Below, piece after piece: positions 1-64,000 of a DNA stretch of 64,000 bases. Source of the DNA: an uncultured Bacilli bacterium (GTDB taxonomy: Bacteria; Bacillota_I; Bacilli_A; RFN20; CAG-826); the NCBI GenBank assembly GCA_944363565.1, contig CALVUI010000003.1, positions 1-64,000 on the forward strand, in the 5' to 3' direction. The position numbers were made by a program, and so were the translations under genes. The stretch's first letter is position 1; each line of letters opens with the position of its first letter. A model generated the notes under the pieces. It did not search any database, had not been told where the DNA came from, and saw only the letters and a list, made by a program, of their open reading frames with translations.

Positions 1-92
1 CCTAAGAAGGTGTATTGTTTCATTTTAAAAAAGCCAAACAATGTCTAGCAAATTTAAACGTGTCGAATTCGATGCGGTTACAATAACCCTTT

Positions 93-119
93 AATGTATT
101 AGTGCATATAATATACATT
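93..119. repeat. AT-rich inverted repeat upstream of the cassette
   Basis: AATGTAT (93-99) is mirrored by ATACATT (113-119) with a 13-base spacer that contains TATAAT at 107-112. This could be an operator or part of a promoter, but no convincing -35 box lies 16-18 bases upstream of the TATAAT. No gene is visible between 1 and 274. Confidence 0.3.
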
Positions 120-156
120 GTGTATTAACGGCAAATTGCACACAACTTAGTTAAAT

Positions 157-186
157 AGGATTGATACAAAATATCAGTCCTTTTTC
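157..186 (+). terminator. Rho-independent terminator of a gene left of the window
   Basis: A 10-bp stem (157-166 with 172-181, one G-T pair) has the loop CAAAA and is followed by a run of T. It would end a rightward transcript entering from outside the window and insulate the gene at 275. Confidence 0.6.
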
Positions 187-274
187 TTATTTCAACACTT
201 TTTCCTTCTTGTGTTGTTCATAGTGTCTATTCCAATTGATAGATTGTTTGTGTCAGCTCAAGGAGGAAAAAGAA

Positions 275-628
275 ATGAATACTGATAAAACATACGCAGA
301 AAAAGTGGCAGCGGAATATGCTCCAAAAGAAACCAGCAAAGTTGTGGCCCTCAAGAAATTAGATAGAAAAGCCAAAATGGGCGCCAATATCTTTGGCTAC
401 ACATTCGGGATTATAATGACTTTATTACTTGGTGTCGGTATGTGTTTCTCTTTAAAAGTTATCGGTAGTGGTGAATTATGGCAAGATATCTTAGGATATG
501 TCGTCGGGGGTATTGGAATTATAGGTGTATCAATTAACTATTTCATCTATAAGAAGATTCTTGCTAAAGGGAAACAAAAATACGGGAATGATATTATTGC
601 TTTAGCAAATGAAATCGTAGAAGCATAA
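275..628 (+). CDS. Small two-helix membrane protein, function unknown
   Basis: 117 residues. The start is ATG 275, preceded by AAGGAGG about 9 bases upstream; an in-frame extension to 236 lacks a ribosome binding site. The N-terminal third is polar, with a motif like YAPKETSKVVALKKLD. Two hydrophobic segments follow, at about residues 38-62 and 70-91, then a basic loop and a short acidic tail. From memory, close relatives in Firmicutes are often labelled dihydropteridine reductase, but nothing here resembles a reductase fold and I give that label no weight. It is followed after 10 bases by a TetR regulator, which suggests it belongs to that regulon. Codon use is strongly AT-rich, unlike genes right of position 1944. 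Confidence 0.8.
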   Translation: MNTDKTYAEKVAAEYAPKETSKVVALKKLDRKAKMGANIFGYTFGIIMTLLLGVGMCFSLKVIGSGELWQDILGYVVGGIGIIGVSINYFIYKKILAKGKQKYGNDIIALANEIVEA

Positions 629-638
629 AACAATAGTG

Positions 639-1211
639 ATGAATAAAAACGAATCAAAATATTTTAATACTGCTTTATTGATGGACGAAGCCCTTCTTCA
701 ACTTTTAGAGAAGAAGGATTTTGCCTTTATATCCGTTAAAGAAATCTGTCAAAGAGCTGGTGTTAATAGATCAACGTTTTATCTTCATTATGAAAACACT
801 AATGAGTTATTAGAAGAAACCATTGAACTATTAAACGAAAGATTTGTTACTTCTTTTCCAAAAGAACTAATAATCAACACAAAAAGTAGAATATTAACTT
901 CTCCAGATTTTTTAACTCCTTATCTTAACTTTGTTAAAGAAAACAAAAGAGCATATAAATTGGTACATCAAAAGCCAGAACTATTTTCAGCTGATAAAGC
1001 ATTTAAAAAAATGTATAAAGATATATTTGACCCAGCATTAGATACTTTTAATGTTGATGAAAAAGAAAAGAAATATGTTTTCGAATTTTACACGAAAGGA
1101 TCATTGGCAATCATTCAAAAATGGGTCGAAGAAGACTGCAAAGACGATATTGATTTTATTGTTAATTTAATCGCTAAACACACATTTGTAAATGAAAAAG
1201 ATTATCAATAA
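639..1211 (+). CDS. TetR/AcrR-family transcriptional regulator
   Basis: 190 residues from ATG 639; GTG 636 directly before it is an alternative, and no strong ribosome binding site distinguishes them. The N-terminal helix-turn-helix is clear at about residues 25-55 (FISVKEICQRAGVNRSTFY, then LHYENTNELLEE), typical of TetR proteins. The C-terminal ligand domain is all-helical and not assignable to a known effector class. The end overlaps the next gene by 20 bases, so the three genes of the AT-rich cassette are probably cotranscribed. TetR proteins usually repress their own operon and adjacent transport or membrane genes. By inference this one controls the two membrane proteins flanking it. Confidence 0.9.
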   Translation: MNKNESKYFNTALLMDEALLQLLEKKDFAFISVKEICQRAGVNRSTFYLHYENTNELLEETIELLNERFVTSFPKELIINTKSRILTSPDFLTPYLNFVKENKRAYKLVHQKPELFSADKAFKKMYKDIFDPALDTFNVDEKEKKYVFEFYTKGSLAIIQKWVEEDCKDDIDFIVNLIAKHTFVNEKDYQ

Positions 1212-1830
1212 AATTAGAGATTTTTATAGTAGAGGTGATATAGCGTTTTATATATCGTTGCTTGGGCCTTTTATTATGGGTACAATTCACCTTGTTTTTG
1301 TCATTTTTAAATTTGATTGGATTTTGATTAATTACTTTATCTTTTCTTATCTCATGCTTCTATTTAAAGTGTGGCAGTGGGCAATAGAAAAATATCACAT
1401 AAAACCAAGTCATTATCTTGCTGGTGTTATTTCGCTATCAATAGTTCTTGCTCCCATGATGGCGGCATTCATCTTAACAATCTTATATAAGGACTCTCCC
1501 CACTATTTTATTGATTGGTTCATTTACGCTTATGCTTTATATGGCACGCTTAAAATGATTTTTGCCGTCAAAAGCCTAGTGAAGAAAGATAAAACCGATA
1601 GGCAATATGTCTTGTCATTTCTTGGTCTAATTGGAGCACTATACACAATACAAATGATGGAATTTAGTTTAATCAAAATCTTCTCTGAAAGTGGAAATGA
1701 TGACTCTATGTATTTAATGCAATTATTTACCCAAGGCGCTATTTTCTTGTTCTCACTTTTTGTTATTGGATTATTCATTTATAAAGCAATTACTTTAAAC
1801 AAAAACAAAGATTGCCGTGGTGTAGCGTAA
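1192..1830 (+). CDS. Polytopic membrane protein, function unknown
   Basis: 212 residues with about six hydrophobic segments and a short basic cytoplasmic N-terminus (KKIINKIRDFYSR). I recognise no transporter signature, catalytic motif or Pfam-like pattern. Its start lies inside the end of the TetR gene, which implies translational coupling. It is followed by a strong terminator at 1888. Composition is as AT-rich as the two genes upstream, so all three probably arrived together. A membrane component of a TetR-controlled resistance or stress cassette is possible, but that is only context. Confidence 0.8.
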   Translation: MKKIINKIRDFYSRGDIAFYISLLGPFIMGTIHLVFVIFKFDWILINYFIFSYLMLLFKVWQWAIEKYHIKPSHYLAGVISLSIVLAPMMAAFILTILYKDSPHYFIDWFIYAYALYGTLKMIFAVKSLVKKDKTDRQYVLSFLGLIGALYTIQMMEFSLIKIFSESGNDDSMYLMQLFTQGAIFLFSLFVIGLFIYKAITLNKNKDCRGVA

Positions 1831-1887
1831 ATTTGGAATTGGTGTGTTGTATCATCTCTGTACATTTAGGCCATATAGATATATATG

Positions 1888-1925
1888 ACCCGCCTGTCCT
1901 AAGGGACGGGCGGGTTTTGTTTTGT
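1888..1925 (+). terminator. Rho-independent terminator of the AT-rich cassette
   Basis: A 12-bp GC-rich stem (1888-1899 with 1904-1915, one wobble pair) is followed by TTTGTTTTG. It lies between the rightward cassette and the leftward DUF262 genes, near the border where base composition changes. Confidence 0.8.
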
Positions 1926-1943
1926 CAGAAGGATTAATGGGGA

Positions 1944-4133
1944 TTAGGAAAGGCCCATCTGCGCGATATATTCCTTCAATTTGACGATCCGGTCTTCGGT
2001 ATCGATACCAGATTCGTTTTGGGAAATGGGAATAGTTTCAATTAAGGAACCGTCTTCGTTTTTATGGAGGAGATAGGCCGCGTTTTCGCAGGTGATGTAG
2101 ACATCGCGATAGACCAATCGTCTCCCTAGATGCTCGCCTGATAGATGGGCAGGATCCGCTTCTTTGAGATAGGGCATGTAAGTGTTCTCCGACCAGGCCT
2201 TCTTGGTTGTGAGGACCGCAAACATATAAGGAGCCTCCGAGGCATTGCCGTTGCTTAGCTTTCCGTATTTCCCGGGCCGGAAGATCGGATACTTAACGTA
2301 GTAATAGGTCCAGGGGTATTCCTTTTTGGCTTCGGACTTATGGATGAAGTCTTCAATCATGGAGTCCAAAACCCCATCGCTGAATGTCTCATGCGACTTC
2401 AAAAGTTCAACCAAGATCCTCTTGGTGTTTTCGAAGCCTTCATTCGCGCTTCTATGAAATAAGGCTTCCCAGGCCGAAAGATTGCCACTGGACCCGACTT
2501 GGTAACGCCACCCATTCCTTTCCCGTTGGGCATAATTGCCGATTGTCATGAGCGCGCAGTCGATTTTGTCCTTGTTGCAAATGAATAAAGACGCAAAACG
2601 GGGTCCGAGGTCGATGTTTTCCAGACCGATGATGCCAATTTGCCCATAGAGCAAGGGATGGTCCTCAAGCCTATAGAGCTCCTCTCCCCGTTCGGGATTT
2701 TCGAGTAAGAACTCTAGTTTCTCTTTTTCTTCCTCGATTTGATTGGCATTAAAATTCGGGCCAAGGGAATTATCGAATTGCCCTTTGACGATGATGGAAT
2801 CGATCCCTTTGATGATTTCGAGAATCCGGTTGTTCTCAACGCGGTCGCTGATTTCGTCGGAGGAGTTTTGGATCAGGTTGTTTACTATTCTGATTCTTCT
2901 GACGAATTCCGAATCCTTGACTTCTTTTTGATGGAGGAGGTAAACGACGATCGCATATAGGAGCAGCATCCGACTCAAAGGGAACTGACGGACCCTTCCG
3001 CTTTTGTCGGCGTAGCCATGGAGGCAATCATCGAAGATGTCCACCTTATCGGAAGCCACGATGATCTTGTTCTCCTCGTGAACGGGACCCATGAAGGATT
3101 CGAGGAAGGCTTTGGGACTCATGGCACCAGGGATCTCACCCCAGCAATCGAAGAAGGTTTCCAAGGTGGCGAGGTTCTTCCCGGCATCTTTGTTCTCTGG
3201 AGAGAAATACGAATGAAGGAGATCGAAGAGATCACTGCTATGACTTTGGGGAGATTCTCCCTTCCGATAGCAAAGGATATCGAAGACGAAACGGAAGTAA
3301 CGGAGGAACTCATCGTCGACGATGTTCTCCCCCGATCCCCGGCAGTAGGTCCATAGCAAATCGGTCCAAGGGCCATCGATCTTCCCCATCAAAGAATCGG
3401 CGACCTTTGGGCCGCCCTTCTCTTCCAAGAGCCTTAGGTTCCTTTCGAGTTCGGCTTTGATGTGTTCGAAAAGGGTCAAGGGCTTGCCTCTCGAATTCAT
3501 TTTGATGTAGAGCTCATCGGTCAATCCCATGTCCTTGATGGGCAGGAAATAGAAACTGATGGCCCCTTGTTTCAATTTGTCCCAAAGGTCGGGCACATCT
3601 TTGAAACGCTCATCGATCGCGTCCAACATCACCAGCATCGAGCGGATCGTCGGATCGTTTTCGTAGTCCAAGGGAAACCAGGCCTGATCGCGGATTTCCG
3701 TAGAAAGAGGGATCGTAAAGGAAGGATTGAATCCCACCAACGATTTACAGAAATCGCGTGAACTATAACGGGTTTCGTAAGTAAACCTAGCGAGGAATCG
3801 GCATTCTTCGTCGGGAACCCCTTCCTTTTTGGCCGCGTACCAATGAAGGAGATAGAGGGTCGTCAAACGTTGTTGGCCATCTAGAGGAGTCATCTTCCCC
3901 GTTTCGTCGAGGTCGCCATAGACGAAGTCGAGGGTCAGGGGTTTCTTGGTCACAGCCTCATGGAGGGAATCCAGAAAGCGGGCCCGCACCCGATCGACCT
4001 CGTCGTTATGACGGCCTTGGGCATAGTCCCTTTGGATGACTGGGATGACGATCTCCTTTAATCTGACGGAGTTGTCCCCGTCCTCGATCTTGGTATCGAA
4101 GATATCCACGAAGGTATGAAGGGCGGTGCTCAT
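1944..4133 (-). CDS. DUF262-family protein (GmrS-like), second gene of a pair
   Basis: 729 residues. The N-terminal DUF262 (ParB/Srx-like) domain is recognisable: VIPVIQRDY near residues 29-37, DGQQRLTT at 85-92, and the downstream KMNSRGKPLTLFEHIKAEL pattern near 205-225. The C-terminal half is long and helical, and I see no HNH/DUF1524 nuclease motif, unlike its partner. The start ATG overlaps the partner's stop as ATGA. DUF262 proteins include the GmrS half of the GmrSD type IV restriction enzyme, which uses NTPs to act on modified phage DNA. A role in phage defence is therefore likely by family, but substrate and activity cannot be read from sequence. Base composition matches the host rather than the AT-rich cassette beside it. 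Confidence 0.85.
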   Translation of the reverse strand: MSTALHTFVDIFDTKIEDGDNSVRLKEIVIPVIQRDYAQGRHNDEVDRVRARFLDSLHEAVTKKPLTLDFVYGDLDETGKMTPLDGQQRLTTLYLLHWYAAKKEGVPDEECRFLARFTYETRYSSRDFCKSLVGFNPSFTIPLSTEIRDQAWFPLDYENDPTIRSMLVMLDAIDERFKDVPDLWDKLKQGAISFYFLPIKDMGLTDELYIKMNSRGKPLTLFEHIKAELERNLRLLEEKGGPKVADSLMGKIDGPWTDLLWTYCRGSGENIVDDEFLRYFRFVFDILCYRKGESPQSHSSDLFDLLHSYFSPENKDAGKNLATLETFFDCWGEIPGAMSPKAFLESFMGPVHEENKIIVASDKVDIFDDCLHGYADKSGRVRQFPLSRMLLLYAIVVYLLHQKEVKDSEFVRRIRIVNNLIQNSSDEISDRVENNRILEIIKGIDSIIVKGQFDNSLGPNFNANQIEEEKEKLEFLLENPERGEELYRLEDHPLLYGQIGIIGLENIDLGPRFASLFICNKDKIDCALMTIGNYAQRERNGWRYQVGSSGNLSAWEALFHRSANEGFENTKRILVELLKSHETFSDGVLDSMIEDFIHKSEAKKEYPWTYYYVKYPIFRPGKYGKLSNGNASEAPYMFAVLTTKKAWSENTYMPYLKEADPAHLSGEHLGRRLVYRDVYITCENAAYLLHKNEDGSLIETIPISQNESGIDTEDRIVKLKEYIAQMGLS

Positions 4134-5842
4134 TTCGTCTCCTCCTTCAAATAGACAATCGGTTCGATATAATCCTTGAGGATCTGATTCATGGCCTCGA
4201 CATAGGCCTTTCTATCGGCTTCGCCCCAGAAGTGAAGCTGGTTCTCGGATGAAGGGGTGTAATACTTGAGGAAGACCATCTTGGTGCAGTAAGGAATGTA
4301 GTTGCCTTCCTTATCCATCTTGATGATCTCGTTTCTTTTGACGTCGAAGGTCGAATTATTGAGGGCGGCATTGTCCGCGGTATTGAGGAGGGCCAAATTC
4401 CCAATCGAATGCATGTACTCGATATTCCCGGGGACCGAGAGGAGACCGACGACCTTTTCATGGATCTCATCGAAACGGACCCGGTCCAACTCCTTCAATT
4501 CCAGGGCGCCCCTCATTTCTCCGACCAGGTCCCCGTGTCCGTCGCCGAGACTTAGGACGGAAGGGATGTGGATCTTGATCCATTCCTTCCAAGCCTCCTG
4601 GGTCCTCATCCCTTCCGATTGCTGGGCGTGGATGTGTTCGAGACTCCAAGTAATATTGTGCCCCTTTTGGTGTTTGAACTTATCGAAGGGAAAGCGTTGG
4701 GCCTTACCGTCCATCCTCCTGACGGATTCGACATTGAAGAGAAGGAGGAGCCTGCTGATCCGTTTGTAGTCTATGGGGTTCTCGTAGCTGAGGTCGGCGT
4801 AGTTGACGTTATTAGGAAGACGGAGGCTCTCCGTTATCAAATCAGAGAGACATTCATTGAATTCGCTTTTCCTTTTGTTTTCGGATAGGGCAAAGATTTC
4901 TTCTAGAGAAGTGCCGGAGGCGATGAGGTAGCCGATCCGATGGTAAAGATCGTGGTCCGTATACCAGCCCTTGAGGATCAGGAAAGTCTGGTAGATCTTC
5001 TTCCAGATCTCATCCAAGGGGACGCTCTTGCGCATCTCGTCGAACTTGAAGAAAGTGTAGTACTTCTCGCGGGTGGCTTCGTCTTTTCCCGAAATCAAAT
5101 CCAGGACCAGATCGATCCGGGTTTGGTAAACGCTCGAGATGCTATTGGTGAGGAAGGCCCATAAGGACTCGTCATGCAGTTCCCTTTCGATGAGGTCCCA
5201 CTGGAGGGCAATCTCTGCTTGTTTCTCCTCTTCTATCTTCGGCCTCCGATCGCGGCTTAGGAACATGGCCTTGACCAGTTCGGCATTGGTGAGGGGGATC
5301 TTTCCGATGTTCAAACGGGTAAAGAGGGATATGGGGTCTTCGCCACCATCGACCTCGTACCAAATGACCTTCACATGATCTTTGAAGGACCTATGGATTT
5401 CCTCCGACCGATTTTCCCGGTTGTCTATTTCAAACCATTTTTGAATGGTCTTATAGGCATTGGAAATGAACCAAAAATCGATGTTTTCGTCTTCCTTGGA
5501 GACATCAAGAATCTTCAAAAACTCCGCAGAACCCGACCTTGTTTGATAATCGAGGGAAAAGGCGGGTTCATGGAAGGACGGATTGACCTTGCTCAGGTAC
5601 TTGTAGATGAGATAGATGGTCGTGAGCCTTTGTTGTCCGTCGATCAGCTCATAATGCCCTTCCCTTTTGGCCACGACGACGGGCTGGAGGCAGTAGTTCT
5701 TCTCCCCGTTTTGGTAAACGTCTTCCAACAAACGAGTCACTTCGACCTCGCCCCAACGGTAGCCCCTCTGGTAGGAAGGTACGAAAAAGTCTCCCGCGAT
5801 ATCCCCAACCCTTTTGGTCTCAAGAACGATCTTGCCACCCAT
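4130..5842 (-). CDS. DUF262-DUF1524 (GmrSD-like) putative endonuclease
   Basis: 570 residues from ATG 5842, with GAGGCG about 8 bases upstream; TTG 5848 is in frame but too close to that site. DUF262 motifs are textbook: VPSYQRGYRW at 21-30 and DGQQRLTT at 68-75. The C-terminus carries a DUF1524 HNH-like nuclease signature: LEHIHAQQ at 401-408, then IGNLALLN at 480-487 followed by N and KR residues typical of the family. Such fusions are GmrSD-type modification-dependent restriction enzymes. The stop overlaps the next gene's start by 4 bases, so the two DUF262 proteins are made together and probably form one complex. A third component or a methyltransferase is not present. Confidence 0.88.
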   Translation of the reverse strand: MGGKIVLETKRVGDIAGDFFVPSYQRGYRWGEVEVTRLLEDVYQNGEKNYCLQPVVVAKREGHYELIDGQQRLTTIYLIYKYLSKVNPSFHEPAFSLDYQTRSGSAEFLKILDVSKEDENIDFWFISNAYKTIQKWFEIDNRENRSEEIHRSFKDHVKVIWYEVDGGEDPISLFTRLNIGKIPLTNAELVKAMFLSRDRRPKIEEEKQAEIALQWDLIERELHDESLWAFLTNSISSVYQTRIDLVLDLISGKDEATREKYYTFFKFDEMRKSVPLDEIWKKIYQTFLILKGWYTDHDLYHRIGYLIASGTSLEEIFALSENKRKSEFNECLSDLITESLRLPNNVNYADLSYENPIDYKRISRLLLLFNVESVRRMDGKAQRFPFDKFKHQKGHNITWSLEHIHAQQSEGMRTQEAWKEWIKIHIPSVLSLGDGHGDLVGEMRGALELKELDRVRFDEIHEKVVGLLSVPGNIEYMHSIGNLALLNTADNAALNNSTFDVKRNEIIKMDKEGNYIPYCTKMVFLKYYTPSSENQLHFWGEADRKAYVEAMNQILKDYIEPIVYLKEETK

Positions 5843-6043
5843 GTCCAAACGCCTCTTTGCAAATACACTTCATAACAATCACCATGATGTTACGAAAGCC
5901 TATGTGAAAGATTACGGACATATGGGAATAATGCAATCCCATTAAGGATGATCTTCACATTTACTTAACCAATCAAGAAAGCATTTCAAATCAAGGCCTG
6001 GATGTTCCCCTCTCCCTTCCTTCTCTAAACCCGGACCTTGCCT

Positions 6044-6049
6044 TATCAT
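6044..6049 (+). promoter_or_regulatory. -10 box (TATCAT) six bases before a start codon
   Basis: TATCAT matches the -10 consensus in five of six positions and lies exactly 6 bases before ATG 6056. There is no Shine-Dalgarno in between, and no good -35 hexamer upstream. If used, the mRNA would begin at or next to the start codon. Confidence 0.4.
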
Positions 6050-6055
6050 TTCCCC

Positions 6056-6661
6056 ATGATCGAAAGGAAAAGGCCATCCTTTGCCCTCTACCTCTTCCTT
6101 TCTTTTTTGACCCTCGGGATCTACGTCCTCGTGGAACTAAAAAACGAGGAAGGGGAGATCGAAGAGATCGTCAAAGCCAAGCTCAAGCTTCCGCCCTTCT
6201 CCATCCAGATCCTGCTCTCCTATCTGACCCTCTTCCTCTATAAGCAAATCCGCATCGATTTGGTCCTCATGAAGGTCCGTTCCGACTACCTGATCCTTGC
6301 CCACGTCGATCCGAGGATCACGGAAGCGGGCTACCGCCGGTGCCTCTATAGCCTCCTTTATACCCTCGGCCTCTCCTCCTGCCTCCTGGCTTATCTTTGC
6401 TACAAACAACACGACCTCTTCCTTAGGGTCCACAAAAGGAAACTAAGGAGCCACCAAGGTGGCTTCTCCCTTTATCGGGACCAAGGAAGGAACGACGTCG
6501 TCTATTTCAAACCCTACAAGAAAAAGAAAAGACGTCCCCATTTGGACTATGGGGACGTCCTCTACTTCAAGGATAAAGAAGAAGAGATCGAAAGGACCGA
6601 AGGGGACGTCGTCTTCCTAGAGAGAAGAACATCCCCCAAGGCCCTGAAGATGAAGCGGTAG
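6056..6661 (+). CDS. Membrane protein with two hydrophobic regions and basic tail
   Basis: 201 residues from ATG 6056; the TTG at 6038 gives only a short non-conserved extension. A hydrophobic segment near the N-terminus (FALYLFLSFLTLGIYVLVEL) resembles the first helix of DUF4234-type proteins, a second lies around residues 46-62, and a further hydrophobic pair near 94-120 precedes a long, highly charged cytoplasmic tail. I cannot assign a function. The stop codon abuts the stop of the convergent ABC transporter gene with no spacer and no terminator hairpin. The start lacks a Shine-Dalgarno and is preceded by a -10-like box, so translation may be leaderless. Confidence 0.7.
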   Translation: MIERKRPSFALYLFLSFLTLGIYVLVELKNEEGEIEEIVKAKLKLPPFSIQILLSYLTLFLYKQIRIDLVLMKVRSDYLILAHVDPRITEAGYRRCLYSLLYTLGLSSCLLAYLCYKQHDLFLRVHKRKLRSHQGGFSLYRDQGRNDVVYFKPYKKKKRRPHLDYGDVLYFKDKEEEIERTEGDVVFLERRTSPKALKMKR

Positions 6662-9286
6662 TTATTCGCTCCTGAGGGCGTCGACCGGATCCTTCTTGGC
6701 CGCCAGCGAAGCCGGGATGAGACCGCTGATAAGGGTGAGGACGACCGAGAGGGCGATCATGATGACGGCCTCGTACCACTGGAGGTTGGCGATGGTCCAA
6801 ATCCCGGTCAAGGAGCCGACGATCAAGTTGATGATCCCTTGGAGGATGAAGGTCACCCCGATCCCGATGAGACCCGCGAATAAGCCGATCATGAAGGTTT
6901 CGGCATTGAAGAGGCGCCTGACGTCTTTCTTACGGCCACCCAAACTTCTGATGACCCCGATTTCCTTGACCCGTTCGATGACGCTGACGTAGGTGATGAT
7001 GGCGATCATGACGGTCGAGACCACCAGGGACAGACCGGTAAAGACCACGAGGGCGCTGGTGACGATGTCGACCATCCCGTTGACCATGGTCAGGACCATG
7101 CCGAGGGTATCGCTATAACGGATTTCGTGACGGGCTTCGTTATCGGGTTTCAGTTCGACCCCGTTGACGATGAGGGTCTCGTCGCTATTCCATTTCGAGA
7201 GGTAGTCCTTGATGTTTTCGCTTTGCTCGGTCTCGGCCGAATAGATCTTGATGTTCTGAGGAAGCTCGCTTCCTCCGAGGTTATAGAGGGAGAAGAGGAT
7301 CTGCTTGGTCCCGGTGGCGGCCGAGGTCATCGACATCATATCCATCGAGGTGACCGACCCGATGGCGATATTACTCTCCCCGTGGTAATCGTAGGTGTAC
7401 ATGAAGGCGATGACCTTGCGGTCCTCCCCTTCCATGTAGAAGCCCTCCATGTCGTTTTCCTTCAGGTAATTGACGATCTGCGAGGATTTCCCGGTTTCGA
7501 TCATGTGCTGCGTCAAGGCCTCGCCATAGTAGAGACCGGTCGAGAGGCAGCCGTAGTTGAGGCCGTCCTTGAGGGACAAGATGGCGGTGATCTTCAGTTC
7601 GACCTCGCCCTCGCTCCCCTTCTTCATGGTCGGGCTGTACATGTATTGGCCGAGGAGGTCGGTGTAGATCGTATCGTTGGGGTAGTAATAATAGGTTTGG
7701 GAAAGGAGGTCGTCGTAGGAGATCTCCGTGACGTCGAGGCTGGGATCGTAGTTTTCGCCATGTGTGACCTTATCCACTCCGTTCAGGAAGGTCTTCTGGT
7801 CCATGAAGCCAAGCTGGGCCAAGTAGAGGTCGCTGATGTTCTTGGAATTGGCGACGAGGACGATCTCGTTCTCATTGGTGGGCAAATGACCCCCTTCGTT
7901 GAGGATGTCGTACTGGGAAAGGATCATGTCGTCCCCGCTGGGCAATTGCTGGAAGGGGGTGGTCAGCATGGTGACGAGCCCCGAGAACTGAGAGAACTCC
8001 GTTTCCCCGAGGATGCTTTGGTAGACGCTCTTGATCGCGGTCAAGGAGGTCAAGGTATCCTCCCCTTCGTACATGGTCCCGACGAGGCCGGCATCGGTGT
8101 AGAGGTTCGGGGTCGGGTCAATCCCGTAGTCCAAATAAATGCTGCTGTAATATTCCTCCGGCATCTCCATGAGATAGTCGACGTATTCCTGGTTGATCTC
8201 GTTCTTGAAGAGGAAGTTGTTGACCCCGCCATTGTCGTTGACCAAGGCTTCGATCGCCGAATTGACGTCGATATAGCCGTCCTTTGTGTTGTTGGCGATG
8301 GCCCCGGCCATCGAAGAAGAGGAAGCGATGTCCATCAGGGCATCGAGGTCATAGCCTTCGGAGTTGACACTAATCGGGAAGCCGCTCAGCATGTCCCCTT
8401 CCATCGAACTGATGTAACCGGTGACGCCGCTGGAGACCGCCAAGACGGCGCTGACCCCGACGATCCCGATCGAGGCGGCAACAGCCACCAAGGAAGTCCG
8501 CTTGGCCTTGCTTAGGAGGTTCTTGAAACTCAAAGCAAAGGCTCCGAAAAGCGAAAGCTTCGGCATCTTGTCCTTCCCGGTCGTAACCACCGGCTTTTCC
8601 TCGACATTATAGGGACGGGAATCGCTGACAATCTGGCCGTCTAAAAGACGGATGGTCCGGGTGGCGTAGATGGCGGCCAGCTCGGGATTGTGGGTGACCA
8701 TGATGACGAGACGCTCACGGCTGACCTTCTTGAGGAGGTCCATGATCTGGCGGCTGGTGGTCGAGTCCAAGGCCCCGGTCGGTTCGTCGGCCAAAAGGAT
8801 TTCCGGATTGCTGACCAAAGCCCTGGCGATGGCGACCCGTTGGCACTGACCACCGCTTAGCTGATTCGGAAGCTTGTTGTACTCCCCCTTGAGGCCAACT
8901 TCATCGAGGGCGGCCTTGGCCCTTTTGGCCCTCTCACCCTTCTTGACCCCGCCGATATTGAGGGCCAGTTCGACGTTGGCCAAGACGGTCTGGTGGGGGA
9001 TGAGGTTGTAGGACTGGAAGACGAAGCCGATCCGGTGGTTCCGGTAATGGTCCCAGTCCCGGTCCTTGAAGTCCTTGGTGGAGATCCCTTCGATCTTGAG
9101 GTCACCGCTGGTCGCGTGGTCGAGACCCCCGATGATGTTGAGCAAAGTCGTCTTCCCACAGCCACTGGGGCCCAGGATGGCGACGAACTCGCTCTTTCGG
9201 AGTTGGCAGTCGATGCCCTTGAGGGCGTGGACGACGTTCCCGTCCCCGCAGGGGTAATCCTTTTTGATGTTATCTAACTTCAGCAT
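6662..9286 (-). CDS. MacB-like ABC exporter, ATPase fused to FtsX-type permease
   Basis: 874 residues. Residues 1 to about 220 are an ABC ATPase of the MacB/LolD class: Walker A GPSGCGKTT, signature LSGGQ, Walker B ILLADEPTGAL and switch histidine in VTHNPE. A membrane helix near 260-280 is followed by a large extracytoplasmic MacB_PCD-like domain, then the FtsX core with three C-terminal helices (about 735-870) and the usual cytoplasmic GVIRSLGGRKKDVRRLF coupling helix. Proteins of this class export peptides, lipoproteins or antibiotics, or act as mechanotransmitters. The gene overlaps a MarR-family gene by 17 bases and has a good ribosome binding site, so it is probably induced by that regulator's ligand. 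The substrate is unknown. Confidence 0.92.
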   Translation of the reverse strand: MLKLDNIKKDYPCGDGNVVHALKGIDCQLRKSEFVAILGPSGCGKTTLLNIIGGLDHATSGDLKIEGISTKDFKDRDWDHYRNHRIGFVFQSYNLIPHQTVLANVELALNIGGVKKGERAKRAKAALDEVGLKGEYNKLPNQLSGGQCQRVAIARALVSNPEILLADEPTGALDSTTSRQIMDLLKKVSRERLVIMVTHNPELAAIYATRTIRLLDGQIVSDSRPYNVEEKPVVTTGKDKMPKLSLFGAFALSFKNLLSKAKRTSLVAVAASIGIVGVSAVLAVSSGVTGYISSMEGDMLSGFPISVNSEGYDLDALMDIASSSSMAGAIANNTKDGYIDVNSAIEALVNDNGGVNNFLFKNEINQEYVDYLMEMPEEYYSSIYLDYGIDPTPNLYTDAGLVGTMYEGEDTLTSLTAIKSVYQSILGETEFSQFSGLVTMLTTPFQQLPSGDDMILSQYDILNEGGHLPTNENEIVLVANSKNISDLYLAQLGFMDQKTFLNGVDKVTHGENYDPSLDVTEISYDDLLSQTYYYYPNDTIYTDLLGQYMYSPTMKKGSEGEVELKITAILSLKDGLNYGCLSTGLYYGEALTQHMIETGKSSQIVNYLKENDMEGFYMEGEDRKVIAFMYTYDYHGESNIAIGSVTSMDMMSMTSAATGTKQILFSLYNLGGSELPQNIKIYSAETEQSENIKDYLSKWNSDETLIVNGVELKPDNEARHEIRYSDTLGMVLTMVNGMVDIVTSALVVFTGLSLVVSTVMIAIITYVSVIERVKEIGVIRSLGGRKKDVRRLFNAETFMIGLFAGLIGIGVTFILQGIINLIVGSLTGIWTIANLQWYEAVIMIALSVVLTLISGLIPASLAAKKDPVDALRSE

Positions 9287-9719
9287 TTCCTTCCTTCTCC
9301 TTGCATCCGACCAAGCGCTTCAAGAGTTTGAGGCCGGCCCGCATTTCCTCTTCCGAGAGGTTGCCTTTCATTTCGCTTAGGAGGCTATTGGCCTCCGCTT
9401 CCTTTTCCTTGAGGGTTGCCCTTCCCTTGCTAGTGAGGGAGAGACAATAGGAACGCTTGTCTCCCTCCTTGGGGGTTCGTCGGATGAGCCCCCGGTCCAT
9501 GAGGTCGGCGACGATGGTGCTGATCCTCGCCCTCGAGACCCCGAGGGCTTGGGCGGCCGCGTTCTGGGTGCAGTCCTCATCGCTTTTTTTGAGTAACCAA
9601 AGCAAGGCGCACTCCCCGTTTAGGAGCCCCGAAAACTTCTTCAGGAACATCCCGAAGGCCAAGTGGAAGTCCTCGCTCAGGGAGAGATTCAAAAGAGAAT
9701 TCGCCAGATTGTTAACCAC
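9270..9719 (-). CDS. MarR-family transcriptional regulator
   Basis: 149 residues starting at GTG 9719, with AAGAGGA about 10 bases upstream. The winged-helix core is visible: CTQNAAAQALGVSRARISTIVADLMDRGLIRR, then a wing (TPKEGDKRSYCLSLTSKGRATL) with the conserved D-x-R of MarR proteins, and a C-terminal dimerisation helix. It is the first gene of a two-gene unit whose second gene encodes an ABC exporter, overlapping by 17 bases. Local, ligand-relieved repression of the exporter is the likely role. Two cysteines (residues 38 and 50) lie before the HTH, but I cannot say whether they sense thiol stress. Confidence 0.9.
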   Translation of the reverse strand: MVNNLANSLLNLSLSEDFHLAFGMFLKKFSGLLNGECALLWLLKKSDEDCTQNAAAQALGVSRARISTIVADLMDRGLIRRTPKEGDKRSYCLSLTSKGRATLKEKEAEANSLLSEMKGNLSEEEMRAGLKLLKRLVGCKEKEGNAEVR

Positions 9720-9896
9720 GTTGACATTTTCCTCTTAAACCACGAAGTTTCAAGAATGGATACGCTTACATTTGACAGGTATCCAAAAACCCTTTTCTTT
9801 GTCTATTTTCATAGGATGGAAAAAGGAAGGTCCAACTTGCCCACCTCTAGGCAAGGACAAAAGAAAATAGAGGGTCTAAACTGCCTGCAAGTCACC

Positions 9897-10190
9897 ATGG
9901 ATGAAATCGCGGTCAGGCAAATTCGGGCAGCCCTCGGCATGTCGATCGAACAGTTCGCCCTTGCCATCGGGGTCAGCAAGACCAGTGTCAAGAATTGGGA
10001 GGCTGGCTTAAGCAAACCCAACCAGGCCAACCTCCTGAAGATGGTCGAAATCGCCGTCACCATGGTCAAGGGCCAAAGCGGTCTCAACGAGCCGGACTTC
10101 GTCTACGTCGGGGATTTCGACGAAGGGATGAAGAAGATGCTTAGGGAAATGGCGGCCCTCATAAGGAGGATGGAAAAAGCCAAAAGCTGA
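9897..10190 (+). CDS. Small XRE-type helix-turn-helix protein
   Basis: 97 residues from ATG 9897. The HTH is clear: VRQIRAALGMSIEQFALAIGVSKTSVKNWEAGLSKP, as in XRE/Cro and HigA-type antitoxins. The C-terminal half is helical, with DFDEGMKKMLREMAALIRRMEK possibly forming a coiled coil. The start is uncertain: no good Shine-Dalgarno precedes ATG 9897, and the frame is open upstream to another ATG at 9816. No toxin gene is adjacent on either side, so a HigA role is not supported. It lies divergent from the MarR gene and ends at a hairpin terminator. Confidence 0.7.
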   Translation: MDEIAVRQIRAALGMSIEQFALAIGVSKTSVKNWEAGLSKPNQANLLKMVEIAVTMVKGQSGLNEPDFVYVGDFDEGMKKMLREMAALIRRMEKAKS

Positions 10191-10199
10191 TCCATCGTG

Positions 10200-10243
10200 A
10201 AAGACCGGCAGGAGGTGATGGGCGCAGCTCGGCCGGTCTTTTT
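10200..10243 (+). terminator. Terminator after the HTH gene
   Basis: AAAGACCGGC (10200-10209) pairs perfectly with GCCGGTCTTT (10232-10241), with a 22-base loop and T residues after the stem. The loop itself contains AGGAGGTGATG (see findings). Confidence 0.65.
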
Positions 10244-10262
10244 CGTCCCCTTATCGTTTCTT

Positions 10263-10290
10263 TTGACTATTGCTTATTTCACCATAAAAT
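10263..10290 (+). promoter_or_regulatory. Promoter of the NifU-like gene
   Basis: TTGACT (10263-10268) and TAAAAT (10285-10290) are separated by 16 bases. The predicted transcription start is at about 10297-10299, which coincides with the GTG start codon at 10299. No Shine-Dalgarno is present, so a leaderless mRNA is likely. Confidence 0.65.
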
Positions 10291-10298
10291 AACACACC

Positions 10299-10553
10299 GT
10301 GAGCGAACCAATTGAAATGCAAATCGAGCGGGTCCTCGAGAAAGTCAGACCCTTCCTCAACCGCGACGGCGGCGACGTCACCTACTTAGGTTTCAAGGAC
10401 GGGACCGTCTATCTCAAGATGACCGGGGCCTGCGAGGGCTGCCTCTACGCCGAAGCCGACATCACCTCTGGCATCGAGATCATTTTGGTCGACGAGGTCC
10501 CCGGGGTCACGGGGGTCGATGCCTCCGGTGTCTTCCCGCCCGAAGAGAAGTAA
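10299..10553 (+). CDS. NifU C-terminal-domain protein (Nfu-type Fe-S carrier)
   Basis: 84 residues, the length of a stand-alone NifU C-terminal domain. The hallmark is present: FLNRDGGDVTYLGFKDGTVYLKMTGACEGC, with the CxxC (CEGC) that binds a labile 4Fe-4S cluster between two subunits, then a helix containing ITSGIE. Such proteins deliver clusters made by the Suf machinery; the complete sufCDSUB operon is elsewhere in this window (55015-59565), so this is a plausible downstream carrier. The start is GTG 10299, preceded by a good promoter but no ribosome binding site. The gene is monocistronic and ends at a bidirectional terminator. Confidence 0.92.
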   Translation: MSEPIEMQIERVLEKVRPFLNRDGGDVTYLGFKDGTVYLKMTGACEGCLYAEADITSGIEIILVDEVPGVTGVDASGVFPPEEK

Positions 10554-10566
10554 GAGAAAGCAAAAG

Positions 10567-10592
10567 AAAAGCCGGGCAAACCCGGCTTTTTT
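10567..10592. terminator. Bidirectional terminator
   Basis: AAAAGCCGGG-CAAA-CCCGGCTTTTTT: a six-pair GC stem flanked by A and T runs on both sides. It can end the NifU-like gene from the left and the small membrane gene (10604-10831) from the right. Confidence 0.85.
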
Positions 10593-10603
10593 GATTCTCG
10601 AAG

Positions 10604-10831
10604 TTACTTCGCCAGGATCAGATGGCCGAAGAGGAGGATCCAGATGAGGTCGACCCAGCCGAGGACCACCCCGATGCCGGGGATGACGATGATGGCGAGG
10701 AGCAAACGGAGGAGGCCGCCCTTCTTGAGGAAGGCACTCCAACGGACGACGATTTCGACGATCCAGTTCACGAAGGGAATCAAAAGGAGGAGGATCTGGA
10801 CGAGGCGCGATTGTTTGTTGAACCAAGTCAT
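10604..10831 (-). CDS. Small hydrophobic membrane protein, unknown
   Basis: 75 residues with two hydrophobic stretches: LVQILLLLIPFVNWIVEIVV near the N-terminus and a longer one from about residue 41 to the end, separated by a basic segment (RWSAFLKKGG). A good ribosome binding site (AAAGGA) precedes the ATG. It is vaguely Pmp3-like in size and topology, but I do not see that family's signature, so it remains hypothetical. It ends at the bidirectional terminator shared with the NifU-like gene, which supports it being a real gene. Confidence 0.65.
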   Translation of the reverse strand: MTWFNKQSRLVQILLLLIPFVNWIVEIVVRWSAFLKKGGLLRLLLAIIVIPGIGVVLGWVDLIWILLFGHLILAK

Positions 10832-10867
10832 AAGTGTTTTCCTTTCTATTTGGATTACCCTTCGATT

Positions 10868-12064
10868 TTAACCTAGAAGGGTCGAAATGTAACCCTCGAA
10901 GGCCTTCTTGCCGGCTTCGTCGAGGGCGAAGTTGGCCTTGAAACCCTCAAGGACGTTGAAGTGGAGCTGCTTGAGACGGACGGTCAGATTGGGGACCGCT
11001 TCCCCGGACCAGCCGTAGTCGCCGAAGGCGCTGGCCTTGCGGCCGGTTCCGACGGTGCTAGGCAAGGCGCAGAGGAAGTCGTAGAAGAGGCCGATGGCAT
11101 CCCCGGCGATGGTCGGAGAACCTAGAAGGGTCATCTCGGACTTGTAGATCGAGGTGAGGATCTCGGGCTTGAGGTCGGCGTAGTTGAGGGCATCGATCTC
11201 GTAGAGCTTGACCGTTTTTCCGGCCTTCGAGAGGGCTTCTGCGATGGTTTTGGCCAAATCGCGGGTGTAGCCATAGGCCGAGCCGTAGACGATGGTGACC
11301 TGGCCTTTCACGACGCTGGGGAAGAACTTCTCCCCGATGGTCAGGTACTCGGAGGCCCGTTCCTTGATCCGGCAATCCAAGACCGGACCATGGCCGGTGA
11401 GGACGAAATCGAGATCGAGGGCGAGGACCTTTTCGGCCGCCTTCTTGGCGTAGCTCGGAAAGGGCCCCATAATCTTTTCGTAGTAGTACCTGAAGGCATC
11501 GATGTAGCCCTCTTCGTCGGTCAGCTTGCTGAGGAGGATGTCGTCGAAGGCATAGTGGCAGCCAAAGGCGTCGCAGCTGACGAGGGCCTTCTTTTCCTCG
11601 ATGTAGGTGAACATGACATCGGGCCAGTGGAGCATGATGCCGGAGACGAAGCGGAAGTGGTAACCCCCGAACTCGAGGACCTCCCCTTCTCTGGCCACGT
11701 GCTTCTTGAAGTCATGGCGCAAGATGTGGTCGAGGTTGATGAGGGCCCCTTGGGAAGCGACGATCGTGATGTCGGGATTCTTTTCGAGAAGGGCCTTGAT
11801 GGCGCCGCTATGGTCGGGCTCGGTATGGGTGACGAAGAGGTACTTGATGTCCTTGAAGTCGGTGAGCGAGGCAATGTGCTCGAGATATTCCTTCTCGGTC
11901 TTTTCCTTGCTCCCTTCGAAGACCACCACCCCGTCCTTGGTCTTCAGCAAATAGGAGTTGTAGCTGGTCCCGTACTTGGTAAGGATGGCGACGTCGAAGA
12001 CCTTGAGGGCGTGGTCGACGACCCCGACGTAATAGAGGTCTTTGGATAGTTCCATTACTTTCAT
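10868..12064 (-). CDS. fprA: FprA-type flavodiiron protein (O2/NO reductase)
   Basis: 398 residues, standard for the family. The N-terminal metallo-beta-lactamase-like domain carries the diiron ligands: HTEPDH near residues 81-86, MLHWPDVMF, the SCDAFGCH loop and GHGPV. The C-terminal flavodoxin domain begins at about residue 255 with the FMN phosphate loop VYGSAYGYTRDLA. Flavodiiron proteins reduce O2 to water (or NO to N2O) in the cytoplasm of anaerobes with electrons from rubredoxin or a flavoreductase. No rubredoxin lies adjacent. AAGGAG sits 7 bases before the ATG. It is third in a leftward run after fba and a CysQ-like gene. Confidence 0.95.
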   Translation of the reverse strand: MKVMELSKDLYYVGVVDHALKVFDVAILTKYGTSYNSYLLKTKDGVVVFEGSKEKTEKEYLEHIASLTDFKDIKYLFVTHTEPDHSGAIKALLEKNPDITIVASQGALINLDHILRHDFKKHVAREGEVLEFGGYHFRFVSGIMLHWPDVMFTYIEEKKALVSCDAFGCHYAFDDILLSKLTDEEGYIDAFRYYYEKIMGPFPSYAKKAAEKVLALDLDFVLTGHGPVLDCRIKERASEYLTIGEKFFPSVVKGQVTIVYGSAYGYTRDLAKTIAEALSKAGKTVKLYEIDALNYADLKPEILTSIYKSEMTLLGSPTIAGDAIGLFYDFLCALPSTVGTGRKASAFGDYGWSGEAVPNLTVRLKQLHFNVLEGFKANFALDEAGKKAFEGYISTLLG

Positions 12065-12079
12065 GGTTGGACTCCTTGG

Positions 12080-12859
12080 TTACAAAATGACGTTTTCGAG
12101 ACAGTTGGCGATGACGTAGCCCTTGCGGTTATAGACGTCCTCGCGGTTGTAGGTGAAGGGGGTCATGTCGGTCTGGAGGACGACACCGCCGGCCTCGCGG
12201 ACGATGAGGTCGCCCGGGGCCACGTCCCATTCCTTGGTCCCGGCCGAGAGACGGTAGCTTAATTCAGCCTGGCCTTCGGCGATGGCGCAGAACTTGGCGC
12301 TCGCCCCCATGGCCGCTTCATAGGCAATGCGGTCGCTGTGCTTCTTGATCATGGCCTTTTCCTGGGCGTTGAAGTGGCTCCGGCTGACCAAAACCGTCAG
12401 CTTGTCCTTCTTGTCATTGACCCTGAGGAGGGAGATCTTCCCGGTCTTGTCCTTGCGGTAGGCCCCTTCCCCCTTGACCGCATAGTAAAGGAGGTCGGCG
12501 GTCGGGAGGCAAATGACCCCGAGGACCAAGTCCCCGCGGTAGCTGAGGGCGATGTTGATCGAGAATTGCCCCGAACGGTCGACGAAGTCGCTGGTCCCGT
12601 CCAAGGGATCGACGATCCAGACGTAGTCCTTCTTGAGACGCTTTTTGTCGTCCTTTCCTTCCTCGGTCAGAAAACCGGCCCTCGGGAAGGCCTTCTGGAG
12701 GATGTCCCGGATGATTTGGTCCGAGGCCTTGTCGGCCGCGGTGACCGGGGAATCATCGTCCTTGATCTCGACCTGGAAGTCGGTGGCGTATATTTCCAAG
12801 ATGGCCTTGGAAGCGGTGAGGGCCGCGTCGATCGCGACCCTTAGTTCCTTTTCGTACAC
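12080..12859 (-). CDS. Inositol monophosphatase-family phosphatase, CysQ-like
   Basis: 259 residues. Metal-site motifs of the FIG/IMPase superfamily are all present: LTEEGKDD (the EE motif), VDPLDGTSDF, and WDVAPGDLIVREAGG near the C-terminus. The spacing, with SPVTAADKASDQII at the N-terminus, resembles CysQ (3'-phosphoadenosine 5'-phosphate phosphatase) more than SuhB or FBPase, but inositol-phosphatase or FBPase activity cannot be excluded, especially next to fba. The start is GTG 12859, only 3 bases after the fba stop, so it is probably coupled to fba. No clear ribosome binding site is visible. Confidence 0.85.
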   Translation of the reverse strand: MYEKELRVAIDAALTASKAILEIYATDFQVEIKDDDSPVTAADKASDQIIRDILQKAFPRAGFLTEEGKDDKKRLKKDYVWIVDPLDGTSDFVDRSGQFSINIALSYRGDLVLGVICLPTADLLYYAVKGEGAYRKDKTGKISLLRVNDKKDKLTVLVSRSHFNAQEKAMIKKHSDRIAYEAAMGASAKFCAIAEGQAELSYRLSAGTKEWDVAPGDLIVREAGGVVLQTDMTPFTYNREDVYNRKGYVIANCLENVIL

Positions 12860-12862
12860 GGC

Positions 12863-13720
12863 TCAGTCGGCCTTGCCGTTGCAGCCGAAGACATCGCAGT
12901 GCTCACGCATGGTCTGCTTGATGCCTTCCTTGCCCGGGCCGATGATCTTCCGCGGATCGTAGACCTTGTCGTCCTTCTTGAGGACTTCGCGGACGATGCG
13001 GGCCCAGTACTGCTGGCATTCGGTGTTGACGTTGATCTTGCAGGTCCCGCGGTCGATGGCCTTCCGGATCTGGTCATAGGGGATGCCGGAGCCGCCGTGG
13101 AGGACGAGGGGGATCTTGACGAGCTGGTGGATTTCTTCCATCTGGTCGAAACCGAGTTTCGGTTCGCCATGGTAGGGGCCGTGGACGGAGCCGAGGGCCG
13201 GAGCCAGGCAATCGATGCCGGTCTCCTTGACCATGCGGACGCATTCAGCCGGATCGGCGTACATCGATTCGGCGACGACGTCATCTTCCTGACCGCCGAC
13301 CTTGCCGAGTTCGGCTTCGACGGAAACCCCACGGGCGTGGGCATATTCGACGACTTCCTTGACCATCTTGATGTTTTCCTCAAGCGGATGGTGGCTCCCG
13401 TCGATCATGACGGAAGTGAAGCCGGCGTCGATGGCGGCCTTGCAGGACTCGACGCTGGAACCGTGGTCGAGGTGGAGGGCGACGGGGATGTCGACGTGCT
13501 TGTCTTCCATGTAGCCCTTGACCATGCCGACGACGGTGTGCCAGCCGCCCATGTAGCGCATGGCGCCTTCGCTGACCCCGAGGATGACCGGGGTCCTAAG
13601 GGCCATGGCCTCATCGAGGATGGCGCCGACCCATTCGACGTTGTTGATGTTGAATTGCCCGACGGCGTAATGCTCCTTTTGGGCTCTCTGGAGCATCTTC
13701 ACCATGTTCTCTAATGCCAT
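12863..13720 (-). CDS. fba: Class II fructose-1,6-bisphosphate aldolase
   Basis: 285 residues, the length of Bacillus FbaA. Zinc ligands and signature are visible: [28 protein letters not shown], then [20 protein letters not shown] and [10 protein letters not shown] with the phosphate-binding loop. It catalyses the reversible cleavage of fructose-1,6-bisphosphate in glycolysis. The related tagatose-bisphosphate aldolases look similar, but the rpoE-fba proximity matches Bacillus fbaA. AGGAGG precedes the ATG. The two genes downstream follow closely. Confidence 0.95.
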
Positions 13721-13766
13721 TTTGTTTTCCTCCTATGGATGCTTTGGCTTATTGAAAAGGAACGAC

Positions 13767-14195
13767 CTAATAAAGGTTGTCCCTGTTGATGCTATTGACG
13801 ACGTCTTCGGGGACGTTCTCCCCTTCTTCTTCGTCGCCCTCGCCTTCCTCGGCGAGGTCTTCGCTTTCTTCTTCCTTCTTTTCCTCTTCGTCGTCGTTGG
13901 GGGTATCGATGTCGCTATAGATGTCCTTGACGTCGATGTGGACGGCCGAGTAGGTGTGGTTGGAACGAAGATCCCAGTGGTTGTCCTTGAGTTCGACGAA
14001 GCGTCCGTCGAAGCTGAGGTCGCTGTAGAAACGGCCGATGTTGGCCTTCCTTTCATCCTCAGTCATTTCCAGGCTCTCGACCACGTGGGCATAGAGTTCG
14101 GCAAAGGGAAGTTCGCGGTCTTGCACCGGAAGCTTTTCCCGTTCTACGAGGAAGTCGTAGGCCGTTTCGATCATGCTCTTGTCTTTTTTCATCAT
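13767..14195 (-). CDS. rpoE: RNA polymerase delta subunit
   Basis: About 142 residues. The N-terminal HARE-HTH domain (MIETAYDFLVEREKLPVQDRELPFAELYAHV to about residue 85) is followed by a long, highly acidic tail rich in D and E, the diagnostic architecture of Firmicutes delta. Delta speeds polymerase recycling and weakens nonspecific nucleic-acid binding. Two adjacent ATG codons (14195 and 14192) are possible starts; AAGGAG suits the second slightly better. In Bacillus the order is rpoE-pyrG-fbaA with argS nearby. Here argS-rpoE-fba is kept but pyrG is missing between rpoE and fba. Confidence 0.95.
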   Translation of the reverse strand: MMKKDKSMIETAYDFLVEREKLPVQDRELPFAELYAHVVESLEMTEDERKANIGRFYSDLSFDGRFVELKDNHWDLRSNHTYSAVHIDVKDIYSDIDTPNDDEEEKKEEESEDLAEEGEGDEEEGENVPEDVVNSINRDNLY

Positions 14196-14212
14196 TTATC
14201 TCCTTGGATGAT

Positions 14213-15838
14213 TCACATTTTTTCAGGGGCTTCGACGCCGAGTAAGCCGAGGGCGTCCTTGAGGACGAGCCCGCAGGCCTTCATGAGGGCCAAACGGCTT
14301 CCGGTCAGATTCGGGTTTTCCCGATCGATGATCCGAGTCAAACCGTAGTAGGCGTGGACGAGGGCCGCCAGCTTCTGGATGTAGGCGGCCACCCGGTGGG
14401 GGGCACGGCCTTTGGCCGCACCTTCTATCATACTCGGATAATCGGCCAAATGCTTCAAGATTGCCTTTTCGTCCTCGCTCCCCAAGCCCTTCCCTTCCGG
14501 GTCGATGGCGATGTCCCGTCCGAGGCCTAGTAACGAGCAGGTCCGGGCGTAGGCATATTGGGCATAGTAGACCGGGTTGTCCTTGCTCTGGCTCTTGGCC
14601 AGATCGTAGTCGAAGTCGAGGTGGCTCGAGGCCGCCCTTTCGACGAAGAAGTAACGGACGGCATCGACCCCGACTTCCGCCACCAGTTCCCGGTGGGTGA
14701 TGGCCTTGCCGGTCCTTTTGCTCATCTTGACCTCGACTCCGTTTTGGAAGGTCTTGACGATCTGGACCAGTTCGACTTCCAGACTCTCCGGCTTGTAGCC
14801 CCTCATCATGAGGGCGCTCTTCATGCGGTTGATGTAGCCGTGATGGTCGGCTCCAAGGACGTCTACCAGGAGGTCGAAGCCCCTGGCCATCTTGTCGTAG
14901 TGGTAGCAGATATCGGGCAGGAAGTAGGTGAAGTTCCCGTCGCTTTTGACGATGGGCCGGTCCTTGTCGTCGAGGTAGTCGCTGGTCTTCAGATAGACCG
15001 CCCCATCGAGGACGTAGGTATGGGGTTTTAGCTCTTCGAGGAGTTTCGGAATGGCATCGCCCTTGCGGATGTCGCTTTCGTAGGAGAAGACGTCATAACG
15101 GACCCTGAAGTCCCCGAGGTCTTTTTTGATCTTGGCCAGTTCGGTGTCGATCCCATAACGGATGAAATAAGGCAAGACGTCCTCGGTCTTTTCATGGAGC
15201 AAGGAGTCGCCCTTTTCCTCTTTGATTTTCTTGGCGATTTCGATGAGGTCGACCCCGTGGTAGTCATCATCTCCGAGTTCCAAGGGTTCCCCGAAGAGTT
15301 CCTTGTAGCGGGCCAGTAGCGATAGCCCGAGGTGGTGGACTTGGTTCCCGCAGTCGTTGACGTAGTACTCGCGTGTCACTTCGTAGCCGGCCTTCTCGTA
15401 GATGTTGCTGATGGCATCCCCAAGGGCCGCGCCCCGGGTATGGCCGAGGTGGAGGTCACCGGTCGGGTTGGCGGAGACGAATTCGACGTTGATCTTGAAG
15501 TGCTTGTCATTGCCCTTGCCGTAGGCCGATCCCTGTTCGAGGATCTTCTTTACGACCGAGGCCAGGGATTCCTTCTTGAGGGTCAGATTGATGAAACCAG
15601 GACCCGCACATTCGACTTTCTCAACGAGGGGGTCATCGATGGCTCCAATGATGGAATTCGCCAAATCGATCGGCTTTTTGCCGAGTTTTTTGGCGTTCTT
15701 CATGGCGAGGTTCGTGGAATAGTCCCCGAATTTCGGATCGCGGGTATTTTCAACCTCGATGGCTTGGACTCCCACTTCCAGGCCGGCCTTGGCGGCGGCC
15801 TTTTGGATTATCCCCCTGATTCTTTCTTCGTTTTGCAT
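14213..15838 (-). CDS. argS: Arginyl-tRNA synthetase
   Basis: 541 residues, class I. The HIGH-type motif occurs in SANPTGDLHLGHTRGAALGD near residues 118-137 and the KMSK motif in VKMSKRTGKAI. The N-terminal Add1 domain recognising the tRNA D-loop and the C-terminal DALR anticodon domain (LVHAYYGLTRIIDRENPNLTGSRLALMKACGLVLKDALGLLGV) are both present, so the enzyme is complete. It charges tRNA-Arg. GGAGGG precedes the ATG, and the gene begins one base after the ispF stop, placing it in the ychF-ispF-argS-rpoE run. Confidence 0.96.
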   Translation of the reverse strand: MQNEERIRGIIQKAAAKAGLEVGVQAIEVENTRDPKFGDYSTNLAMKNAKKLGKKPIDLANSIIGAIDDPLVEKVECAGPGFINLTLKKESLASVVKKILEQGSAYGKGNDKHFKINVEFVSANPTGDLHLGHTRGAALGDAISNIYEKAGYEVTREYYVNDCGNQVHHLGLSLLARYKELFGEPLELGDDDYHGVDLIEIAKKIKEEKGDSLLHEKTEDVLPYFIRYGIDTELAKIKKDLGDFRVRYDVFSYESDIRKGDAIPKLLEELKPHTYVLDGAVYLKTSDYLDDKDRPIVKSDGNFTYFLPDICYHYDKMARGFDLLVDVLGADHHGYINRMKSALMMRGYKPESLEVELVQIVKTFQNGVEVKMSKRTGKAITHRELVAEVGVDAVRYFFVERAASSHLDFDYDLAKSQSKDNPVYYAQYAYARTCSLLGLGRDIAIDPEGKGLGSEDEKAILKHLADYPSMIEGAAKGRAPHRVAAYIQKLAALVHAYYGLTRIIDRENPNLTGSRLALMKACGLVLKDALGLLGVEAPEKM

Positions 15839-15839
15839 T

Positions 15840-16319
15840 TTATCCCTCCACTAAGACGACGGCGGTGGCCCTGATGGCCTCGCCCCTACCGATCGCATCG
15901 AGCCCTTCGTTGGTCATGGCCTTGACCGAGACTTGGCCAATGCCGATCCCCAATAGATTGGCGATCCTTTCCCGCATCGCGGGAATGTAGGGACTGAGGC
16001 GCGGCTTTTCGGCGCTGATGCAGATATCGATGTTATGGATGTCTTCTGACTTGATTTCGGCGATTTCCAAACTCTTCTTGAGGATGAGACCGGAATCCAT
16101 GCCGAGGGTTTCCTCGGCCTTGTCCGGAAAGTGGATGCCGATGTCGCCATTGGCCTTGGCTCCGAGAAGAGCATCGGACAAGGCGTGCAGGACACAGTCG
16201 GCGTCGCTATGACCCAATAGCCCTTTCTCGTAAGGGATCTTGATCCCGCCGAGGATCAGGTCCCGGCCTTCGACCAGGCGATGGATGTCTTCCCCGTAAC
16301 CGATCCTGAGGCCCTTCAT
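15840..16319 (-). CDS. ispF: 2-C-methyl-D-erythritol 2,4-cyclodiphosphate synthase
   Basis: 159 residues, full length. Zinc ligands are visible in GYGEDIHRL (D10, H12) and LLGHSDADCVLHALSDALLGA; the substrate loop GDIGIHFPD and the C-terminal TNEGLDAIGRGEAIRATAVVL are conserved. It makes MEcPP in the non-mevalonate isoprenoid pathway, so this organism uses at least part of that route; no other pathway gene is in the window. It overlaps the ychF stop by 4 bases (ATGA) and is translationally coupled to it. Confidence 0.96.
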   Translation of the reverse strand: MKGLRIGYGEDIHRLVEGRDLILGGIKIPYEKGLLGHSDADCVLHALSDALLGAKANGDIGIHFPDKAEETLGMDSGLILKKSLEIAEIKSEDIHNIDICISAEKPRLSPYIPAMRERIANLLGIGIGQVSVKAMTNEGLDAIGRGEAIRATAVVLVEG

Positions 16320-17422
16320 ACGTTGAAACGGAAGAAGACGATGTCCCCGTCTTGCATCACATAGTCCTTGCCTTCGATTCTGAGGCGCCCCTTCTCCTTG
16401 ATGGCCTCTTCGCTTCTTAGCTCATGGATATCGTCATAAGAGAAGACCTCGGCCTTGATGAAGCCCTTTTGGAAATCGCTATGGATGATGCCCGCGCATT
16501 CGGGGGCCTTCATCCCTTCCTTGAAGGTCCAGGCCCGGCATTCATCCTTGCCCGAGGTGAAGAAGGTCTTGAGACCGAGGAGGTCGTAGGCGGCCCTAGT
16601 CAGCCTTTCGAGACCGGATTTCTCTAAGCCCAAGGTGGCGAGGAAGTCGCGTTTTTCCTCATCGCTCAACTGGCTGATTTCGTATTCGATTTCGCAGCTG
16701 ATGGGGAGACATTCGGCTCCCACTTCGGCGGCGATTTGCTTGACGGTTTGGTAGTAGCCACAATGGTCGAGGTCGCTATAGTCGCTATCGGAGACGTTGG
16801 CGACGTAGAGAATGGGCTTGAGGGAAAGCAAGAAGAAGTTCTTTTCCGCGTATTCCCGTTGCTCCTCACTCAGGGGTGCCAGACGGGCCGACTTCCCTTC
16901 CGACAAAGTCTTTTCAAGGATTTCGAGGATCGGCATCTCGTAAAGAGCGACCTTGTCCTTGTTGATGCGGGCCTTGCTAGTTTGCTTGGCGATCCGATTC
17001 TTCACCGATTCGTAGTCCGACATCGCTAGTTCCAAATCGATGGTCTCGATGTCGCGTTTGGGATCGACGGTATTCTCGACGTGGACGATTTCGCTCGAAT
17101 CGAAGCAACGGACGACCTCGACGATGGCGTCGCATTCCCGGATGGCCCCGAGGAATTGATTCCCGAGACCCTCGCCTTTGGAGGCTCCGCGGACCAGACC
17201 GGCGATATCGTAGAACTCGAAGGTGGCGTTGATCTTCCTCTCCGGATGGTAGAGATCGGTCAGGAAATCAAGGCGCTCATCGGGGACCTTGACGATCCCG
17301 GTGTTGGGCTTGATGGTGGCGAAGGGGTAGTTGGCCGCTTCGACATGGGAATTGGTGATGGCGTTGAACAGGGTCGACTTCCCGACGTTGGGAAGGCCGA
17401 CGATACCGGCTTTGAGGGACAT
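16316..17422 (-). CDS. ychF: YchF/OLA1-family ribosome-associated GTPase
   Basis: 368 residues. Obg-family G motifs are present: [15 protein letters not shown] (G1), the conserved [12 protein letters not shown] segment, [20 protein letters not shown] (G3), a coiled-coil insertion, and a C-terminal TGS-like domain ending in [16 protein letters not shown]. YchF binds ribosomes, often prefers ATP to GTP, and acts in stress and antioxidant control. The start ATG has no Shine-Dalgarno; a perfect TATAAT ends 9 bases upstream, so the transcript probably carries almost no leader. Confidence 0.96.
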
Positions 17423-17431
17423 TTCGAGGGA

Positions 17432-17437
17432 ATTATA
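17432..17437 (-). promoter_or_regulatory. -10 box of ychF
   Basis: TATAAT on the minus strand ends 9 bases before the ychF ATG. No Shine-Dalgarno lies between. The 17-base spacing points to a T-rich hexamer in the preceding terminator's T run rather than a canonical -35. Confidence 0.5.
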
Positions 17438-17453
17438 TTAATTCCCTAAGCAT

Positions 17454-17478
17454 AAAAAAAGCCCTTCGAGAGGGCTTT
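17454..17478 (-). terminator. Terminator of the cold-shock gene
   Basis: Read leftward, AAAGCCCT-CTCGA-AGGGCTTT is followed by seven T. It separates the csp gene from ychF. Confidence 0.85.
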
Positions 17479-17493
17479 GGCATTGTCAATACC

Positions 17494-17691
17494 TTAGATC
17501 TTGGTGATGTTCTCAGCCCGCGGACCGCGTTCGCTTTCCTTGACTTCGAATTCCACTTGCTCGCCGGGTTCAGCGGTCTTGTAGGAATCCATATTCAGGG
17601 CCGAATAGTGGAAGAAGACATCCTGGCCTTCTTCCGTGCGGATGAAGCCATAGCCTTTTTCCCGGTTGAACATCTTGACAGTTCCCTTCAT
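17494..17691 (-). CDS. csp: Cold-shock domain protein
   Basis: 65 residues, a complete single cold-shock domain. RNP1 (KGYGFI) and RNP2 (DVFFHYS) are both intact, with the GPRAENI C-terminal strand. It binds single-stranded RNA and DNA as a chaperone. AGGAAGG precedes the ATG. A leader of roughly 40 bases is expected from the promoter at 17727-17755. The gene stands alone, flanked by its own promoter and terminator. Confidence 0.96.
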   Translation of the reverse strand: MKGTVKMFNREKGYGFIRTEEGQDVFFHYSALNMDSYKTAEPGEQVEFEVKESERGPRAENITKI

Positions 17692-17726
17692 TGACTAATT
17701 ACCTTCCTGGTCAACGACCGGGGAGG

Positions 17727-17755
17727 ATTTTAACATGGCCAGAAGGGCCTTGCAT
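17727..17755 (-). promoter_or_regulatory. Promoter of the cold-shock gene
   Basis: On the minus strand ATGCAA (17755-17750), a 17-base spacer and TAAAAT (17732-17727) are preceded by TGT, giving an extended -10 (TGTTAAAAT). Confidence 0.55.
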
Positions 17756-17767
17756 TAAATATTTTGC

Positions 17768-18142
17768 TTAGAGCAAAGGGGAGGAAAGAAGGATGTCGGC
17801 CCCCCGCGGGGTGGTGACAAGGGGAATGTCGTAAACGGTGGCGATCCTAAGCAACGCCTTGACGTCGGGATCGTGGGGCTGGGCCTGGAGGGGATCCCAG
17901 AAAAAGACCACGAAGTCGACCTTCCCTTCGGCGATGAGGGAGCCGATCTGCTGGTCCCCGCCTAAGGGGCCCGAGAGATAGCCTTTGACTTCTAAGCCGG
18001 TCTTCTCGGAAACGAGGGCCGCCGTATGGCCGGTCCCGATGAGGTTGAATTGCTTCAGATGTTCACGGTTTTTGTAGGCCCAGGCACAGATTTCGTCTTT
18101 TTTGTTGTCATGGGCAATGACGGCGAGGGTTTTCTTTTCCAT
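17768..18142 (-). CDS. mgsA: Methylglyoxal synthase
   Basis: 124 residues. Catalytic and phosphate-binding motifs are present: VIAHDNKKDE, GTGHTAALV, YLSGPLGGDQQIGSLIAEGKVDFVVFFWDP (with the essential Asp of GGDQ), and the C-terminal ATVYDIPLVTT. It converts dihydroxyacetone phosphate to methylglyoxal, a glycolytic overflow bypass triggered by phosphate limitation. The start ATG lies 35 bases inside the end of the upstream ABC gene, with AGAGGT upstream, implying cotranscription with the two ABC fusions. The functional reason for that pairing is not obvious. Confidence 0.95.
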   Translation of the reverse strand: MEKKTLAVIAHDNKKDEICAWAYKNREHLKQFNLIGTGHTAALVSEKTGLEVKGYLSGPLGGDQQIGSLIAEGKVDFVVFFWDPLQAQPHDPDVKALLRIATVYDIPLVTTPRGADILLSSPLL

Positions 18143-20924
18143 GGGATTTACTACCTCTTGGCCATAGGTTAAACGGCCGCGCCTTGTTTTTGAAGAAGCG
18201 GGTCGCTAAATAGAAGGCCAAAAGCCCAAAGGCCAAGAAGGGTATGACCAGAGGCAAGAAGGAAGGGTCGTAGGCAAAGGATGAGGGGGCTCCGAAAGAG
18301 GAAGCGATGACGAACGAGAGGAAGTATTGGAGGATAAAAGACGAGGCCACGGAGACGAGGAAGGCCACCGAAAGGGTCAGGACCCCGATCATGACCCCCG
18401 AGGCCGAAACATCGAAGGGAGACAAACCAAGCTCTGAGAGAAGGCCGACCTCCCTCCCCCTTTCGACGGAAAAGAGGAAACCCGAGGAAAGAAGGAGGAG
18501 GAGGGAAAAGGCATAACAGATACCGGCGAGCAGACCCAAGAAAGAAGAAAGGAGGGTGGACAAGGAAGAGAGGGAGGCTTCCATGCTTTTGTAGGGGACG
18601 CTCAAGGTCAGGCCCGGGAAGAGGGAGACGAGGGAAGCGATGGCCTCCTCTTCCCTTCCTTCCTCCAATTCGCAGACCAGTTTGGTCGGCCGCAAAAGGA
18701 GGCCGTTCATCTTGAGACGGCTCAAGAAGAAATCCTCGGTCCAGCGTTCATAATGGCCGAGACTCATGAACTGGCTTTCGTAGACCCCGCTGATCTTGAG
18801 GCTGTAGCGGCGTATATCCCTACTGAGGTACTCCCCCGTTTCCCTTTCCCCGAGCGTAGCGGCAATCAGCAAAGTCTCTGGTGATCCCAGCTGCTCGTAC
18901 AAGGGTTTGCTGATGGCGATCTCGTCGAGGCTATTGGGTGGCTTCCCGAAGAGGAAAGGACCATAGGAGGAAGAGAAGGTGACCGAAGAGGCCGCGGGCC
19001 TCAGGTAGGAACCGACCGCACTATAGGGAGGGAGGTCGATTTCGGCATAGGCCAGGTCCTTTTTGACATAACCGGCCGCATCGATGATCCCGTCGATCGA
19101 AGAGGGGAGGGAACTGACGTAAAAAGGCATGGCGAAACCGCTCATGTAGGCTTCGGGAAAGGAAACATAAGACCCATCGGTACAGGTATGAAAACTCTTT
19201 AGATATGGCGCTTCTGCGGCTTTTTCGATCGCATTTTCTCCCAAAACCCGTTCATCGACGTAATAGACGTAATAACGGTTCAAAGGGCAGGTCTCCCCGA
19301 TGAAACAATGGGTCTTTTCGTAATCACTGCTGACGGGAATGAAGGAAAAACCCTTTAGAAGATCGCCCTTGAGGGCCCTTAAGAAATCCTCCTCCTTGCG
19401 GGGCACCACATAAGGAACCTTTTGGATGTACCAAGGCAGACTCTGGTCGGGCTCGTCTTTGCTTGGGAGACGCATCTTCGTTTCATAGAGATAGGTCGAC
19501 CATTCCCTTGAATCGTGGTAGATGGTCGCAACCTCGCTATGGGTGACGGCCAAGATGCTGAGGATCTGCTCGTCCTCGTAGGTCCAGGACCGGTTTTCCA
19601 TCCGGTAAACCAACTGCAGACCGTTCTCTTCGATGTAATCCCCTAACGATTCATAGCTTCTTAAAATCCTAAGGCCATAGCAAAGATTGGCCATGTCGGC
19701 GTAAGGTAAACCTAACACAATCTGGTCATTCTCCAGACTCTCCGGCTTTTCCGGCGCGGCCGAATAGACCTCCTCGAGATAGAGATAATCATTCGCGGTC
19801 CTAAGGGACAGACCGGGGATGATGAGCTTACCGCCCTTATGGGGGATGTAGGCCTCATGACGGTCCGGGAAGAAGTTTTCAAAATCGGCGAGGTAGGTGA
19901 TCCCGTAATCCGAAAAGATGGCGGGCATGTCTTCCACCAAGGACTTCACTTCCTGGAGAGGCGCGGATATGACCCGCCCGATGGTCGGCTCATCGGGATT
20001 GCTCTTCTCCACCACCAGGGACTTGGGACCGATGAGGGAAGAAAAGGCCTTGCCAACCTCCTTTTGGAGGGAGACCTTCAGGTAGAACGAAGCCAAAATC
20101 GAAATGAGGGAAAGGCTCAAAACGGAGAGGGTCAGTAGGGACCTTTTCCCCTTCTCCCTAAGGAGATGGAAGGCGTGTCTAAGCCAAAAGGAGAAGGGGA
20201 CGGAAGGGACCTTGCGAAAGGACTTGTCGCGGATCGGAAGATCCTTGGCCTCCCCCTTCCCCTCTCCCTTATCGGGTCCCTCCATGCGCCCATCATGGAG
20301 GTGATAGACCTCGTCGCAATAGTGATGCAAAAGACCCTGGTCATGGCTGACGACGATGACGAGGGCCTTTTTGCCGTAAGACGAAAGAAGATCGAAGACA
20401 TTCTCGGCCGCTTCCTTGTTGAGGGCGGCGGTCGGTTCATCGCATAAAAGCAAAGGGGGATCGTTGACGAGGGCCCTAGCCAAGGCCACCCGGGCCCGTT
20501 CCCCGCCGGAGAGCAGACGGACGGCTTTCTTTTCCTTCCCTTCGAGTCCGACGAGGCGCAGGAGGTCGAGGGCCTTTTGCCTTTGGAACTTCCCGCCTCT
20601 ATTGCAAGCCACGTGGGGTAACAAAACGTTGTCGATCGCCGTTTCCAAATCGAGCAAGGCATGGTTTTGCCTGAAGAAACCGACTTCCCGTAGACGATGG
20701 AATCCGAGGTCCTTTTTGGAAAGGGTCCGGTAATCAAGGCCGAAGCAAGAGAGTTGGCCTTCATAGTCCTGGTCCAGGCCCCCGAGGATGTTTAGGAGGG
20801 TCGACTTGCCGGCGCCCGAGACCCCACGGATCCCGATCAATCCGCGATCGGGAAAAAGGAAGGACACATCCTTCAAGACCTCGGTGGCCCCAAAGTTCCT
20901 TCTAAGGGAAACCGCCTTGATCAT
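18108..20924 (-). CDS. ABC ATPase-permease fusion (FtsX type), second of a pair
   Basis: 938 residues. Residues 1 to about 220 form an ABC ATPase with Walker A GVSGAGKST, signature LSGGE, Walker B LLLCDEPTAAL and VVSHDQ. A membrane helix near 260 is followed by an extracytoplasmic region of about 500 residues unlike the MacB domain of the exporter at 6662, then three hydrophobic segments of FtsX type containing VERGREVGLLSELGLSPFDV. The Walker B neighbourhood reads TAALNKEAA where TGALD is usual, so the D-loop is altered. It overlaps the preceding ABC gene by 4 bases and probably forms a heterodimer with it. The substrate is unknown. Confidence 0.88.
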   Translation of the reverse strand: MIKAVSLRRNFGATEVLKDVSFLFPDRGLIGIRGVSGAGKSTLLNILGGLDQDYEGQLSCFGLDYRTLSKKDLGFHRLREVGFFRQNHALLDLETAIDNVLLPHVACNRGGKFQRQKALDLLRLVGLEGKEKKAVRLLSGGERARVALARALVNDPPLLLCDEPTAALNKEAAENVFDLLSSYGKKALVIVVSHDQGLLHHYCDEVYHLHDGRMEGPDKGEGKGEAKDLPIRDKSFRKVPSVPFSFWLRHAFHLLREKGKRSLLTLSVLSLSLISILASFYLKVSLQKEVGKAFSSLIGPKSLVVEKSNPDEPTIGRVISAPLQEVKSLVEDMPAIFSDYGITYLADFENFFPDRHEAYIPHKGGKLIIPGLSLRTANDYLYLEEVYSAAPEKPESLENDQIVLGLPYADMANLCYGLRILRSYESLGDYIEENGLQLVYRMENRSWTYEDEQILSILAVTHSEVATIYHDSREWSTYLYETKMRLPSKDEPDQSLPWYIQKVPYVVPRKEEDFLRALKGDLLKGFSFIPVSSDYEKTHCFIGETCPLNRYYVYYVDERVLGENAIEKAAEAPYLKSFHTCTDGSYVSFPEAYMSGFAMPFYVSSLPSSIDGIIDAAGYVKKDLAYAEIDLPPYSAVGSYLRPAASSVTFSSSYGPFLFGKPPNSLDEIAISKPLYEQLGSPETLLIAATLGERETGEYLSRDIRRYSLKISGVYESQFMSLGHYERWTEDFFLSRLKMNGLLLRPTKLVCELEEGREEEAIASLVSLFPGLTLSVPYKSMEASLSSLSTLLSSFLGLLAGICYAFSLLLLLSSGFLFSVERGREVGLLSELGLSPFDVSASGVMIGVLTLSVAFLVSVASSFILQYFLSFVIASSFGAPSSFAYDPSFLPLVIPFLAFGLLAFYLATRFFKNKARPFNLWPRGSKSHGKENPRRHCP

Positions 20925-22969
20925 TCGTCCCTTAGTTCCTCGTAGATGCGGCCCTTGTAGAGGGGACGGATGCCTAGGAGGGTCCCCACCAGGGAGATCA
21001 GAAGGGTCAAAAGAAAGGAAACCAAGGGTATGAAATAAGGCACTCCGAACAATGACCCAAATGGGTTAAGGCAGAGGGAAGAAAGACCGAGGACCCTAAG
21101 CAAAATCGAATTGAGAGCGTTGATGGAAAGGCTGAGGGCCATCAAAGAAACGACCATCCCTCCGAGGACCGGCAAGAAGGCTTCGATGAAATAGGGTGCC
21201 GCAATCTGCGATAAAGGAGCCCCCAGGGAAGAAAGGATGGCTCCCTCCTTTTTCCGTTTCTGGTAATGGGCGTAGGTCAAGGCAAAGATCACGAAGAAGG
21301 AGGTAAGAAAAGCGACCGCCAGAAATAGAGGGGAAAGGGAAAGCATGGTTAGGAAAATCGATGAATAAGAAGAAACCGCAATGAGAGGGAAGCAATCGAC
21401 GGTGAAGGACTCCTCTTCCCCGATTTCCTCCAGCAAAGCCCAAAAGCCTAGGAGGGCCTCCTTGGAATGGCAAAAGACCCGGTAACAGTAGCCCGATGTC
21501 GGGGCGTCCCCCGCACTGTCTTCCACAACTTCCAAAAGATTCGCGGAGGAAAACCCCTCGGGAAGGACTTCCTCCGCCATGAAGGAACGGAGGCCACTAT
21601 AGGAATAGAAAAGCTTGGGGGTGGAAAGAAAGTCGAACTCCTTGACGCTCCCGGCGATCAAAAAGGGAAAGGTAGCTTCGAATTCATGGGTCAGGTAGCC
21701 CTCGGTATAGGTAGAAGAGGAAGCCAAGGTCACCTCGTCCCCGATCGATAAGCCGGTCTCTTTCAAGAATGCGAGATTGACCAGACAAGAGGACAAATCA
21801 TCAGCCCGCGGATAATGGCCTGAAATCAGAAACGAGGATCCGACTTCTTTGAGGGAGAGATCGAAAATCGGAACCAGTGATATGGGCCCGTAGGTTTCTT
21901 CATTGCATTCCAATGTTCCACTTAAAGGAAAGAAATAGGAAAAGTCGGGTTCGATCGAAACCTCGTCAAGGCTCGAGAAGACCGACCTCGCCACCTCGAT
22001 GTCGGGTCGGTAGGCCCGGCTCAGACTGACCGGGGAATTGCTGATCTCGATCGTCTCCTTGGCCCCGAAGGTGGCGGAGGCACATTCCAGATAATCATAA
22101 CGGGCCTCCAAGACCGAAGACGGGGCACCTAGGGCCACCCCAGCGGCCATGAAGCACAAAAGGAAGCTGAGGGCCGAAACCCCGAAGGAAAGGAGATTCC
22201 CTTTCGCGTCCTCGACCAAGTTTCTTTTTAGGAGGGTCAACGAGGCAAAAGAAGAAGGGGCCTTGGCTTTTTCTAGTTTGGGCAATATTTCTTCCTTTTC
22301 AGTCAATTTCCCCTGCAAAACCCCATTCTTCAGTTCGAAAATCCTTTCGCAGTAGGCTTCCGCCAACTGAAGGTCATGGGTCACGACGAGGACTAGTCTC
22401 CTCTTCCCTTCTTCCTTGAGCAAGGACATGACCCGCTTGGCATTTTCCTCATCCAAGGCCCCGGTAGGTTCGTCAGAGAGGAGGATCTTTGGGGAACTGA
22501 TTAGGGTCCTGGCTAAAGCTACCCTTTGCTTTTCCCCACCCGAAAGGAGCCTTGCCTCCTGTTCGCCCTTATCCTCCAATCCAACTTCCCTTAGATAAGC
22601 CTTGGCCTTTTCATAAGCCTGGGTTTTATCCTCTCCCTTCAATAGGAGCGGCAAGGCCACGTTGAAGAGGACGTCGAATTCCTCCAAGAGGTTATAATGC
22701 TGGAACAGCATCCCGAGATAGCGGCCCCGAAAGACCGCGGCCTGCTTGGGATTGAGCCGTTCGAGGTCGATTCCCCCGATCGAGATGGAACCGCCGGAGG
22801 GTTTTTCCAATCCGGCGATGAGGCTCAAGAGGGTCGACTTCCCGGCCCCCGAACTTCCCATGATCGCGAAAATGCCCTTTTCGGGCAAAACCAAATCGAC
22901 GTCCCGTAGGACCTCTACTTCCCCCTCGGGGCCTTTGAAGGATTTCTTGATGTTCTTAAGGACTAGGAT
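20921..22969 (-). CDS. ABC ATPase-permease fusion (FtsX type), first of a pair
   Basis: 682 residues if translated from ATC 22969. The reading frame encodes a normal ABC N-terminus (ILVLKNIKKSFKGPEGEVEV) directly after GGGGGGAGG and an 8-base spacer, but contains no ATG, GTG or TTG until TTG 22894, which would cut off the first beta-strands of the ATPase. The rest is regular: Walker A GSSGAGKST, LSGGE, ILLSDEPTGALDEE, VVTHD, a helix near residue 245, an extracytoplasmic domain, and three C-terminal FtsX helices. It overlaps the 938-residue partner by 4 bases. Either a non-canonical start or a base error at the start codon explains the sequence. Confidence 0.85.
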   Translation of the reverse strand: MLVLKNIKKSFKGPEGEVEVLRDVDLVLPEKGIFAIMGSSGAGKSTLLSLIAGLEKPSGGSISIGGIDLERLNPKQAAVFRGRYLGMLFQHYNLLEEFDVLFNVALPLLLKGEDKTQAYEKAKAYLREVGLEDKGEQEARLLSGGEKQRVALARTLISSPKILLSDEPTGALDEENAKRVMSLLKEEGKRRLVLVVTHDLQLAEAYCERIFELKNGVLQGKLTEKEEILPKLEKAKAPSSFASLTLLKRNLVEDAKGNLLSFGVSALSFLLCFMAAGVALGAPSSVLEARYDYLECASATFGAKETIEISNSPVSLSRAYRPDIEVARSVFSSLDEVSIEPDFSYFFPLSGTLECNEETYGPISLVPIFDLSLKEVGSSFLISGHYPRADDLSSCLVNLAFLKETGLSIGDEVTLASSSTYTEGYLTHEFEATFPFLIAGSVKEFDFLSTPKLFYSYSGLRSFMAEEVLPEGFSSANLLEVVEDSAGDAPTSGYCYRVFCHSKEALLGFWALLEEIGEEESFTVDCFPLIAVSSYSSIFLTMLSLSPLFLAVAFLTSFFVIFALTYAHYQKRKKEGAILSSLGAPLSQIAAPYFIEAFLPVLGGMVVSLMALSLSINALNSILLRVLGLSSLCLNPFGSLFGVPYFIPLVSFLLTLLISLVGTLLGIRPLYKGRIYEELRDE

Positions 22970-23005
22970 AAAGACGGCCTCCCCCCATATATAGGAGGAG
23001 AAAGG

Positions 23006-23233
23006 TCACTTGGTCCCTAATTCGATGATATTTTCGTGATGGGAGACGACTTTCTTGAGCTTCGAGTTGAAGTTGTCCCTCGATAGCATCATGACGCGGC
23101 CGCAGGCCAAACACCGGATCTTGATGTCGGCCCCGACCCGGACGATTTGAAAAAGGCGGCTCCGTTTCTCGCAGGGGTGTTCTTTTTTCATCATCACCAC
23201 GTCGTAAAGGGCGATGGGCGGGACTTCTACCAA
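23006..23233 (-). CDS. DUF951-family small zinc-ribbon-like protein
   Basis: 75 residues from TTG 23233, with GGAGG exactly 7 bases upstream; the first codons overlap the end of fhs. The family pattern is clear: ALYDVVMMKKEHPC, then RVGADIKIRCLACGRVMMLSRDNF, with a CxxC knuckle and the upstream Cys that may bind metal. The Bacillus homologue (YyzM) sits near ychF and soj/spo0J, which are both in this window but not adjacent. Function is unknown. Longer in-frame upstream extensions are out-of-frame readings of fhs and should be ignored. Confidence 0.85.
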   Translation of the reverse strand: MVEVPPIALYDVVMMKKEHPCEKRSRLFQIVRVGADIKIRCLACGRVMMLSRDNFNSKLKKVVSHHENIIELGTK

Positions 23234-24834
23234 GGCTTGTCCTCCATCTTGACCGCGGCCGGGACCTTCGGAAGGCCGGGCATCCGCATGATGTCGCCGG
23301 TCAAAGGCACGACGAAACCCGCCCCCGAGGACAGGGCTACTTCCCTGACCCCGATCACGAAGTTCTTGGGAACCCCGACCAGTTTGGGATTGTCGCTCAA
23401 AGACTGCGGGGTCTTGGCCATGCAGATGTAGCAATCCCCATAGCCGTCTTCTGCGAGTTTCTTTAGTTGTTCTTCGGCCTTTTCACCATATGAGACCCCA
23501 TCGGCCCGGTAGATCTCCCTAGCGATGGTTTCGATCTTTTGTTTGAGGGACATCGACTTTTCGACGATCGGATGGAAATGGGCTTCCTTCGTCTTCATAA
23601 CTTCGAGGCACTTCGAAGCCAAGTCCTTCATCCCTTCCCCGCCTTTGAGGAAGCCTTCCGAGAGACTCAAGGGCACTCCTCTTTCCTGACAGTAGGAAGC
23701 GATGGCCTCGAGTTCGGCCTTGGTATCGCTCGGGAAGCGGTTGATGGCGACCACGCAAGGGAGGCCGTACTTCCCGATGTTTTCCAAATGGACCCCGAGG
23801 TTCTCCAAGCCCTTCTTCAAGGCCTCGACGTTTTCCTTTTCGAGATCCGCGAAGGGAACCCCGCCATGGGACTTGAGAGCTCTGGCCGAAGCCACCATCA
23901 CGACCATCGAAGGGGCGAAATCCCCGTAGGGACAAAGGATGTCGAGGAATTTTTCCGCGCCCAGGTCGGCTCCGAAGCCAGCCTCGGTGACGGTGATGGG
24001 GGCAAGGCGCCTAGAAGCCTCTAGGGCGATCAAAGAGTTGCAGCCGTGGGCAATGTTGGCGAAGGGCCCACCGTGGATAATGGCGGGATTGCCTTCGGCC
24101 GTCTGGACCAAATTGGGCTTGAGGGCTTCCTTCATCAGCTTCATGACGGCGTGGGTCACCCTCAAATCGGCTACCGTCACCGGCTTCCCGTCATAGTCAT
24201 AGGCCACGGTGATGCGGGAAAGCATCCGATGGAAGTCATTTTCGTCTTTGGCCAAACACAAAATGGCCATCATTTCCGAGGCCACGGTGATGACGAAGCC
24301 GTCCTTCCTTTCGATCCCGTTCTTGTTGCCCTGGCCGACCGTGATTTCCCTAAGGGCCCGATCGTTCATGTCCAGGGCCCGGCGCCAGACGACCCGGTCG
24401 GGGTCGATATGGAGTTCGTTGCCTTGGAAGATGTGGTTATCGATGACGGCGGAGATCAGATTGATGGAAGAGGTGAGGGCGTGCATGTCGCCGGTGAAGT
24501 GAAGGTTGATGTCTTCGCTCGGCTCGACGGTCGACTTGCCGCCGCCGGTTGCCCCGCCCTTGATGCCGAAGACCGGACCGAGGGCCGGCTCCCTGAGGCA
24601 CAGCATGGCCTTTTGGCCGATTTTGGCAAAGCCATCGGCCAAGCCGATGCTGGTCGTGGTCTTCCCTTCCCCGGCCTTGGTCGGGGTGATGGCGGTCACC
24701 AAAATGACCTTGCCGGGCTTTTCGTCCTTGAGGAAGGAGACATCGATCTTGGCCTTGTACCGACCGTAAGGTTCCAAATTCTCTTCGGGGATGCCCGCTT
24801 TTTTGGCGATATTGCGAATATTCTCCAGTTCCAT
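23227..24834 (-). CDS. fhs: Formate-tetrahydrofolate ligase
   Basis: 535 residues, about 20 shorter than most family members but with all core motifs: TPTKAGEGKTTTSIGLADGF (P-loop-like ATP site), LREPALGPVFGIKGGATGGG, HFTGDMHA, and the monovalent-cation and folate regions through SLSDNPKLVGVP and AGFVVPLTGDIMRMPGLPK. It activates formate to 10-formyl-THF with ATP, feeding purine and fMet synthesis or acetogenesis. No folD or other Wood-Ljungdahl gene is adjacent, so an anabolic role is the safe reading. It lies 23 bases after tcdA, and its stop overlaps the DUF951 start. Confidence 0.96.
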   Translation of the reverse strand: MELENIRNIAKKAGIPEENLEPYGRYKAKIDVSFLKDEKPGKVILVTAITPTKAGEGKTTTSIGLADGFAKIGQKAMLCLREPALGPVFGIKGGATGGGKSTVEPSEDINLHFTGDMHALTSSINLISAVIDNHIFQGNELHIDPDRVVWRRALDMNDRALREITVGQGNKNGIERKDGFVITVASEMMAILCLAKDENDFHRMLSRITVAYDYDGKPVTVADLRVTHAVMKLMKEALKPNLVQTAEGNPAIIHGGPFANIAHGCNSLIALEASRRLAPITVTEAGFGADLGAEKFLDILCPYGDFAPSMVVMVASARALKSHGGVPFADLEKENVEALKKGLENLGVHLENIGKYGLPCVVAINRFPSDTKAELEAIASYCQERGVPLSLSEGFLKGGEGMKDLASKCLEVMKTKEAHFHPIVEKSMSLKQKIETIAREIYRADGVSYGEKAEEQLKKLAEDGYGDCYICMAKTPQSLSDNPKLVGVPKNFVIGVREVALSSGAGFVVPLTGDIMRMPGLPKVPAAVKMEDKPW

Positions 24835-24857
24835 CGAAAAATCTCCTTTTTTCTATA

Positions 24858-25547
24858 TTAACCCAAATGGGCGGCCAGGTATTTGAGGGTAAGGGCGCCA
24901 AGAATGAGACCGGCCGCCGAAGGGACTCCCATCGAAGAAGGGATTTCCGTCCCCTCGAAGGGTATCGGGTTCTCTTTGGAAAAAACGCATTCCACTTCTT
25001 CTAAAGGAATGCCTTCCTTCCGAAGGTCCTGACGTAGACGCCTTGCCAAGGGATCGCCGGAAGTCTCGGAGAGTGGAACGACGGTGAGGGCCGTCGGATC
25101 CATCCGCTTCCCGGTCCCGAGGCAAACGAAGATCTTGGTATGACGGTTGTGCGCTTCCTTGATGAGGGCGACCTTGGCCCTGATGTCGTCGATGCAGTCG
25201 ACGAAGACGTCGACCTCGGGGATGGAAGAGACGTTTGTCTCGTCCACCAAAACATCGTGCGGCCTGACCTTGGCCTGCGGGTTGATGGTGGCGGCCCGAC
25301 TGAAAGCCACCTCGACCTTGGACAGGGTCAGGTTGAAGAGGTTGCTGAGGATCTGGCGGTTGAGGTTGCTCTCTTCGAACACATCATGGTCGTAAAGCTC
25401 GAAATGGCCAATTCCGCTTCGTAGCAAAAACTCGTAGCAGGTCCCGCCCACTCCGCCCAGTCCAAAGAGGGCGACCTTGGCTTTTTTGAATTTGGAAACG
25501 GCATTATCCCCGTAAAGGAGGGTTGTCCGATTGGAAAATGATTTCAT
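24858..25547 (-). CDS. tcdA: tRNA t6A dehydratase TcdA (ThiF/MoeB family)
   Basis: 229 residues. The Rossmann nucleotide loop VALFGLGGVGGTCYEFLLRSGIGHFELYDHDVFEESNLNRQ is characteristic of E1-like enzymes, followed by VFVDCIDDIRAKVALI and a C-terminal SSMGVPSAAGLILGALTLKYL hydrophobic helix typical of TcdA (CsdL). It cyclises t6A37 to ct6A in tRNAs reading ANN codons. Its position directly after miaA with a 4-base overlap groups it with tRNA position-37 modification and supports TcdA over ThiF or MoeB. Confidence 0.92.
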   Translation of the reverse strand: MKSFSNRTTLLYGDNAVSKFKKAKVALFGLGGVGGTCYEFLLRSGIGHFELYDHDVFEESNLNRQILSNLFNLTLSKVEVAFSRAATINPQAKVRPHDVLVDETNVSSIPEVDVFVDCIDDIRAKVALIKEAHNRHTKIFVCLGTGKRMDPTALTVVPLSETSGDPLARRLRQDLRKEGIPLEEVECVFSKENPIPFEGTEIPSSMGVPSAAGLILGALTLKYLAAHLG

Positions 25548-26395
25548 GATGGTATGTCTTCCCCTCCTTTGACTTCTTTATATTGGAATTGGTGACGCAA
25601 GAAGGTCAACTGTCTTTTGGCGTAATGTCTGGTGGCCTTGGCCATCTCTTCCTTCGCCCTCCTTAGGTCATATTTGCCATCGAGATAGGCCAGGATCTCC
25701 TTGCCGCCGATGGCCCTTAAGGCCGGAGCGTCCTCCCCATAGGCCTCCCGGATAGCCTTAACTTCCTCGATGGCTCCCCCGTCAAACATTTGGTCGATCC
25801 GTCTTTCGATCCGGCGATAGAGGACTTCCCGATCAGGAACCAGGGCGTAGAACTCCGCCCCATAAAGAGGCTTGTAGATATCGACTTTTTGGACCTCACT
25901 TTTGGGATGTCCCGATAGGGCCATCTCGAGGGCCCGGAGGATCCTCACTCGGTTGTGGGGATGGATTTCATTCGCGCTTAGGGGATCGAGGGCAAGAAGC
26001 TCTTCGTATAATTCTTTCGTTGTCTTATTCCCGTCCGGTTTGACCGGTTCAAAGTCGGGAAAAGAATAAGGAAAGAGGACGGCCCTCACGTAAAGCATGG
26101 TGCCTCCGACCATGATGACGTCGTGGCCCCTGGAAAAGGCTTCTTCGATGGCCTTCCTGGCGTCTACTTGGTACTGAGCCACCGAATAGCATTCGTTTGG
26201 GTTTAAGAAACCGACGAGGTGATGGGGAAACTTCGCCCTTTCTAAGGCCGAAGGGGCCGCGGTCAAAACGTCCATTCCCCGGTACATCTGGAAGGCGTCG
26301 GCTCCGATGATCTCGAAGTTCCCGCGTCTAGCCAGTTCGTAAGCCAGGGCGCTTTTGCCGCTGGCGGTCGGACCGAGAATGGCAATGAGCCTCAC
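25544..26395 (-). CDS. miaA: tRNA dimethylallyltransferase
   Basis: 283 residues, slightly short for MiaA (about 300). P-loop GPTASGKSALAYELA, then GADAFQMYRGMDVLTA, the HHLVGFLNPNECYSVAQYQ segment, and GGTMLYVRAVLFPY are diagnostic. It adds the isopentenyl group to A37 of tRNAs reading UNN codons, producing the substrate for MiaB. The ATG overlaps the miaB stop by 4 bases, so the two sequential enzymes are cotranslated. Confidence 0.96.
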   Translation of the reverse strand: MRLIAILGPTASGKSALAYELARRGNFEIIGADAFQMYRGMDVLTAAPSALERAKFPHHLVGFLNPNECYSVAQYQVDARKAIEEAFSRGHDVIMVGGTMLYVRAVLFPYSFPDFEPVKPDGNKTTKELYEELLALDPLSANEIHPHNRVRILRALEMALSGHPKSEVQKVDIYKPLYGAEFYALVPDREVLYRRIERRIDQMFDGGAIEEVKAIREAYGEDAPALRAIGGKEILAYLDGKYDLRRAKEEMAKATRHYAKRQLTFLRHQFQYKEVKGGEDIPS

Positions 26396-28131
26396 TTCAA
26401 GATGGCCTCCGTTTCCCGTAACAACCCTTCCACTTCCTCCTTGAGGGCCTCGCGGTTGGCGTAACGGGGATCGTTATCGATGAGGTCTTGGAGCCCCTTG
26501 AGCTCCTCAACGGCCTTATGGTGTTCAGCCTCGCTTCTAGAAAGGGCCACCGCCTTTTGGGCCTTGGATAGAAGGCTTAGGTTTTCCCGGAAGGAGAGGT
26601 CATCCTTCAATTCTTTGGTATGGGAGATGAATTCCTTGGCAGAGGGATCCCTCTTGAGGAAAGAAGCGACCTGTTTGGCCTTGGCCAGGACCGGGTCTTC
26701 ATCGAGTTCCCCTAGTAGCGAATAGGTATGGGACTCCTTGATCTTCACTCTTACCAAGCATCCCTTGAGATATTCAGGACCCGGGAAATTGACGAGCTTA
26801 TTCCCTTCGGTGTAGCCCGAGAGGATGGCCTTGTCCCTCTTCGAGGGTCCATCCACAAGGACTTCGTAGGTCTTTCCGACCATTCTCTCAGAAGAGGCAG
26901 AAACCCCTTCTTCCACTGCCTTTACGAGGCGGTTGAACCTTTCGTGTTTGATCTCTTCCGGAACCTGGTCTTCCCTGGCGGCGGCCGGGGTTCCGGGACG
27001 CGGAGAATAGATGAAGGTAAAGGCGGAATCGAAACCGACCTTCTTGACAACCTCGATGGTCTCAAGGAAGTCTTCCTCGGTCTCCCCGGGGAAGCCGACG
27101 ATGATGTCGGTCGAAAGTTCGATCTCCGGGATTTCGGTCCTGATCTTCTCGACCAGGGCCAGGTATTCTTCCTTGCTATAACGCCGCCCCATTTCCTTGA
27201 GGACCTTGGTAGAGCCGCTTTGTAAAGGAAGATGGATCCACTTCATGATATTGGGGTGCCGCTTCATGGCGCGAATCATCTCGTCATTGAAGTCCCATGG
27301 ATGGCTGGTCAGATAACGGATCCGCGGGATCCCGATCTCGGCGACTTTGTCCAATAACTCCGCAAAAGAGGTATCTTTGAGGTCTTTTCCGTAACTATTT
27401 ACGTTTTGTCCTAGCAAGGTCACTTCCTGGTAATCGTTGAGGTAGAGGTCCTGGCATTCCTTAACGATGTCCTTAAGGTCACGGCTTCTTTCGCGACCCC
27501 TGGTATAGGGAACGATGCAGTAGGTGCAGAACTTGTCGCAGCCATAGGAAATGTCGACGTAGGCCTTGTAGGGGTCGCTTCGAGAAACCGGGAGGCTTTC
27601 CACCACTTCCCCGGCCTTGCTATAGACGCTCATCAGGGGCCGACGGCCCTTGACGTAGGAAGCCAGGCATTCGGGCAACTCGTTGATGTTATGGGTCCCG
27701 ATGACGAGGCTGACCTGGGGATAGGAAGTCATGAGCTTCTCACCGATCCCCTCTTCCTGCATGACGCAGCCGGCCACGACCAAAGCGAAGGAAGAATCGG
27801 CCTTCTGCCTATCCTTGAACTTCCCGATTTCCCCATAGACCTTTTCCTCGGCGTTTTCCCTGACCGCGCAGGTATTGAGCAAAACGATGGTGGCCTCCTT
27901 GGGGTCCTCGGTCTCGACCATCCCCATGGCCTTGAAGATCCCGGCGAAGGTCTCGGAGTCCCGGACGTTGCCCTGGCAGCCGTAGGTCTTGATGTAGAAG
28001 GACTTCCCCTTGTAGACCTCCAAGGATGGGTCGATTTGGATATCGCTTCTAACGACTTTGCGTTCGTTTAAACGGGAACGGGCCTTGCTGGCATCGGGAC
28101 GCGAGAGAACCTCGATTTTCCTATTCGACAT
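26392..28131 (-). CDS. miaB: MiaB methylthiotransferase fused to a RicA (YmcA)-like domain
   Basis: 579 residues from ATG 28131, with AGGAG 6 bases upstream. Residues 1 to about 476 are a normal MiaB: UPF0004 domain with three cluster cysteines (KTYGCQGNVRDSE, LLNTCAVRENAEEK, VVAGCVMQE), radical-SAM CDKFCTYC in YGCDKFCTYCIVPYTRGRERSR, and a TRAM domain ending near LLGEL. Residues 477-579 are an extra helical domain beginning DPVLAKAKQVASFLKRDPSA and ending NREALKEEVEGLLRETEAI, which fits the Com_YlbF family in spacing and pattern and is most like B. subtilis RicA/YmcA. In Bacillus ricA is the gene directly after miaB. MiaB converts i6A37 to ms2i6A. RicA is a cluster-binding partner that adjusts RNase Y; rny is two genes upstream here. 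Confidence 0.93.
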   Translation of the reverse strand: MSNRKIEVLSRPDASKARSRLNERKVVRSDIQIDPSLEVYKGKSFYIKTYGCQGNVRDSETFAGIFKAMGMVETEDPKEATIVLLNTCAVRENAEEKVYGEIGKFKDRQKADSSFALVVAGCVMQEEGIGEKLMTSYPQVSLVIGTHNINELPECLASYVKGRRPLMSVYSKAGEVVESLPVSRSDPYKAYVDISYGCDKFCTYCIVPYTRGRERSRDLKDIVKECQDLYLNDYQEVTLLGQNVNSYGKDLKDTSFAELLDKVAEIGIPRIRYLTSHPWDFNDEMIRAMKRHPNIMKWIHLPLQSGSTKVLKEMGRRYSKEEYLALVEKIRTEIPEIELSTDIIVGFPGETEEDFLETIEVVKKVGFDSAFTFIYSPRPGTPAAAREDQVPEEIKHERFNRLVKAVEEGVSASSERMVGKTYEVLVDGPSKRDKAILSGYTEGNKLVNFPGPEYLKGCLVRVKIKESHTYSLLGELDEDPVLAKAKQVASFLKRDPSAKEFISHTKELKDDLSFRENLSLLSKAQKAVALSRSEAEHHKAVEELKGLQDLIDNDPRYANREALKEEVEGLLRETEAILK

Positions 28132-28900
28132 AGACACTCCTACTGAAGGGTTTGATGGATGAGGGGAGGAAGGAAGACATTTCGACGATGGCCCCATTGA
28201 TGTGAGCTTCTCCCGAACTAGGGATCCTAAAGGGCCCCTCGTGGCCCAAGACGACCTTCTCGATCGTCGATCTTACCTCGAAGCCGATGATGCCCTCCGC
28301 GTAGCCGCAGAGTCCGGCATCGGACATGAAGGCCGTGCCCTTGGGCAAAAGCCGGGCGTCGTTAGTCTGGACGTGGGTGTGGGTCCCGATGACGCAGGAA
28401 ACCCGTCCGTCATAGAAGTTGGCGAAGAGGGCCTTCTCGCTCGTCGATTCGGCATGGAAGTCGACGAAGTGGTAGTCGGTCGAGGCCCCGTTATTGAGAA
28501 GCGAGGTAAAGAGGGGGTAGGGATCGACGGCCTCTTCCTTGATGAAGGCCCGGCCGAGGACCGCGGTCACGCGCAGGGTCTTGCCATTGACGTTATAGAT
28601 CCTCGTTCCCTCTCCAGGATAAGAGACGGCGTTATAGGGCTTGAGGAGTTTTTCCTCATAGGCGATGTAACGGGCGGATTCCTCCTTGCCGGCATAGTGG
28701 TTCCCAAGGGTCACGCAGTCGGTCCCGGCTTCGATCAGGGTTTTGAAATCCTTGTGCTTGAGGCCTTTTCCCGAACTGGCATTCTCGCCATTCACGACCA
28801 CGAAGTCGATCTTTTCTTCCTCGCGGATCTTCCTTAGGGATAGTGAAAGGGCCTTGAGGCCGATCTCCCCCGTGACGTCACCGAGAAATAATAGCCGCAA
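28121..28900 (-). CDS. ymdB: YmdB-family cyclic-nucleotide phosphodiesterase
   Basis: 259 residues (TIGR00282-type metallophosphoesterase). Metal ligands are in place: FLGDVTGEIG, VNGENASSGKG, TLGNHYAG, VDFHAE and GTHTHVQTND. YmdB hydrolyses 2',3'-cyclic nucleotides and cAMP in vitro and influences RNase Y-dependent gene expression in Bacillus. The family usually has GNHTWD where this protein has GNHYAGK; the metal-binding N and H remain. It sits between rny and miaB exactly as in Bacillus and overlaps the miaB start by 11 bases. Confidence 0.95.
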   Translation of the reverse strand: MRLLFLGDVTGEIGLKALSLSLRKIREEEKIDFVVVNGENASSGKGLKHKDFKTLIEAGTDCVTLGNHYAGKEESARYIAYEEKLLKPYNAVSYPGEGTRIYNVNGKTLRVTAVLGRAFIKEEAVDPYPLFTSLLNNGASTDYHFVDFHAESTSEKALFANFYDGRVSCVIGTHTHVQTNDARLLPKGTAFMSDAGLCGYAEGIIGFEVRSTIEKVVLGHEGPFRIPSSGEAHINGAIVEMSSFLPSSIKPFSRSVYVE

Positions 28901-28910
28901 GGCAAACTCC

Positions 28911-30500
28911 CTATTTGGCGGTTTCGGAAGCCCGGTACTCGCGGATGACGTTGACCTTGATTTGGCCCGGATAGGTGAGGGTGTTTTCGATTTGTTCCCT
29001 CATCTGCTGGGCCAGCTTGACGGCCTCGGCGTCGGAAATCTTTTCCGGCAGGACCATGACCCGGATTTCCCGGCCCGACTGCATGGCGTAGGCCTGGGAG
29101 ACCCCGTCGTAGCTCTTGGCTAAATTTTCGAGGGCCTCGATCCGCTTGACGTAGGTTTCGACGGTTTCGCTCCGAGCACCCGGACGGGCGGCCGAAAGGG
29201 TATCGGCGGCGGCGACCAGATAAGAGATGACATAACGGGCTTCGACGTCCCCGTGGTGGCTTTCGATGGCGTTGATGACGACATCGGGTTCCCCGTATTT
29301 CTTGGCCAGTTCGACCCCGAGCTGGACATGGCTCCCGTCTCTTTCGAAGTCGACGGACTTGCCGATGTCGTGGAGGAGGCCGGCCCGCTTGGCCAAATTC
29401 TGGTCAAGGCCGAGTTCGGCCGCCATGATGCCGGCAAGATAAGCCACTTCCATCGAGTGGTCGAGGGCGTTTTGGCCATAGGAGGTCCGGTACTTCAGAC
29501 GTCCGACATAGCCGAGCAATTCGCGGTTGATCTTCGGTAGACCGAGCTTGAAAGCCGCAGCTTCGCCGGCCTTCTGCGCGATTTCCGCCACTTCCTTCTT
29601 GCACTTGGCGCAGACTTCCTCGATCCGTCCGGGTTGGATCCGGCCGTCCTTGATCAGGTACTCGAGGGAGCGCTTGGCCACTTCCCTGCGGATGGGGTCG
29701 AAGCAGGAAACGGTAATGGCTTCCGGGGTGTCGTCGATGACCAGATCAACCCCTAGGGAGGCTTCGAGGGCCCGGATGTTACGGCCTTCACGGCCGATGA
29801 TCCGGCCCTTCAGTTCGTCGGTCGGAAGGGCCACGACCGAGACGTTACGTTCGGTGGTGACGTCCTGGGCGTACTTTTGGCAGGCTAAAGAAAGAAGGTC
29901 GACGGCCTTGGCTTGGGCCGTGGCCCGGGCTTCGTCCTCGGCGTTTTTGATGTAGGTGGCGATTTCGGTCGACATCTTGCTTTCGACCCGGGCCATGATT
30001 TCGTCATGGGCTTCCTTGACCGAAAGGCCGCTGACTTTTTCGAGTTCGGCGATGATGGAGTCGATCTTGGCGTCGAGTTCGGCGCTCTTCTTGTCGTTGG
30101 CTTCGATCTTGCGGTTGAGGAGTTCGTTCTTCTGCTCCATCGCGTTTTCCTTGGCCAGAAGCGCGGAGTCGCGGCTATCGATCGATTGTTCCCTTAGACG
30201 GAGACGGTTTTCCTCGTTTTGGAGGTCGCCCTTCATCTTGCGGATTTCGTTTTCGGCTTTCTGTCTGGCTTCGAAGGCCAACTGCTTGGCATCGATTTCG
30301 GCGTTCTTCCGTTTCTGCTCGGCCTTGATCTCGGCTTCGCGGATGATGTTGTCGGCGGTCTTGCCGGCCTTCTTCCTCTTTTGGTCAGGGAGGAAGGAGA
30401 TCAAAAGAAAGACGATGGCGGCACCGATGGCCAAAGCGGCCACGCCGATGATAAGGGCGACCCACCAGGGGGTCATCCCTTCAACTGCTTGTAAAATCAT
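28911..30500 (-). CDS. rny: Ribonuclease Y
   Basis: 529 residues from ATG 30500, with AGGAG about 9 bases upstream; the longer frame to 30752 lacks conservation. One N-terminal membrane helix (WWVALIIGVAALAIGAAIVFLLISF) is followed by a long coiled coil to about residue 200, a KH domain (LKGRIIGREGRNIRALEASLGV), and the HD phosphohydrolase domain (LLHDIGKSVDFERDGSH, AIESHHGDVE, AAADTLSAARPGAR). It starts mRNA decay and riboswitch turnover at the membrane. It is the first gene of the rny-ymdB-miaB/ricA-miaA-tcdA-fhs run and has a long upstream region with candidate promoters. Confidence 0.97.
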   Translation of the reverse strand: MILQAVEGMTPWWVALIIGVAALAIGAAIVFLLISFLPDQKRKKAGKTADNIIREAEIKAEQKRKNAEIDAKQLAFEARQKAENEIRKMKGDLQNEENRLRLREQSIDSRDSALLAKENAMEQKNELLNRKIEANDKKSAELDAKIDSIIAELEKVSGLSVKEAHDEIMARVESKMSTEIATYIKNAEDEARATAQAKAVDLLSLACQKYAQDVTTERNVSVVALPTDELKGRIIGREGRNIRALEASLGVDLVIDDTPEAITVSCFDPIRREVAKRSLEYLIKDGRIQPGRIEEVCAKCKKEVAEIAQKAGEAAAFKLGLPKINRELLGYVGRLKYRTSYGQNALDHSMEVAYLAGIMAAELGLDQNLAKRAGLLHDIGKSVDFERDGSHVQLGVELAKKYGEPDVVINAIESHHGDVEARYVISYLVAAADTLSAARPGARSETVETYVKRIEALENLAKSYDGVSQAYAMQSGREIRVMVLPEKISDAEAVKLAQQMREQIENTLTYPGQIKVNVIREYRASETAK

Positions 30501-30843
30501 TTGGTTAGCTCCTATTATCCCCAAAAAGGGCAAGCCGGTCTTATTGGAAGAGGTATGAATCCGCAGGGCGGACAAGAAGATCCAAAGGAGAATGCAGGCC
30601 CCTGTTGGGCAACCTATTTTAGCAAAGAAAAGCTGGGGCTGGATACGCAAGGTATATAAATATGGATTTATTTGGGGAAAACTGAGGATTTTCGTCTCGG
30701 TTATACTAAGAAAAATTGAACAAATTAAGGCTATTTTCATTTTTCGAGGCAATCAAAAAGTCCGCAAAACCCGCTTTTCTTTTTTGAAAGGCGTGATCAA
30801 GCAACAAAAAAAGGATGGCCACCTCGATGGCCATCCGTCTTTC
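30501..30843. other. 343-base gene-free stretch between recA and rny
   Basis: No coding region is supported here. It holds the recA terminator (30805-30837) and the rny promoter region. The best candidate for rny is an extended -10, TGCTAAAAT, at 30624-30616 on the minus strand, predicting a leader of about 110 bases. A weaker TATAAC lies further upstream near 30710, with TTAATT 17 bases before it. The sequence is distinctly more AT-rich than the genes. I see no known riboswitch consensus in it. Confidence 0.5.
30805..30837 (-). terminator. Terminator of recA
   Basis: Read leftward, GGATGGCC and GGCCATCC form an 8-bp perfect stem with an 8-base loop, followed by seven T. It begins 7 bases after the recA stop. 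Confidence 0.9.
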
Positions 30844-31839
30844 TTAGATGTCGGCTTCTTCCTTGAGCTTGACTTTGACTTTCTGGGAAATGTCTTCCTT
30901 GATTTCGGGATGGGAGTCGAGGAAGGACTTGGCGGCTTCCTTGCCGTTACCGATCTTCTCGCCGCTATACTCGTACCAGTTCCCGGACTTCCCGATGAAG
31001 CCGAACTTCGTCCCGAGGTCGAGGAGTTCGCCGGTCGAGGAAATGCCCTTGCCGTAGACGATCTCGAGCTCGCAGGACTTGAAGGGCGGGGCCACCTTGT
31101 TCTTGACGACCTTGACCCGGACGGTGTTGCCGATGACCTCGCTGCCATTTTTGATGGCTTCGGCCCGGCGGATATCGAGACGGATCGAGGCGTAGAACTT
31201 GAGGGCCCGGCCCCCGGTCGTGGTCTCGGGATTGCCATAGACGACCCCGACTTTCTCACGGAGTTGGTTGATGAAGATGACGAGGCAGTTGGTCTTGTCC
31301 AGAATCCCGGCCAATTTCCGCATGGCCTTGCTCATGAGGCGGGCCTGGAGGCCGACTTGGTTGTCCCCCATGACCCCGTCGAGTTCGGCTTGGGGTACGA
31401 GGGCGGCCACCGAGTCGACGACGATGAGGTCGACGGCACCGCTTGAGGCCAGCATGGCCACGATTTCGAGGGCCTGTTCGCCGCTATCGGGCTGGGCCAA
31501 GACCAGTTCGTCGGTATCGACCCCGAGCTTGGCGGCGTATTCGGGATCGATGGAGTGTTCGGCGTCGATGTAGGCGGTCCTTCCGCCCTTCTTCTGGCAT
31601 TCGGCCACCGCATGGAGGGCGAGGGTCGTCTTGCCCGAGGATTCGGGACCGTAGATTTCGACGATCCGGCCCCGCGGATATCCTCCGACCCCGATGGCCT
31701 GGTCGAGGAGCAGGCTCCCGGTCGGGATGACGTCCACACTGACGTGGGGATGGTCTCCCAGGCGCATGACTGAGCCTTTGCCGTACGCTTTTTCGATGGT
31801 CTTGAGGGCTTCTTCCAAGGCCTTGTCTTTGTCTTCCAT
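30844..31839 (-). CDS. recA: Recombinase RecA
   Basis: 331 residues. Walker [14 protein letters not shown], the active-site Glu in [14 protein letters not shown], Walker [18 protein letters not shown]-binding loop L1 ([25 protein letters not shown]), and loop L2 around [15 protein letters not shown] are all intact. The C-terminal tail is short and acidic. It catalyses strand exchange and LexA co-cleavage. An AAAGGA ribosome binding site precedes the ATG. No LexA box (GAAC-N4-GTTC) is visible in the 52 bases upstream. It follows cinA, as in many Firmicutes. Confidence 0.98.
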
Positions 31840-31891
31840 AAGCTTTTCCTTTCTAATTGAGGGCTTCCCCCACCTATTAATAGGCAGGAAA

Positions 31892-32374
31892 TCAGGCGAT
31901 GGACCCTTTTTCCAATAAAGTTATCAAATATTCGCAGGCCATGTCGGCAGCCAAAGCCCGGATGGCGTTCCTTTCGCCCTTGAAGCGGGGATGCAAAACG
32001 ATGTTCTGTCTGGCGGTGGCCACGCATAGATAGGCTTCACCGACCTTGTCGTTTCCCTTTTCCAAAGTCGGGCCGGCGTCTCCGGTGAAGGAGACGCAGA
32101 TATCGACGTCGAGGGCCTTGCGGCCTCCGACCGCCATCTCGAGGGCCACTTCCTGGCTCACGACCCCCTTCTGTCTGATCGTCTCGGCCTTGACCCCGAC
32201 CAGGCTGACTTTCAGCTCGGGGGCATAGGTAATCAGGGATCCGCGGAAGACGCTGCTGGCCCCGGGGATTTCCCCTAGACGCGAGGAGAATAGACCGGCC
32301 GTGAAGCTTTCGACGGCCCCGATGGTCAAGCCCTTCTCCTTGAGTTCCTTGATGAGTTTAGCAAAATCGGCCAT
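31892..32374 (-). CDS. cinA: CinA C-terminal domain protein (PncC-type amidohydrolase)
   Basis: 160 residues from ATG 32374, with GGAGG 7 bases upstream. Only the amidohydrolase (PncC) domain is present: [48 protein letters not shown], and SFTGDAGP, with the catalytic Ser in the first motif. The N-terminal MocF-like domain of full CinA is absent, so pncC may be the better name. PncC deamidates nicotinamide mononucleotide in NAD salvage. It starts 2 bases after the pgsA stop and precedes recA. Confidence 0.93.
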
Positions 32375-32376
32375 AT

Positions 32377-33012
32377 TCAATCCTCCAAGAAGACCTTCCG
32401 GTTCTGATAGACATAGATGATACCGCTGAGCAATGAAGCCAGGGTGGCGAGGTAGACGAAGCAGAGGGCCAGCCTCCCATATCCCCAAGACGCATCGAAA
32501 TAGGTAAAGGGCCAGCCATTGAGGAGAACGAGGGGAATGGCAACCATCTGGAGGACGGTCTTGAGTTTCCCGAAGATGTTGGCGGCCAGGACCTTGCCTT
32601 TGGCGGCCGCCACCTGGCGCAAGCCGTCGACCACGAGGTCGCGGGCGATCATGATGACGGTGCAGAAGGCCGGGATGGCCAAGGATCCTTCGCTATAGGA
32701 CCAACTGAGGGATATATAGACCAAAAGGGCATCGACCAGGAGCTTGTCGGCGATGGGGTCGAGGAACTTCCCAAGGGTCGTGACCTGGTGCCACTTCCGG
32801 GCTAGATAACCGTCCAAGAAGTCGGTCGCGCTGGCCACGATGAAGAAGATTGCGACAGCGAGGCGGATGACGCCGATCCCCGAGTCCCCGATCATCGGGT
32901 CGAGGTAGAGGCCGAGGTGGCCGAGGACCTCGAGGACCGCCAAAAGGAGGACCAAGAGGACCACGCAGGCGATGCGGGTGAGGGTGATTTTCGTCGGAAT
33001 GTTGATTTTCAT
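32377..33012 (-). CDS. pgsA: CDP-diacylglycerol-glycerol-3-phosphate 3-phosphatidyltransferase
   Basis: 211 residues with six membrane segments. The CDP-alcohol phosphotransferase signature DG-x2-AR-x8-G-x3-D-x3-D is intact in DFLDGYLARKWHQVTTLGKFLDPIADK near residues 64-90. It makes phosphatidylglycerol phosphate, the committed step to anionic phospholipids. The hydrophobic insert LAVLEVLGHLGLYLDPMIGDSG after the first helix is longer than in Bacillus PgsA. The ATG lies about 6 bases beyond the predicted 3' end of rnpB, with no Shine-Dalgarno; GATACT, a weak -10 match, ends 7 bases upstream of the ATG. Confidence 0.95.
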   Translation of the reverse strand: MKINIPTKITLTRIACVVLLVLLLAVLEVLGHLGLYLDPMIGDSGIGVIRLAVAIFFIVASATDFLDGYLARKWHQVTTLGKFLDPIADKLLVDALLVYISLSWSYSEGSLAIPAFCTVIMIARDLVVDGLRQVAAAKGKVLAANIFGKLKTVLQMVAIPLVLLNGWPFTYFDASWGYGRLALCFVYLATLASLLSGIIYVYQNRKVFLED

Positions 33013-33018
33013 ACAAAT

Positions 33019-33349
33019 GAGTATCCGGCCCTGTAAGCCATGTTCTGTCGAGGACGTAGATTAATCTCGGACTAGCCGGGGGTCGAGGCTTCAATTCGCC
33101 TTTTCCCCTTCCCCTACCAAATTTGGGTTTCTCGCTTGCGGGGTTTACCTCGTTTCATCTCGACGTCGCCGCCGAGCTCGTCTCTGTGGCACCTTGGGGC
33201 TCCTCGTCCGCGTGGGATTTGGATCCGCCGTTACGCGCTCCCGCGTACCCAGACTTATTTCTTCGTCTGGCGCAATCGTTACGGCCATCGCAGGCCGTGC
33301 GAGCATGGACTTTCCTCTGGTTTCCCAGCCTCCGTCCGGGCCGGATGTG
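33019..33349 (-). ncRNA. rnpB: RNase P RNA, type B
   Basis: On the minus strand the 5' region carries GAGGAAAGTCCATGCTCGCAC (P4 and conserved region I) and the 3' region GACAGAACATGGCTTACA. ATCCGGCCC at the 5' end (33346-33338) pairs with GGGCCGGAT at the 3' end (33031-33023) as helix P1, which sets the ends to within a few bases. The internal AAACCCAAATTTGGTAGGGGAA is characteristic of the Bacillus-type (type B) RNA. It is the catalytic RNA that matures tRNA 5' ends. It is squeezed between gpsB (stop 4 bases upstream) and pgsA (start about 6 bases downstream) without a visible terminator. Confidence 0.95.
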
Positions 33350-33352
33350 GTT

Positions 33353-33772
33353 TTACTTCTTCAAACCGGAGGTGATCTCGCTAGGCGAGTAACCGTGCCG
33401 GTAGAGGAATTCTTCGAGGGTCCTCAGCCGCTTCAGCAGCTGGAGGTTTTCGCTATTGACGCTATCCCCGGGTTTGATGCCGTCGAGGCGGTTTTCCAAG
33501 GAAGCGTTCTTGACCTCGAGGCCGTGCCTTTCCTCCCTGACCTTGGAGAGGGCGGCGGTCAGCTCTTCCTTCTGTAAGAGGAGCTCCCCGGCTTCCCGTT
33601 TGGCCTTGGCCACTTCGTCCTCGGCTTCGGCCAAAGCCTCTTCGTAGCTTTGGTAATCGAGGATGACCTGGTCGAGGAAAGCGTCGACTTCGTAGGCATC
33701 GTACCCCTTGACGTCCCTGGTGAATTTCTTCTTGAGGATGCTTTGGGGGGTGAAAACGACTTTCTTTTCCAT
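33353..33772 (-). CDS. gpsB: Cell division protein GpsB (DivIVA family)
   Basis: 139 residues from ATG 33772. The DivIVA lipid-binding N-domain is evident (FTPQSILKKKFTRDVKGYDAYEVDAFLDQVILDYQSYEE), followed by a coiled coil and a short C-terminal helical domain (LQLLKRLRTLEEFLYRHG). GpsB coordinates PBP1 and division or elongation switching; its position directly before rnpB matches Bacillus and favours GpsB over DivIVA. TATAAT on the minus strand at 33794-33789 predicts a leader of about 10 bases carrying only a weak AAGGG. Confidence 0.92.
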   Translation of the reverse strand: MEKKVVFTPQSILKKKFTRDVKGYDAYEVDAFLDQVILDYQSYEEALAEAEDEVAKAKREAGELLLQKEELTAALSKVREERHGLEVKNASLENRLDGIKPGDSVNSENLQLLKRLRTLEEFLYRHGYSPSEITSGLKK

Positions 33773-33835
33773 TTCTGACGGCCCTTCGATTATATCGAAG
33801 ATGGGCGATACAAGATAGGAAAAAGGGGGCAATGA

Positions 33836-33844
33836 TGCTAAGAT
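33836..33844 (+). promoter_or_regulatory. Extended -10 box before the exonuclease gene
   Basis: TGCTAAGAT (TG-N-TAAGAT) ends 6 bases before GTG 33851. No Shine-Dalgarno is present, which predicts a leaderless mRNA divergent from gpsB. Confidence 0.45.
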
Positions 33845-33850
33845 GGCGCG

Positions 33851-34576
33851 GTGAAGGTCTTAAGGAAAGCGCTGCGTGGGTTCCGCTACGCCCTTTTCAT
33901 CGACCTCGAAGCGACCCAAAGGGAAGCCGAACTCATCGAACTCGGGGCGGTCCTCGCCAAACTCGATGACGAAGGAAGGATTGCTCATGTTTATGAAGGC
34001 CTGAGGACCTACGTCAAGGCCAGCCACGCCGTCGGCCCCATCGTCAGGCGCCTGACCGGCATTTCCGACTTCGATTTGGCCAAGAAGGGAATCACCTTCG
34101 AGGAAGCCATCGAGGAGTTGAAACACTACCTCGGGAAGAAGGCTTCGGAATGCATCTACATCTCCTATGGGAGCAATGACATCAGGATCTTGGAACAGAG
34201 TTATTCCTTCCACCAGGAAGCCGACATCCACTTCATCCGCCTCATCAAGAAGAACTATTTGGATTTCCTGACTTTCCTCGGCCGTTTCCTCCACGACGAA
34301 CACGGCAATCCCTATTCCCTATCCAATGCCCTCAAGGTCTTCGGCCTCGACTTCAATGGCCAAAAGCACGATGCCCTTTATGATGCAAAAGCCCTGTTGG
34401 AACTCTACGATGCCTTCGCCCACAATCCACCGATCCTGCTTGAAGAATATCGGAAGAACATCGCCAGAGGGACCAAACTCCCCGAACCGATCAGACGGCT
34501 TTTGGACCGTCTCATGAAAGAGGGCCACGTCGACCTCACCGACTTCGACGAGACGGTCAAGGAGGCCCTCGAATGA
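33851..34576 (+). CDS. DnaQ-like 3'-5' exonuclease domain protein
   Basis: 241 residues from GTG 33851. DEDDh exonuclease motifs are visible: Exo I FIDLEAT (D, E) near residue 17, Exo II ISYGSNDIRILEQ near residue 113, and Exo III KHDALYDAKALLELY (H and D) near residue 178. The C-terminal 50 residues are helical and unassigned. It resembles sporulation-inhibitor KapD or ERI-1-like exonucleases more than the polymerase epsilon chain, and may act on RNA or DNA. It overlaps recU by 4 bases (ATGA). The start lacks a ribosome binding site. Confidence 0.82.
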   Translation: MKVLRKALRGFRYALFIDLEATQREAELIELGAVLAKLDDEGRIAHVYEGLRTYVKASHAVGPIVRRLTGISDFDLAKKGITFEEAIEELKHYLGKKASECIYISYGSNDIRILEQSYSFHQEADIHFIRLIKKNYLDFLTFLGRFLHDEHGNPYSLSNALKVFGLDFNGQKHDALYDAKALLELYDAFAHNPPILLEEYRKNIARGTKLPEPIRRLLDRLMKEGHVDLTDFDETVKEALE

Positions 34577-35172
34577 AGATCAAATACCCCAAGGGTCAGG
34601 AACCCGAAGGAGTGAGCGCTCCCTTCAAGGTCCATAAGCCGGCGATAGGGAAAAGACTGAGCGCCGCCAACCGCGGCATGGACTTCGAGGCCGACATCAA
34701 CCAAAGCTGCCTCTACTATGAGGAAAAGGGGGTGGCCCTCATCACCAAGCGCCCGACCCCGATCAACGTCGTCAAGGTCGACTATAGCCACGGGGCCAAG
34801 ATCACCAACGCCTACTTCGAAAAACAATCGACGACTGACTATAACGGGGTCTATCAGGGCCGCTATCTCGACTTCGAGGCCAAAGAAACCAAAAGCAAGA
34901 CCTCATTCCCGATTTCCAACATTGCTCCCCAACAGGTTGCCCATCTGGAAAAAGTGGAAAAGAATGGGGGTTTTGCGTTCTTTTTAATCCATTTATCGCA
35001 AACCGACGAGACTTATCTCCTCAAAGCCTCCTACGTTTGCCTGTTCTATAGGGAAAAACCACGCAAAAGCATACCCTTTGCGGAGATTCGCTCAGAGGGC
35101 TACGCCGTCAAAGAGGGTTATAACCCCCGCTTCGACTTCTTGGCGGCCTTCGACGAAGCCTTCCTCAAGTAG
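34573..35172 (+). CDS. recU: Holliday junction resolvase RecU
   Basis: 199 residues. Signature regions are clear: NRGMDFEADINQSCLYY, the catalytic YLDFEAKETKSKTSFPISNIAPQQVAHL (D, E and K of the PD-(D/E)xK fold, with the stalk region before it), and the C-terminal FAEIRSEGY...PRFDFL. It cleaves Holliday junctions with RuvAB and RecA in Firmicutes. In Bacillus it sits with ponA near nth and dnaD; here ponA is absent and an exonuclease gene precedes it. Its last 55 bases overlap the end of nth on the other strand. Confidence 0.95.
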   Translation: MKIKYPKGQEPEGVSAPFKVHKPAIGKRLSAANRGMDFEADINQSCLYYEEKGVALITKRPTPINVVKVDYSHGAKITNAYFEKQSTTDYNGVYQGRYLDFEAKETKSKTSFPISNIAPQQVAHLEKVEKNGGFAFFLIHLSQTDETYLLKASYVCLFYREKPRKSIPFAEIRSEGYAVKEGYNPRFDFLAAFDEAFLK

Positions 35173-35762
35173 AAACAATAATCCCTGAAGGGACAACGTT
35201 CGCATTCGGGCTTCATGGCCTTGCAGAGGTTTCGGCCAAAGGCGATGAAGCGATGATGGAAGGGAATCCATTCTTCCTTGTCGATCCTGCTTTCGAGGAC
35301 CGCCTCGACTTTTTCTGGTTCGGTCCCTTCCTTGACGATCCCGAGTCTCGCCGAAACCCGTTTGATATGGGTATCGACCGGGATGGCGGGTCGGTCCGCC
35401 ACTTCGGCCAAGACGACCCCGGCCGTCTTCTTTCCGACTCCGGGAAGCTTCAAAAGGGTTTCAAAGTCAAAGGGCACTTCCCCGTCGAATTCTTCGACCA
35501 AGGTGCGGCTGAGGGAGAGGACGTTCCTGGCTTTCGCGTGGTAAAGGCCCAACGACTTGATAATGGTTTCGATATCTTCGATAGAGGCCTCCGCCATCCT
35601 TTTGGCATCGGGATATTTCTCAAATAGAAAAGGCGTCACCTTGTTGACCTTGGCGTCCGTGCATTGGGCGGATAGCAAAGTAGCCACCAGACACTGGAAA
35701 GGTGTCTTGAAATCCAAGGTGCAGGCGGCATCCGGAAAGAGGACCTTGAGCCCTTCGACCAA
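35118..35762 (-). CDS. nth: Endonuclease III
   Basis: About 214 residues, from TTG 35762. The helix-hairpin-helix LPGVGKKTAGVVLAEV with the catalytic Lys, the catalytic Asp in PVDTHIKRVSARL, and the 4Fe-4S loop C-x6-C-x2-C-x5-C (CKAMKPECERCPFRDYC) are all present. It removes oxidised pyrimidines. The start is uncertain: TTG 35762 gives an N-terminus a few residues shorter than Bacillus Nth and has a poor ribosome binding site, while an ATT at 35777, overlapping the dnaD stop, would give the usual length. The 3' end overlaps recU tail to tail. Confidence 0.93.
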   Translation of the reverse strand: MVEGLKVLFPDAACTLDFKTPFQCLVATLLSAQCTDAKVNKVTPFLFEKYPDAKRMAEASIEDIETIIKSLGLYHAKARNVLSLSRTLVEEFDGEVPFDFETLLKLPGVGKKTAGVVLAEVADRPAIPVDTHIKRVSARLGIVKEGTEPEKVEAVLESRIDKEEWIPFHHRFIAFGRNLCKAMKPECERCPFRDYCFYLRKASSKAAKKSKRGL

Positions 35763-35772
35763 GACCTTGGGC

Positions 35773-36426
35773 TCAATTGTCCCCGAAGAGCTTGCGGGCC
35801 AAAGCGAACGTTTCTTCGATGTCCTTGTCATAGTTTTCCCCGACCGCGGTCGTCCCTTCTTTTTCGATGTCCCTCTTCCTCCGATTGGCCTTGAGGCTCT
35901 TCTCGAAGGCCTTGAAGCTTCTCGTTCCTTTGACCAAGGTATCGAGGACCGCTTCCCTGATTTCCGCAAGGCTATAACCGAGGGCGAACCAGTCCTGGAG
36001 GGTGCTTTGTTCGAGGGGCGTCAGACTCCGATTGAGCTTATCCTCGAGGAAGCTACCGGCCGCCTTTATTTCTTCGGCTTTCTCGGCGCTTCCCATCGTG
36101 GCCTCTTCCTTTTCCATCCTTCTCGAAAAATCTTCGTAGACCCTTTTCCTCAGGGGCTCGAGGGAGGTCTTGAGGCCCTTGCCGCCCGGGACGTATTCGA
36201 CGAGGCCCCGCTTCAAGAGGTCGGCGAGGATCTTTTCGATCTCCTTGGTCGGTAAAGCCATCTTGAGGGCCAAGGCATCGGAGGTGATCATCCGATTCCC
36301 CTGCCCCAAGAGGTGATCGATCATCAGAATGACGGCCACTTCGTCTTCCTTGAGGGCCAAAGCTTTATATTGTTCAAGGAGCACGTAGGTGAAGTCCAAG
36401 GCTCCGTATAGTCTATTCGGTTGCAC
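35773..36426 (-). CDS. dnaD: DnaD-like replication initiation protein
   Basis: 217 residues from GTG 36426. The N-terminal winged-helix DnaD/DnaB part (EDEVAVILMIDHLLGQGNRMITSDALALKMALPTKEIEKILADLLKRGLVEY) is followed by the DnaD C-terminal (DnaB_2) domain, LTPLEQSTLQDWFALGYSLAEIREAVLDTLVKGTRSFKAFEKSLKAN, in the place of the YxxxIxxxW motif. It helps load the helicase at origins in Firmicutes. Its position before nth is as in Bacillus. It overlaps the end of the truncated cca gene by 14 bases. Confidence 0.9.
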   Translation of the reverse strand: MQPNRLYGALDFTYVLLEQYKALALKEDEVAVILMIDHLLGQGNRMITSDALALKMALPTKEIEKILADLLKRGLVEYVPGGKGLKTSLEPLRKRVYEDFSRRMEKEEATMGSAEKAEEIKAAGSFLEDKLNRSLTPLEQSTLQDWFALGYSLAEIREAVLDTLVKGTRSFKAFEKSLKANRRKRDIEKEGTTAVGENYDKDIEETFALARKLFGDN

Positions 36427-37024
36427 GGTATCCCTTCCTTTCTTCTTCTTTGATCTTGTCGGGGTTGAGTCTATTCAGTAACGAGAGGTTACTTTCGATG
36501 GCCTTCAGGGAGACCGGTTCGATGGTGAACCGGAGGTTTTGGGCAAAGCGGTAGGCCCTAATTATCCTCAGGGGATCCTCCTTGATCCGCTTGGTCGGAT
36601 CGCCGATGAAGCGGAGGAGCCGATCCTTGAGGTCGGAATAGCCGCCCGCGTAATCGATGAGGCGGTAATCGGAATCAAGGTACATCGCGTTGACGGTGAA
36701 GTCACGCCGCTTATAGTCCTCGAGGGGGTCCTTCACGAACTTCACGTAACTGGGGTGACGATGATCCTTGTAGGGTCCTTCGACCCTGAGGGTCGTGACG
36801 TCCGCCTTTTTGTCACGGAGATGGACGGAGCCAAAACGGGCGAAGGAGAAGTCCGCCCCCTCAAGAAAGGTTTCTTCTTCCGGGGTAGCATCGGTCGCGA
36901 AGTCAAAGTCCTCGATCGGGCGGCCGAGCAAAAGGTCACGGACGCTGCCGCCGACTAGATAGAGGCGGTAGCCATGGTCTTTATAAACTTTGGCCAAATC
37001 ATCGAAGAGGGCTAGACGTTCCAC
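36413..37024 (-). CDS. CCA-adding enzyme-like nucleotidyltransferase, head and neck only
   Basis: 203 residues, about half of a class II CCA-adding enzyme (about 400). The N-terminal motifs are complete: LYLVGGSVRDLLLGRPIEDFDFATDATPEE with the catalytic D-x-D, RRDFTVNAMY, and DPTKRIKEDPLRIIRAYRFAQNLRF. The protein stops shortly after the neck helices (LNRLNPDKIKEE), and the body and tail that hold the tRNA are missing. The stop falls inside the dnaD start region, so the missing part is not downstream in another frame. It starts at GTG 37024 with TAATAT 6 bases before it and no Shine-Dalgarno. It may be a reduced enzyme, one half of a split enzyme, or a decaying gene. Confidence 0.85.
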   Translation of the reverse strand: MERLALFDDLAKVYKDHGYRLYLVGGSVRDLLLGRPIEDFDFATDATPEEETFLEGADFSFARFGSVHLRDKKADVTTLRVEGPYKDHRHPSYVKFVKDPLEDYKRRDFTVNAMYLDSDYRLIDYAGGYSDLKDRLLRFIGDPTKRIKEDPLRIIRAYRFAQNLRFTIEPVSLKAIESNLSLLNRLNPDKIKEEERKGYRATE

Positions 37025-37030
37025 CGGCTT

Positions 37031-37036
37031 ATATTA
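37031..37036 (-). promoter_or_regulatory. -10 box (TAATAT) six bases before the cca-like start
   Basis: TAATAT on the minus strand ends 6 bases before GTG 37024, just downstream of the hup terminator. No canonical -35 is visible, since the spacing falls in the terminator stem. Confidence 0.4.
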
Positions 37037-37045
37037 CTACAAATG

Positions 37046-37067
37046 AAAAGGAGCCCCGAGGGGCTCC
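37046..37067 (-). terminator. Terminator of hup
   Basis: Read leftward, GGAGCCCC-TC-GGGGCTCC is followed by TTTT. It begins 19 bases after the hup stop. Confidence 0.85.
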
Positions 37068-37085
37068 TTCTTGAACAGCTTTCTT

Positions 37086-37358
37086 TTAGTTCAGCTTTTC
37101 CTTGAGGGACTTGCTGACTTTGAAGGAAACGGTCGAGGAAGCTTCGATGTGGATCTTTTCCTGGGTGGCGGGGTTGGTGCCTTCGCGGGCGGCCCGTTCC
37201 TTCTTCTCGAAGATGCCGAAGCCGGAGATCTTCACTTCTTCGCCGTGGATGAGCTTGTCGGTGACGACATCGAGGGCAGCGTCGACGGCCGCCTCGGCAT
37301 CGCGGAGGCTCAGCTCGGCCTTTTCGGCAACCGCTTTGATGAGTTCAGCTTTGTTCAT
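37086..37358 (-). CDS. hup: HU-family DNA-binding protein
   Basis: 90 residues from ATG 37358, with AAGGAG upstream. A complete HU fold: MNKAELIKAVAEKAELSLRDAEAAVDAAL, GEEVKISGFGIFEKKERAAREGTNPATQEKI (DNA-binding arm with the intercalating Pro), and a C-terminal SKSLKEKLN helix. It compacts and bends chromosomal DNA. It is monocistronic, with its own promoter (37390-37418) and terminator. The in-frame extension upstream crosses that promoter and is not coding. Confidence 0.97.
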   Translation of the reverse strand: MNKAELIKAVAEKAELSLRDAEAAVDAALDVVTDKLIHGEEVKISGFGIFEKKERAAREGTNPATQEKIHIEASSTVSFKVSKSLKEKLN

Positions 37359-37389
37359 TGTTTTTCTCCTTACAATAGCTAGTGCCATA

Positions 37390-37418
37390 AAGTTAGCATG
37401 GCTTCTAGGTTTTTGCAA
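37390..37418 (-). promoter_or_regulatory. Promoter of hup
   Basis: On the minus strand TTGCAA (37418-37413), a 17-base spacer and TAACTT (37395-37390) are preceded by TGC as an extended -10. The predicted leader is about 25 bases and contains AAGGAG. Confidence 0.6.
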
Positions 37419-37502
37419 ACTATTTTAGTTTTTGCGCATTGAAAAACCTTCGATGGCGCCTAGACCCGCCAAAAATTGTTCGGCCACATACGAAGAAGCA
37501 AT

Positions 37503-37525
37503 GAAAGCCCTTCCATAGGAAGGGC
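37503..37525 (-). terminator. Probable weak terminator of der
   Basis: Read leftward, GCCCTTCC-TAT-GGAAGGGC is a perfect 8-bp stem followed by TTTC and an interrupted T tract. It lies 20 bases after the der stop. Confidence 0.55.
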
Positions 37526-37544
37526 GCTCTAGGAATTTAATCGC

Positions 37545-38849
37545 TTATTTCCTCAGACGGTAGATGATGTGGATCGGGCTTCCCTCGAAGTCGAAGGACT
37601 CCCGGAGCCTGTTTTCCAGGTATCTGGTATAGGAGAAGTGGGCGAATTCGGGATTGTTGCAGAACATCACGAAGGTCGGCGGGGCCACCGCGACCTGAGA
37701 GGCATAGTAGATCTTGAGACGGCCATGGTTGAAGTCCGGGGTCGGGTTGTAGACCTGGGCTTCCCGGATGATGTCGTTGAGGATTCCGGTCGGGATGCGG
37801 CGACGGTAGCCTTCGGCCGCTTTGGAAACATAGTCCAGGAGGATATCGATCCCCCGGCCCGTGAGGGCGGAGATGAAGCAGACCGAAGCATAATCGAGGA
37901 ACTTCATCCCGGTCCTGATCTTTTCCCGGAAGTTCTTCTCGTCTTCCGGTAAGTGCTTTTCGGCATCCCACTTGTTGATGGCTAGGACAATGGCCTTCCC
38001 GCTTTCGACGGCATAGCCGACCACGTGCTTGTCTTGTTCGACCAGGCCCTTGGTGGCGTCGATGAGCAAAACGGCGACGTCGCTGCGATCGATGGCCCTG
38101 AGGGCCCTGAGGGCCGCATATTTATCGACGGCTTCGTAGATCTTCCCACGTTTCACTAACCCCGCCGTATCGATCACGACATAGCGGCGCCCGTTTCTTT
38201 CAAAGGGGGTATCGATGCTATCGCGGGTCGTCCCGGAAATCGGCGAAACAATGGAACGGGGATCGCCGAGGAGGCGGTTGGCCAAGGAGGACTTCCCGAC
38301 GTTGGGGACCCCGATGAGGGCAAAGGTCACCGCATCCCCGTATTCTTGGTCTTCCTTTTCGGGAAGTAAGGAAATGACCTTGTCGAGGAGGTCGCCGATC
38401 CCAATGCCATGGATGGCGGAGATGGCCATCGGCTCCCCTAATCCGAGGGCGTAGAACTCCCCGGCATCGGCCACTTCGGCCAAGGAGTCGATCTTGTTGA
38501 CCGCCAAGATGATCGGCTTCCCGCAGTCATAGAGGAGGCGGGCCACGGCCCGGTCATCGCCGGAGAGGCCCTTCTTCCCATCGAGGACGAAGCAGATGAC
38601 GTCGGCTTCCTGGATGGCGATTTCGGCCTGGGCCCGAATTTCGTTTTGGAAGGTGTTGGCCTTGATCTCGATACCGCCGGTATCGATGATGGTTAATTCC
38701 TTGGTGAGCCAGGTGGCCCGGGAATAGATCCGATCGCGGGTCACCCCCGGGGTATCCAAAACGATCGACTTCCTCTCCTCGACGATGCGGTTGAAAAGGG
38801 TCGACTTCCCGGAGTTGGGGGAACCGACGAGGGCCAAGGTCCCTAGCAT
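37545..38849 (-). CDS. der: Ribosome-assembly GTPase Der (EngA)
   Basis: 434 residues with the two tandem G domains unique to Der: GSPNSGKSTLFNRI (G1), DTPGVTRD, NKID, and the second set GVPNVGKSSLANRLLG, DTAG, NKWD, followed by the KH-like C-terminal domain ending in IHIIYRLRK. It acts in 50S subunit maturation. The start overlaps the cmk stop by 7 bases with GGGGGTGA as ribosome binding site. The cmk-der pairing is common in Firmicutes. Confidence 0.97.
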   Translation of the reverse strand: MLGTLALVGSPNSGKSTLFNRIVEERKSIVLDTPGVTRDRIYSRATWLTKELTIIDTGGIEIKANTFQNEIRAQAEIAIQEADVICFVLDGKKGLSGDDRAVARLLYDCGKPIILAVNKIDSLAEVADAGEFYALGLGEPMAISAIHGIGIGDLLDKVISLLPEKEDQEYGDAVTFALIGVPNVGKSSLANRLLGDPRSIVSPISGTTRDSIDTPFERNGRRYVVIDTAGLVKRGKIYEAVDKYAALRALRAIDRSDVAVLLIDATKGLVEQDKHVVGYAVESGKAIVLAINKWDAEKHLPEDEKNFREKIRTGMKFLDYASVCFISALTGRGIDILLDYVSKAAEGYRRRIPTGILNDIIREAQVYNPTPDFNHGRLKIYYASQVAVAPPTFVMFCNNPEFAHFSYTRYLENRLRESFDFEGSPIHIIYRLRK

Positions 38850-39526
38850 TGGGGAGTCACCCCCGTCTTTTCCTTGATGACGGCCAAAACGGCATCGACG
38901 GCCTGGTCAACGCTCATGAAGGAGGTGTCGATGAGGACCGAGTCGGGGGCCGGCTTTAAGGGAGCGAAAGCCCGACCGCTATCGATGCGGTCCCTGGTCC
39001 TGACGTCTTCTTCCACTTCCTTTAAGGTCGTGGGGATCCCCTTGGCGAGGTTTTCTTCGTAACGCCGGACCGCCCTGGTCTCGACCGAGGCGATCTGGTA
39101 GATCTTGACGTCGGCTTCCGGGAGGACGTAGGTCCCGATGTCGCGGCCGTCCATGACGACCGAACGGCACTTGGCCATCTCGCGTTGCATGTCGACGAGG
39201 GCCAAACGGATGTTCTTGAAGGAGGCGATGTAGGAGACGTTGCCGGAAACCAAGGGTTCCCGGATGACGGTGGTGACGTCATCGCCGTTGCAGATGACGC
39301 GCCCGTCGGGAAGAAGATCGATCTTGAGGCCCGGGAGGACGGTCTCGCTTTGCCGCTCGTCCTTGGGGTCGAGGCCGCGCTTGATGACGGCGTAGGTGAC
39401 GGCCCTATACATGGCCCCGGTATCGATGTAGGTGAAACCCAGGAGCTTGGCCACCTTCTTGGCGACCGTCGATTTGCCGGCGGCGGCCGGTCCGTCGATG
39501 GCGACGCTGATGATCTTATCTTCCAT
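38843..39526 (-). CDS. cmk: Cytidylate kinase
   Basis: 227 residues. The P-loop IDGPAAAGKSTVAKKVAKLLGFTYIDTGAMYRA, the NMP-binding insert, VVMDGRDIGTYVLPEADVKIYQIAS, and the LID arginines (RYEENLAKG...RTRDRIDSGR) are all present. It phosphorylates CMP and dCMP. GAGG sits 7 bases before the ATG. It is between a small membrane-anchored protein gene (4-base gap) and der. Confidence 0.96.
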   Translation of the reverse strand: MEDKIISVAIDGPAAAGKSTVAKKVAKLLGFTYIDTGAMYRAVTYAVIKRGLDPKDERQSETVLPGLKIDLLPDGRVICNGDDVTTVIREPLVSGNVSYIASFKNIRLALVDMQREMAKCRSVVMDGRDIGTYVLPEADVKIYQIASVETRAVRRYEENLAKGIPTTLKEVEEDVRTRDRIDSGRAFAPLKPAPDSVLIDTSFMSVDQAVDAVLAVIKEKTGVTPQC

Positions 39527-39530
39527 CTTT

Positions 39531-39824
39531 CTACCTCACGAAAAACAAATAAAAAATGACGAGTAGGATGACCGCCAAAACCAAAAACGAAAATTTGATG
39601 AAGAAATTGCGGCGTTTTCCTTTGACGTAGCGATCATAAGGGGTTCCCTCGAGGGCCTTTTCGTCGGCCATATAGATGGCCTCCGAGGAGCGTTCCAGCT
39701 TCCCGAGTTCCCTCAAATCGCTTTCCAGGAGGGAGGAACTCCCGCCCTTGTTCGAAGTCACGGGGAAAGAGGAGGAAGCGATGCGATCGCGGTAATGCTT
39801 CCACTTCTTGACCCGGCTTTTCAT
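39531..39824 (-). CDS. Small single-pass membrane protein, unknown
   Basis: 97 residues: a basic, polar N-terminal two thirds (KSRVKKWKHYRDRI) and one C-terminal hydrophobic helix (FFIKFSFLVLAVILLVIFYLFFV), so it is probably a tail-anchored protein with a cytoplasmic N-terminus. I recognise no domain. It begins the cmk-der transcription unit, stopping 4 bases before cmk. The promoter at 39832-39860 puts the transcription start at the ATG, and there is no usable Shine-Dalgarno (AGGG is only 1 base from the ATG). Confidence 0.7.
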   Translation of the reverse strand: MKSRVKKWKHYRDRIASSSFPVTSNKGGSSSLLESDLRELGKLERSSEAIYMADEKALEGTPYDRYVKGKRRNFFIKFSFLVLAVILLVIFYLFFVR

Positions 39825-39831
39825 GCCCTAG

Positions 39832-39860
39832 ATTTTAGCCTTTCCCGCCTTCTTTTTGAA
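39832..39860 (-). promoter_or_regulatory. Promoter of the cmk-der unit
   Basis: On the minus strand TTCAAA (39860-39855), a 17-base spacer and TAAAAT (39837-39832) end 7 bases before the ATG at 39824. It predicts a leaderless transcript. Confidence 0.55.
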
Positions 39861-39867
39861 CGGGAAA
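39841..39867. repeat. Inverted repeat between divergent promoters
   Basis: TTTCCCG (39841-39847) and CGGGAAA (39861-39867) flank 13 bases. It lies over the -35 region of the leftward promoter and just upstream of the symporter promoter, and could be an operator for the sugar genes. No regulator gene is adjacent. Confidence 0.3.
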
Positions 39868-39880
39868 CGCCATTATTTCC

Positions 39881-39909
39881 TTGTCGAAAGTTAGGCGCTT
39901 CCCAATAAT
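39881..39909 (+). promoter_or_regulatory. Candidate promoter of the galactoside operon
   Basis: TTGTCG (39881-39886), a 17-base spacer and AATAAT (39904-39909). It is followed by AAGGAGGG and ATG 39935. Confidence 0.45.
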
Positions 39910-39934
39910 AAAAAACAAGGAGGGCCATCGCCCC

Positions 39935-41494
39935 ATGAAAATAGGAAACCTAACCGCCACCTTTAACGGTGACATTCCCCCGCGCTCGACAACTGCCGTC
40001 TACTGCGGGGCCTCGACCTTTCGTGATGCCTGTTACCAATTGGTCTCGAGCTTTCTTTTGACCTATATCACCTTCTCGGGTCTTCTCACCGTCAGCGACA
40101 CCGGTGCCTATTTGGCCCAGATGGCGGTCATTTCCATCATCGTCGTCCTCTGCCGGGTCTGGGACGGGATCAACGATCCGATCATGGGTTGGCTCATCGA
40201 AAGGGTCCACTTCAAATGGGGCAAGTACAAACCCTGGATCCTGATCGGCGGCGTCCTAAACACCATCGTCGTCCTTACTTTATTCTTGGCCCACCCGACC
40301 GGTTGGGGCTTCGTCGCTCTCTTCGGGGTCTTCTATTTCCTCTGGGACTTTGCCTGGACCATCAACGACATCGCCTATTGGTCGATGCTCCCATCCCTAA
40401 CCACCGACGAGAAACGGCGTAACAACATTACGACCGCCATGCAGATCTGCATCTCGATCGGGGTCTTCGCCGTCTATGGGGCCGTGCCCTTACTGGTCGG
40501 AGCCATCGACGGGATGAGCTCGGCCGAGGTCTATGGCCTCATCGCCATCGTCGTCACCTCCCTCTACCTCATCTCCCAAATCGTCCTCGTCGTCGTCTGC
40601 AAGGAACATGACCGGACCATCGAAACCAAGGAAGAAAAAGAACAGGGCGAGGTCCGTTTCGGCGACATCTTCCGCCTCTATAAGCAAAACGAACAGTTCC
40701 GCTACATCATCATCGCCATCCTCCTCAACTATCTGGCGGCCGGGACCCTGGTGGCCTTCGGGATGTACTACTTCTACCTCAACTACGGCTACGGCTCCGA
40801 CAAGGGTGGGAACATCCAGTTCATCTTCACCGTCATGTACGCGGTCGGGACCCTCATCTCCCAGTTCCTCTACCCCTTGCTCACCAAGATCTTCAATAGG
40901 AAGCAGATGCTGCTCGGCTGCGCGGCCATCTTGTTCGTCGGCTACACCGCCCTCTTCATCCTCGGCTTCCCGATCTTCTCCCCGACCCCCGTGGCCTATG
41001 GGGACTTGGTCTTCCTCCTCTACATCCCGGCCGTCTTCATCTTCTTCGGACAAGGGATCATCGCCATCGTCCTCATCGTCCAACTCCAATCGACCATCGA
41101 ATACAACGAATACCGCTTCGGGGAAAGAAAGGAAGCCCTCGTCTCCTCGATGCGGGCCTTAGTCGCCAAATGGGGCAGCGCCATCCAACAGGGCCTCGTC
41201 TATGCCACCCTGGCAGCGACCGGCTTATTCGCCATTACTTCCCAAATCTCCGACCTCGAGTATCTCAATAATGCCGGGGCCTATCCCAATCCCGAGGATT
41301 TCAACAACGAAGTCCAGGCCATCATTGACTCGGTGACGGTCGACCAGAAGATCGGCATGGCCATCGGGATGGTGGTCGTTCCACTCCTCATCATGCTGGC
41401 GGCCATCGTCATCGCCGCCTTCGTCTTCAAGATCGACGAAAAGAAGTACAACGAGATGGTGACCGCCATCAAGGCCCGTAACGAAGGCAAATAA
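39935..41494 (+). CDS. GPH-family sugar:cation symporter (MelB-like)
   Basis: 519 residues from ATG 39935 with AAGGAGGG upstream. Twelve hydrophobic segments; family signatures include DACYQLVSSFLLTYITF in the first helix, RVWDGINDPIMGWLIERVHFKWGKYKPWILIGG (the conserved DxxxDP-x-G and RxGKYRPW loop of MelB relatives), and WSMLPSLTTDEKRRN. GPH proteins import galactosides, pentosides or hexuronides with H+ or Na+. The alpha-galactosidase three bases downstream indicates melibiose, raffinose or a similar alpha-galactoside as substrate. An insert of about 30 residues before the last helix is unusual in length. Confidence 0.92.
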   Translation: MKIGNLTATFNGDIPPRSTTAVYCGASTFRDACYQLVSSFLLTYITFSGLLTVSDTGAYLAQMAVISIIVVLCRVWDGINDPIMGWLIERVHFKWGKYKPWILIGGVLNTIVVLTLFLAHPTGWGFVALFGVFYFLWDFAWTINDIAYWSMLPSLTTDEKRRNNITTAMQICISIGVFAVYGAVPLLVGAIDGMSSAEVYGLIAIVVTSLYLISQIVLVVVCKEHDRTIETKEEKEQGEVRFGDIFRLYKQNEQFRYIIIAILLNYLAAGTLVAFGMYYFYLNYGYGSDKGGNIQFIFTVMYAVGTLISQFLYPLLTKIFNRKQMLLGCAAILFVGYTALFILGFPIFSPTPVAYGDLVFLLYIPAVFIFFGQGIIAIVLIVQLQSTIEYNEYRFGERKEALVSSMRALVAKWGSAIQQGLVYATLAATGLFAITSQISDLEYLNNAGAYPNPEDFNNEVQAIIDSVTVDQKIGMAIGMVVVPLLIMLAAIVIAAFVFKIDEKKYNEMVTAIKARNEGK

Positions 41495-41497
41495 AAG

Positions 41498-43858
41498 ATG
41501 ATCGAAATCAAAGGCCTGGAATTCCGCCTCCACCTCAAGGAGGCGACCTATGCCTTCCACGTCAACGGAGCCGGCAAGCTGATCGCCGATTATTTCGGCC
41601 CGCTTCTCTCGCCCGATATACCTTTAGAAAGCATCCACCGCCCCCACAATACCCCGGGCGGGACCAACATCGTCTATGACGAAGGGCATGACAAGGCCTT
41701 CACCATGGACTTCGAACCCTTTGAGTTTTCTTCGATTGGGAAAGGGGACTTTTCCTCGACCCCGGTCCTCCTCTATGACGAGGAGAAGGGCTATGTCCAG
41801 GACTTCGTCTACGTCGGACACGAGATCAAGGAAGGGGTTTACCAACTAGAGGACTTCCCCACTCCCCATGGGGAGGCCGAGACCTTGATCGTCCATTTGC
41901 AAGATAGACGGAAGACCATCACCGTCGACCTCATCTATGTCCTTTTCAGTGAGGCTACGACGATTCTAAGGACCACGAGAATCACCAACCTCAATAGCGA
42001 TAAGGTGACCATCGAAAGGGCGGCCTCCTATAGCCGCGACTTCTTCCTAGACTCTTATGACCTCTATACCCTCCAAGGGGCCTGGGGTTCGGAAGCAGGT
42101 CTGGTGATCGACGAGATCAAACCGGGCAAACGTTACTTTGCCTCGCACCTGGGTCTCTCTTCCAACCGGGTCAATCCCTTCTTCCTCCTACGGGAGAAAG
42201 CCGGAACCCTCGATACGGGAAGCGTCTATTCCTTCAACCTCATCTATTCCTCATCCCACTTCTATTCGGTCGAGACCTCGACCGCCCACCGGACCCGCGT
42301 CATGGCGGGCCTCGATGACGAGGCCTTCCATTACGATCTTAAGAAGGGCGAATCCTTCGTCACTCCCTATGGGGTTCTTTCCTATAGCAACCACGGCCTC
42401 AACGGGGCCATGGCCAACAACCACCGTTTCGTGATAGATCACGTGATTCCCGAACGCTTCCGTGATTATCCCCGCAAAATCCTCCTCAACAATTGGGAAG
42501 CGACCTACTTCAAGTTCGACGAAGGGAAGATCATGGAACTGGCGAGGGACGCCAAGAAACTCGGGATCGAGCTCTTCGTCCTCGATGACGGTTGGTTCAA
42601 GAAACGGAACGACGACACCACTTCCCTCGGCGACTTCGAGTGCGACAAAAAGAAACTCCCGTCCGGTATCGAAGGCTTGGCCAAGAAAATCAAGGGCTTG
42701 GACCTCGCCTTCGGCCTTTGGGTCGAACCGGAAGCCATCAGCGAGAATAGCGATCTCTACCGGGCCCATCCCGATTACGTCATCGCCTCCCCTGACTTAG
42801 TTCCTTCCAAGGCCCGTCACCAATGGGTCCTTGATCTCTCGAAGAAAGAAGTCGTGGATCACATCCTCGAAGAACTAAGAAAGATCCTCGGATGTGGCCT
42901 CATCTCCTACATCAAATGGGACATGAACCGGCCTCTCTCCGACTATCCCCCTTCTCCCCATTTCTGTTTGGATTACGCGAAGGGGCTCTACCGCCTCATC
43001 AAAACCATCACCGCCGAATTCCCCGACGTCTATTTCCAGGGCTGTGCCTCGGGCGGCAACCGTTTCGACCTCGGGATCCTTTCCTACTTCCCGGAAATCT
43101 GGGCCTCCGACAATACCGACCCCATCTCGAGACTGACGATCCAAGGCAACCTCGCCCTTGGTTATCCCCCGCGCTGCATGGGGGCCCATGTCGCGGCGTC
43201 CCCTTCCCACCAGACCCTCAGGAAGACAAGCCTGGCGACCCGTTTCGACTGCGCCCTCTTCGGGGGCTTCGGCTACGAACTCTCGACCAAGGATTTGACA
43301 CCCTTGGAAAGAAAGGAAGTAAAAGCCCAGATCCAATACTACAAGGAACATCGGAAGGTCTTCCAAGACGGCCAGTTCTCCCTCCTCAATGACCCGGGCA
43401 TTCCGAGCAAGACCGTGGACTTCGAGGTCCGACTCGGGGACGAGGCCTTCGTGGCCTCCTTCCGCCTCTACCAGGATACCCTCCCCTCGCTTCCCTTCCT
43501 TAAGGCTACTGGTCTAAAAGACGATCAACTTTATCGGATCGACAGCAGGCCCCTGACCATCGACATCAAGACCTTCGGGGGCCTCATCAACATGATCTCC
43601 CCGGTCCGCCTCAATCCCAATGGCAGCCTCGTCAATCTCATCTCCCGTCACAAGGGAATCCCCGCAGATGTGGTCTCGATGATCGCAAACGGGAAACTTC
43701 TAAACAACGGATTGGTCCCCCTCCACCACGAATGGAACGGGACGGGCCTCGAGGAAACTACCGCCGTCCGCGGCGATTACGGAAGCCGGCTTTATCATAT
43801 TTATCCTCTTTCCCCCGAGGTTAAGAAGGATTGCAAGGACGAGGGTCCTTCCCTATAA
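41498..43858 (+). CDS. Alpha-galactosidase, GH36
   Basis: 786 residues, no signal peptide, so cytoplasmic. Typical of bacterial GH36: an N-terminal beta-sandwich, then the barrel with NNWEATYFKF, LFVLDDGWF, SYIKWDMNR containing the nucleophile Asp, CASGGNRFDLGIL, and ASDNTDPISR containing the acid/base Asp, then a C-terminal beta domain. It hydrolyses alpha-1,6-galactosides taken up by the symporter encoded 3 bases upstream. The C-terminal region is about 50 residues longer than in the usual 730-residue enzymes. The 3' end of the gene contains the promoter for the ferredoxin gene. Confidence 0.95.
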   Translation: MIEIKGLEFRLHLKEATYAFHVNGAGKLIADYFGPLLSPDIPLESIHRPHNTPGGTNIVYDEGHDKAFTMDFEPFEFSSIGKGDFSSTPVLLYDEEKGYVQDFVYVGHEIKEGVYQLEDFPTPHGEAETLIVHLQDRRKTITVDLIYVLFSEATTILRTTRITNLNSDKVTIERAASYSRDFFLDSYDLYTLQGAWGSEAGLVIDEIKPGKRYFASHLGLSSNRVNPFFLLREKAGTLDTGSVYSFNLIYSSSHFYSVETSTAHRTRVMAGLDDEAFHYDLKKGESFVTPYGVLSYSNHGLNGAMANNHRFVIDHVIPERFRDYPRKILLNNWEATYFKFDEGKIMELARDAKKLGIELFVLDDGWFKKRNDDTTSLGDFECDKKKLPSGIEGLAKKIKGLDLAFGLWVEPEAISENSDLYRAHPDYVIASPDLVPSKARHQWVLDLSKKEVVDHILEELRKILGCGLISYIKWDMNRPLSDYPPSPHFCLDYAKGLYRLIKTITAEFPDVYFQGCASGGNRFDLGILSYFPEIWASDNTDPISRLTIQGNLALGYPPRCMGAHVAASPSHQTLRKTSLATRFDCALFGGFGYELSTKDLTPLERKEVKAQIQYYKEHRKVFQDGQFSLLNDPGIPSKTVDFEVRLGDEAFVASFRLYQDTLPSLPFLKATGLKDDQLYRIDSRPLTIDIKTFGGLINMISPVRLNPNGSLVNLISRHKGIPADVVSMIANGKLLNNGLVPLHHEWNGTGLEETTAVRGDYGSRLYHIYPLSPEVKKDCKDEGPSL

Positions 43859-43859
43859 T
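43831..43859 (+). promoter_or_regulatory. Promoter of the ferredoxin gene inside the GH36 gene
   Basis: TTGCAA (43831-43836), a 17-base spacer and TATAAT (43854-43859). It overlaps the last codons of the alpha-galactosidase gene. Transcription should start near 43866, with AAGGAG in the leader. Confidence 0.7.
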
Positions 43860-43890
43860 TACCCCGGTTTTAAGGAGACCACTAAACATT

Positions 43891-44082
43891 ATGGCAAAGA
43901 AAGTCAAAGTTACCGATGCCTGCCAAGGCTGCACCCTCTGCACCATGACCTGCCCCAGCGTCTTCGCGATGAATGCCGACAACCTCGCCGAAGCCATCGT
44001 CGCCGAAATCCCCGAAGGGGAAGAAGCCGCGGTCGAAGAAGCTGCTGCCAACTGCCCGGCCGGCGCCATCGAAATCGAATAA
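43891..44082 (+). CDS. fer: 4Fe-4S ferredoxin
   Basis: 63 residues from ATG 43891. One cluster motif, CQGCTLC (C-x2-C-x2-C), is followed by TCPSVF and pairs with the distant NCPAGAI; a further Cys in TMTCP makes five. The C-terminal half is acidic (IPEGEEAAVEEAAANCP). This is a single-cluster, Bacillus-type ferredoxin for low-potential electron transfer. It has its own strong promoter and terminator. The partner enzyme is not indicated by context. Confidence 0.93.
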   Translation: MAKKVKVTDACQGCTLCTMTCPSVFAMNADNLAEAIVAEIPEGEEAAVEEAAANCPAGAIEIE

Positions 44083-44097
44083 CTAGATGACGAATCT

Positions 44098-44123
44098 AAC
44101 CACCCCAATCGGGGTGGTTTTTT
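44098..44123 (+). terminator. Terminator of the ferredoxin gene
   Basis: AACCACCCC-AATC-GGGGTGGTT (9-bp stem) is followed by a T run. The ribU stop at 44122 lies in its T tract, so the convergent gene ends almost inside it. Confidence 0.9.
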
Positions 44124-44817
44124 ATTGCCCGGAGAACTTGATGAAGCGATGGAGATAACGGTAGGCCAAGAAGGTAAGAACAAGGACGATCGCATCCTTC
44201 AGGAGGTTGAAGGGCAAGACGGCGTAGAAGGCATAGGACCAGCCGACGTCCTTGATCCAAGGCATGGCCAGCTGGCAAATGGCTAACAAGATTTCTTCGT
44301 TTAGGCCCGCCATGACGTTGCTATAGAAGGGCACCAACATATAAACGTTGAGAACCATGCTGGCCACTAGTTGGAGGACGAGGGAAACCGAGAACCCGAT
44401 GGCCACTCCTTTCAGATTCCGCTTATGCCGATAGATGATCGCCGAAGGCAAGACGAACAAGGTGGACAAGATGAAGTCGCCTAATTCCCCGACCCCGAGG
44501 GTCGAGGTCAAGGGGAGCTTGACGATGGTCTTGACCAAGATGCTTCCGACCGCGGCGTAGGGCCCATAGGCGAAGCCGACGATGAAGGAAGGAATCTCGT
44601 CGAAGTGGAGTGACAAAAAGGAAGGGAAGAACGGCAGGGTGAAGTTGAAGATCGGAACGGCGTAGAGGATGGCGGAGAGGGCCCCGAAACAGGCGGTGGC
44701 GGCGATGGTTCTTGAAGAAGAAAAACCCTTGATCGGATGTTCCTTGAAGTAAAGGAAGGCCGTGAAGCAAAGAAGAAGCACTATCGCAATCAGACCGATC
44801 AGAGAACGCAAATCCAT
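44122..44817 (-). CDS. ribU: Riboflavin ECF-transporter substrate-binding subunit
   Basis: 231 residues, about six membrane segments. RibU-like features include PFFPSFLSLHFDEIPSFIVGFAYGPYAAVGSILVKTIVKLPLTSTLGVGELGDFI, matching the flavin-binding loop and helices of S-components. It imports riboflavin with a shared EcfAAT module, which is not in this window. The identification is supported by the FMN riboswitch directly upstream. The N-terminal helix before residue 35 is an addition relative to short RibU proteins. The start codon follows the riboswitch terminator without a gap. Confidence 0.93.
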   Translation of the reverse strand: MDLRSLIGLIAIVLLLCFTAFLYFKEHPIKGFSSSRTIAATACFGALSAILYAVPIFNFTLPFFPSFLSLHFDEIPSFIVGFAYGPYAAVGSILVKTIVKLPLTSTLGVGELGDFILSTLFVLPSAIIYRHKRNLKGVAIGFSVSLVLQLVASMVLNVYMLVPFYSNVMAGLNEEILLAICQLAMPWIKDVGWSYAFYAVLPFNLLKDAIVLVLTFLAYRYLHRFIKFSGQ

Positions 44818-44840
44818 AAAAAATCCCCTGCAAGAGGGGA
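44818..44840 (-). terminator. Riboswitch expression-platform terminator
   Basis: Read leftward, ATCCCCT-CTTGC-AGGGGAT is followed by TTTTTT, and the ribU ATG comes immediately after the T run. The 3' arm AGGGGA lies 6-7 bases before the ATG and is the only available ribosome binding site. Confidence 0.85.
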
Positions 44841-44957
44841 TGAAAGACGCGCTCTTCCTTCCGGACTTTACCGTTGGCCCCGGAATCTCACCGGATCATG
44901 CCTACTAGGCTCGCGGGCTATACCGCCAGTCGACGAAACTCTCGTCACCCTGATGCG
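44841..44957 (-). promoter_or_regulatory. FMN riboswitch (RFN element)
   Basis: The minus strand shows the RFN consensus in order: CAGGGTGACGAG, CTGGCGGTATAGCCCGCGAGCC, TAGGCATGATCCGGTGAGATTCCGGGGCC, then AACGGTAAAGTCCGGAAG. These are the conserved FMN-pocket segments. It precedes the terminator at 44818-44840 and ribU, so FMN should switch off riboflavin import. A TATAAT at 44968-44963 puts the RNA start at about 44957, meaning the aptamer begins at the very 5' end. Confidence 0.96.
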
Positions 44958-44962
44958 GGTCC

Positions 44963-44968
44963 ATTATA
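44963..44968 (-). promoter_or_regulatory. -10 box of the ribU transcript
   Basis: A perfect TATAAT on the minus strand lies 15 bases after the stop of the giant helicase gene. The -35 region is poor (TTTCCT at 17-18 bases). Confidence 0.55.
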
Positions 44969-44983
44969 GAAGCGGATACCTTA

Positions 44984-47900
44984 TTAGGAAATATAAATGT
45001 ATCCCTGCTCGTCGAGGTGGAGTTCGTGCCGCCTATCGATGGCGAAACGGATGGCACCCCTGAGATGGGCCTTCCGCTTCTCCCCGAGGTTCTCGAAACC
45101 AAACATCAGGGCCGTCTGCTTGATGAGGTCTTCGGTGCTCATCCGCCCCTGGGCGTAGATGATGTCGCTGAAGGCATTGGAAAGCTCGGTATAGCAGATG
45201 TCGGTGAGATCACGTTTGTTTTCCGACTTATCGACCCGGTAGTAGGGCCAGGCATCGACGTTGGTGCCGCTTGGATAATAGAAGGGCTCCGACCCACAGA
45301 TCTCCGTCACCTTGGCGGTGTCGGAAATGGCCAGTTCGACCTCGGACCGGAGTTTGGTCCCGAGGCGCTTCTGCCCGAGGGCCTCCTTGGTCTTCTCCAT
45401 GATGTAATGACGGCTGACCGGGCCCTCCTTTTCGATGAGGCGCGGAACGGCTTCGTAGATCCGGACCGAATCGACACTCGAGGAGGGAAGGTTGAGGTCG
45501 GCCCTTTCGTAGGGGATCTGGTGGGGATAGAGGTCGACTTCCTTCTTGTAGAAGGAGACAGGCCCGCTTTCGAGGGTCCCGCTTTCTTCCTCCTCGTAGG
45601 GGGCGTTGATCTTCGAGACGATCTGCCGGACCACTTCCTCGGGATGGTCGAAGTATTCAAGCGACCAGAAACGGAGCAAACGCCACCTGAGGTTCTTGAG
45701 GATCGAGGGCTGGACCAGATTGCGGTCCCTCGAGGTCGGGGAGGAAACGTAACTGGGGCCATCGAGAAGGACCCCGAGGACGTACTTCTCGGGATCGGCG
45801 GGATCGATGATGGCGAGGTCCAAACGGAAGGTCGAAGTCCCAAGATCCGTGACCACCTTGTAACCGAGTTTTTGGAGGTCGGCCGCCAGGTATTTGGCTA
45901 CCGAGTCGCGTCTTTCATAAACGGCGTTCCCCTGGAGGTTGGGGAGGTCGGCCGAACCGTTTTGGGCAAAGTAAAGGAAGTCGCGAAGATAGCGGGCCCC
46001 TTCGTTTTTCGCCCTTTCGGCCTGGATCATGCCCGGGAGAATCGAAGAGAAGACCACCATCTCTTCCCGAGCCCTAGTGACGGCGACGTTGAGGCGGCGC
46101 TCACCGCGTTCGCGGGAAAGAGGACCAAAGTTTAAGGAAAGGGAACCGGTCTTGGGATCGGGCCCGTAGGTGGTGGAGAACAAGATGACGTCCCTCTCGT
46201 CCCCTTGGACGTTTTCGAGGTTCTTGACGAAGATGCTCTCCCCGCCCGGCGAGGCATCGAGGTTCCGATTCTTGACTTCCTCTTTTTCAAGTAAGTCCAT
46301 GATGAGGTTCTGCTGGGCTTCGTTGAAGGTGACGACCCCGATCGAGTGCTTCTTGAGTTCGGGGTTCTTCATCCTTCTTAGGATTTCTGCGACCACCGCT
46401 CTGGCTTCGTCACGGTTGACGCCCCTCCCCTTTTCATAACGGCCCTTCACGTACTTGAAGGAGACCGATTGCCTTTCCTGTTCGGGTGAAGGGAAGGTCA
46501 AAAGGGAGTTCCCGTAGAACTGGTTGTTGCTAAAAGCAATCAGGGATTCATGGCGGCTACGGTAATGCCAGTTGAGGCGGTTCCGCTTCAGACCCATGAC
46601 GATGGCGTCATCCAAAAGGCTCTCGAGGTCCTCGTCGAGGCTCACGAACAAGTCGGACCCATCGACGAGTCCGGAGACGTTAGCGGCAAAATAGTTGCTC
46701 GGAGGCATCTGCTGCTGGTCACCGGCGATGACGATCGAGGAAGCCCGGGAGATGGCCCCGACCGCTTCCGAGGTCGGGATCTGGGAGGCCTCGTCGAAGA
46801 TGACGACATCGAAGTGGTCCCCGCTTTGGAGGAACTGGGCCACCGAGAGGGGCGACATCAGGAAGCAGGGGCAAAGGCGGTGGATCAAACTCCCGAAGGT
46901 GGCAAAGATATTGCGGAGGGAAACACCTCGTCCCCCGTTCTTCGCAAACTTCTTGAGCTGGTAGACCTCGGTGGTGGAGGCTAAGTTCTCGCTGATGAGG
47001 GGATAGGAAGAGGTGATGCGGGCCGCCGTCTCGACCACCGAGAGGCGTTCGAGTTCATGGAGGGCCTTGCCGTAATTATCGATGACCTTGAGGACCTCTT
47101 CCCCGGAGATGGTTTCGAGGCCGGCATCCTTGCTGGCATAGGCCACGGCCTTGTAGGAGACGGCGTTGACATAGGCGTCGAGCAGGAGATGTTCGGGGAT
47201 CCGCCCTTCCTGATAGCCTTCGATAAGACCATTGGGCGAGACGGCCCGCGCTTCGTCGAGGACCTTGAGGAACTTGGTCCAACCGCCCAGCAAACCGTCG
47301 TTGCTCATGACCGAGGAGACCTTCTGGCCCTCGCGTTTGAAGTAGTCGCGTTCGTCGGGATAGTAATCCAAGTCAAAGCCAAACTTGGCCTTCAGTTGGT
47401 CATGAACGAAGGAACGTTCCGAAAGGTGGCGACGGAGTTTGGCGTCGTTTTCCTCATAGATTTTCGTGTAATCTCCCTCGGCTTTTGCGAGGATTTCGGC
47501 GATTTTGTCATAATCTACGTTCTTGCTGGCGTCCATCTCCCTAAGGATCTTGCCGAGCTGCACCGAGGCCTCGAAGGACTTCGAAACCTCGTCGTAAGAT
47601 TGGGGATCTTCGGGGAGGGAGGGGAAGACGAAACGGGGATAGTCCCCGAGGTTTTCGGCCTGTCTCCGAAGGGAGTCGAGACGCTTCAGATCCTCGACCG
47701 TCCTAAGGGCTTCCTTCCGCGAAGGCTTATGGTCGTAGTCCTTGAGGATCTCGATGATCTTCTTGAGGGGCTTGCCCCGTTTGAAGAGGGAGGAGGTCGT
47801 GTATTCCTCTTTCAGTTCCCGCAGTTCCTCGAGGTCGATCTGGCAGACCTGGGGTTGGTAGTCCTTGAGAAGCCGCGAGGTGATTTGGCTCATCTCCTTA

Positions 47901-50800
47901 TGGAGGGAAAGGTATTTTCTGAGGCTATCCTCGGCATCGAGGAAGACATCGCTTCCGAGTTTCTCGGCCAGGATGTTCTTGTTGCTTCCGAGGATCGAAG
48001 AGAACTCGACGAAGAGGCCGGCGTTCTTCCTAGTGGTGTATAGACCCGGCAGCTTCCTTAGGCAGTTATAGAGGTCTAGCGAAAGATCACGGTCCACTTC
48101 GAGGAGGGGCTTGAGGGCCTTGGGCAAGGCCTCGCGGTCCAAGAGGGAATAGTCGCGTTTCTGATAGGGAACGAAGGGATTTTGCAAATAGCCCCGGTTG
48201 AGGGATGAATAGGCCATGACCCGTTTGAGGGCTTCGATGGTGGAAGCATAACCTTCCGAGGTCAGCCCCCGGACATAGGCTTCATCCACCTCAAAGAGGC
48301 CCCGTCCATCGAGACTCCCAAGATAATCGAGGACCGCTTGGTAGATCGAGGTGTAGAAACCGTGGGGGGTATGCAATTGATCAAGCAGGGAATTGAGGCG
48401 GACCCTGAGGCCATCGACCTCGGCCGCTTTCTCGGCATAACCTTGGCTCCCCTCGAGAGGGCCGGTATCAAGGAGGCTCGAGATGTTCTTCAGAACCTCG
48501 GCCTTGGAGGTTTTGACACTGCTGACCTGGAGGCAGAAACGGCCTAGGCCCAAGGCATCGAGACGGTTCTTGACGACGTCGAGGGCCACTTCCTTCTCGG
48601 CCACGAAGAGGACCGACTTCCCATGGAAAAGGAAGTTGACGATCATGTTGGCGATGGTCTGGCTCTTCCCGGTTCCGGGAGGGCCGTCCATGATGAAGGA
48701 TTCGCCGGCTAAGGCATCGCTGATGGCCTTGATTTGGGAGGAGTCAGCGGGCAAGGGCAAGGCCAAGTCCCCCGGCTTGATCTTCTCATCGATGTCGGAG
48801 ACCCCGACCAAGGAGGGCTTTTCCTCCCACTCCTTCTTCCCGGAGATGAAGGAAGCGATGAAGGGGTTCTCCAATAGTTCCTGGCGTCTGGTCTTGAGGT
48901 CGTTCCACATCACGAAGTGGGCAAAGCCGAAGAGGCCGGCCGAGGAGACGTTTTCATAAAGCCTCCAGCCCTTCTTCTCGGCGATCTTCTCCCGGATGAA
49001 GTTATAGATCAGACGGAGATCGGGAAGGCCGTCTTTTTGGCGCAGAGAGCCGGCGATCGGCGTGAAATCGAGGCCAAAGACTTCGCGGAAGTACTCGAAT
49101 AGGGTCGTGTTGACGCCCAAATCTTCCAAATCGTAGGAAAACGAGAAATAGGAGCCGTTTTTGCGGCGCGGAAGCATGATGGGCAAGAGAAAGACCGGGG
49201 CGTACATGGCCCCGCGGTTGACGGAGGCGGCCCGGTCGTTGTCGAACCACTTCAATAAACCGATGGTAAGGAAGAGGGGGTTGCTTCCCGACTCTTCGAG
49301 GGCCGTATTGGCCTTGCGGGTAAGCGACTTGAAATAGTTATCGACGTCCCCGTTTTTGGCGGTGGCTAGGATCTGGCCTTTCTTCAATCCTTCCTCCGCC
49401 AAATTGCCGTAGGCTTGGGAGGGGAAGGCGATGACCTTCTCCCCTTCCTCGACCGGCATGGCCCCGAATTGGAGGGGGACGACGGTCAGGCGGTTGCGGG
49501 TCGCCATTTCCTTGATCAGCTTCTCGCTATCGGGAACGACGAATTGGACGGGACTGCTGCCGAGACGCAGGTTGATGAGGCGGTTGCCGAGATTGAGGTC
49601 GAGCAACTTTTCAAGCCAATGGTCGAAACGGTTTTTGTCCCCGCGGTCGGAGGAATCGATATAACGCCGGGCGCTTTCGTCGACCTTCGGGGTTTCCCGC
49701 GAGGAATCGATTTGAAAAGAGGGAAGATCGACTTTGACTTCCTCCCCGACCTTATGGGGCGTGGGAATCGGAAGGAGGTGTTCCTTCCGGCACATGGCGA
49801 TGTCGAGGGCGTAGCGGAAGCGGGCCTCGACGCTCATCTTGGCGTAGCCTTCCTCGACCGCCGCCTCGAAGGGGGCGAGGTGGGAGGCATGGGCCATGGT
49901 CACGTCGATGATCGAAAGGTGTTCGAAGCCCTTGGAGGCCATGGTGATGACGAGGGAGCCGTTTTCCTCATAGGGAGAAAAGCTATTTTCCTCATCGAGC
50001 CAGACGGCCGGCATCGCGTGGTTGCGCAATATGACGATGACCGGACGTAGGCCGATCGACTCGGCCAAAGAGGCATATAAAAGGGAAAAATCCAAGCAAG
50101 TCGCCACTCTTTCGTTCAATACTTCGTAAGGGAGGCGGACCCGTTGGAAGGTCTTCTCAAAGGAGGTCGGGGGCTCGCTATAACGGATGCCCCTCTTCAT
50201 GAGGGCCCGGTACAGGGCCTCGAGTTCTTCGTAGACCTTGTTGGGGTCATGGTATTGGTAACCCGAGAAATCGCTCCGGCCGCATTTTTCCTGAAGCTCG
50301 GCCGCGGCTTCGGCCACCAGCTTCTTGACCTCGTCGTCATTGGGGGTGACGAAGGAAGAAAGGATTTCGGGGATCCTGATGTCGGAAGCACTCTCCTCGA
50401 TCGGTAGTAACCGCAGCGAGAAGTTCTTGGTAGCTAGGACTTCCCCGGCCTTGTTGACGATTTCGAAACGGAGGGTGCAGGGCACCGCTTCGTTGATCTG
50501 ATAAAGGGACAAGGCGTCGACAAAGATCGAGAAGGAAGAAAGGAGGGTCTTGCGCCCGCTTTCGAGGACCGAGATATGGACCGGGGCGATTTGGATCCCG
50601 GGGAAGGAAGAGGTGATCAGAAGATCGACTTCGGAAATGTCCTCCTTGCCCTTATTCTCGATGGTGATCGACCTAAGGAAAGAAAATGCGTTTTGGCGGT
50701 TTTTCCCGGAAACCCGTTTGAGTTCCATCTCCGCCTGAAAGTTGACATAAGTGAATTCCTTAAGACCTTCGACGAGGATGTTCAACAAAGTTTCCGCCAT
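44984..50800 (-). CDS. Giant SF1 helicase with DUF4011, nuclease and DUF3320 domains
   Basis: 1,938 residues. In order: a novel N-terminal region; a transglutaminase-like segment (ATCLDFSLLYASLAESIGL and NHAMPAVW, about 230-262, with Cys and His in register); DUF4011 (FDHWLEKLLDLNLGNRLINL, about 395); an SF1 helicase with Walker A DGPPGTGKSQT near 705, a long coiled insert, Walker B VIFDEASQIP near 1333, IAGDQQQMPP, and NVQGDERDVI with LNVAVTRARE; a Vsr/DUF559-like nuclease near 1635-1710 (FRLDLAIIDP, YVLGVLLDGPSY, RLLRFWS); and a C-terminal DUF3320. From memory this layout matches proteins found in phage-defence screens (HheA). The start has TATAAT 7 bases upstream and no Shine-Dalgarno. It is a stand-alone gene between parB and ribU. 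Confidence 0.9.
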   Translation of the reverse strand: MAETLLNILVEGLKEFTYVNFQAEMELKRVSGKNRQNAFSFLRSITIENKGKEDISEVDLLITSSFPGIQIAPVHISVLESGRKTLLSSFSIFVDALSLYQINEAVPCTLRFEIVNKAGEVLATKNFSLRLLPIEESASDIRIPEILSSFVTPNDDEVKKLVAEAAAELQEKCGRSDFSGYQYHDPNKVYEELEALYRALMKRGIRYSEPPTSFEKTFQRVRLPYEVLNERVATCLDFSLLYASLAESIGLRPVIVILRNHAMPAVWLDEENSFSPYEENGSLVITMASKGFEHLSIIDVTMAHASHLAPFEAAVEEGYAKMSVEARFRYALDIAMCRKEHLLPIPTPHKVGEEVKVDLPSFQIDSSRETPKVDESARRYIDSSDRGDKNRFDHWLEKLLDLNLGNRLINLRLGSSPVQFVVPDSEKLIKEMATRNRLTVVPLQFGAMPVEEGEKVIAFPSQAYGNLAEEGLKKGQILATAKNGDVDNYFKSLTRKANTALEESGSNPLFLTIGLLKWFDNDRAASVNRGAMYAPVFLLPIMLPRRKNGSYFSFSYDLEDLGVNTTLFEYFREVFGLDFTPIAGSLRQKDGLPDLRLIYNFIREKIAEKKGWRLYENVSSAGLFGFAHFVMWNDLKTRRQELLENPFIASFISGKKEWEEKPSLVGVSDIDEKIKPGDLALPLPADSSQIKAISDALAGESFIMDGPPGTGKSQTIANMIVNFLFHGKSVLFVAEKEVALDVVKNRLDALGLGRFCLQVSSVKTSKAEVLKNISSLLDTGPLEGSQGYAEKAAEVDGLRVRLNSLLDQLHTPHGFYTSIYQAVLDYLGSLDGRGLFEVDEAYVRGLTSEGYASTIEALKRVMAYSSLNRGYLQNPFVPYQKRDYSLLDREALPKALKPLLEVDRDLSLDLYNCLRKLPGLYTTRKNAGLFVEFSSILGSNKNILAEKLGSDVFLDAEDSLRKYLSLHKEMSQITSRLLKDYQPQVCQIDLEELRELKEEYTTSSLFKRGKPLKKIIEILKDYDHKPSRKEALRTVEDLKRLDSLRRQAENLGDYPRFVFPSLPEDPQSYDEVSKSFEASVQLGKILREMDASKNVDYDKIAEILAKAEGDYTKIYEENDAKLRRHLSERSFVHDQLKAKFGFDLDYYPDERDYFKREGQKVSSVMSNDGLLGGWTKFLKVLDEARAVSPNGLIEGYQEGRIPEHLLLDAYVNAVSYKAVAYASKDAGLETISGEEVLKVIDNYGKALHELERLSVVETAARITSSYPLISENLASTTEVYQLKKFAKNGGRGVSLRNIFATFGSLIHRLCPCFLMSPLSVAQFLQSGDHFDVVIFDEASQIPTSEAVGAISRASSIVIAGDQQQMPPSNYFAANVSGLVDGSDLFVSLDEDLESLLDDAIVMGLKRNRLNWHYRSRHESLIAFSNNQFYGNSLLTFPSPEQERQSVSFKYVKGRYEKGRGVNRDEARAVVAEILRRMKNPELKKHSIGVVTFNEAQQNLIMDLLEKEEVKNRNLDASPGGESIFVKNLENVQGDERDVILFSTTYGPDPKTGSLSLNFGPLSRERGERRLNVAVTRAREEMVVFSSILPGMIQAERAKNEGARYLRDFLYFAQNGSADLPNLQGNAVYERRDSVAKYLAADLQKLGYKVVTDLGTSTFRLDLAIIDPADPEKYVLGVLLDGPSYVSSPTSRDRNLVQPSILKNLRWRLLRFWSLEYFDHPEEVVRQIVSKINAPYEEEESGTLESGPVSFYKKEVDLYPHQIPYERADLNLPSSSVDSVRIYEAVPRLIEKEGPVSRHYIMEKTKEALGQKRLGTKLRSEVELAISDTAKVTEICGSEPFYYPSGTNVDAWPYYRVDKSENKRDLTDICYTELSNAFSDIIYAQGRMSTEDLIKQTALMFGFENLGEKRKAHLRGAIRFAIDRRHELHLDEQGYIYIS

Positions 50801-50807
50801 TAAAAGG

Positions 50808-50813
50808 ATTATA
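50808..50813 (-). promoter_or_regulatory. -10 box of the giant helicase gene
   Basis: A perfect TATAAT ends 7 bases before ATG 50800. The intervening CCTTTTA offers no ribosome binding site, so the transcript should be leaderless. The -35 is not convincing. Confidence 0.5.
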
Positions 50814-50845
50814 AACCAAGATGGGTTCCCTTTTGGGGACCGACA

Positions 50846-51685
50846 TTAGTTTTTCTTCTCGGAAATCTTGGCCAAAAAGGTCTCGAGGGCCCCTTTGGTC
50901 GGGAAGTCGATGGTCAGGGACTTTTCCTTCTTCTTTATCGAATCGGCCCCGATCTTGATGGCGGTGGCCCTGAGATCGTCTTCCCTTTGTCCCGGGAAGA
51001 GGACCCGGCGGCAGAGTTCCTCGGTCTCCCGGACCGAATAGGAATTGCGGATCACGGCCTCCGAAACATCGAGGCAGTCATTGTAGGAAAGGGGAATGAG
51101 GGCCCGGGCATGCCCATAGGTCAATCTCCCCTTGGCCAGTTCGTCTATGACGGGTTCAGGTAACTTCAAAAGGCGGATGATGTTGGTGATCTGGCTTCTC
51201 GAGGCGTGGCTTAACCTCGCCAAGGTCGCTTGGCTATAGCCGTATTCGGAAATGAGGGCCTGGTAGATGAGGGCCATTTCCAAAACGCTGCCTTCCCGTT
51301 GGTCACGGACGTCGGCTAGTAGCATCAGGAGGGTTTCTTCATCCGAAGCCTCGGAAATGACACATGGGACTTCCTTTAATCCGACGATTCTAGCCCCGTA
51401 GTAACGCTTCCTCCCAAGGATCAATTCATACCTCCCCTGGTAGGGCCTTACCAGCAAGGGATTCCATAGGCCCCTGTCCTTGAGGGCGGCAGCAAAGCGT
51501 TCGCTTTCCTGCTTGGAGGGACGGGCCTTACGGACCGTATGGTTGTCGTCGATGAGAGATAGGGAAAGCATGACCCCGCCACTGACCTGGTACTCCTTTT
51601 CGAGTTCGGCAATGACGTCATTGCGGGCGAACTTCTCCATCAAGGAGGAGAGGGTCGGGTTTGGTTTCCTCTGGCTCTTACTCAT
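50846..51685 (-). CDS. parB: ParB/Spo0J-type protein with altered nucleotide motifs
   Basis: 279 residues. The fold is recognisable: ERFAAALKDRGLWNPLLVRPYQGRYELILG, the helix-turn-helix YGYSQATLARLSHASRSQITNIIRLLKLPEPV, and LTYGHARALIPL. ParB loads at parS sites and, as a CTP-dependent clamp, organises the origin. The usual GERRxRA is GRKRYYG here, and the ENxQR motif reads VRDQR, so residues that contact CTP are changed. The C-terminal dimer domain is short. It overlaps the parA stop by 8 bases. I found no parS-like site within the window. Confidence 0.9.
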   Translation of the reverse strand: MSKSQRKPNPTLSSLMEKFARNDVIAELEKEYQVSGGVMLSLSLIDDNHTVRKARPSKQESERFAAALKDRGLWNPLLVRPYQGRYELILGRKRYYGARIVGLKEVPCVISEASDEETLLMLLADVRDQREGSVLEMALIYQALISEYGYSQATLARLSHASRSQITNIIRLLKLPEPVIDELAKGRLTYGHARALIPLSYNDCLDVSEAVIRNSYSVRETEELCRRVLFPGQREDDLRATAIKIGADSIKKKEKSLTIDFPTKGALETFLAKISEKKN

Positions 51686-52439
51686 GCTCGATCACTTCCC
51701 TAGCCAATGCGAAATAGGCCAAGGATCCTTGGGCGGAGGGTCGCCAATTGGTGACCGGCAGGCCCCGGCTCACCGCCTCGGCAACCGAGATATTCCGTGG
51801 CACAATGGCCGCAAAAGTCGTTTCTTTGAAGAGACTTTTGATTTCCTGCATGACGTCGATGGCCAGCTTGGTCCTCGGATCGAACATCGTCAGCAAGATC
51901 CCCTCGATCTCGAGGTTTGGATTATAGGAACGCTGGATCGAGGCAATGGAGGACAGGATGGCGGCCACCGCCTCCATCGCGAAGTATTCGCATTGAACCG
52001 GGATGATGACCGAGTCGGCGGCCACCAGGGCATTGATGTTCAATAGGCCTAGGGAAGGAGGGCAATCCAAAATGAAATATTGGTAGTCTTCCCTGAAGGG
52101 TTCCAAGGCGGTCCTAAGAGACGAAAAAGGAGCCAAACGCTCACCTCCACGGGGCTCGAAAGAAGCTAATCTAAGGTTCGAAGGAACGATGTCCACCCCC
52201 GAGCATTCGTCGTGGATCAGGAGTTCCTTTAATTTCTTCGCTCCGGCTAGTAATTCGCAAGTCGTATCGGCAATGCCGGTCACATCGAGGCCATAGCAAC
52301 GTCCCGCGTTGCCCTGCGGGTCCATGTCGATAAGGCAAACCTTCTTCCCGAGTTTGCTTAAGGCACTGGACAAGTTGACGGCGGTCGTGGTCTTCCCGAC
52401 TCCGCCCTTTTGATTGGCGATGGCGATGATGCGGCTCAT
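51678..52439 (-). CDS. parA: ParA/Soj chromosome-partitioning ATPase
   Basis: 253 residues. Deviant Walker A NQKGGVGKTTTAVNLSSALS (both lysines), LIDMDPQGNAG, Walker B FILDCPPSLGLLNINAL, and the C-terminal helix are intact. It binds DNA nonspecifically with ATP and drives origin segregation; Soj also regulates DnaA. The ATG 52439 has GATAAT 7 bases before it and no Shine-Dalgarno, so parA may have its own leaderless transcript besides read-through from rsmG. Organisation mnmG-rsmG-parA-parB is the classic origin-proximal arrangement. Confidence 0.96.
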   Translation of the reverse strand: MSRIIAIANQKGGVGKTTTAVNLSSALSKLGKKVCLIDMDPQGNAGRCYGLDVTGIADTTCELLAGAKKLKELLIHDECSGVDIVPSNLRLASFEPRGGERLAPFSSLRTALEPFREDYQYFILDCPPSLGLLNINALVAADSVIIPVQCEYFAMEAVAAILSSIASIQRSYNPNLEIEGILLTMFDPRTKLAIDVMQEIKSLFKETTFAAIVPRNISVAEAVSRGLPVTNWRPSAQGSLAYFALAREVIEHE

Positions 52440-52446
52440 GTTGCAA

Positions 52447-52452
52447 ATTATC
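52447..52452 (-). promoter_or_regulatory. -10 box (GATAAT) seven bases before parA
   Basis: GATAAT on the minus strand ends 7 bases before the parA ATG. The best -35 is a poor TTTAGG at about 17 bases. No ribosome binding site is present. Confidence 0.4.
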
Positions 52453-52470
52453 GGACTTTTGTCCTCTCCC

Positions 52471-53151
52471 CTAAAGGGGGCGTTTTACCATTTTGGCATA
52501 GGGACGGGGATATTTATGGGGCGTCTCCGCCTTTTTGGTATAGATTCCGATCACCCGTTTCCCTTTTTCTTCGGGCAATTCGAAGGAGTTCCGAGAGACC
52601 TCGGCTAGGCCGAGTTCCTTGGCGGCCCTGAGAGCCCCGTCCATATCTTTCTCGCCTTCACTCCCCTTCATGGAGACGAAGGTCCCGCCCTTCTTCAACA
52701 AGGGGGCGGAGATTTCTAAAAGGATTGGCAAAGAGCCGACGGCCCGGGCGGTAATGACGTCATAGGTCTCCCGGCCGGGGATTTCCTCGGCCCGGCTTTG
52801 AAGGACTTCGGCATTATCGAGGCCCAAGGCTTCGATGGCTTTCTTCAAGAAGCCGACCTTCTTGCCATTCGACTCACATAGGACCAAATGGCTGGTCGGA
52901 CAAACGATGGCGAAGACTAGGCCGGGAAAACCGGCTCCGGAACCAATATCGAGGACCTTCTTCCCTTCAATCGAAGTGATGGCCAAGGGAAGGAGGCAAT
53001 CATAAAGGTGTTTGACGATGGCTTCGTCCTTGTCCCTGATGGCGGTGAGATTGGTGGTTTTGTTGGCCTCCAAGACCAAATCCAAAAAGCGATCAAGAAG
53101 ATCGGCCCTTTGGACAAAGGGGAAGGCCTTCAGCAAGTCATCAAAGCTCAT
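52471..53151 (-). CDS. rsmG: 16S rRNA (guanine-N7) methyltransferase
   Basis: 226 residues. NLTAIRDKDEAIVKHLYDCLLPL, the SAM motif VLDIGSGAGFPGLVFAI, and DVITARAVGSLPILLEISAPLLKKGGTFVSMKG are standard RsmG (GidB). It methylates G527 of 16S rRNA with SAM. The start overlaps the mnmG stop by 11 bases, so the two are coupled as in most bacteria. Confidence 0.97.
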   Translation of the reverse strand: MSFDDLLKAFPFVQRADLLDRFLDLVLEANKTTNLTAIRDKDEAIVKHLYDCLLPLAITSIEGKKVLDIGSGAGFPGLVFAIVCPTSHLVLCESNGKKVGFLKKAIEALGLDNAEVLQSRAEEIPGRETYDVITARAVGSLPILLEISAPLLKKGGTFVSMKGSEGEKDMDGALRAAKELGLAEVSRNSFELPEEKGKRVIGIYTKKAETPHKYPRPYAKMVKRPL

Positions 53152-55015
53152 TTTTCATCCTCTTCAAGGCTAATAGGAGGGCGGCGCAGTCGGCGGGATT
53201 GACCCCGGGGATCCGTTCGGCCTGCCCCAAGGTCTTGGGACGGACGGCCGATAGTTTCTCCCGGGCTTCCAAAGCCAGGCCCTGGATCGAAGAATAATCA
53301 ATTTCCTCGGGGATGAGAACCATTTCCGCCTTTTGGAGGCGCTGGGCATCCTCCAAAGCCAGCTTGATATAGCCTTCATATTTGATCCCGGTCTCCAAAG
53401 AAGAAAGGGAATCGGGATTGAGGCCCAACTCCTGAACGGGGGGAACGGCCTCGAGCATCGGGAAGATCGAAATCCCTGGGCGTTTCAACAAGGATTCAGC
53501 CCGATAGCCATCTTGGCTCGCGGGATATCCGCCTTCCTTGAGAATATGGTCCAAGGACGGGCCCGGGGAAATGGTGGTGGTGGAAAGTAGCTCTTTTGCC
53601 TTCTTTAAGTTTTCTATCTTCCTATTAAATTTTTCTGTTCTTTCCTTGCTGGCTAGTCCAGTCTCAATGGCAATATGGGTCAAGCGTTGGTCTGCATTGT
53701 CATGTCTTAACAAAAGCCTGTATTCCGCGCGGCTAGATAGAAGCCGATAAGGTTCTTCCGTCCCCTTGGTCACGAGGTCATCGATCATGACTCCGATATA
53801 AGCCTCATCCCGGCGTAAGACGATGGGCGGCAGGCCATCGATGGCCCGACAGGCATTGAGGCCCGCCATCAGGCCGAGGCCGGCCGCTTCTTCATAGCCG
53901 CTCGTGCCCAAAATCTGACCGGCACCATAGAGACCGTCGTAAGCCTTTAATTTCAAAGAGGAATCGAATTGCAAAGGCCTGATGGCGTCATATTCGATCT
54001 GATAGGCGTACTTGAGGATCTTGGCTTCCTCAAGGCCAGGGAGACTATGGACCAGATCCTCTTGGATATTACGCGGGAAGGCGGTCGAGAAACCTTGGAG
54101 ATAAATCGAATTGCCGTCACGGGTTTCCGGCTCCAAAAATAGCTGATGTCTTTCCTTGTCCCCGAAACGGATGACCTTGCTTTCGATAGCCGGGCAATAA
54201 CGGGGCCCGACCGAAGTGATGGAACCGTTGTATAATGCCGATTTATCGATGTTTTCGCGAATGATCTGCAAGGTTTTCGGCGAAGTGTAGATCAAATGGC
54301 ACTGCATCTGCCCCTCGAGGGGGATGTAGCGGTCACTCAAAAAGGAGAAGTTGAGATAACCGGCTTGGCCCGGTTCGACTTGCCCCTTAGAGAAATCGAT
54401 CGAAGCCTTGTCCATCCGGGGCGGAGTCCCGGTCTTGAGACGGAAGGTTTCGATTCCCATCTCCCTGAGGGAAGCCGAAAGGCCCTTGGAGGCCTTGACC
54501 CCATCGGGTCCTTCTTCGTAGACCTCATCCCCGCGGATAATCCGGGAGTCCATATAAGTCCCGGTCGTGAGGATGACGGCTTTGGACTTTAATTTCTCTC
54601 CGTTTCTAAGGATGACGCCATAGACGCGGCTCGAGTCATGGAGAAGGGCAACCGCCTCTTCTTCGAGAACCGTGATATTGGGTTCTTCATCGAGGAGCTT
54701 TTGGGCATAGGCCGGATAACCGTATTTGTCGACCTGGGCCCGGAGGCACCTGACGCCCGGACCTTTGGCGGTGTTGAGCATCTTGATCTGGAGGGGATCG
54801 TGGTCGGCCAAAATCCCCATCATCCCGCCCAAGGCGTCGATTTCCCGGACCACTACCCCTTTGGCGCTCCCTCCTATATGGGGATTGCAGGGGGTGTTCC
54901 CGATCATCTTCTTATCAAGGCTTAATAAAATTACCTGCTTGCCCAAATGAGCGCAGGCAAAAGCGGCTTCAATGCCGCCATGACCGCCCCCGACAACGAT
55001 GACGTCCGCGTCCAT
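53141..55015 (-). CDS. mnmG: tRNA uridine-5-carboxymethylaminomethyl modification enzyme MnmG
   Basis: 624 residues, complete. FAD loop VIVVGGGHGGIEAAFACAHLG, the NPHIGGSAKGVVVREIDALGG motif, two catalytic cysteines (in NTPCNP and in PRYCPAIESKVIRF), and the C-terminal helical tRNA/MnmE-binding domain ending with ERIPGVNPADCAALLLALKR. With MnmE it makes the wobble cmnm5U modification. Its ATG overlaps the sufB stop by one base (TGATG), so it is translated as part of the suf operon. mnmE is not in the window. Confidence 0.97.
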   Translation of the reverse strand: MDADVIVVGGGHGGIEAAFACAHLGKQVILLSLDKKMIGNTPCNPHIGGSAKGVVVREIDALGGMMGILADHDPLQIKMLNTAKGPGVRCLRAQVDKYGYPAYAQKLLDEEPNITVLEEEAVALLHDSSRVYGVILRNGEKLKSKAVILTTGTYMDSRIIRGDEVYEEGPDGVKASKGLSASLREMGIETFRLKTGTPPRMDKASIDFSKGQVEPGQAGYLNFSFLSDRYIPLEGQMQCHLIYTSPKTLQIIRENIDKSALYNGSITSVGPRYCPAIESKVIRFGDKERHQLFLEPETRDGNSIYLQGFSTAFPRNIQEDLVHSLPGLEEAKILKYAYQIEYDAIRPLQFDSSLKLKAYDGLYGAGQILGTSGYEEAAGLGLMAGLNACRAIDGLPPIVLRRDEAYIGVMIDDLVTKGTEEPYRLLSSRAEYRLLLRHDNADQRLTHIAIETGLASKERTEKFNRKIENLKKAKELLSTTTISPGPSLDHILKEGGYPASQDGYRAESLLKRPGISIFPMLEAVPPVQELGLNPDSLSSLETGIKYEGYIKLALEDAQRLQKAEMVLIPEEIDYSSIQGLALEAREKLSAVRPKTLGQAERIPGVNPADCAALLLALKRMKNEL

Positions 55016-56409
55016 CAGCCAATGGATCCCGACATGTCGAGCTTGATCAGTTGGTTGAGTTCGACCGCATACTCCATCGGAAGTTCCTTACTGAAGGGTT
55101 CGATGAAGCCCATGACGATCATCTCCGTGGCTTGGGCCGCGGTTAGACCACGGCTCATCAAATAGAAGAGCTGGTCTTCGTTGATGCGGCTGACCGTCGC
55201 CTCGTGTTCGATGAAGCTCTGCTGATTGAGGATTTCGTTCTTCGGGATGGTGTCGGATTTCGAGGAATCGTCGAGAAGCAAAGTGTCGCATTCGACGTGG
55301 GCCTTGCTGCCGTCGGCCCCGGGGGCAATCCGGACCGTCCCGCGGTAATTGACGACGCCCCCATCGTGGGCGATCGATTTGGAAATGATGGTGGACGAAG
55401 TGTTTTTGCCGATGTGGATCATCCTGGCCCCGGCATCCTGGTATTGGCCTTTGCTGCCGACCGCGATCGAGATGCAGGTCCCCTTGGCCCGGTCGCCGTG
55501 GAGGACGCAACCGGGGTATTTCATGTTGAGCTGGCTACCGATGTTCCCGTCGATCCATTCCATGAGGCCGTCTTCTTCGACGTAGGCCCGTTTGGTGACG
55601 AGATTGACGATGTTGTTGCTCCAATTCTGGACCGTCGAGTAACGGCACTTGGCGCCTTTGCCGACGTAGATTTCCACCACCGCGGCGTGGAGCGATTCCT
55701 TGGAATAGATGGGCGCGGTGCAGCCTTCGACGTAATGGACGTCGGCCCCGTCATCGACGATGATGAGGGTCCTCTCGAATTGGCCGGTCTTCTCGGAGTT
55801 GATCCGGAAGTAGCTTTGAAGGGGTTTTTCCAGCTTCACGCCCTTGGGGACGTAGATGAAGGAGCCACCCGACCAAACGGCCCCGTTGAGGGCGCTGAAC
55901 TTGTTGTCCCGCATCGGGACGATGGTCCCGAAGTACTTCTTGAAGATCTCGGGGCAGGTCTGGAGGGCCATGTCGGTCGAAAGGAAGATGACGCCCTTCT
56001 CCTGGACCTCGCTCAGCATATTGTGATAAACGACTTCGCTTTCAAATTGGGTCGAGACCCCGGCCAAATACTTTTGTTCCGCCTCGGGAATGCCCAGTTT
56101 CTCGAAGGTTTTCTTGATTTCGCTCGGGACCGAATCCCAGCTGCTTTCTTCCTCGCTGACGTTTCTTTTGAAGTAAGTATAGCTTTGGAAATCGAGGTCC
56201 GAGAGGTCGGGCCCGAAGGAAGGGAGAGAGAGCTCGTTGAAGGCCTTGAGGGCCTTGAGGCGGAACTCCAGCATCCATTCCGGTTCCCGTTTGGCCTTGC
56301 TGATGGCCCGGACCACGTCCTCGTTCAAACCCTTGCCGGTCGAAAAAAGTTCCGAGGCCTCGGTCTTGAAGTCGTAGGCGTAGCCGTCCTTCGGCTCGTA
56401 GGGGGTCAT
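55015..56409 (-). CDS. sufB: Fe-S cluster assembly scaffold SufB
   Basis: 464 residues, the family's usual length. The right-handed beta-helix core is evident, with [45 protein letters not shown], and the C-terminal [21 protein letters not shown] that contacts SufC. It is the scaffold on which SufBCD builds clusters. It is last of the suf genes in the order C-D-S-U-B, overlaps sufU by 4 bases, and its stop codon shares a base with the mnmG start. Confidence 0.97.
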
Positions 56410-56849
56410 TTGTCCTCCTTCTTCAGCATCTCGGCCATGGCGGTCCAGCCCATGGTGGCGCAGTGGATCCGTCCGGCCTGACGCCCGGTGTTCTTGAAGG
56501 CCAAGGCCTCGTCGAGGGCCTCTTGGTCATAGGGTTTTTCGGCGATCATGGCCAAAAACTGGTCAATGATATAGAAAGCTTTCTCCTTGTCCTTGCCGAT
56601 CAAAAGATCGCAAAGGATGTCGGTCGAGGCCTTGGAAATGGTGCAGGCCACCCCGTTGAACATGGCGTCCGTCACCTTTCCGTTTTCGTATTTGAGATAA
56701 AGATCGAAATCGTCGATGCAGTTGTCGCTGTCGGCGTGGACTTTTTCATACTCCTCGGGCTTGGCGGGAACCCCGAAGTGCCGCGGGTTGGCGTAATGGT
56801 CCATGATGATTTCCCTCATCATCATCGGATCGAGTTCAAAAGTAGGCAT
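56406..56849 (-). CDS. sufU: SufU zinc-dependent sulfurtransferase
   Basis: 147 residues from ATG 56849, with GGAG 8 bases upstream; the frame further upstream is a reading of sufS. SufU/IscU fold: [38 protein letters not shown] and RIHCATMGW. The zinc ligands appear as C-x-D in NCIDDFD, then the Cys of GVACTIS and of HCATMGW; the usual NPTCGD is changed around the first Cys, but Cys and Asp keep their spacing. It takes persulfide sulfur from SufS. It overlaps sufS by 14 bases. Confidence 0.95.
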
Positions 56850-58071
56850 CGAGAAACTCCTTTCCGTGGGCGATGGCATCGGCCAAGGCATCGATATCTT
56901 CCTTCGTGGTGTAGAAATAGAAGGAAGCCCGGACCGTGGCAACGGTCCCTAGGAAGTCCATGAGGATCTTCGCGCAGTGCTGGCCGCTTCTGACGGCAAT
57001 GCCCCGGCTATTGAAGAAAGTCGCGGCATCCTGGGCGAAGACGTCCTTCACGTTGAAGGTAACGATCGGGCCTTCGCTATCGTGGTTGTAGATGATGGCG
57101 TTGCCGGTCTTTTCAATCTGCTCCACCGCATACTTCTTGAGGCTTTTTTCGTATTCCTCGATTTCCTCCATCCCGATCTTCTGGAGGTACTCGATGGCGG
57201 CCCTGAGGCCGATGATCCCCTCGAGGTTCTGGGTCCCGGCTTCGAAGCGCATCGGAGGAGCAAGGAAAGAGGCATCGCCGCACATGTCGAACTTGGCGTT
57301 GTTGCCCCCGCCCGTCATGAAGGGATCCATCTTCTCCAAAAGGGAATATTTCCCATAGAGAACCCCGATCCCGGTCGGCCCGCACAGCTTATGGCCCGAG
57401 AAGCTGAGGAAGTCGACGTCGCTATCGGCGACATCGGTCTTCTTATGGGGAACCGATTGGGCCCCGTCGACCGCTAGTAGAATCCCATTTTCATGGCAAA
57501 TCTTGGCTATTTCCTTGATGGGGGCGCTATAGGCCAGAACGTTGGTAACTTCGGCAATCGAGACGATTTTCGTCTTTTCCGTCAAACTTTTGCGGACATT
57601 CTCGACGGTCAGCCTTCCTTCTTCGGTTAACGGAATGAAGTTGACCTCACAGCCCGTCATCTCCTTGACCTTGTACCAAGGAAGGACGTTGGAGGCGTGC
57701 TCGGCTTCGGTCAGAAGGATCTCGTCCCCGGGCTTCAGATACTTGGAAGCGTAACCAAAGGCCAGAAGGTTCAAAGAGGAAGTGGTCCCAGAAGTAAAGA
57801 CGATTTCCTCGGGCCGCTTGGCCCCGATGAAGGCGGCCACGGTTTCCCGGGTCCTTTCGACTTCCTGGTCCATCTTGAAGCAGAGGTCATAGTCCCCGCG
57901 ATGGCTATTGGAGGTTTCCTCGTAGTAGTAACGCTCGACCGCCTTGATGACCGGATAGGGCTTGAAGGTGGTGGAGGCATTGTCGAGCCAGATCAAAGGA
58001 TGACCCTGCATCTTGATCCCATTGGCAATCATCGGGAAATCTTTTCTAAGAACGTACGGATCGAACATCAT
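56836..58071 (-). CDS. sufS: Cysteine desulfurase SufS
   Basis: 411 residues. PLP enzyme class V: WLDNASTTFKP, NSHRGDYD, TSGTTSSLNLLAFGY, VDGAQSVPHKK, the PLP lysine in SFSGHKLCGPTGIGVLYG, and the catalytic loop GIAVRSGQHCAKILMDFLG with the persulfide Cys. It provides sulfur for Fe-S clusters and thio-modified tRNA, including MiaB-dependent ms2i6A in this window. It overlaps sufD by 4 bases. Confidence 0.97.
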   Translation of the reverse strand: MMFDPYVLRKDFPMIANGIKMQGHPLIWLDNASTTFKPYPVIKAVERYYYEETSNSHRGDYDLCFKMDQEVERTRETVAAFIGAKRPEEIVFTSGTTSSLNLLAFGYASKYLKPGDEILLTEAEHASNVLPWYKVKEMTGCEVNFIPLTEEGRLTVENVRKSLTEKTKIVSIAEVTNVLAYSAPIKEIAKICHENGILLAVDGAQSVPHKKTDVADSDVDFLSFSGHKLCGPTGIGVLYGKYSLLEKMDPFMTGGGNNAKFDMCGDASFLAPPMRFEAGTQNLEGIIGLRAAIEYLQKIGMEEIEEYEKSLKKYAVEQIEKTGNAIIYNHDSEGPIVTFNVKDVFAQDAATFFNSRGIAVRSGQHCAKILMDFLGTVATVRASFYFYTTKEDIDALADAIAHGKEFLDAYF

Positions 58072-58748
58072 AGGTTCCTCTCGATGGCTTCGTTGAGTTT
58101 GGCCTGTTCTTCTTCGGAGAAATAGGGCAAGACCGGAAGCAAATAACCGGACGTAATGAGACGCCTAGCTTCCTTTTCGGGAATGCCGCGGCTCTCCAAA
58201 TAAAAGAGATGCTGCTCATCGACCATCCCTTCGGCCGAGCCGTGGCTGGCCATGACGTCGTTTTCGTCGATCTTAAGGATCGGCGAGGCCGAGGCAAAGC
58301 AGCCCTTGTCGAAGACGATGATCCTGGCTTCCTGTCTCGTATTGGCCTTCTTGGCCCCGTGCTTGATATGGCCGGTCCCCGAGAGGGTCAGGCGGGACTT
58401 GCCGGCCACGATGCCGCGGCTTTCGACCAAGGCCTTGGAGGATCCGCCTTCATGGATGGCGGAGAGATAAACCTTCTTGTCGGAGGCCCCGGAGGCGATG
58501 GTGGACGCCACCGCGTGGAAGGAAGCGCCTTCTTCCAAAATAGCTTCGATATTGATGACGCCCTTGCCTTCGGCGAAGAGGGCCAAAGCAAGCTCAACCG
58601 AAGCGTTTTCCGCCACTCTGAGCACGATATGCGTGGATTTTTGATTGTTTAGCGAAGCAAGGGACAGACGAAAACATTCCCCGGGTCCGATTTCGTAAGT
58701 GGCTTCTTCCGGGAAATCATCAAGGAGGGAAAGACGCTTATCGGCCAT
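58068..58748 (-). CDS. sufD: SufD, short form
   Basis: 226 residues from the second ATG, which has AAGGTGG 6 bases upstream; the first ATG (58754) lies too close to that site. Only the beta-helix core and C-terminal region are present: ASASPILKIDENDVMASHGSAEGMVDEQHLFYLESRGIPEKEARRLITSGYL contains the SufB/SufD family histidine and SufC contact. Typical SufD is 350-430 residues, so the N-terminal helical domain is missing. SufD pairs with SufB in the SufBC2D complex and supports iron entry. It overlaps sufC by 11 bases. Confidence 0.93.
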   Translation of the reverse strand: MADKRLSLLDDFPEEATYEIGPGECFRLSLASLNNQKSTHIVLRVAENASVELALALFAEGKGVINIEAILEEGASFHAVASTIASGASDKKVYLSAIHEGGSSKALVESRGIVAGKSRLTLSGTGHIKHGAKKANTRQEARIIVFDKGCFASASPILKIDENDVMASHGSAEGMVDEQHLFYLESRGIPEKEARRLITSGYLLPVLPYFSEEEQAKLNEAIERNL

Positions 58749-59565
58749 TGGCATCCACCTTGACGGCGCAGGTGCCGATGGAGACGGAATTCATCTTGCG
58801 TTCGTCGCTTTTTTCGATCTCGATCCCGAGTTCGTCCTTGATCCATTCGTAGCCCTGGGTATCGATCCTCTTGGCGAGTTCAGGGCCGCCTTGGACGGCC
58901 ACTCTCCCATCGACGATGACGGCGGTCTTGTTGGGTTTGACCATCTCGAAGAGGCGGTCATAGTGGGAGACGATAAGGAAGCCGGTTCCCTTTTCCTTCT
59001 GGCGGTTGATGGCGGCCGAGACGACGTTGAGGGCGTCGACGTCGAGGCCGGAGTCGATCTCGTCTAGGAAAGCGAATTTGGGGTTCAGCAAGATCATTTG
59101 GAGGATCTCGTTCCGCTTCTTCTCCCCGCCCGAGAAGCCCTCGTTGAGATTGCGCTTGCTCATCTCGAAGGGGATGCCGATCTCGCGGTAGGCATCTTGG
59201 AGGAGGCGGTAGGTTTCAAAGAATGTCAGGGGCTTTTCCCGGTGGGCGTTCATGGCCGCCTTGTAGAAGTCGGCGGAGTTGAGACCCGGGATCTCGCTCG
59301 GGGTCTGCATGGCCAAAAATAGGCCCTTCTTCGACCGCTGGTCCGGGGTCAAGGAAAGGAGGTCTTCCCCGTCGATGGTGACCTTGCCGCCGTAGACGAT
59401 GTAACGGGGGTTGCCCATGAGGACGCCGAGCAGCGTCGACTTGCCGTGGCCGTTGGGGCCCAAAACGGCGATGGTGTCGGTGGAATCAAAGGAAAGATTG
59501 AGGCCTTTGAGGATTTTTTTGCCGGGGATTCCGGCTTCGAGATTTTCGATTACGATGGTTGACAT
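58738..59565 (-). CDS. sufC: Fe-S assembly ATPase SufC
   Basis: 275 residues. ABC ATPase with GPNGHGKSTLLGVLMG, the SufC-type Q-loop region MQTPSEIPGLNSADF, signature NEGFSGGEKKRNEILQMILLNPKFAFLDEIDSGLDVDALNVV, and SHYDRL. The signature GFSGGEKKRNE is unique to SufC. It drives conformational change of SufBD. A C-terminal tail of about 25 residues beyond the usual end contains a Cys. First gene of the suf operon; TATAAA at 59588-59583 is the likely -10. Confidence 0.97.
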   Translation of the reverse strand: MSTIVIENLEAGIPGKKILKGLNLSFDSTDTIAVLGPNGHGKSTLLGVLMGNPRYIVYGGKVTIDGEDLLSLTPDQRSKKGLFLAMQTPSEIPGLNSADFYKAAMNAHREKPLTFFETYRLLQDAYREIGIPFEMSKRNLNEGFSGGEKKRNEILQMILLNPKFAFLDEIDSGLDVDALNVVSAAINRQKEKGTGFLIVSHYDRLFEMVKPNKTAVIVDGRVAVQGGPELAKRIDTQGYEWIKDELGIEIEKSDERKMNSVSIGTCAVKVDANGR

Positions 59566-59582
59566 GGCTTTTCCGGGCCCAT

Positions 59583-59588
59583 TTTATA
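59583..59588 (-). promoter_or_regulatory. -10 box of the suf operon
   Basis: TATAAA (within TGTATAAAAT) on the minus strand lies 17 bases before the sufC ATG. A weak TTTGCG is found 16 bases upstream as -35. The leader contains GGAAAA as a weak ribosome binding site. Confidence 0.45.
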
Positions 59589-59647
59589 CACCCTCTACGA
59601 GAGCCGCAAACGATATGGTAAAGAAGGCCGATGGGCCATGGGTTTTT

Positions 59648-59677
59648 TGCTTGTTGCAAGCATTCTCTATAGAGAAT
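59648..59677. promoter_or_regulatory. Two adjacent palindromes in the suf/lipoprotein intergenic region
   Basis: TGCTTG-TTG-CAAGCA (59648-59662) is followed at once by the perfect 16-base palindrome ATTCTCTATAGAGAAT (59662-59677). The second palindrome fills the spacer of the rightward promoter, the usual place for a repressor operator. No regulator for it is identified in the window. Confidence 0.55.
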
Positions 59678-59682
59678 AAACT
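59654..59682 (+). promoter_or_regulatory. Promoter of the lipoprotein operon
   Basis: TTGCAA (59654-59659), a 17-base spacer and TAAACT (59677-59682). It is followed by a leader of about 45 bases with GGAGGAG before ATG 59735. Confidence 0.5.
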
Positions 59683-59734
59683 TATCGCGCAACTTTGAAA
59701 GGTTGGTTTTATTTTTGGAGGAGCATCCCCGCAT

Positions 59735-61831
59735 ATGAAAACGAAAATCAAAGCGATCGCGGTGCTTGGTGCCTTCGTCGGAGCCTTGGCCCTAACCGGC
59801 TGCAACGGCGCGACGCCCGATAAGGGTGGCAACATCCTCACCTATACCGACAGCAATGGGAATGTCGTCGGTTATACGGCTGAAGAGTTGTTACAGGACT
59901 ACCAGGCCAACGGCTCGGCCTTGTCGACCCAATTCGACAAGATCTACGAGGTCCTGATCCGCAAATATTACAGCGATCCGAAGCTGGCGAACGTTTACCA
60001 GAACATTCGTAACAACGCCCAGAACGCCGTCCAAAGCGACATGGAAACGGCCCAGAACAACGCCACGACCAACGGCACGACCTACGAAGCCGAACTCCAG
60101 TCGATCCTCGATAGCCACAACGTCGAAAACATCGACGAGTTGCTTGAGTACTACATCTACAACGGCACCGGGACCGGCGAGAACGACTTCATCGGCGAAA
60201 AGGGGACCTTCGAAACGGACTTCTACGCCGACAACATCGCCGCCATCCGCGACGGGAACAAGGACGGCCTCAACGGTTCCGATCCCATCTTCCCGGAAAG
60301 CGAAGAGTTCGGGGTTGGCAATGAAGGCTGGCTCAAGGAAGAGACCCCCTACCACGTCCGTCACGTCCTCATCAACGTCTCGGCTTCCTATAGCAACTTC
60401 GTGACCGGGGAAATCACCCAGGACGATGCCAAGAGCCTCAGCACCGCCGTCTTCTCTTTGGCCGGTGACCCCCGTTCCGGGAGCAGCACCCGCCAAACCT
60501 TCGGCCAGATCGCCCTTTCCCAAAGCGATGACGAGGGGAGCGCCGCCCGTTATGGCGACCTCGGCCTCATGTCCGATAGCTATGTCAACGAATTCCGTCT
60601 CGGCATCTATGCCTTCGAATCCTTATATAACAAGGAGGCGACCAAGGCGGGGAATACCTATGGCAATGAAAACGTCTACCGCATCACCCCGGGGCTGACC
60701 CAGGAAGCGACCGGGACCACCGAGGAAGACATCGACCAGGACCAGACCGTCGGTTACGGTGCCTCCCAAAAGACCGTCTATGACTTCTTTGCCGAAGGCG
60801 AGAAGTACGACACCGAGCTCAATGGTGTCTCTAGCGGCATCGGGACCATCCCCTACGGGGCGGCCGTCGCTCTTGCCACCACCGCCGAAAACGGCTGGGA
60901 ACGCGACGAGAACAACCAGCTCGTCAACGACGGTGTCGCCACCACCTTCCCGCGCAACATCATCTTCAACAAGTACTTCAACAAGCACAACGTCTGCGTC
61001 ATCACCCCCAATGACATCGCCTTCAACGACAGCCGAATCAGCGACACCTTGAAGGACGGGGTCTACAAGCCCGAATACGGCGCCATCCCCGGCTTCCAAG
61101 TCGACACCACCGAGGTCCTGCCGCAGTTCGAGCATAACGTGCTCACCAACGAACGCGGTCAGATCATCTTGGCCGTGAGGGCCGGGACCGCCGACTACAC
61201 CGGCATCCACTTCATGGTCATCGAAAGAAGCGGCCTCAGCCAATACGGCAGCAAGCTCGATGGCGGTAAGCTCACCACCCTGACCGCCGAAGACGACAAG
61301 GTCGCCGACCTCAGCGAGTACTACACCCTCCACACCGAAAGCGAATCCGGGTATCCGAAGGACAATGACGGCAACAACCTTGCCACCTACGTCAACTTCA
61401 ACACCCAGACCATCACCGGTGGGAGCAGCGACAACAACCAAACCTCCCGCGTCTCCACCATCCGGAGCGAAATCGAAGGCTATAGCGACGCCATCTCGAC
61501 CTACATCTTCCAGCAACTGATGGAAGGCGGGACCGAAGACGGGGCCAAGATCGAATTCCTCGACGACAAGCTCGAGGCCGACATGCAACGCTACATCCGT
61601 CTGCGTAGGACCGCGGCCGACGATGACGAATTCGAAACCCTCAAGGATGCCTGGAGCACCTATGCCGAACTCTTGACGGCCCAGGAAAGCGCCAGGACCA
61701 TGGGTTATGATGCCGACGGTGATGTCACCACCGGCCGTCCGAACCTCGTCCCCGAAAGGTGCGCCATCGGCTTTAAGTCCCATAGCGGGGCCGATTGGCA
61801 AGAAGGAGGAGTTTGCTACTATGCGCAATAA
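59735..61831 (+). CDS. Large lipoprotein with parvulin/PrsA-like features
   Basis: 698 residues. A lipoprotein signal peptide is clear (KTKIKAIAVLGAFVGALALTGC, acylated Cys 22). The middle contains segments resembling a parvulin-type prolyl isomerase: YHVRHVLINVSA near residue 210, then RYGDLGLMSDSYVNEFRLGIYAFES near 270-295, and GIHFMVIERS near 490, suggesting a PrsA/SurA-like fold with large insertions between the strands. PrsA is about 290 residues, so this is more than twice the usual size. The enzymatic role is inferred only from these fragments. The end overlaps the second lipoprotein gene by 11 bases. Confidence 0.85.
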   Translation: MKTKIKAIAVLGAFVGALALTGCNGATPDKGGNILTYTDSNGNVVGYTAEELLQDYQANGSALSTQFDKIYEVLIRKYYSDPKLANVYQNIRNNAQNAVQSDMETAQNNATTNGTTYEAELQSILDSHNVENIDELLEYYIYNGTGTGENDFIGEKGTFETDFYADNIAAIRDGNKDGLNGSDPIFPESEEFGVGNEGWLKEETPYHVRHVLINVSASYSNFVTGEITQDDAKSLSTAVFSLAGDPRSGSSTRQTFGQIALSQSDDEGSAARYGDLGLMSDSYVNEFRLGIYAFESLYNKEATKAGNTYGNENVYRITPGLTQEATGTTEEDIDQDQTVGYGASQKTVYDFFAEGEKYDTELNGVSSGIGTIPYGAAVALATTAENGWERDENNQLVNDGVATTFPRNIIFNKYFNKHNVCVITPNDIAFNDSRISDTLKDGVYKPEYGAIPGFQVDTTEVLPQFEHNVLTNERGQIILAVRAGTADYTGIHFMVIERSGLSQYGSKLDGGKLTTLTAEDDKVADLSEYYTLHTESESGYPKDNDGNNLATYVNFNTQTITGGSSDNNQTSRVSTIRSEIEGYSDAISTYIFQQLMEGGTEDGAKIEFLDDKLEADMQRYIRLRRTAADDDEFETLKDAWSTYAELLTAQESARTMGYDADGDVTTGRPNLVPERCAIGFKSHSGADWQEGGVCYYAQ

Positions 61832-63539
61832 AACCAAATTGGCGGCCACCTTGCTGACAGCCATCGCCGGCGTGGCGACCCTTGCTTCCTGCAACCGCGT
61901 CGAAGCCCGTCCCACCGACAGCGAGTACTACAAGTCGATCCTCAACCTCGAGGGCATCGTCAACAACCAGATGAAGGAAATCTACGATGCCGTCGTCGTG
62001 GCCGGGGATACCAATTCCGAAACCGTCCTCAACAACGTCCTCTACCGTTACGCCACCACGATGTTCGGCGAACTCTACGGGGAAAACGGCCTCAAGGAAG
62101 CGGTCAATAACAACGACGAGACCAAGCTCCAGGCCATCGCCGATACCTACGAGATCTACGAAGGCGACGTCGAGCGCGTCAAGTCGATCTACAAGCAGAT
62201 CGTCTATCGGATCGAGGAAGTCTTCCTTGGCTACGTCAAGGACACCACCTACCAGACCCGTTCCGTCTTCGAGGAAGAAAAGTTCTACGACCAGCGGATC
62301 GCCGAGTACTACGACCTCCCCGAGGTCGCTTCCACCGATTTCAACCGGAAGTTGGTCGGCGGTTCCCTCCGCCTGGTCGAAGGGACCCTTGGCTATGACG
62401 ATTCCCTGGTTGGGGAAAACGCCTACTTCGGCGACATCCTCGACCGTTACGAGACCTACATCAAGGTGGCGGTCCTCCCCGACATCTACCGTAACCTCCT
62501 GACCTCGGAATACCTCATCTCCCAGAACTACCGTTCCTTGGGACTCAGCTACGCCCGGAAGGTCGACATCATCAACCTCCCCAACAACAGCGACCCCAAC
62601 ATGATCAACGCCACCCGGAACCTGATGGATTCCTATTCCACCAACGTCATCAACGCCGGGCTGGACGGGGAAACCTACGGCTTCGAGTTCCTGAGCAACC
62701 TCTACAAGGGGACCTACGAATTCGCGACCGATACCCGCGGCAGCGCCGCAAGTGACTCCGAGGCCGACAAGCTGGCCCACGAGATCTACAGCGAGGCCGG
62801 CTGGACCGAGGCTACCATCGATAGCGATCCCCTTTCCGCCGACGGCGGGGAGGCCAGCTACTACAAGGAATCCTCCCTCGGGGCCATCTACGAAGACTGG
62901 AAGCTATTGACCGACAACCGCTTCAGCGACGATGATTCGGTCCGGAGCGAATTCACCGGTTCGGGGGCCTATGCCCCGGAAATCGGGTTCCAAATCCGTT
63001 ACCAGGAACTGGTGGCCGCTTCCCACACCACCCACGGCTGGTTCACCAGCTCCGGCATGCCTTCCGATACCGTCCCCAGCGCCATGCAGACCCGCCTCTT
63101 CCGGATGAACGTCGCCAACGAAGTCGACTTCAACCTCAATGAGGACGGAACCGCCTATGAGGACAACCTCAACATGGACTACGGCTGGTACCGCGGCGGG
63201 GACTATTACCTGGTCCCGGCCAACTACGAAGACGGGGACCAGAACCCCTTCGTCGTCACCAACGCCGGCAACTGGTACATCATCAAGGTCGAAGAAGCGG
63301 TCAAGACCGCCAAGCTCTCGGAAACCAACGACCAGAGCTACGACAAGATGCTCAAGCACGAGGATGAACCCCTCTTCCTCGACGAAGTGGCGATGAACGT
63401 GGCCTATGCCCTAAGTAGCAACGACACCTACGCCAATTCGGCAAAGCAGTACTACGTCGAACAGATGGCCATCTCCTTCCACGACGATGACGTCTACGAC
63501 TACTTCAAGACCACTTTCGGTGGCTTGTTCAACGACTAG
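61821..63539 (+). CDS. Large lipoprotein, companion of the parvulin-like one
   Basis: 572 residues from ATG 61821, with GGAGGAG about 9 bases upstream. The lipoprotein signal ends in GVATLASC (Cys about 23). The mature part is rich in Y, D and E, with a helical N-terminal region (SILNLEGIVNNQMKEIYDAVV) loosely like the corresponding part of the upstream lipoprotein, but I see no HVRHVLI motif and no clear parvulin strands. Function unknown. Shared operon and overlapping ends suggest the two act together outside the membrane, perhaps as a chaperone with its partner. Confidence 0.8.
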   Translation: MRNKTKLAATLLTAIAGVATLASCNRVEARPTDSEYYKSILNLEGIVNNQMKEIYDAVVVAGDTNSETVLNNVLYRYATTMFGELYGENGLKEAVNNNDETKLQAIADTYEIYEGDVERVKSIYKQIVYRIEEVFLGYVKDTTYQTRSVFEEEKFYDQRIAEYYDLPEVASTDFNRKLVGGSLRLVEGTLGYDDSLVGENAYFGDILDRYETYIKVAVLPDIYRNLLTSEYLISQNYRSLGLSYARKVDIINLPNNSDPNMINATRNLMDSYSTNVINAGLDGETYGFEFLSNLYKGTYEFATDTRGSAASDSEADKLAHEIYSEAGWTEATIDSDPLSADGGEASYYKESSLGAIYEDWKLLTDNRFSDDDSVRSEFTGSGAYAPEIGFQIRYQELVAASHTTHGWFTSSGMPSDTVPSAMQTRLFRMNVANEVDFNLNEDGTAYEDNLNMDYGWYRGGDYYLVPANYEDGDQNPFVVTNAGNWYIIKVEEAVKTAKLSETNDQSYDKMLKHEDEPLFLDEVAMNVAYALSSNDTYANSAKQYYVEQMAISFHDDDVYDYFKTTFGGLFND

Positions 63540-63561
63540 GTCCAATTAAGCCTTATAATTC

Positions 63562-63587
63562 GGGATGGGAAACACCCATCCCTTTTT
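63562..63587 (+). terminator. Terminator after the lipoproteins, in front of the HIT gene
   Basis: GGGATGGG-AAACA-CCCATCCC is a perfect 8-bp stem followed by TTTTT. TATAAT at 63554-63559 lies just before it, so if that box is a promoter the hairpin would be inside the HIT leader. Confidence 0.85.
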
Positions 63588-63600
63588 GCTAGGAGGAAGC

Positions 63601-64000
63601 ATGAAAGACATATTCTGTTCCATCATCGCCGGCGAGATCCCGGCGACCCGGGTCTACGAAGACGACGACGTCTTGGCCATCCTTGATATCAGCCAGGTCA
63701 CCAAGGGCCATACCTTGGTCATGCCCAAGGCCCATTACGCTTCGATCCTCGATACCCCCAAGGAGACCCTCCACAAGGTCTACGACGTGGCCCAAAGGAT
63801 CGCCCAGGCCATGGAAAGCGTCCTCGGGGCCAAGGGCGTCAACATACTTACCAACGCCGGGGAACTGGCCGGCCAGACCGTCCCCCACTTCCACGTCCAC
63901 GTCATCCCCCGTTACGTCGGGGGCGAAGGCGGCTTCCAGATCACCATGAAGAGTAGGGAGAACCAGGAAGACCTCCCCCTGCTCGCCCATACGATCAAGG
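63601..64000 (+). CDS. hit: HIT-family nucleotide hydrolase, cut by the window edge
   Basis: The first 133 residues are visible and the frame is still open at 64000. AGGAGG lies just before ATG 63601. The histidine-triad motif HFHVHVIPRY is intact near residue 99, with the N-terminal CSIIAGEIPATRVYEDDDVLAILDI typical of the Hint/HIT branch (Bacillus Hit, YhaE). These enzymes split nucleoside phosphoramidates and AMP-lysine-type adducts. Only a few C-terminal residues should be missing. Confidence 0.95.
   Translation, partial: MKDIFCSIIAGEIPATRVYEDDDVLAILDISQVTKGHTLVMPKAHYASILDTPKETLHKVYDVAQRIAQAMESVLGAKGVNILTNAGELAGQTVPHFHVHVIPRYVGGEGGFQITMKSRENQEDLPLLAHTIK

What the first reader, a model, noticed from the sequence alone, without database searches (positions are those of the whole stretch)
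1944..5842. Two overlapping DUF262 genes as a candidate two-subunit defence system
Both proteins carry the DUF262 core (QR-x-Y and DGQQRLTT), but only the first has the C-terminal DUF1524 HNH-like nuclease motif; the second has a long unassigned C-terminus. They are coupled by ATGA and stand next to an apparently acquired cassette. In GmrSD one polypeptide or pair uses NTP and cuts modified DNA. A division of labour between a nuclease-bearing and a nuclease-lacking DUF262 protein is therefore plausible and its target is unknown.
Basis: partly seen in the sequence, partly recalled or inferred. Interest (0 to 1): 0.55.

Follow-up and report, generated by a model that had tools for sequence, protein, structure and literature searches.

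The report
Two-protein GrwAB-type phage restriction pair
The two overlapping genes are a real, widespread two-protein anti-phage restriction pair of a kind first described in cholera bacteria in 2025 (GrwAB), here found as an acquired unit in an unrelated bacterium, so it is a good new example rather than a new kind of system.

Summary
On the minus strand, 5842..4130 (570 aa) is DUF262 + DUF1524 (His-Me nuclease). 4133..1944 (729 aa) is DUF262 plus about 500 residues with no Pfam domain. They overlap by ATGA.

The pair is a fixed unit. In 392 phylum genomes searched with profiles of both proteins, full-length copies of either occur in the same 3 genomes, adjacent each time. Of 80 public contigs with the 729-aa type, 76 have the nuclease partner immediately upstream, one is a single fused gene, and three lack room. 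It is accessory: 0 of 36 same-genus genomes have the 729-aa gene.

Order, domains and active-site residues match GrwAB of Vibrio cholerae (PMC12137116), a two-gene modification-dependent restriction system needing both proteins; TgvAB is a related design. I could not compare directly with the Vibrio sequences.

Most likely mechanism: a heteromeric type IV restriction enzyme in which two intact DUF262 switches license one His-Me nuclease against modified phage DNA. New here: a natural A-B fusion, and a same-genus fusion of another two-DUF262 design. The target and the role of the 729-aa C-terminus remain unknown.

The parts
4130..5842 (-). GrwA-like protein, 570 aa: N-terminal DUF262 (Q25-R26, D68-GQQ-R72, F174-N178), helical linker, C-terminal DUF1524 His-Me nuclease (H403, N482, N491)
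1944..4133 (-). GrwB-like protein, 729 aa: N-terminal DUF262 with intact DGQQR (R89), helical region to about residue 497, then about 230 residues without a recognised domain; no DUF1524
4130..4133 (-). ATGA stop/start overlap that couples the two genes
4141..4147 (-). AAGGAGG, probable ribosome-binding site of the second gene, inside the first
   Evidence: read directly
1887..1916 (.). 13-pair GC-rich hairpin between the pair and the convergent low-GC cassette; probable terminator (T-run on the + side). The number of such sites in the region is not above shuffles
1..1900 (+). low-GC (31%) block with a TetR-like regulator and a predicted membrane protein; not part of the pair, but marks probably acquired DNA next to it

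Best explanation
The genes encode a GrwAB-type, two-protein, modification-dependent (type IV) restriction system acquired by horizontal transfer. Proposed working: the two proteins form an obligate complex through GmrSD-like N-terminal and helical parts (inferred). Both DUF262 domains bind and hydrolyse NTP and act as a switch (inferred from intact DGQQR sites here and from GrwA R81A and GrwB R86A in the paper). When the complex meets phage DNA carrying modified bases, the switch licenses the single His-Me nuclease of the first protein to cut (nuclease residues shown to be present; cutting inferred from GrwA H431A/N521A/N530A). The long C-terminus of the second protein is the best candidate for the part that reads the modification or clamps the DNA (speculative). 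The host's own unmodified DNA is spared because it lacks the signal (inferred).
For: Domain layout. His-Me residues H403, N482 and N491 present in 46 of 46 aligned members of the first-protein family, N-N spacing 9 in 56 of 56 rows, equal to published N521/N530. H403 ends a predicted strand 399-403, as in a beta-beta-alpha finger. DGQQR kept in the second protein in 56 of 56 rows (partly by construction of the scan) and in all 12 rows of the separately gathered set. Model of the first protein matches DndI (Foldseek E 4.3e-7; Z 15.3), SspE (Z 16.2) and BrxU (Z 8.3) over its length; model of the second matches SspE (Z 12.5) and DndI (Z 11.8) over residues 1-497. Obligate pairing: 3 of 3 intact copies in both directions among 392 genomes, 76 of 76 contigs with room for a separate partner, 11 of 11 plasmid records read, one natural fusion. 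Accessory: absent from 36 same-genus genomes. Neighbours elsewhere include type I restriction genes. Published phage data for GrwAB.
Against: No direct comparison with the Vibrio GrwA/GrwB sequences was possible. No phage test for this or any close relative. The nearest relatives found are 56-59% identical, so the target may differ. The GrwB FxxxN motif reads YxxxN in 54 of 56 rows here. No promoter stands out upstream. A remnant of the second gene without partner exists in G081, though it is broken.
Confidence: 0.82

Rival explanations
1. The first protein is a self-sufficient GmrSD enzyme and the second is a decoy or guard that soaks up phage inhibitors such as IPI*-type proteins.
For: Single-chain GmrSD, BrxU and SspE work alone; the authors of TgvAB raise this for TgvA and those of GrwAB for the pair.
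Against: In the 392-genome sample no full-length first protein occurs without the second; a pure decoy would not need an invariant nucleotide site; GrwB R86A abolishes defence.
Confidence: 0.12
2. The pair senses a mark on the host's own DNA (phosphorothioate), like SspE or DndI, and needs a modification system to work.
For: Closest solved folds are SspE and DndI.
Against: No PAPS-reductase family member over the curated cut-off in the genome (one sub-threshold match, 17.5 bits), while all 14 control genomes ring; so no DndC/SspD-type enzyme was found (that these belong to this family is recalled). Fold kinship shows no function.
Confidence: 0.04
3. Two unrelated DUF262 genes, or a recent duplicate, that merely sit side by side.
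For: DUF262 genes are enriched near GmrSD homologues (PMC4619093, passages).
Against: Fixed order and adjacency across phyla, correlated divergence r 0.89 (relatedness not controlled), a fusion. The two families align only over the DUF262 region.
Confidence: 0.02

Closest known systems
GrwAB (V. cholerae VSP-II WASA; PMC12137116)
   Same: Gene order (nuclease first), DUF262+DUF1524 partner with DUF262+long-C-terminus protein, QR and DGQQR motifs, His-Me residues with N-N spacing of 9, DGQQR arginine of the second protein at R89 versus R86
   Different: Different host and acquisition context; YxxxN instead of FxxxN in the second protein; sequence identity to the Vibrio proteins not measured; target not tested
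TgvAB (V. cholerae VPI-2; PMC11411939)
   Same: Two-protein GmrSD-like system with one nuclease and two DUF262 domains; both proteins needed
   Different: Nuclease-lacking protein is the A component (TgvA VC1767, TgvB VC1766); the GrwAB authors call GrwB and TgvA distinct beyond DUF262
Single-chain GmrSD / BrxU
   Same: DUF262 plus DUF1524 architecture in the first protein; BrxU fold matched at Z 8.3 over the whole length
   Different: Work as one protein species; no second DUF262 partner
SspE and DndI (phosphorothioate-sensing)
   Same: Best structural matches of both models
   Different: Depend on a host phosphorothioation system, of which no sign was found

Membership tests
GrwAB | Two adjacent genes, DUF262+DUF1524 gene first, nuclease-lacking DUF262 gene second | tested here: met
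   76 of 76 contigs with room; 3 of 3 genomes in the unbiased sample
GrwAB | GrwA: QR, DGQQR, FxxxN motifs and His-Me catalytic H and two N | tested here: met
   Q25-R26, D68-R72, F174-N178, H403, N482, N491; N-N spacing 9 as published
GrwAB | GrwB: DUF262 with DGQQR followed by long C-terminus without DUF1524 | tested here: met
   R89; no PF07510 match in 56 of 56 members; profile comparison with the first protein covers the DUF262 region only
GrwAB | GrwB: FxxxN motif in DUF262 | tested here: inconclusive
   The aligned place reads YxxxN (Y209-N213); N in 56 of 56, Y in 54 and F in 2 of 56; whether the published GrwB logo allows Y was not visible to me
GrwAB | Sequence homology to V. cholerae GrwA and GrwB over full length | not testable with these tools
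   The Vibrio proteins were not among the loci reached; searches on plasmids and E. coli genomes gave no Vibrio record
GrwAB | Both proteins needed; restricts phages with modified DNA | not testable with these tools
   Needs phage plating
TgvAB | Nuclease-lacking gene precedes the nuclease gene | tested here: not met
   Nuclease gene comes first here; that tgvA precedes tgvB is taken from the naming and promoter placement
TgvAB | Second-subunit type (TgvA) beyond DUF262 | tested here: inconclusive
   TgvA sequence not reached; no PF25202 (DUF7834) in this genome, but whether TgvA carries it was not tested
Single-protein GmrSD/BrxU | Works without a second DUF262 partner | not testable with these tools
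   Needs an assay; genomic evidence is against it, the partner being always present
SspE/DndI | Host DNA phosphorothioation genes | tested here: not met
   No PF01507 match over cut-off in the genome, 14 of 14 controls positive; genome 95% complete

The most novel reading that the evidence does not exclude
Two-DUF262 restriction enzymes are a general heteromeric design that arose with two different partner subunits (the GrwB type here, and a DUF262-DUF7834 type in sister genomes), each of which has also fused into one chain. The GrwB C-terminus is then an undescribed DNA-modification reader, so these pairs would recognise different base modifications through swappable partner subunits while sharing one nuclease switch.
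Probability: 0.25. Interest if true: 0.55.

Novelty: new member of a known kind. Interest (0 to 1): 0.3.

Why it matters
It shows that GrwAB-type pairs are inseparable units spread over many phyla, some on plasmids, and that nature has fused them. The authors of the GrwAB and TgvAB papers leave open why two DUF262 proteins are needed; a natural fusion and a high-confidence model of the second subunit give concrete handles for that question.

Tried and rejected
Degenerate nuclease in the second protein: rejected, profile comparison finds only the DUF262 region in common and no member matches DUF1524. One of the second-type ORFs (L091) does contain an EH[IV].[AS] string; not followed up.

Fold of residues 498-729: whole-model Foldseek gave no match at E 0.001 or better and the second look covers mainly residues 2-476; a sequence search of the last 232 residues against the PDB found nothing.

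Phage carriage: no match of the 729-aa protein in 50,697 phage records. E. coli carriage: the DNA of one relative (L064) found no match. Known defence names: PADLOC gives the first protein HEC-06, Orf5 and SspE models and the second only marginal matches; NCBIfam gives nothing usable; PHROGs gives no match for the second protein and four families of unknown function for the first.

Attachment repeats: no shared stretch of 12 bases or more between the end of contig C9 (from base 6801) and window 1-6100, so no att site was shown. Promoter scan: not above shuffles.

Correlated divergence of the two proteins (r 0.886, 45 loci; largest of 2000 permutations 0.186) does not control for shared ancestry and is only supportive.

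The plasmid-based set (12 rows) and the 392-genome sample do not have that bias, though the profiles used were built from the loci.

Rows dropped: A1 leaves out L011 (partner annotated in two pieces) and A2 leaves out L012 (second gene 499 aa); A3 uses 55 and A4 45 of the 80 loci; 11 of 17 plasmid records were read (not read: H3, H4, H7, H10, H15, H17). For the neighbour survey 120 of 122 nearest ORFs from 64 of 80 loci were given (left out: a 2,083-aa ORF of L078 and an ORF overlapping the fusion in L092).
Full report
What is there. The window's minus strand carries two genes that overlap by ATGA: 5842..4130 (570 aa) and 4133..1944 (729 aa). The first has DUF262 (PF03235) and DUF1524 (PF07510); the second has DUF262 only. 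A ribosome-binding-like AAGGAGG lies 7 nt before the second start, inside the first gene. No other DUF262 or DUF1524 gene was found in this 1.26-Mb, 95%-complete genome.

Active sites. In the first protein H403, N482 and N491 are kept in 46 of 46 aligned rows, and the two asparagines are 9 residues apart in all 56 rows compared. H403 sits at the end of a predicted strand (399-403) with a second strand at 483-487 and helices after it, the beta-beta-alpha layout of His-Me nucleases. In the second protein Q34-R35, D85-GQQ-R89 and N213 are kept in 56 of 56; this is partly by construction for the contig loci, but the 12 rows of the plasmid-based set agree. So the second protein keeps its nucleotide site and lacks only the nuclease: no member of 56 matches DUF1524, and the two protein families align only over about 200 columns of DUF262.

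Structure. AlphaFold2 gives 92.1 mean pLDDT for the 729-aa protein and 88.0 for the 570-aa protein. The first protein matches DndI (Foldseek E 4.3e-7) and SspE (4.0e-5), and by VIA-align SspE Z 16.2 (rmsd 18.3, 372 aligned), DndI 15.3 (10.8, 444), BrxU 8.3 (16.4, 375) across its length; the large rmsd values suggest that domains are placed differently. The second gives no Foldseek match at E 0.001, but the second look gives SspE Z 12.5 (rmsd 12.0, 369 aligned) and DndI Z 11.8 (17.3, 313) within residues 1-497. Residues 498-729 were not matched; they were not folded alone, so nothing is claimed about their novelty.

Do the genes belong together? Yes. (a) Profiles of both families were run on the same-sized sample of 392 genomes of the phylum. 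Full-length second-type hits (over 300 bits) occur in G000, G275 and G451, plus a stop-interrupted remnant in G081 (183 bits, positions 315-696 of the model); full-length first-type hits (over 300 bits) occur in G000, G275 and G451 only; all three are adjacent. The other 31 genomes with first-type matches have at most about 91 bits, in the N-terminal DUF262 region. (b) Public contigs: of 80 loci found with the second-type profile, 76 have a first-type gene directly upstream on the same strand, with -209 to +14 nt between ORF ends (in L024 and L058 the partner is broken into two frames, and several partners are cut by contig ends); L042 and L097 start at the contig edge, L030 has 600 nt of room, and L092 is a single fused ORF. 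(c) Plasmids: 17 records match; in 11 of 11 read, a DUF262 gene lies within 100 nt upstream (in L011 it is annotated in two pieces). (d) Fusion: in L092 (Victivallis MAG) one open frame of 1,262 aa runs DUF262, EHIF nuclease-type motif, then the second-type protein.

Is it accessory? The 729-aa gene is absent from all 36 same-genus genomes and found in 2 of the 97 genomes searched, the window's own included; it is in 4 of 392 genomes of the phylum sample, remnant included. In the relative G007 the order argS, fba, cysQ, fprA, NifU-like, HTH, MarR, ABC transporter and the gene matching window 6038-6661 is the same as in the window, but what follows is a zinc-ribbon membrane gene, five tRNA genes and pgi, with no DUF262 gene (gene names are my reading of the translations). 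In the window's genome the same five tRNA genes lie at the end of the 7.7-kb contig C9, followed by 388 bp of 37% GC, and contig C3 (the window) starts with 1.9 kb of 31% GC before the pair. The simplest reading is an island inserted near this tRNA array; that C9 and C3 join is inferred, and no att repeat was found.

Neighbourhood elsewhere. Among 120 nearest-neighbour ORFs of 64 loci, 7 match HSDR_N, 8 SWI2_SNF2 and 8 ResIII, 4 type I specificity (Methylase_S), 4 WYL. A Qat system lies downstream on the Hymenobacter plasmid. This fits defence islands and embedding in type I restriction loci, as published for tgvAB. The window's own genome has no HsdR_N gene.

Comparison with what is known. 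GrwAB (PMC12137116; abstract, outline, section 11 in full, other passages read) is a two-gene system: GrwA with DUF262 and DUF1524, GrwB with DUF262 and unknown C-terminal domains; both needed; GrwA R81A, H431A, N521A, N530A and GrwB R86A all abolish defence; it acts on phages with 7-deazaguanine or sugar-modified cytosines and escapers mutate DpdA; 471 hits, about 1% of genomes. The pair here has the same order, the same domain plan, the equivalent residues, and a similar frequency (3 of 392 intact). TgvAB (PMC11411939, passages read) has the nuclease protein as its B component. PMC12409362 (passages read) states that TgvAB and GrwAB are unusual two-protein systems and that the difference awaits study. 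PMC10952713 and PMC4619093 were read in passages only. A direct comparison with the Vibrio proteins could not be made, so membership rests on architecture, residues and pairing. PMC full-text searches for 'GrwAB', 'TgvAB', DUF262 with DUF1524, HEC-05/HEC-06, and GmrSD with two-protein or heterodimer listed no paper that I recognised as a further two-protein DUF262 pair of this kind; most listed papers were seen as listings only, and most subscription papers and preprints are outside that library.

How it most likely works. Shown here: two intact DUF262 sites, one intact His-Me nuclease, obligate pairing, a natural fusion, accessory distribution. Taken from the GrwAB paper: need for both proteins and for all these residues; modified-DNA targets. 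Inferred: complex formation, NTP-gated licensing of the nuclease, a DNA- or modification-reading role for the second protein's C-terminus, and the same target class in this host.

Extra point. Two same-genus genomes (G002, G035) encode a 1,030/1,007-aa protein with DUF262-DUF7834-DUF262-DUF1524, and a same-order genome (G069) has the matching two-gene version, DUF262-DUF7834 (421 aa) overlapping DUF262-DUF1524 (626 aa) (Pfam was run on the G002 protein, the G035 one is 89% identical and matches DUF7834). This is the nuclease-last order of TgvAB; whether TgvA carries DUF7834 was not tested. So two different nuclease-lacking partners, each seen both as a separate gene and fused, go with a DUF262-DUF1524 enzyme.

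Verdict. Real, ordinary in kind, well supported: a new member of the GrwAB kind of type IV restriction systems.

Noticed in passing
L102 94..3186 (G002:C10) and L103 97..3120 (G035:C25), same genus: Single proteins of 1,030 and 1,007 aa with two DUF262 domains, DUF7834 between them and a C-terminal DUF1524: a one-chain version of a two-DUF262 restriction system, in nuclease-last order.
   Followed up: partly
L101 165..1430 and 1414..3294 (G069:C9): Two overlapping genes, DUF262-DUF7834 (421 aa) then DUF262-DUF1524 (626 aa), the two-gene form of the fusion above and in TgvAB-like order.
   Followed up: partly
L092 1878..5666 (Victivallis MAG): One open frame of 1,262 aa that joins a first-type and a second-type protein: a natural fusion of the pair.
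   Followed up: yes
G000:C9 (L140) 6848-7296 and window 1-1900: Five tRNA genes (Val, Tyr, Gln, Lys, Leu) near the end of contig C9 are followed by low-GC DNA; the window's contig begins with low-GC DNA. Probably one island at a tRNA array, split by the assembly.
   Followed up: partly
L111 3446-4696 (G081:C33): A decayed copy of the second gene (stop inside, broken into pieces) without its nuclease partner in a same-order genome.
   Followed up: partly
window 236-1830: Low-GC cassette: small unknown protein, TetR-type regulator (TetR_C_8) and a predicted membrane protein; no defence match beyond a marginal one to a mad1 model.
   Followed up: partly
L018 10282-12108 (Entomospira culicis 28-kb plasmid): A third DUF262 gene lies on the opposite strand right after the pair.
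   Followed up: no
L091 7950-9902: The second-type protein here (650 aa) contains an EH[IV].[AS] string, unlike the other second-type ORFs scanned; possibly chance.
   Followed up: no
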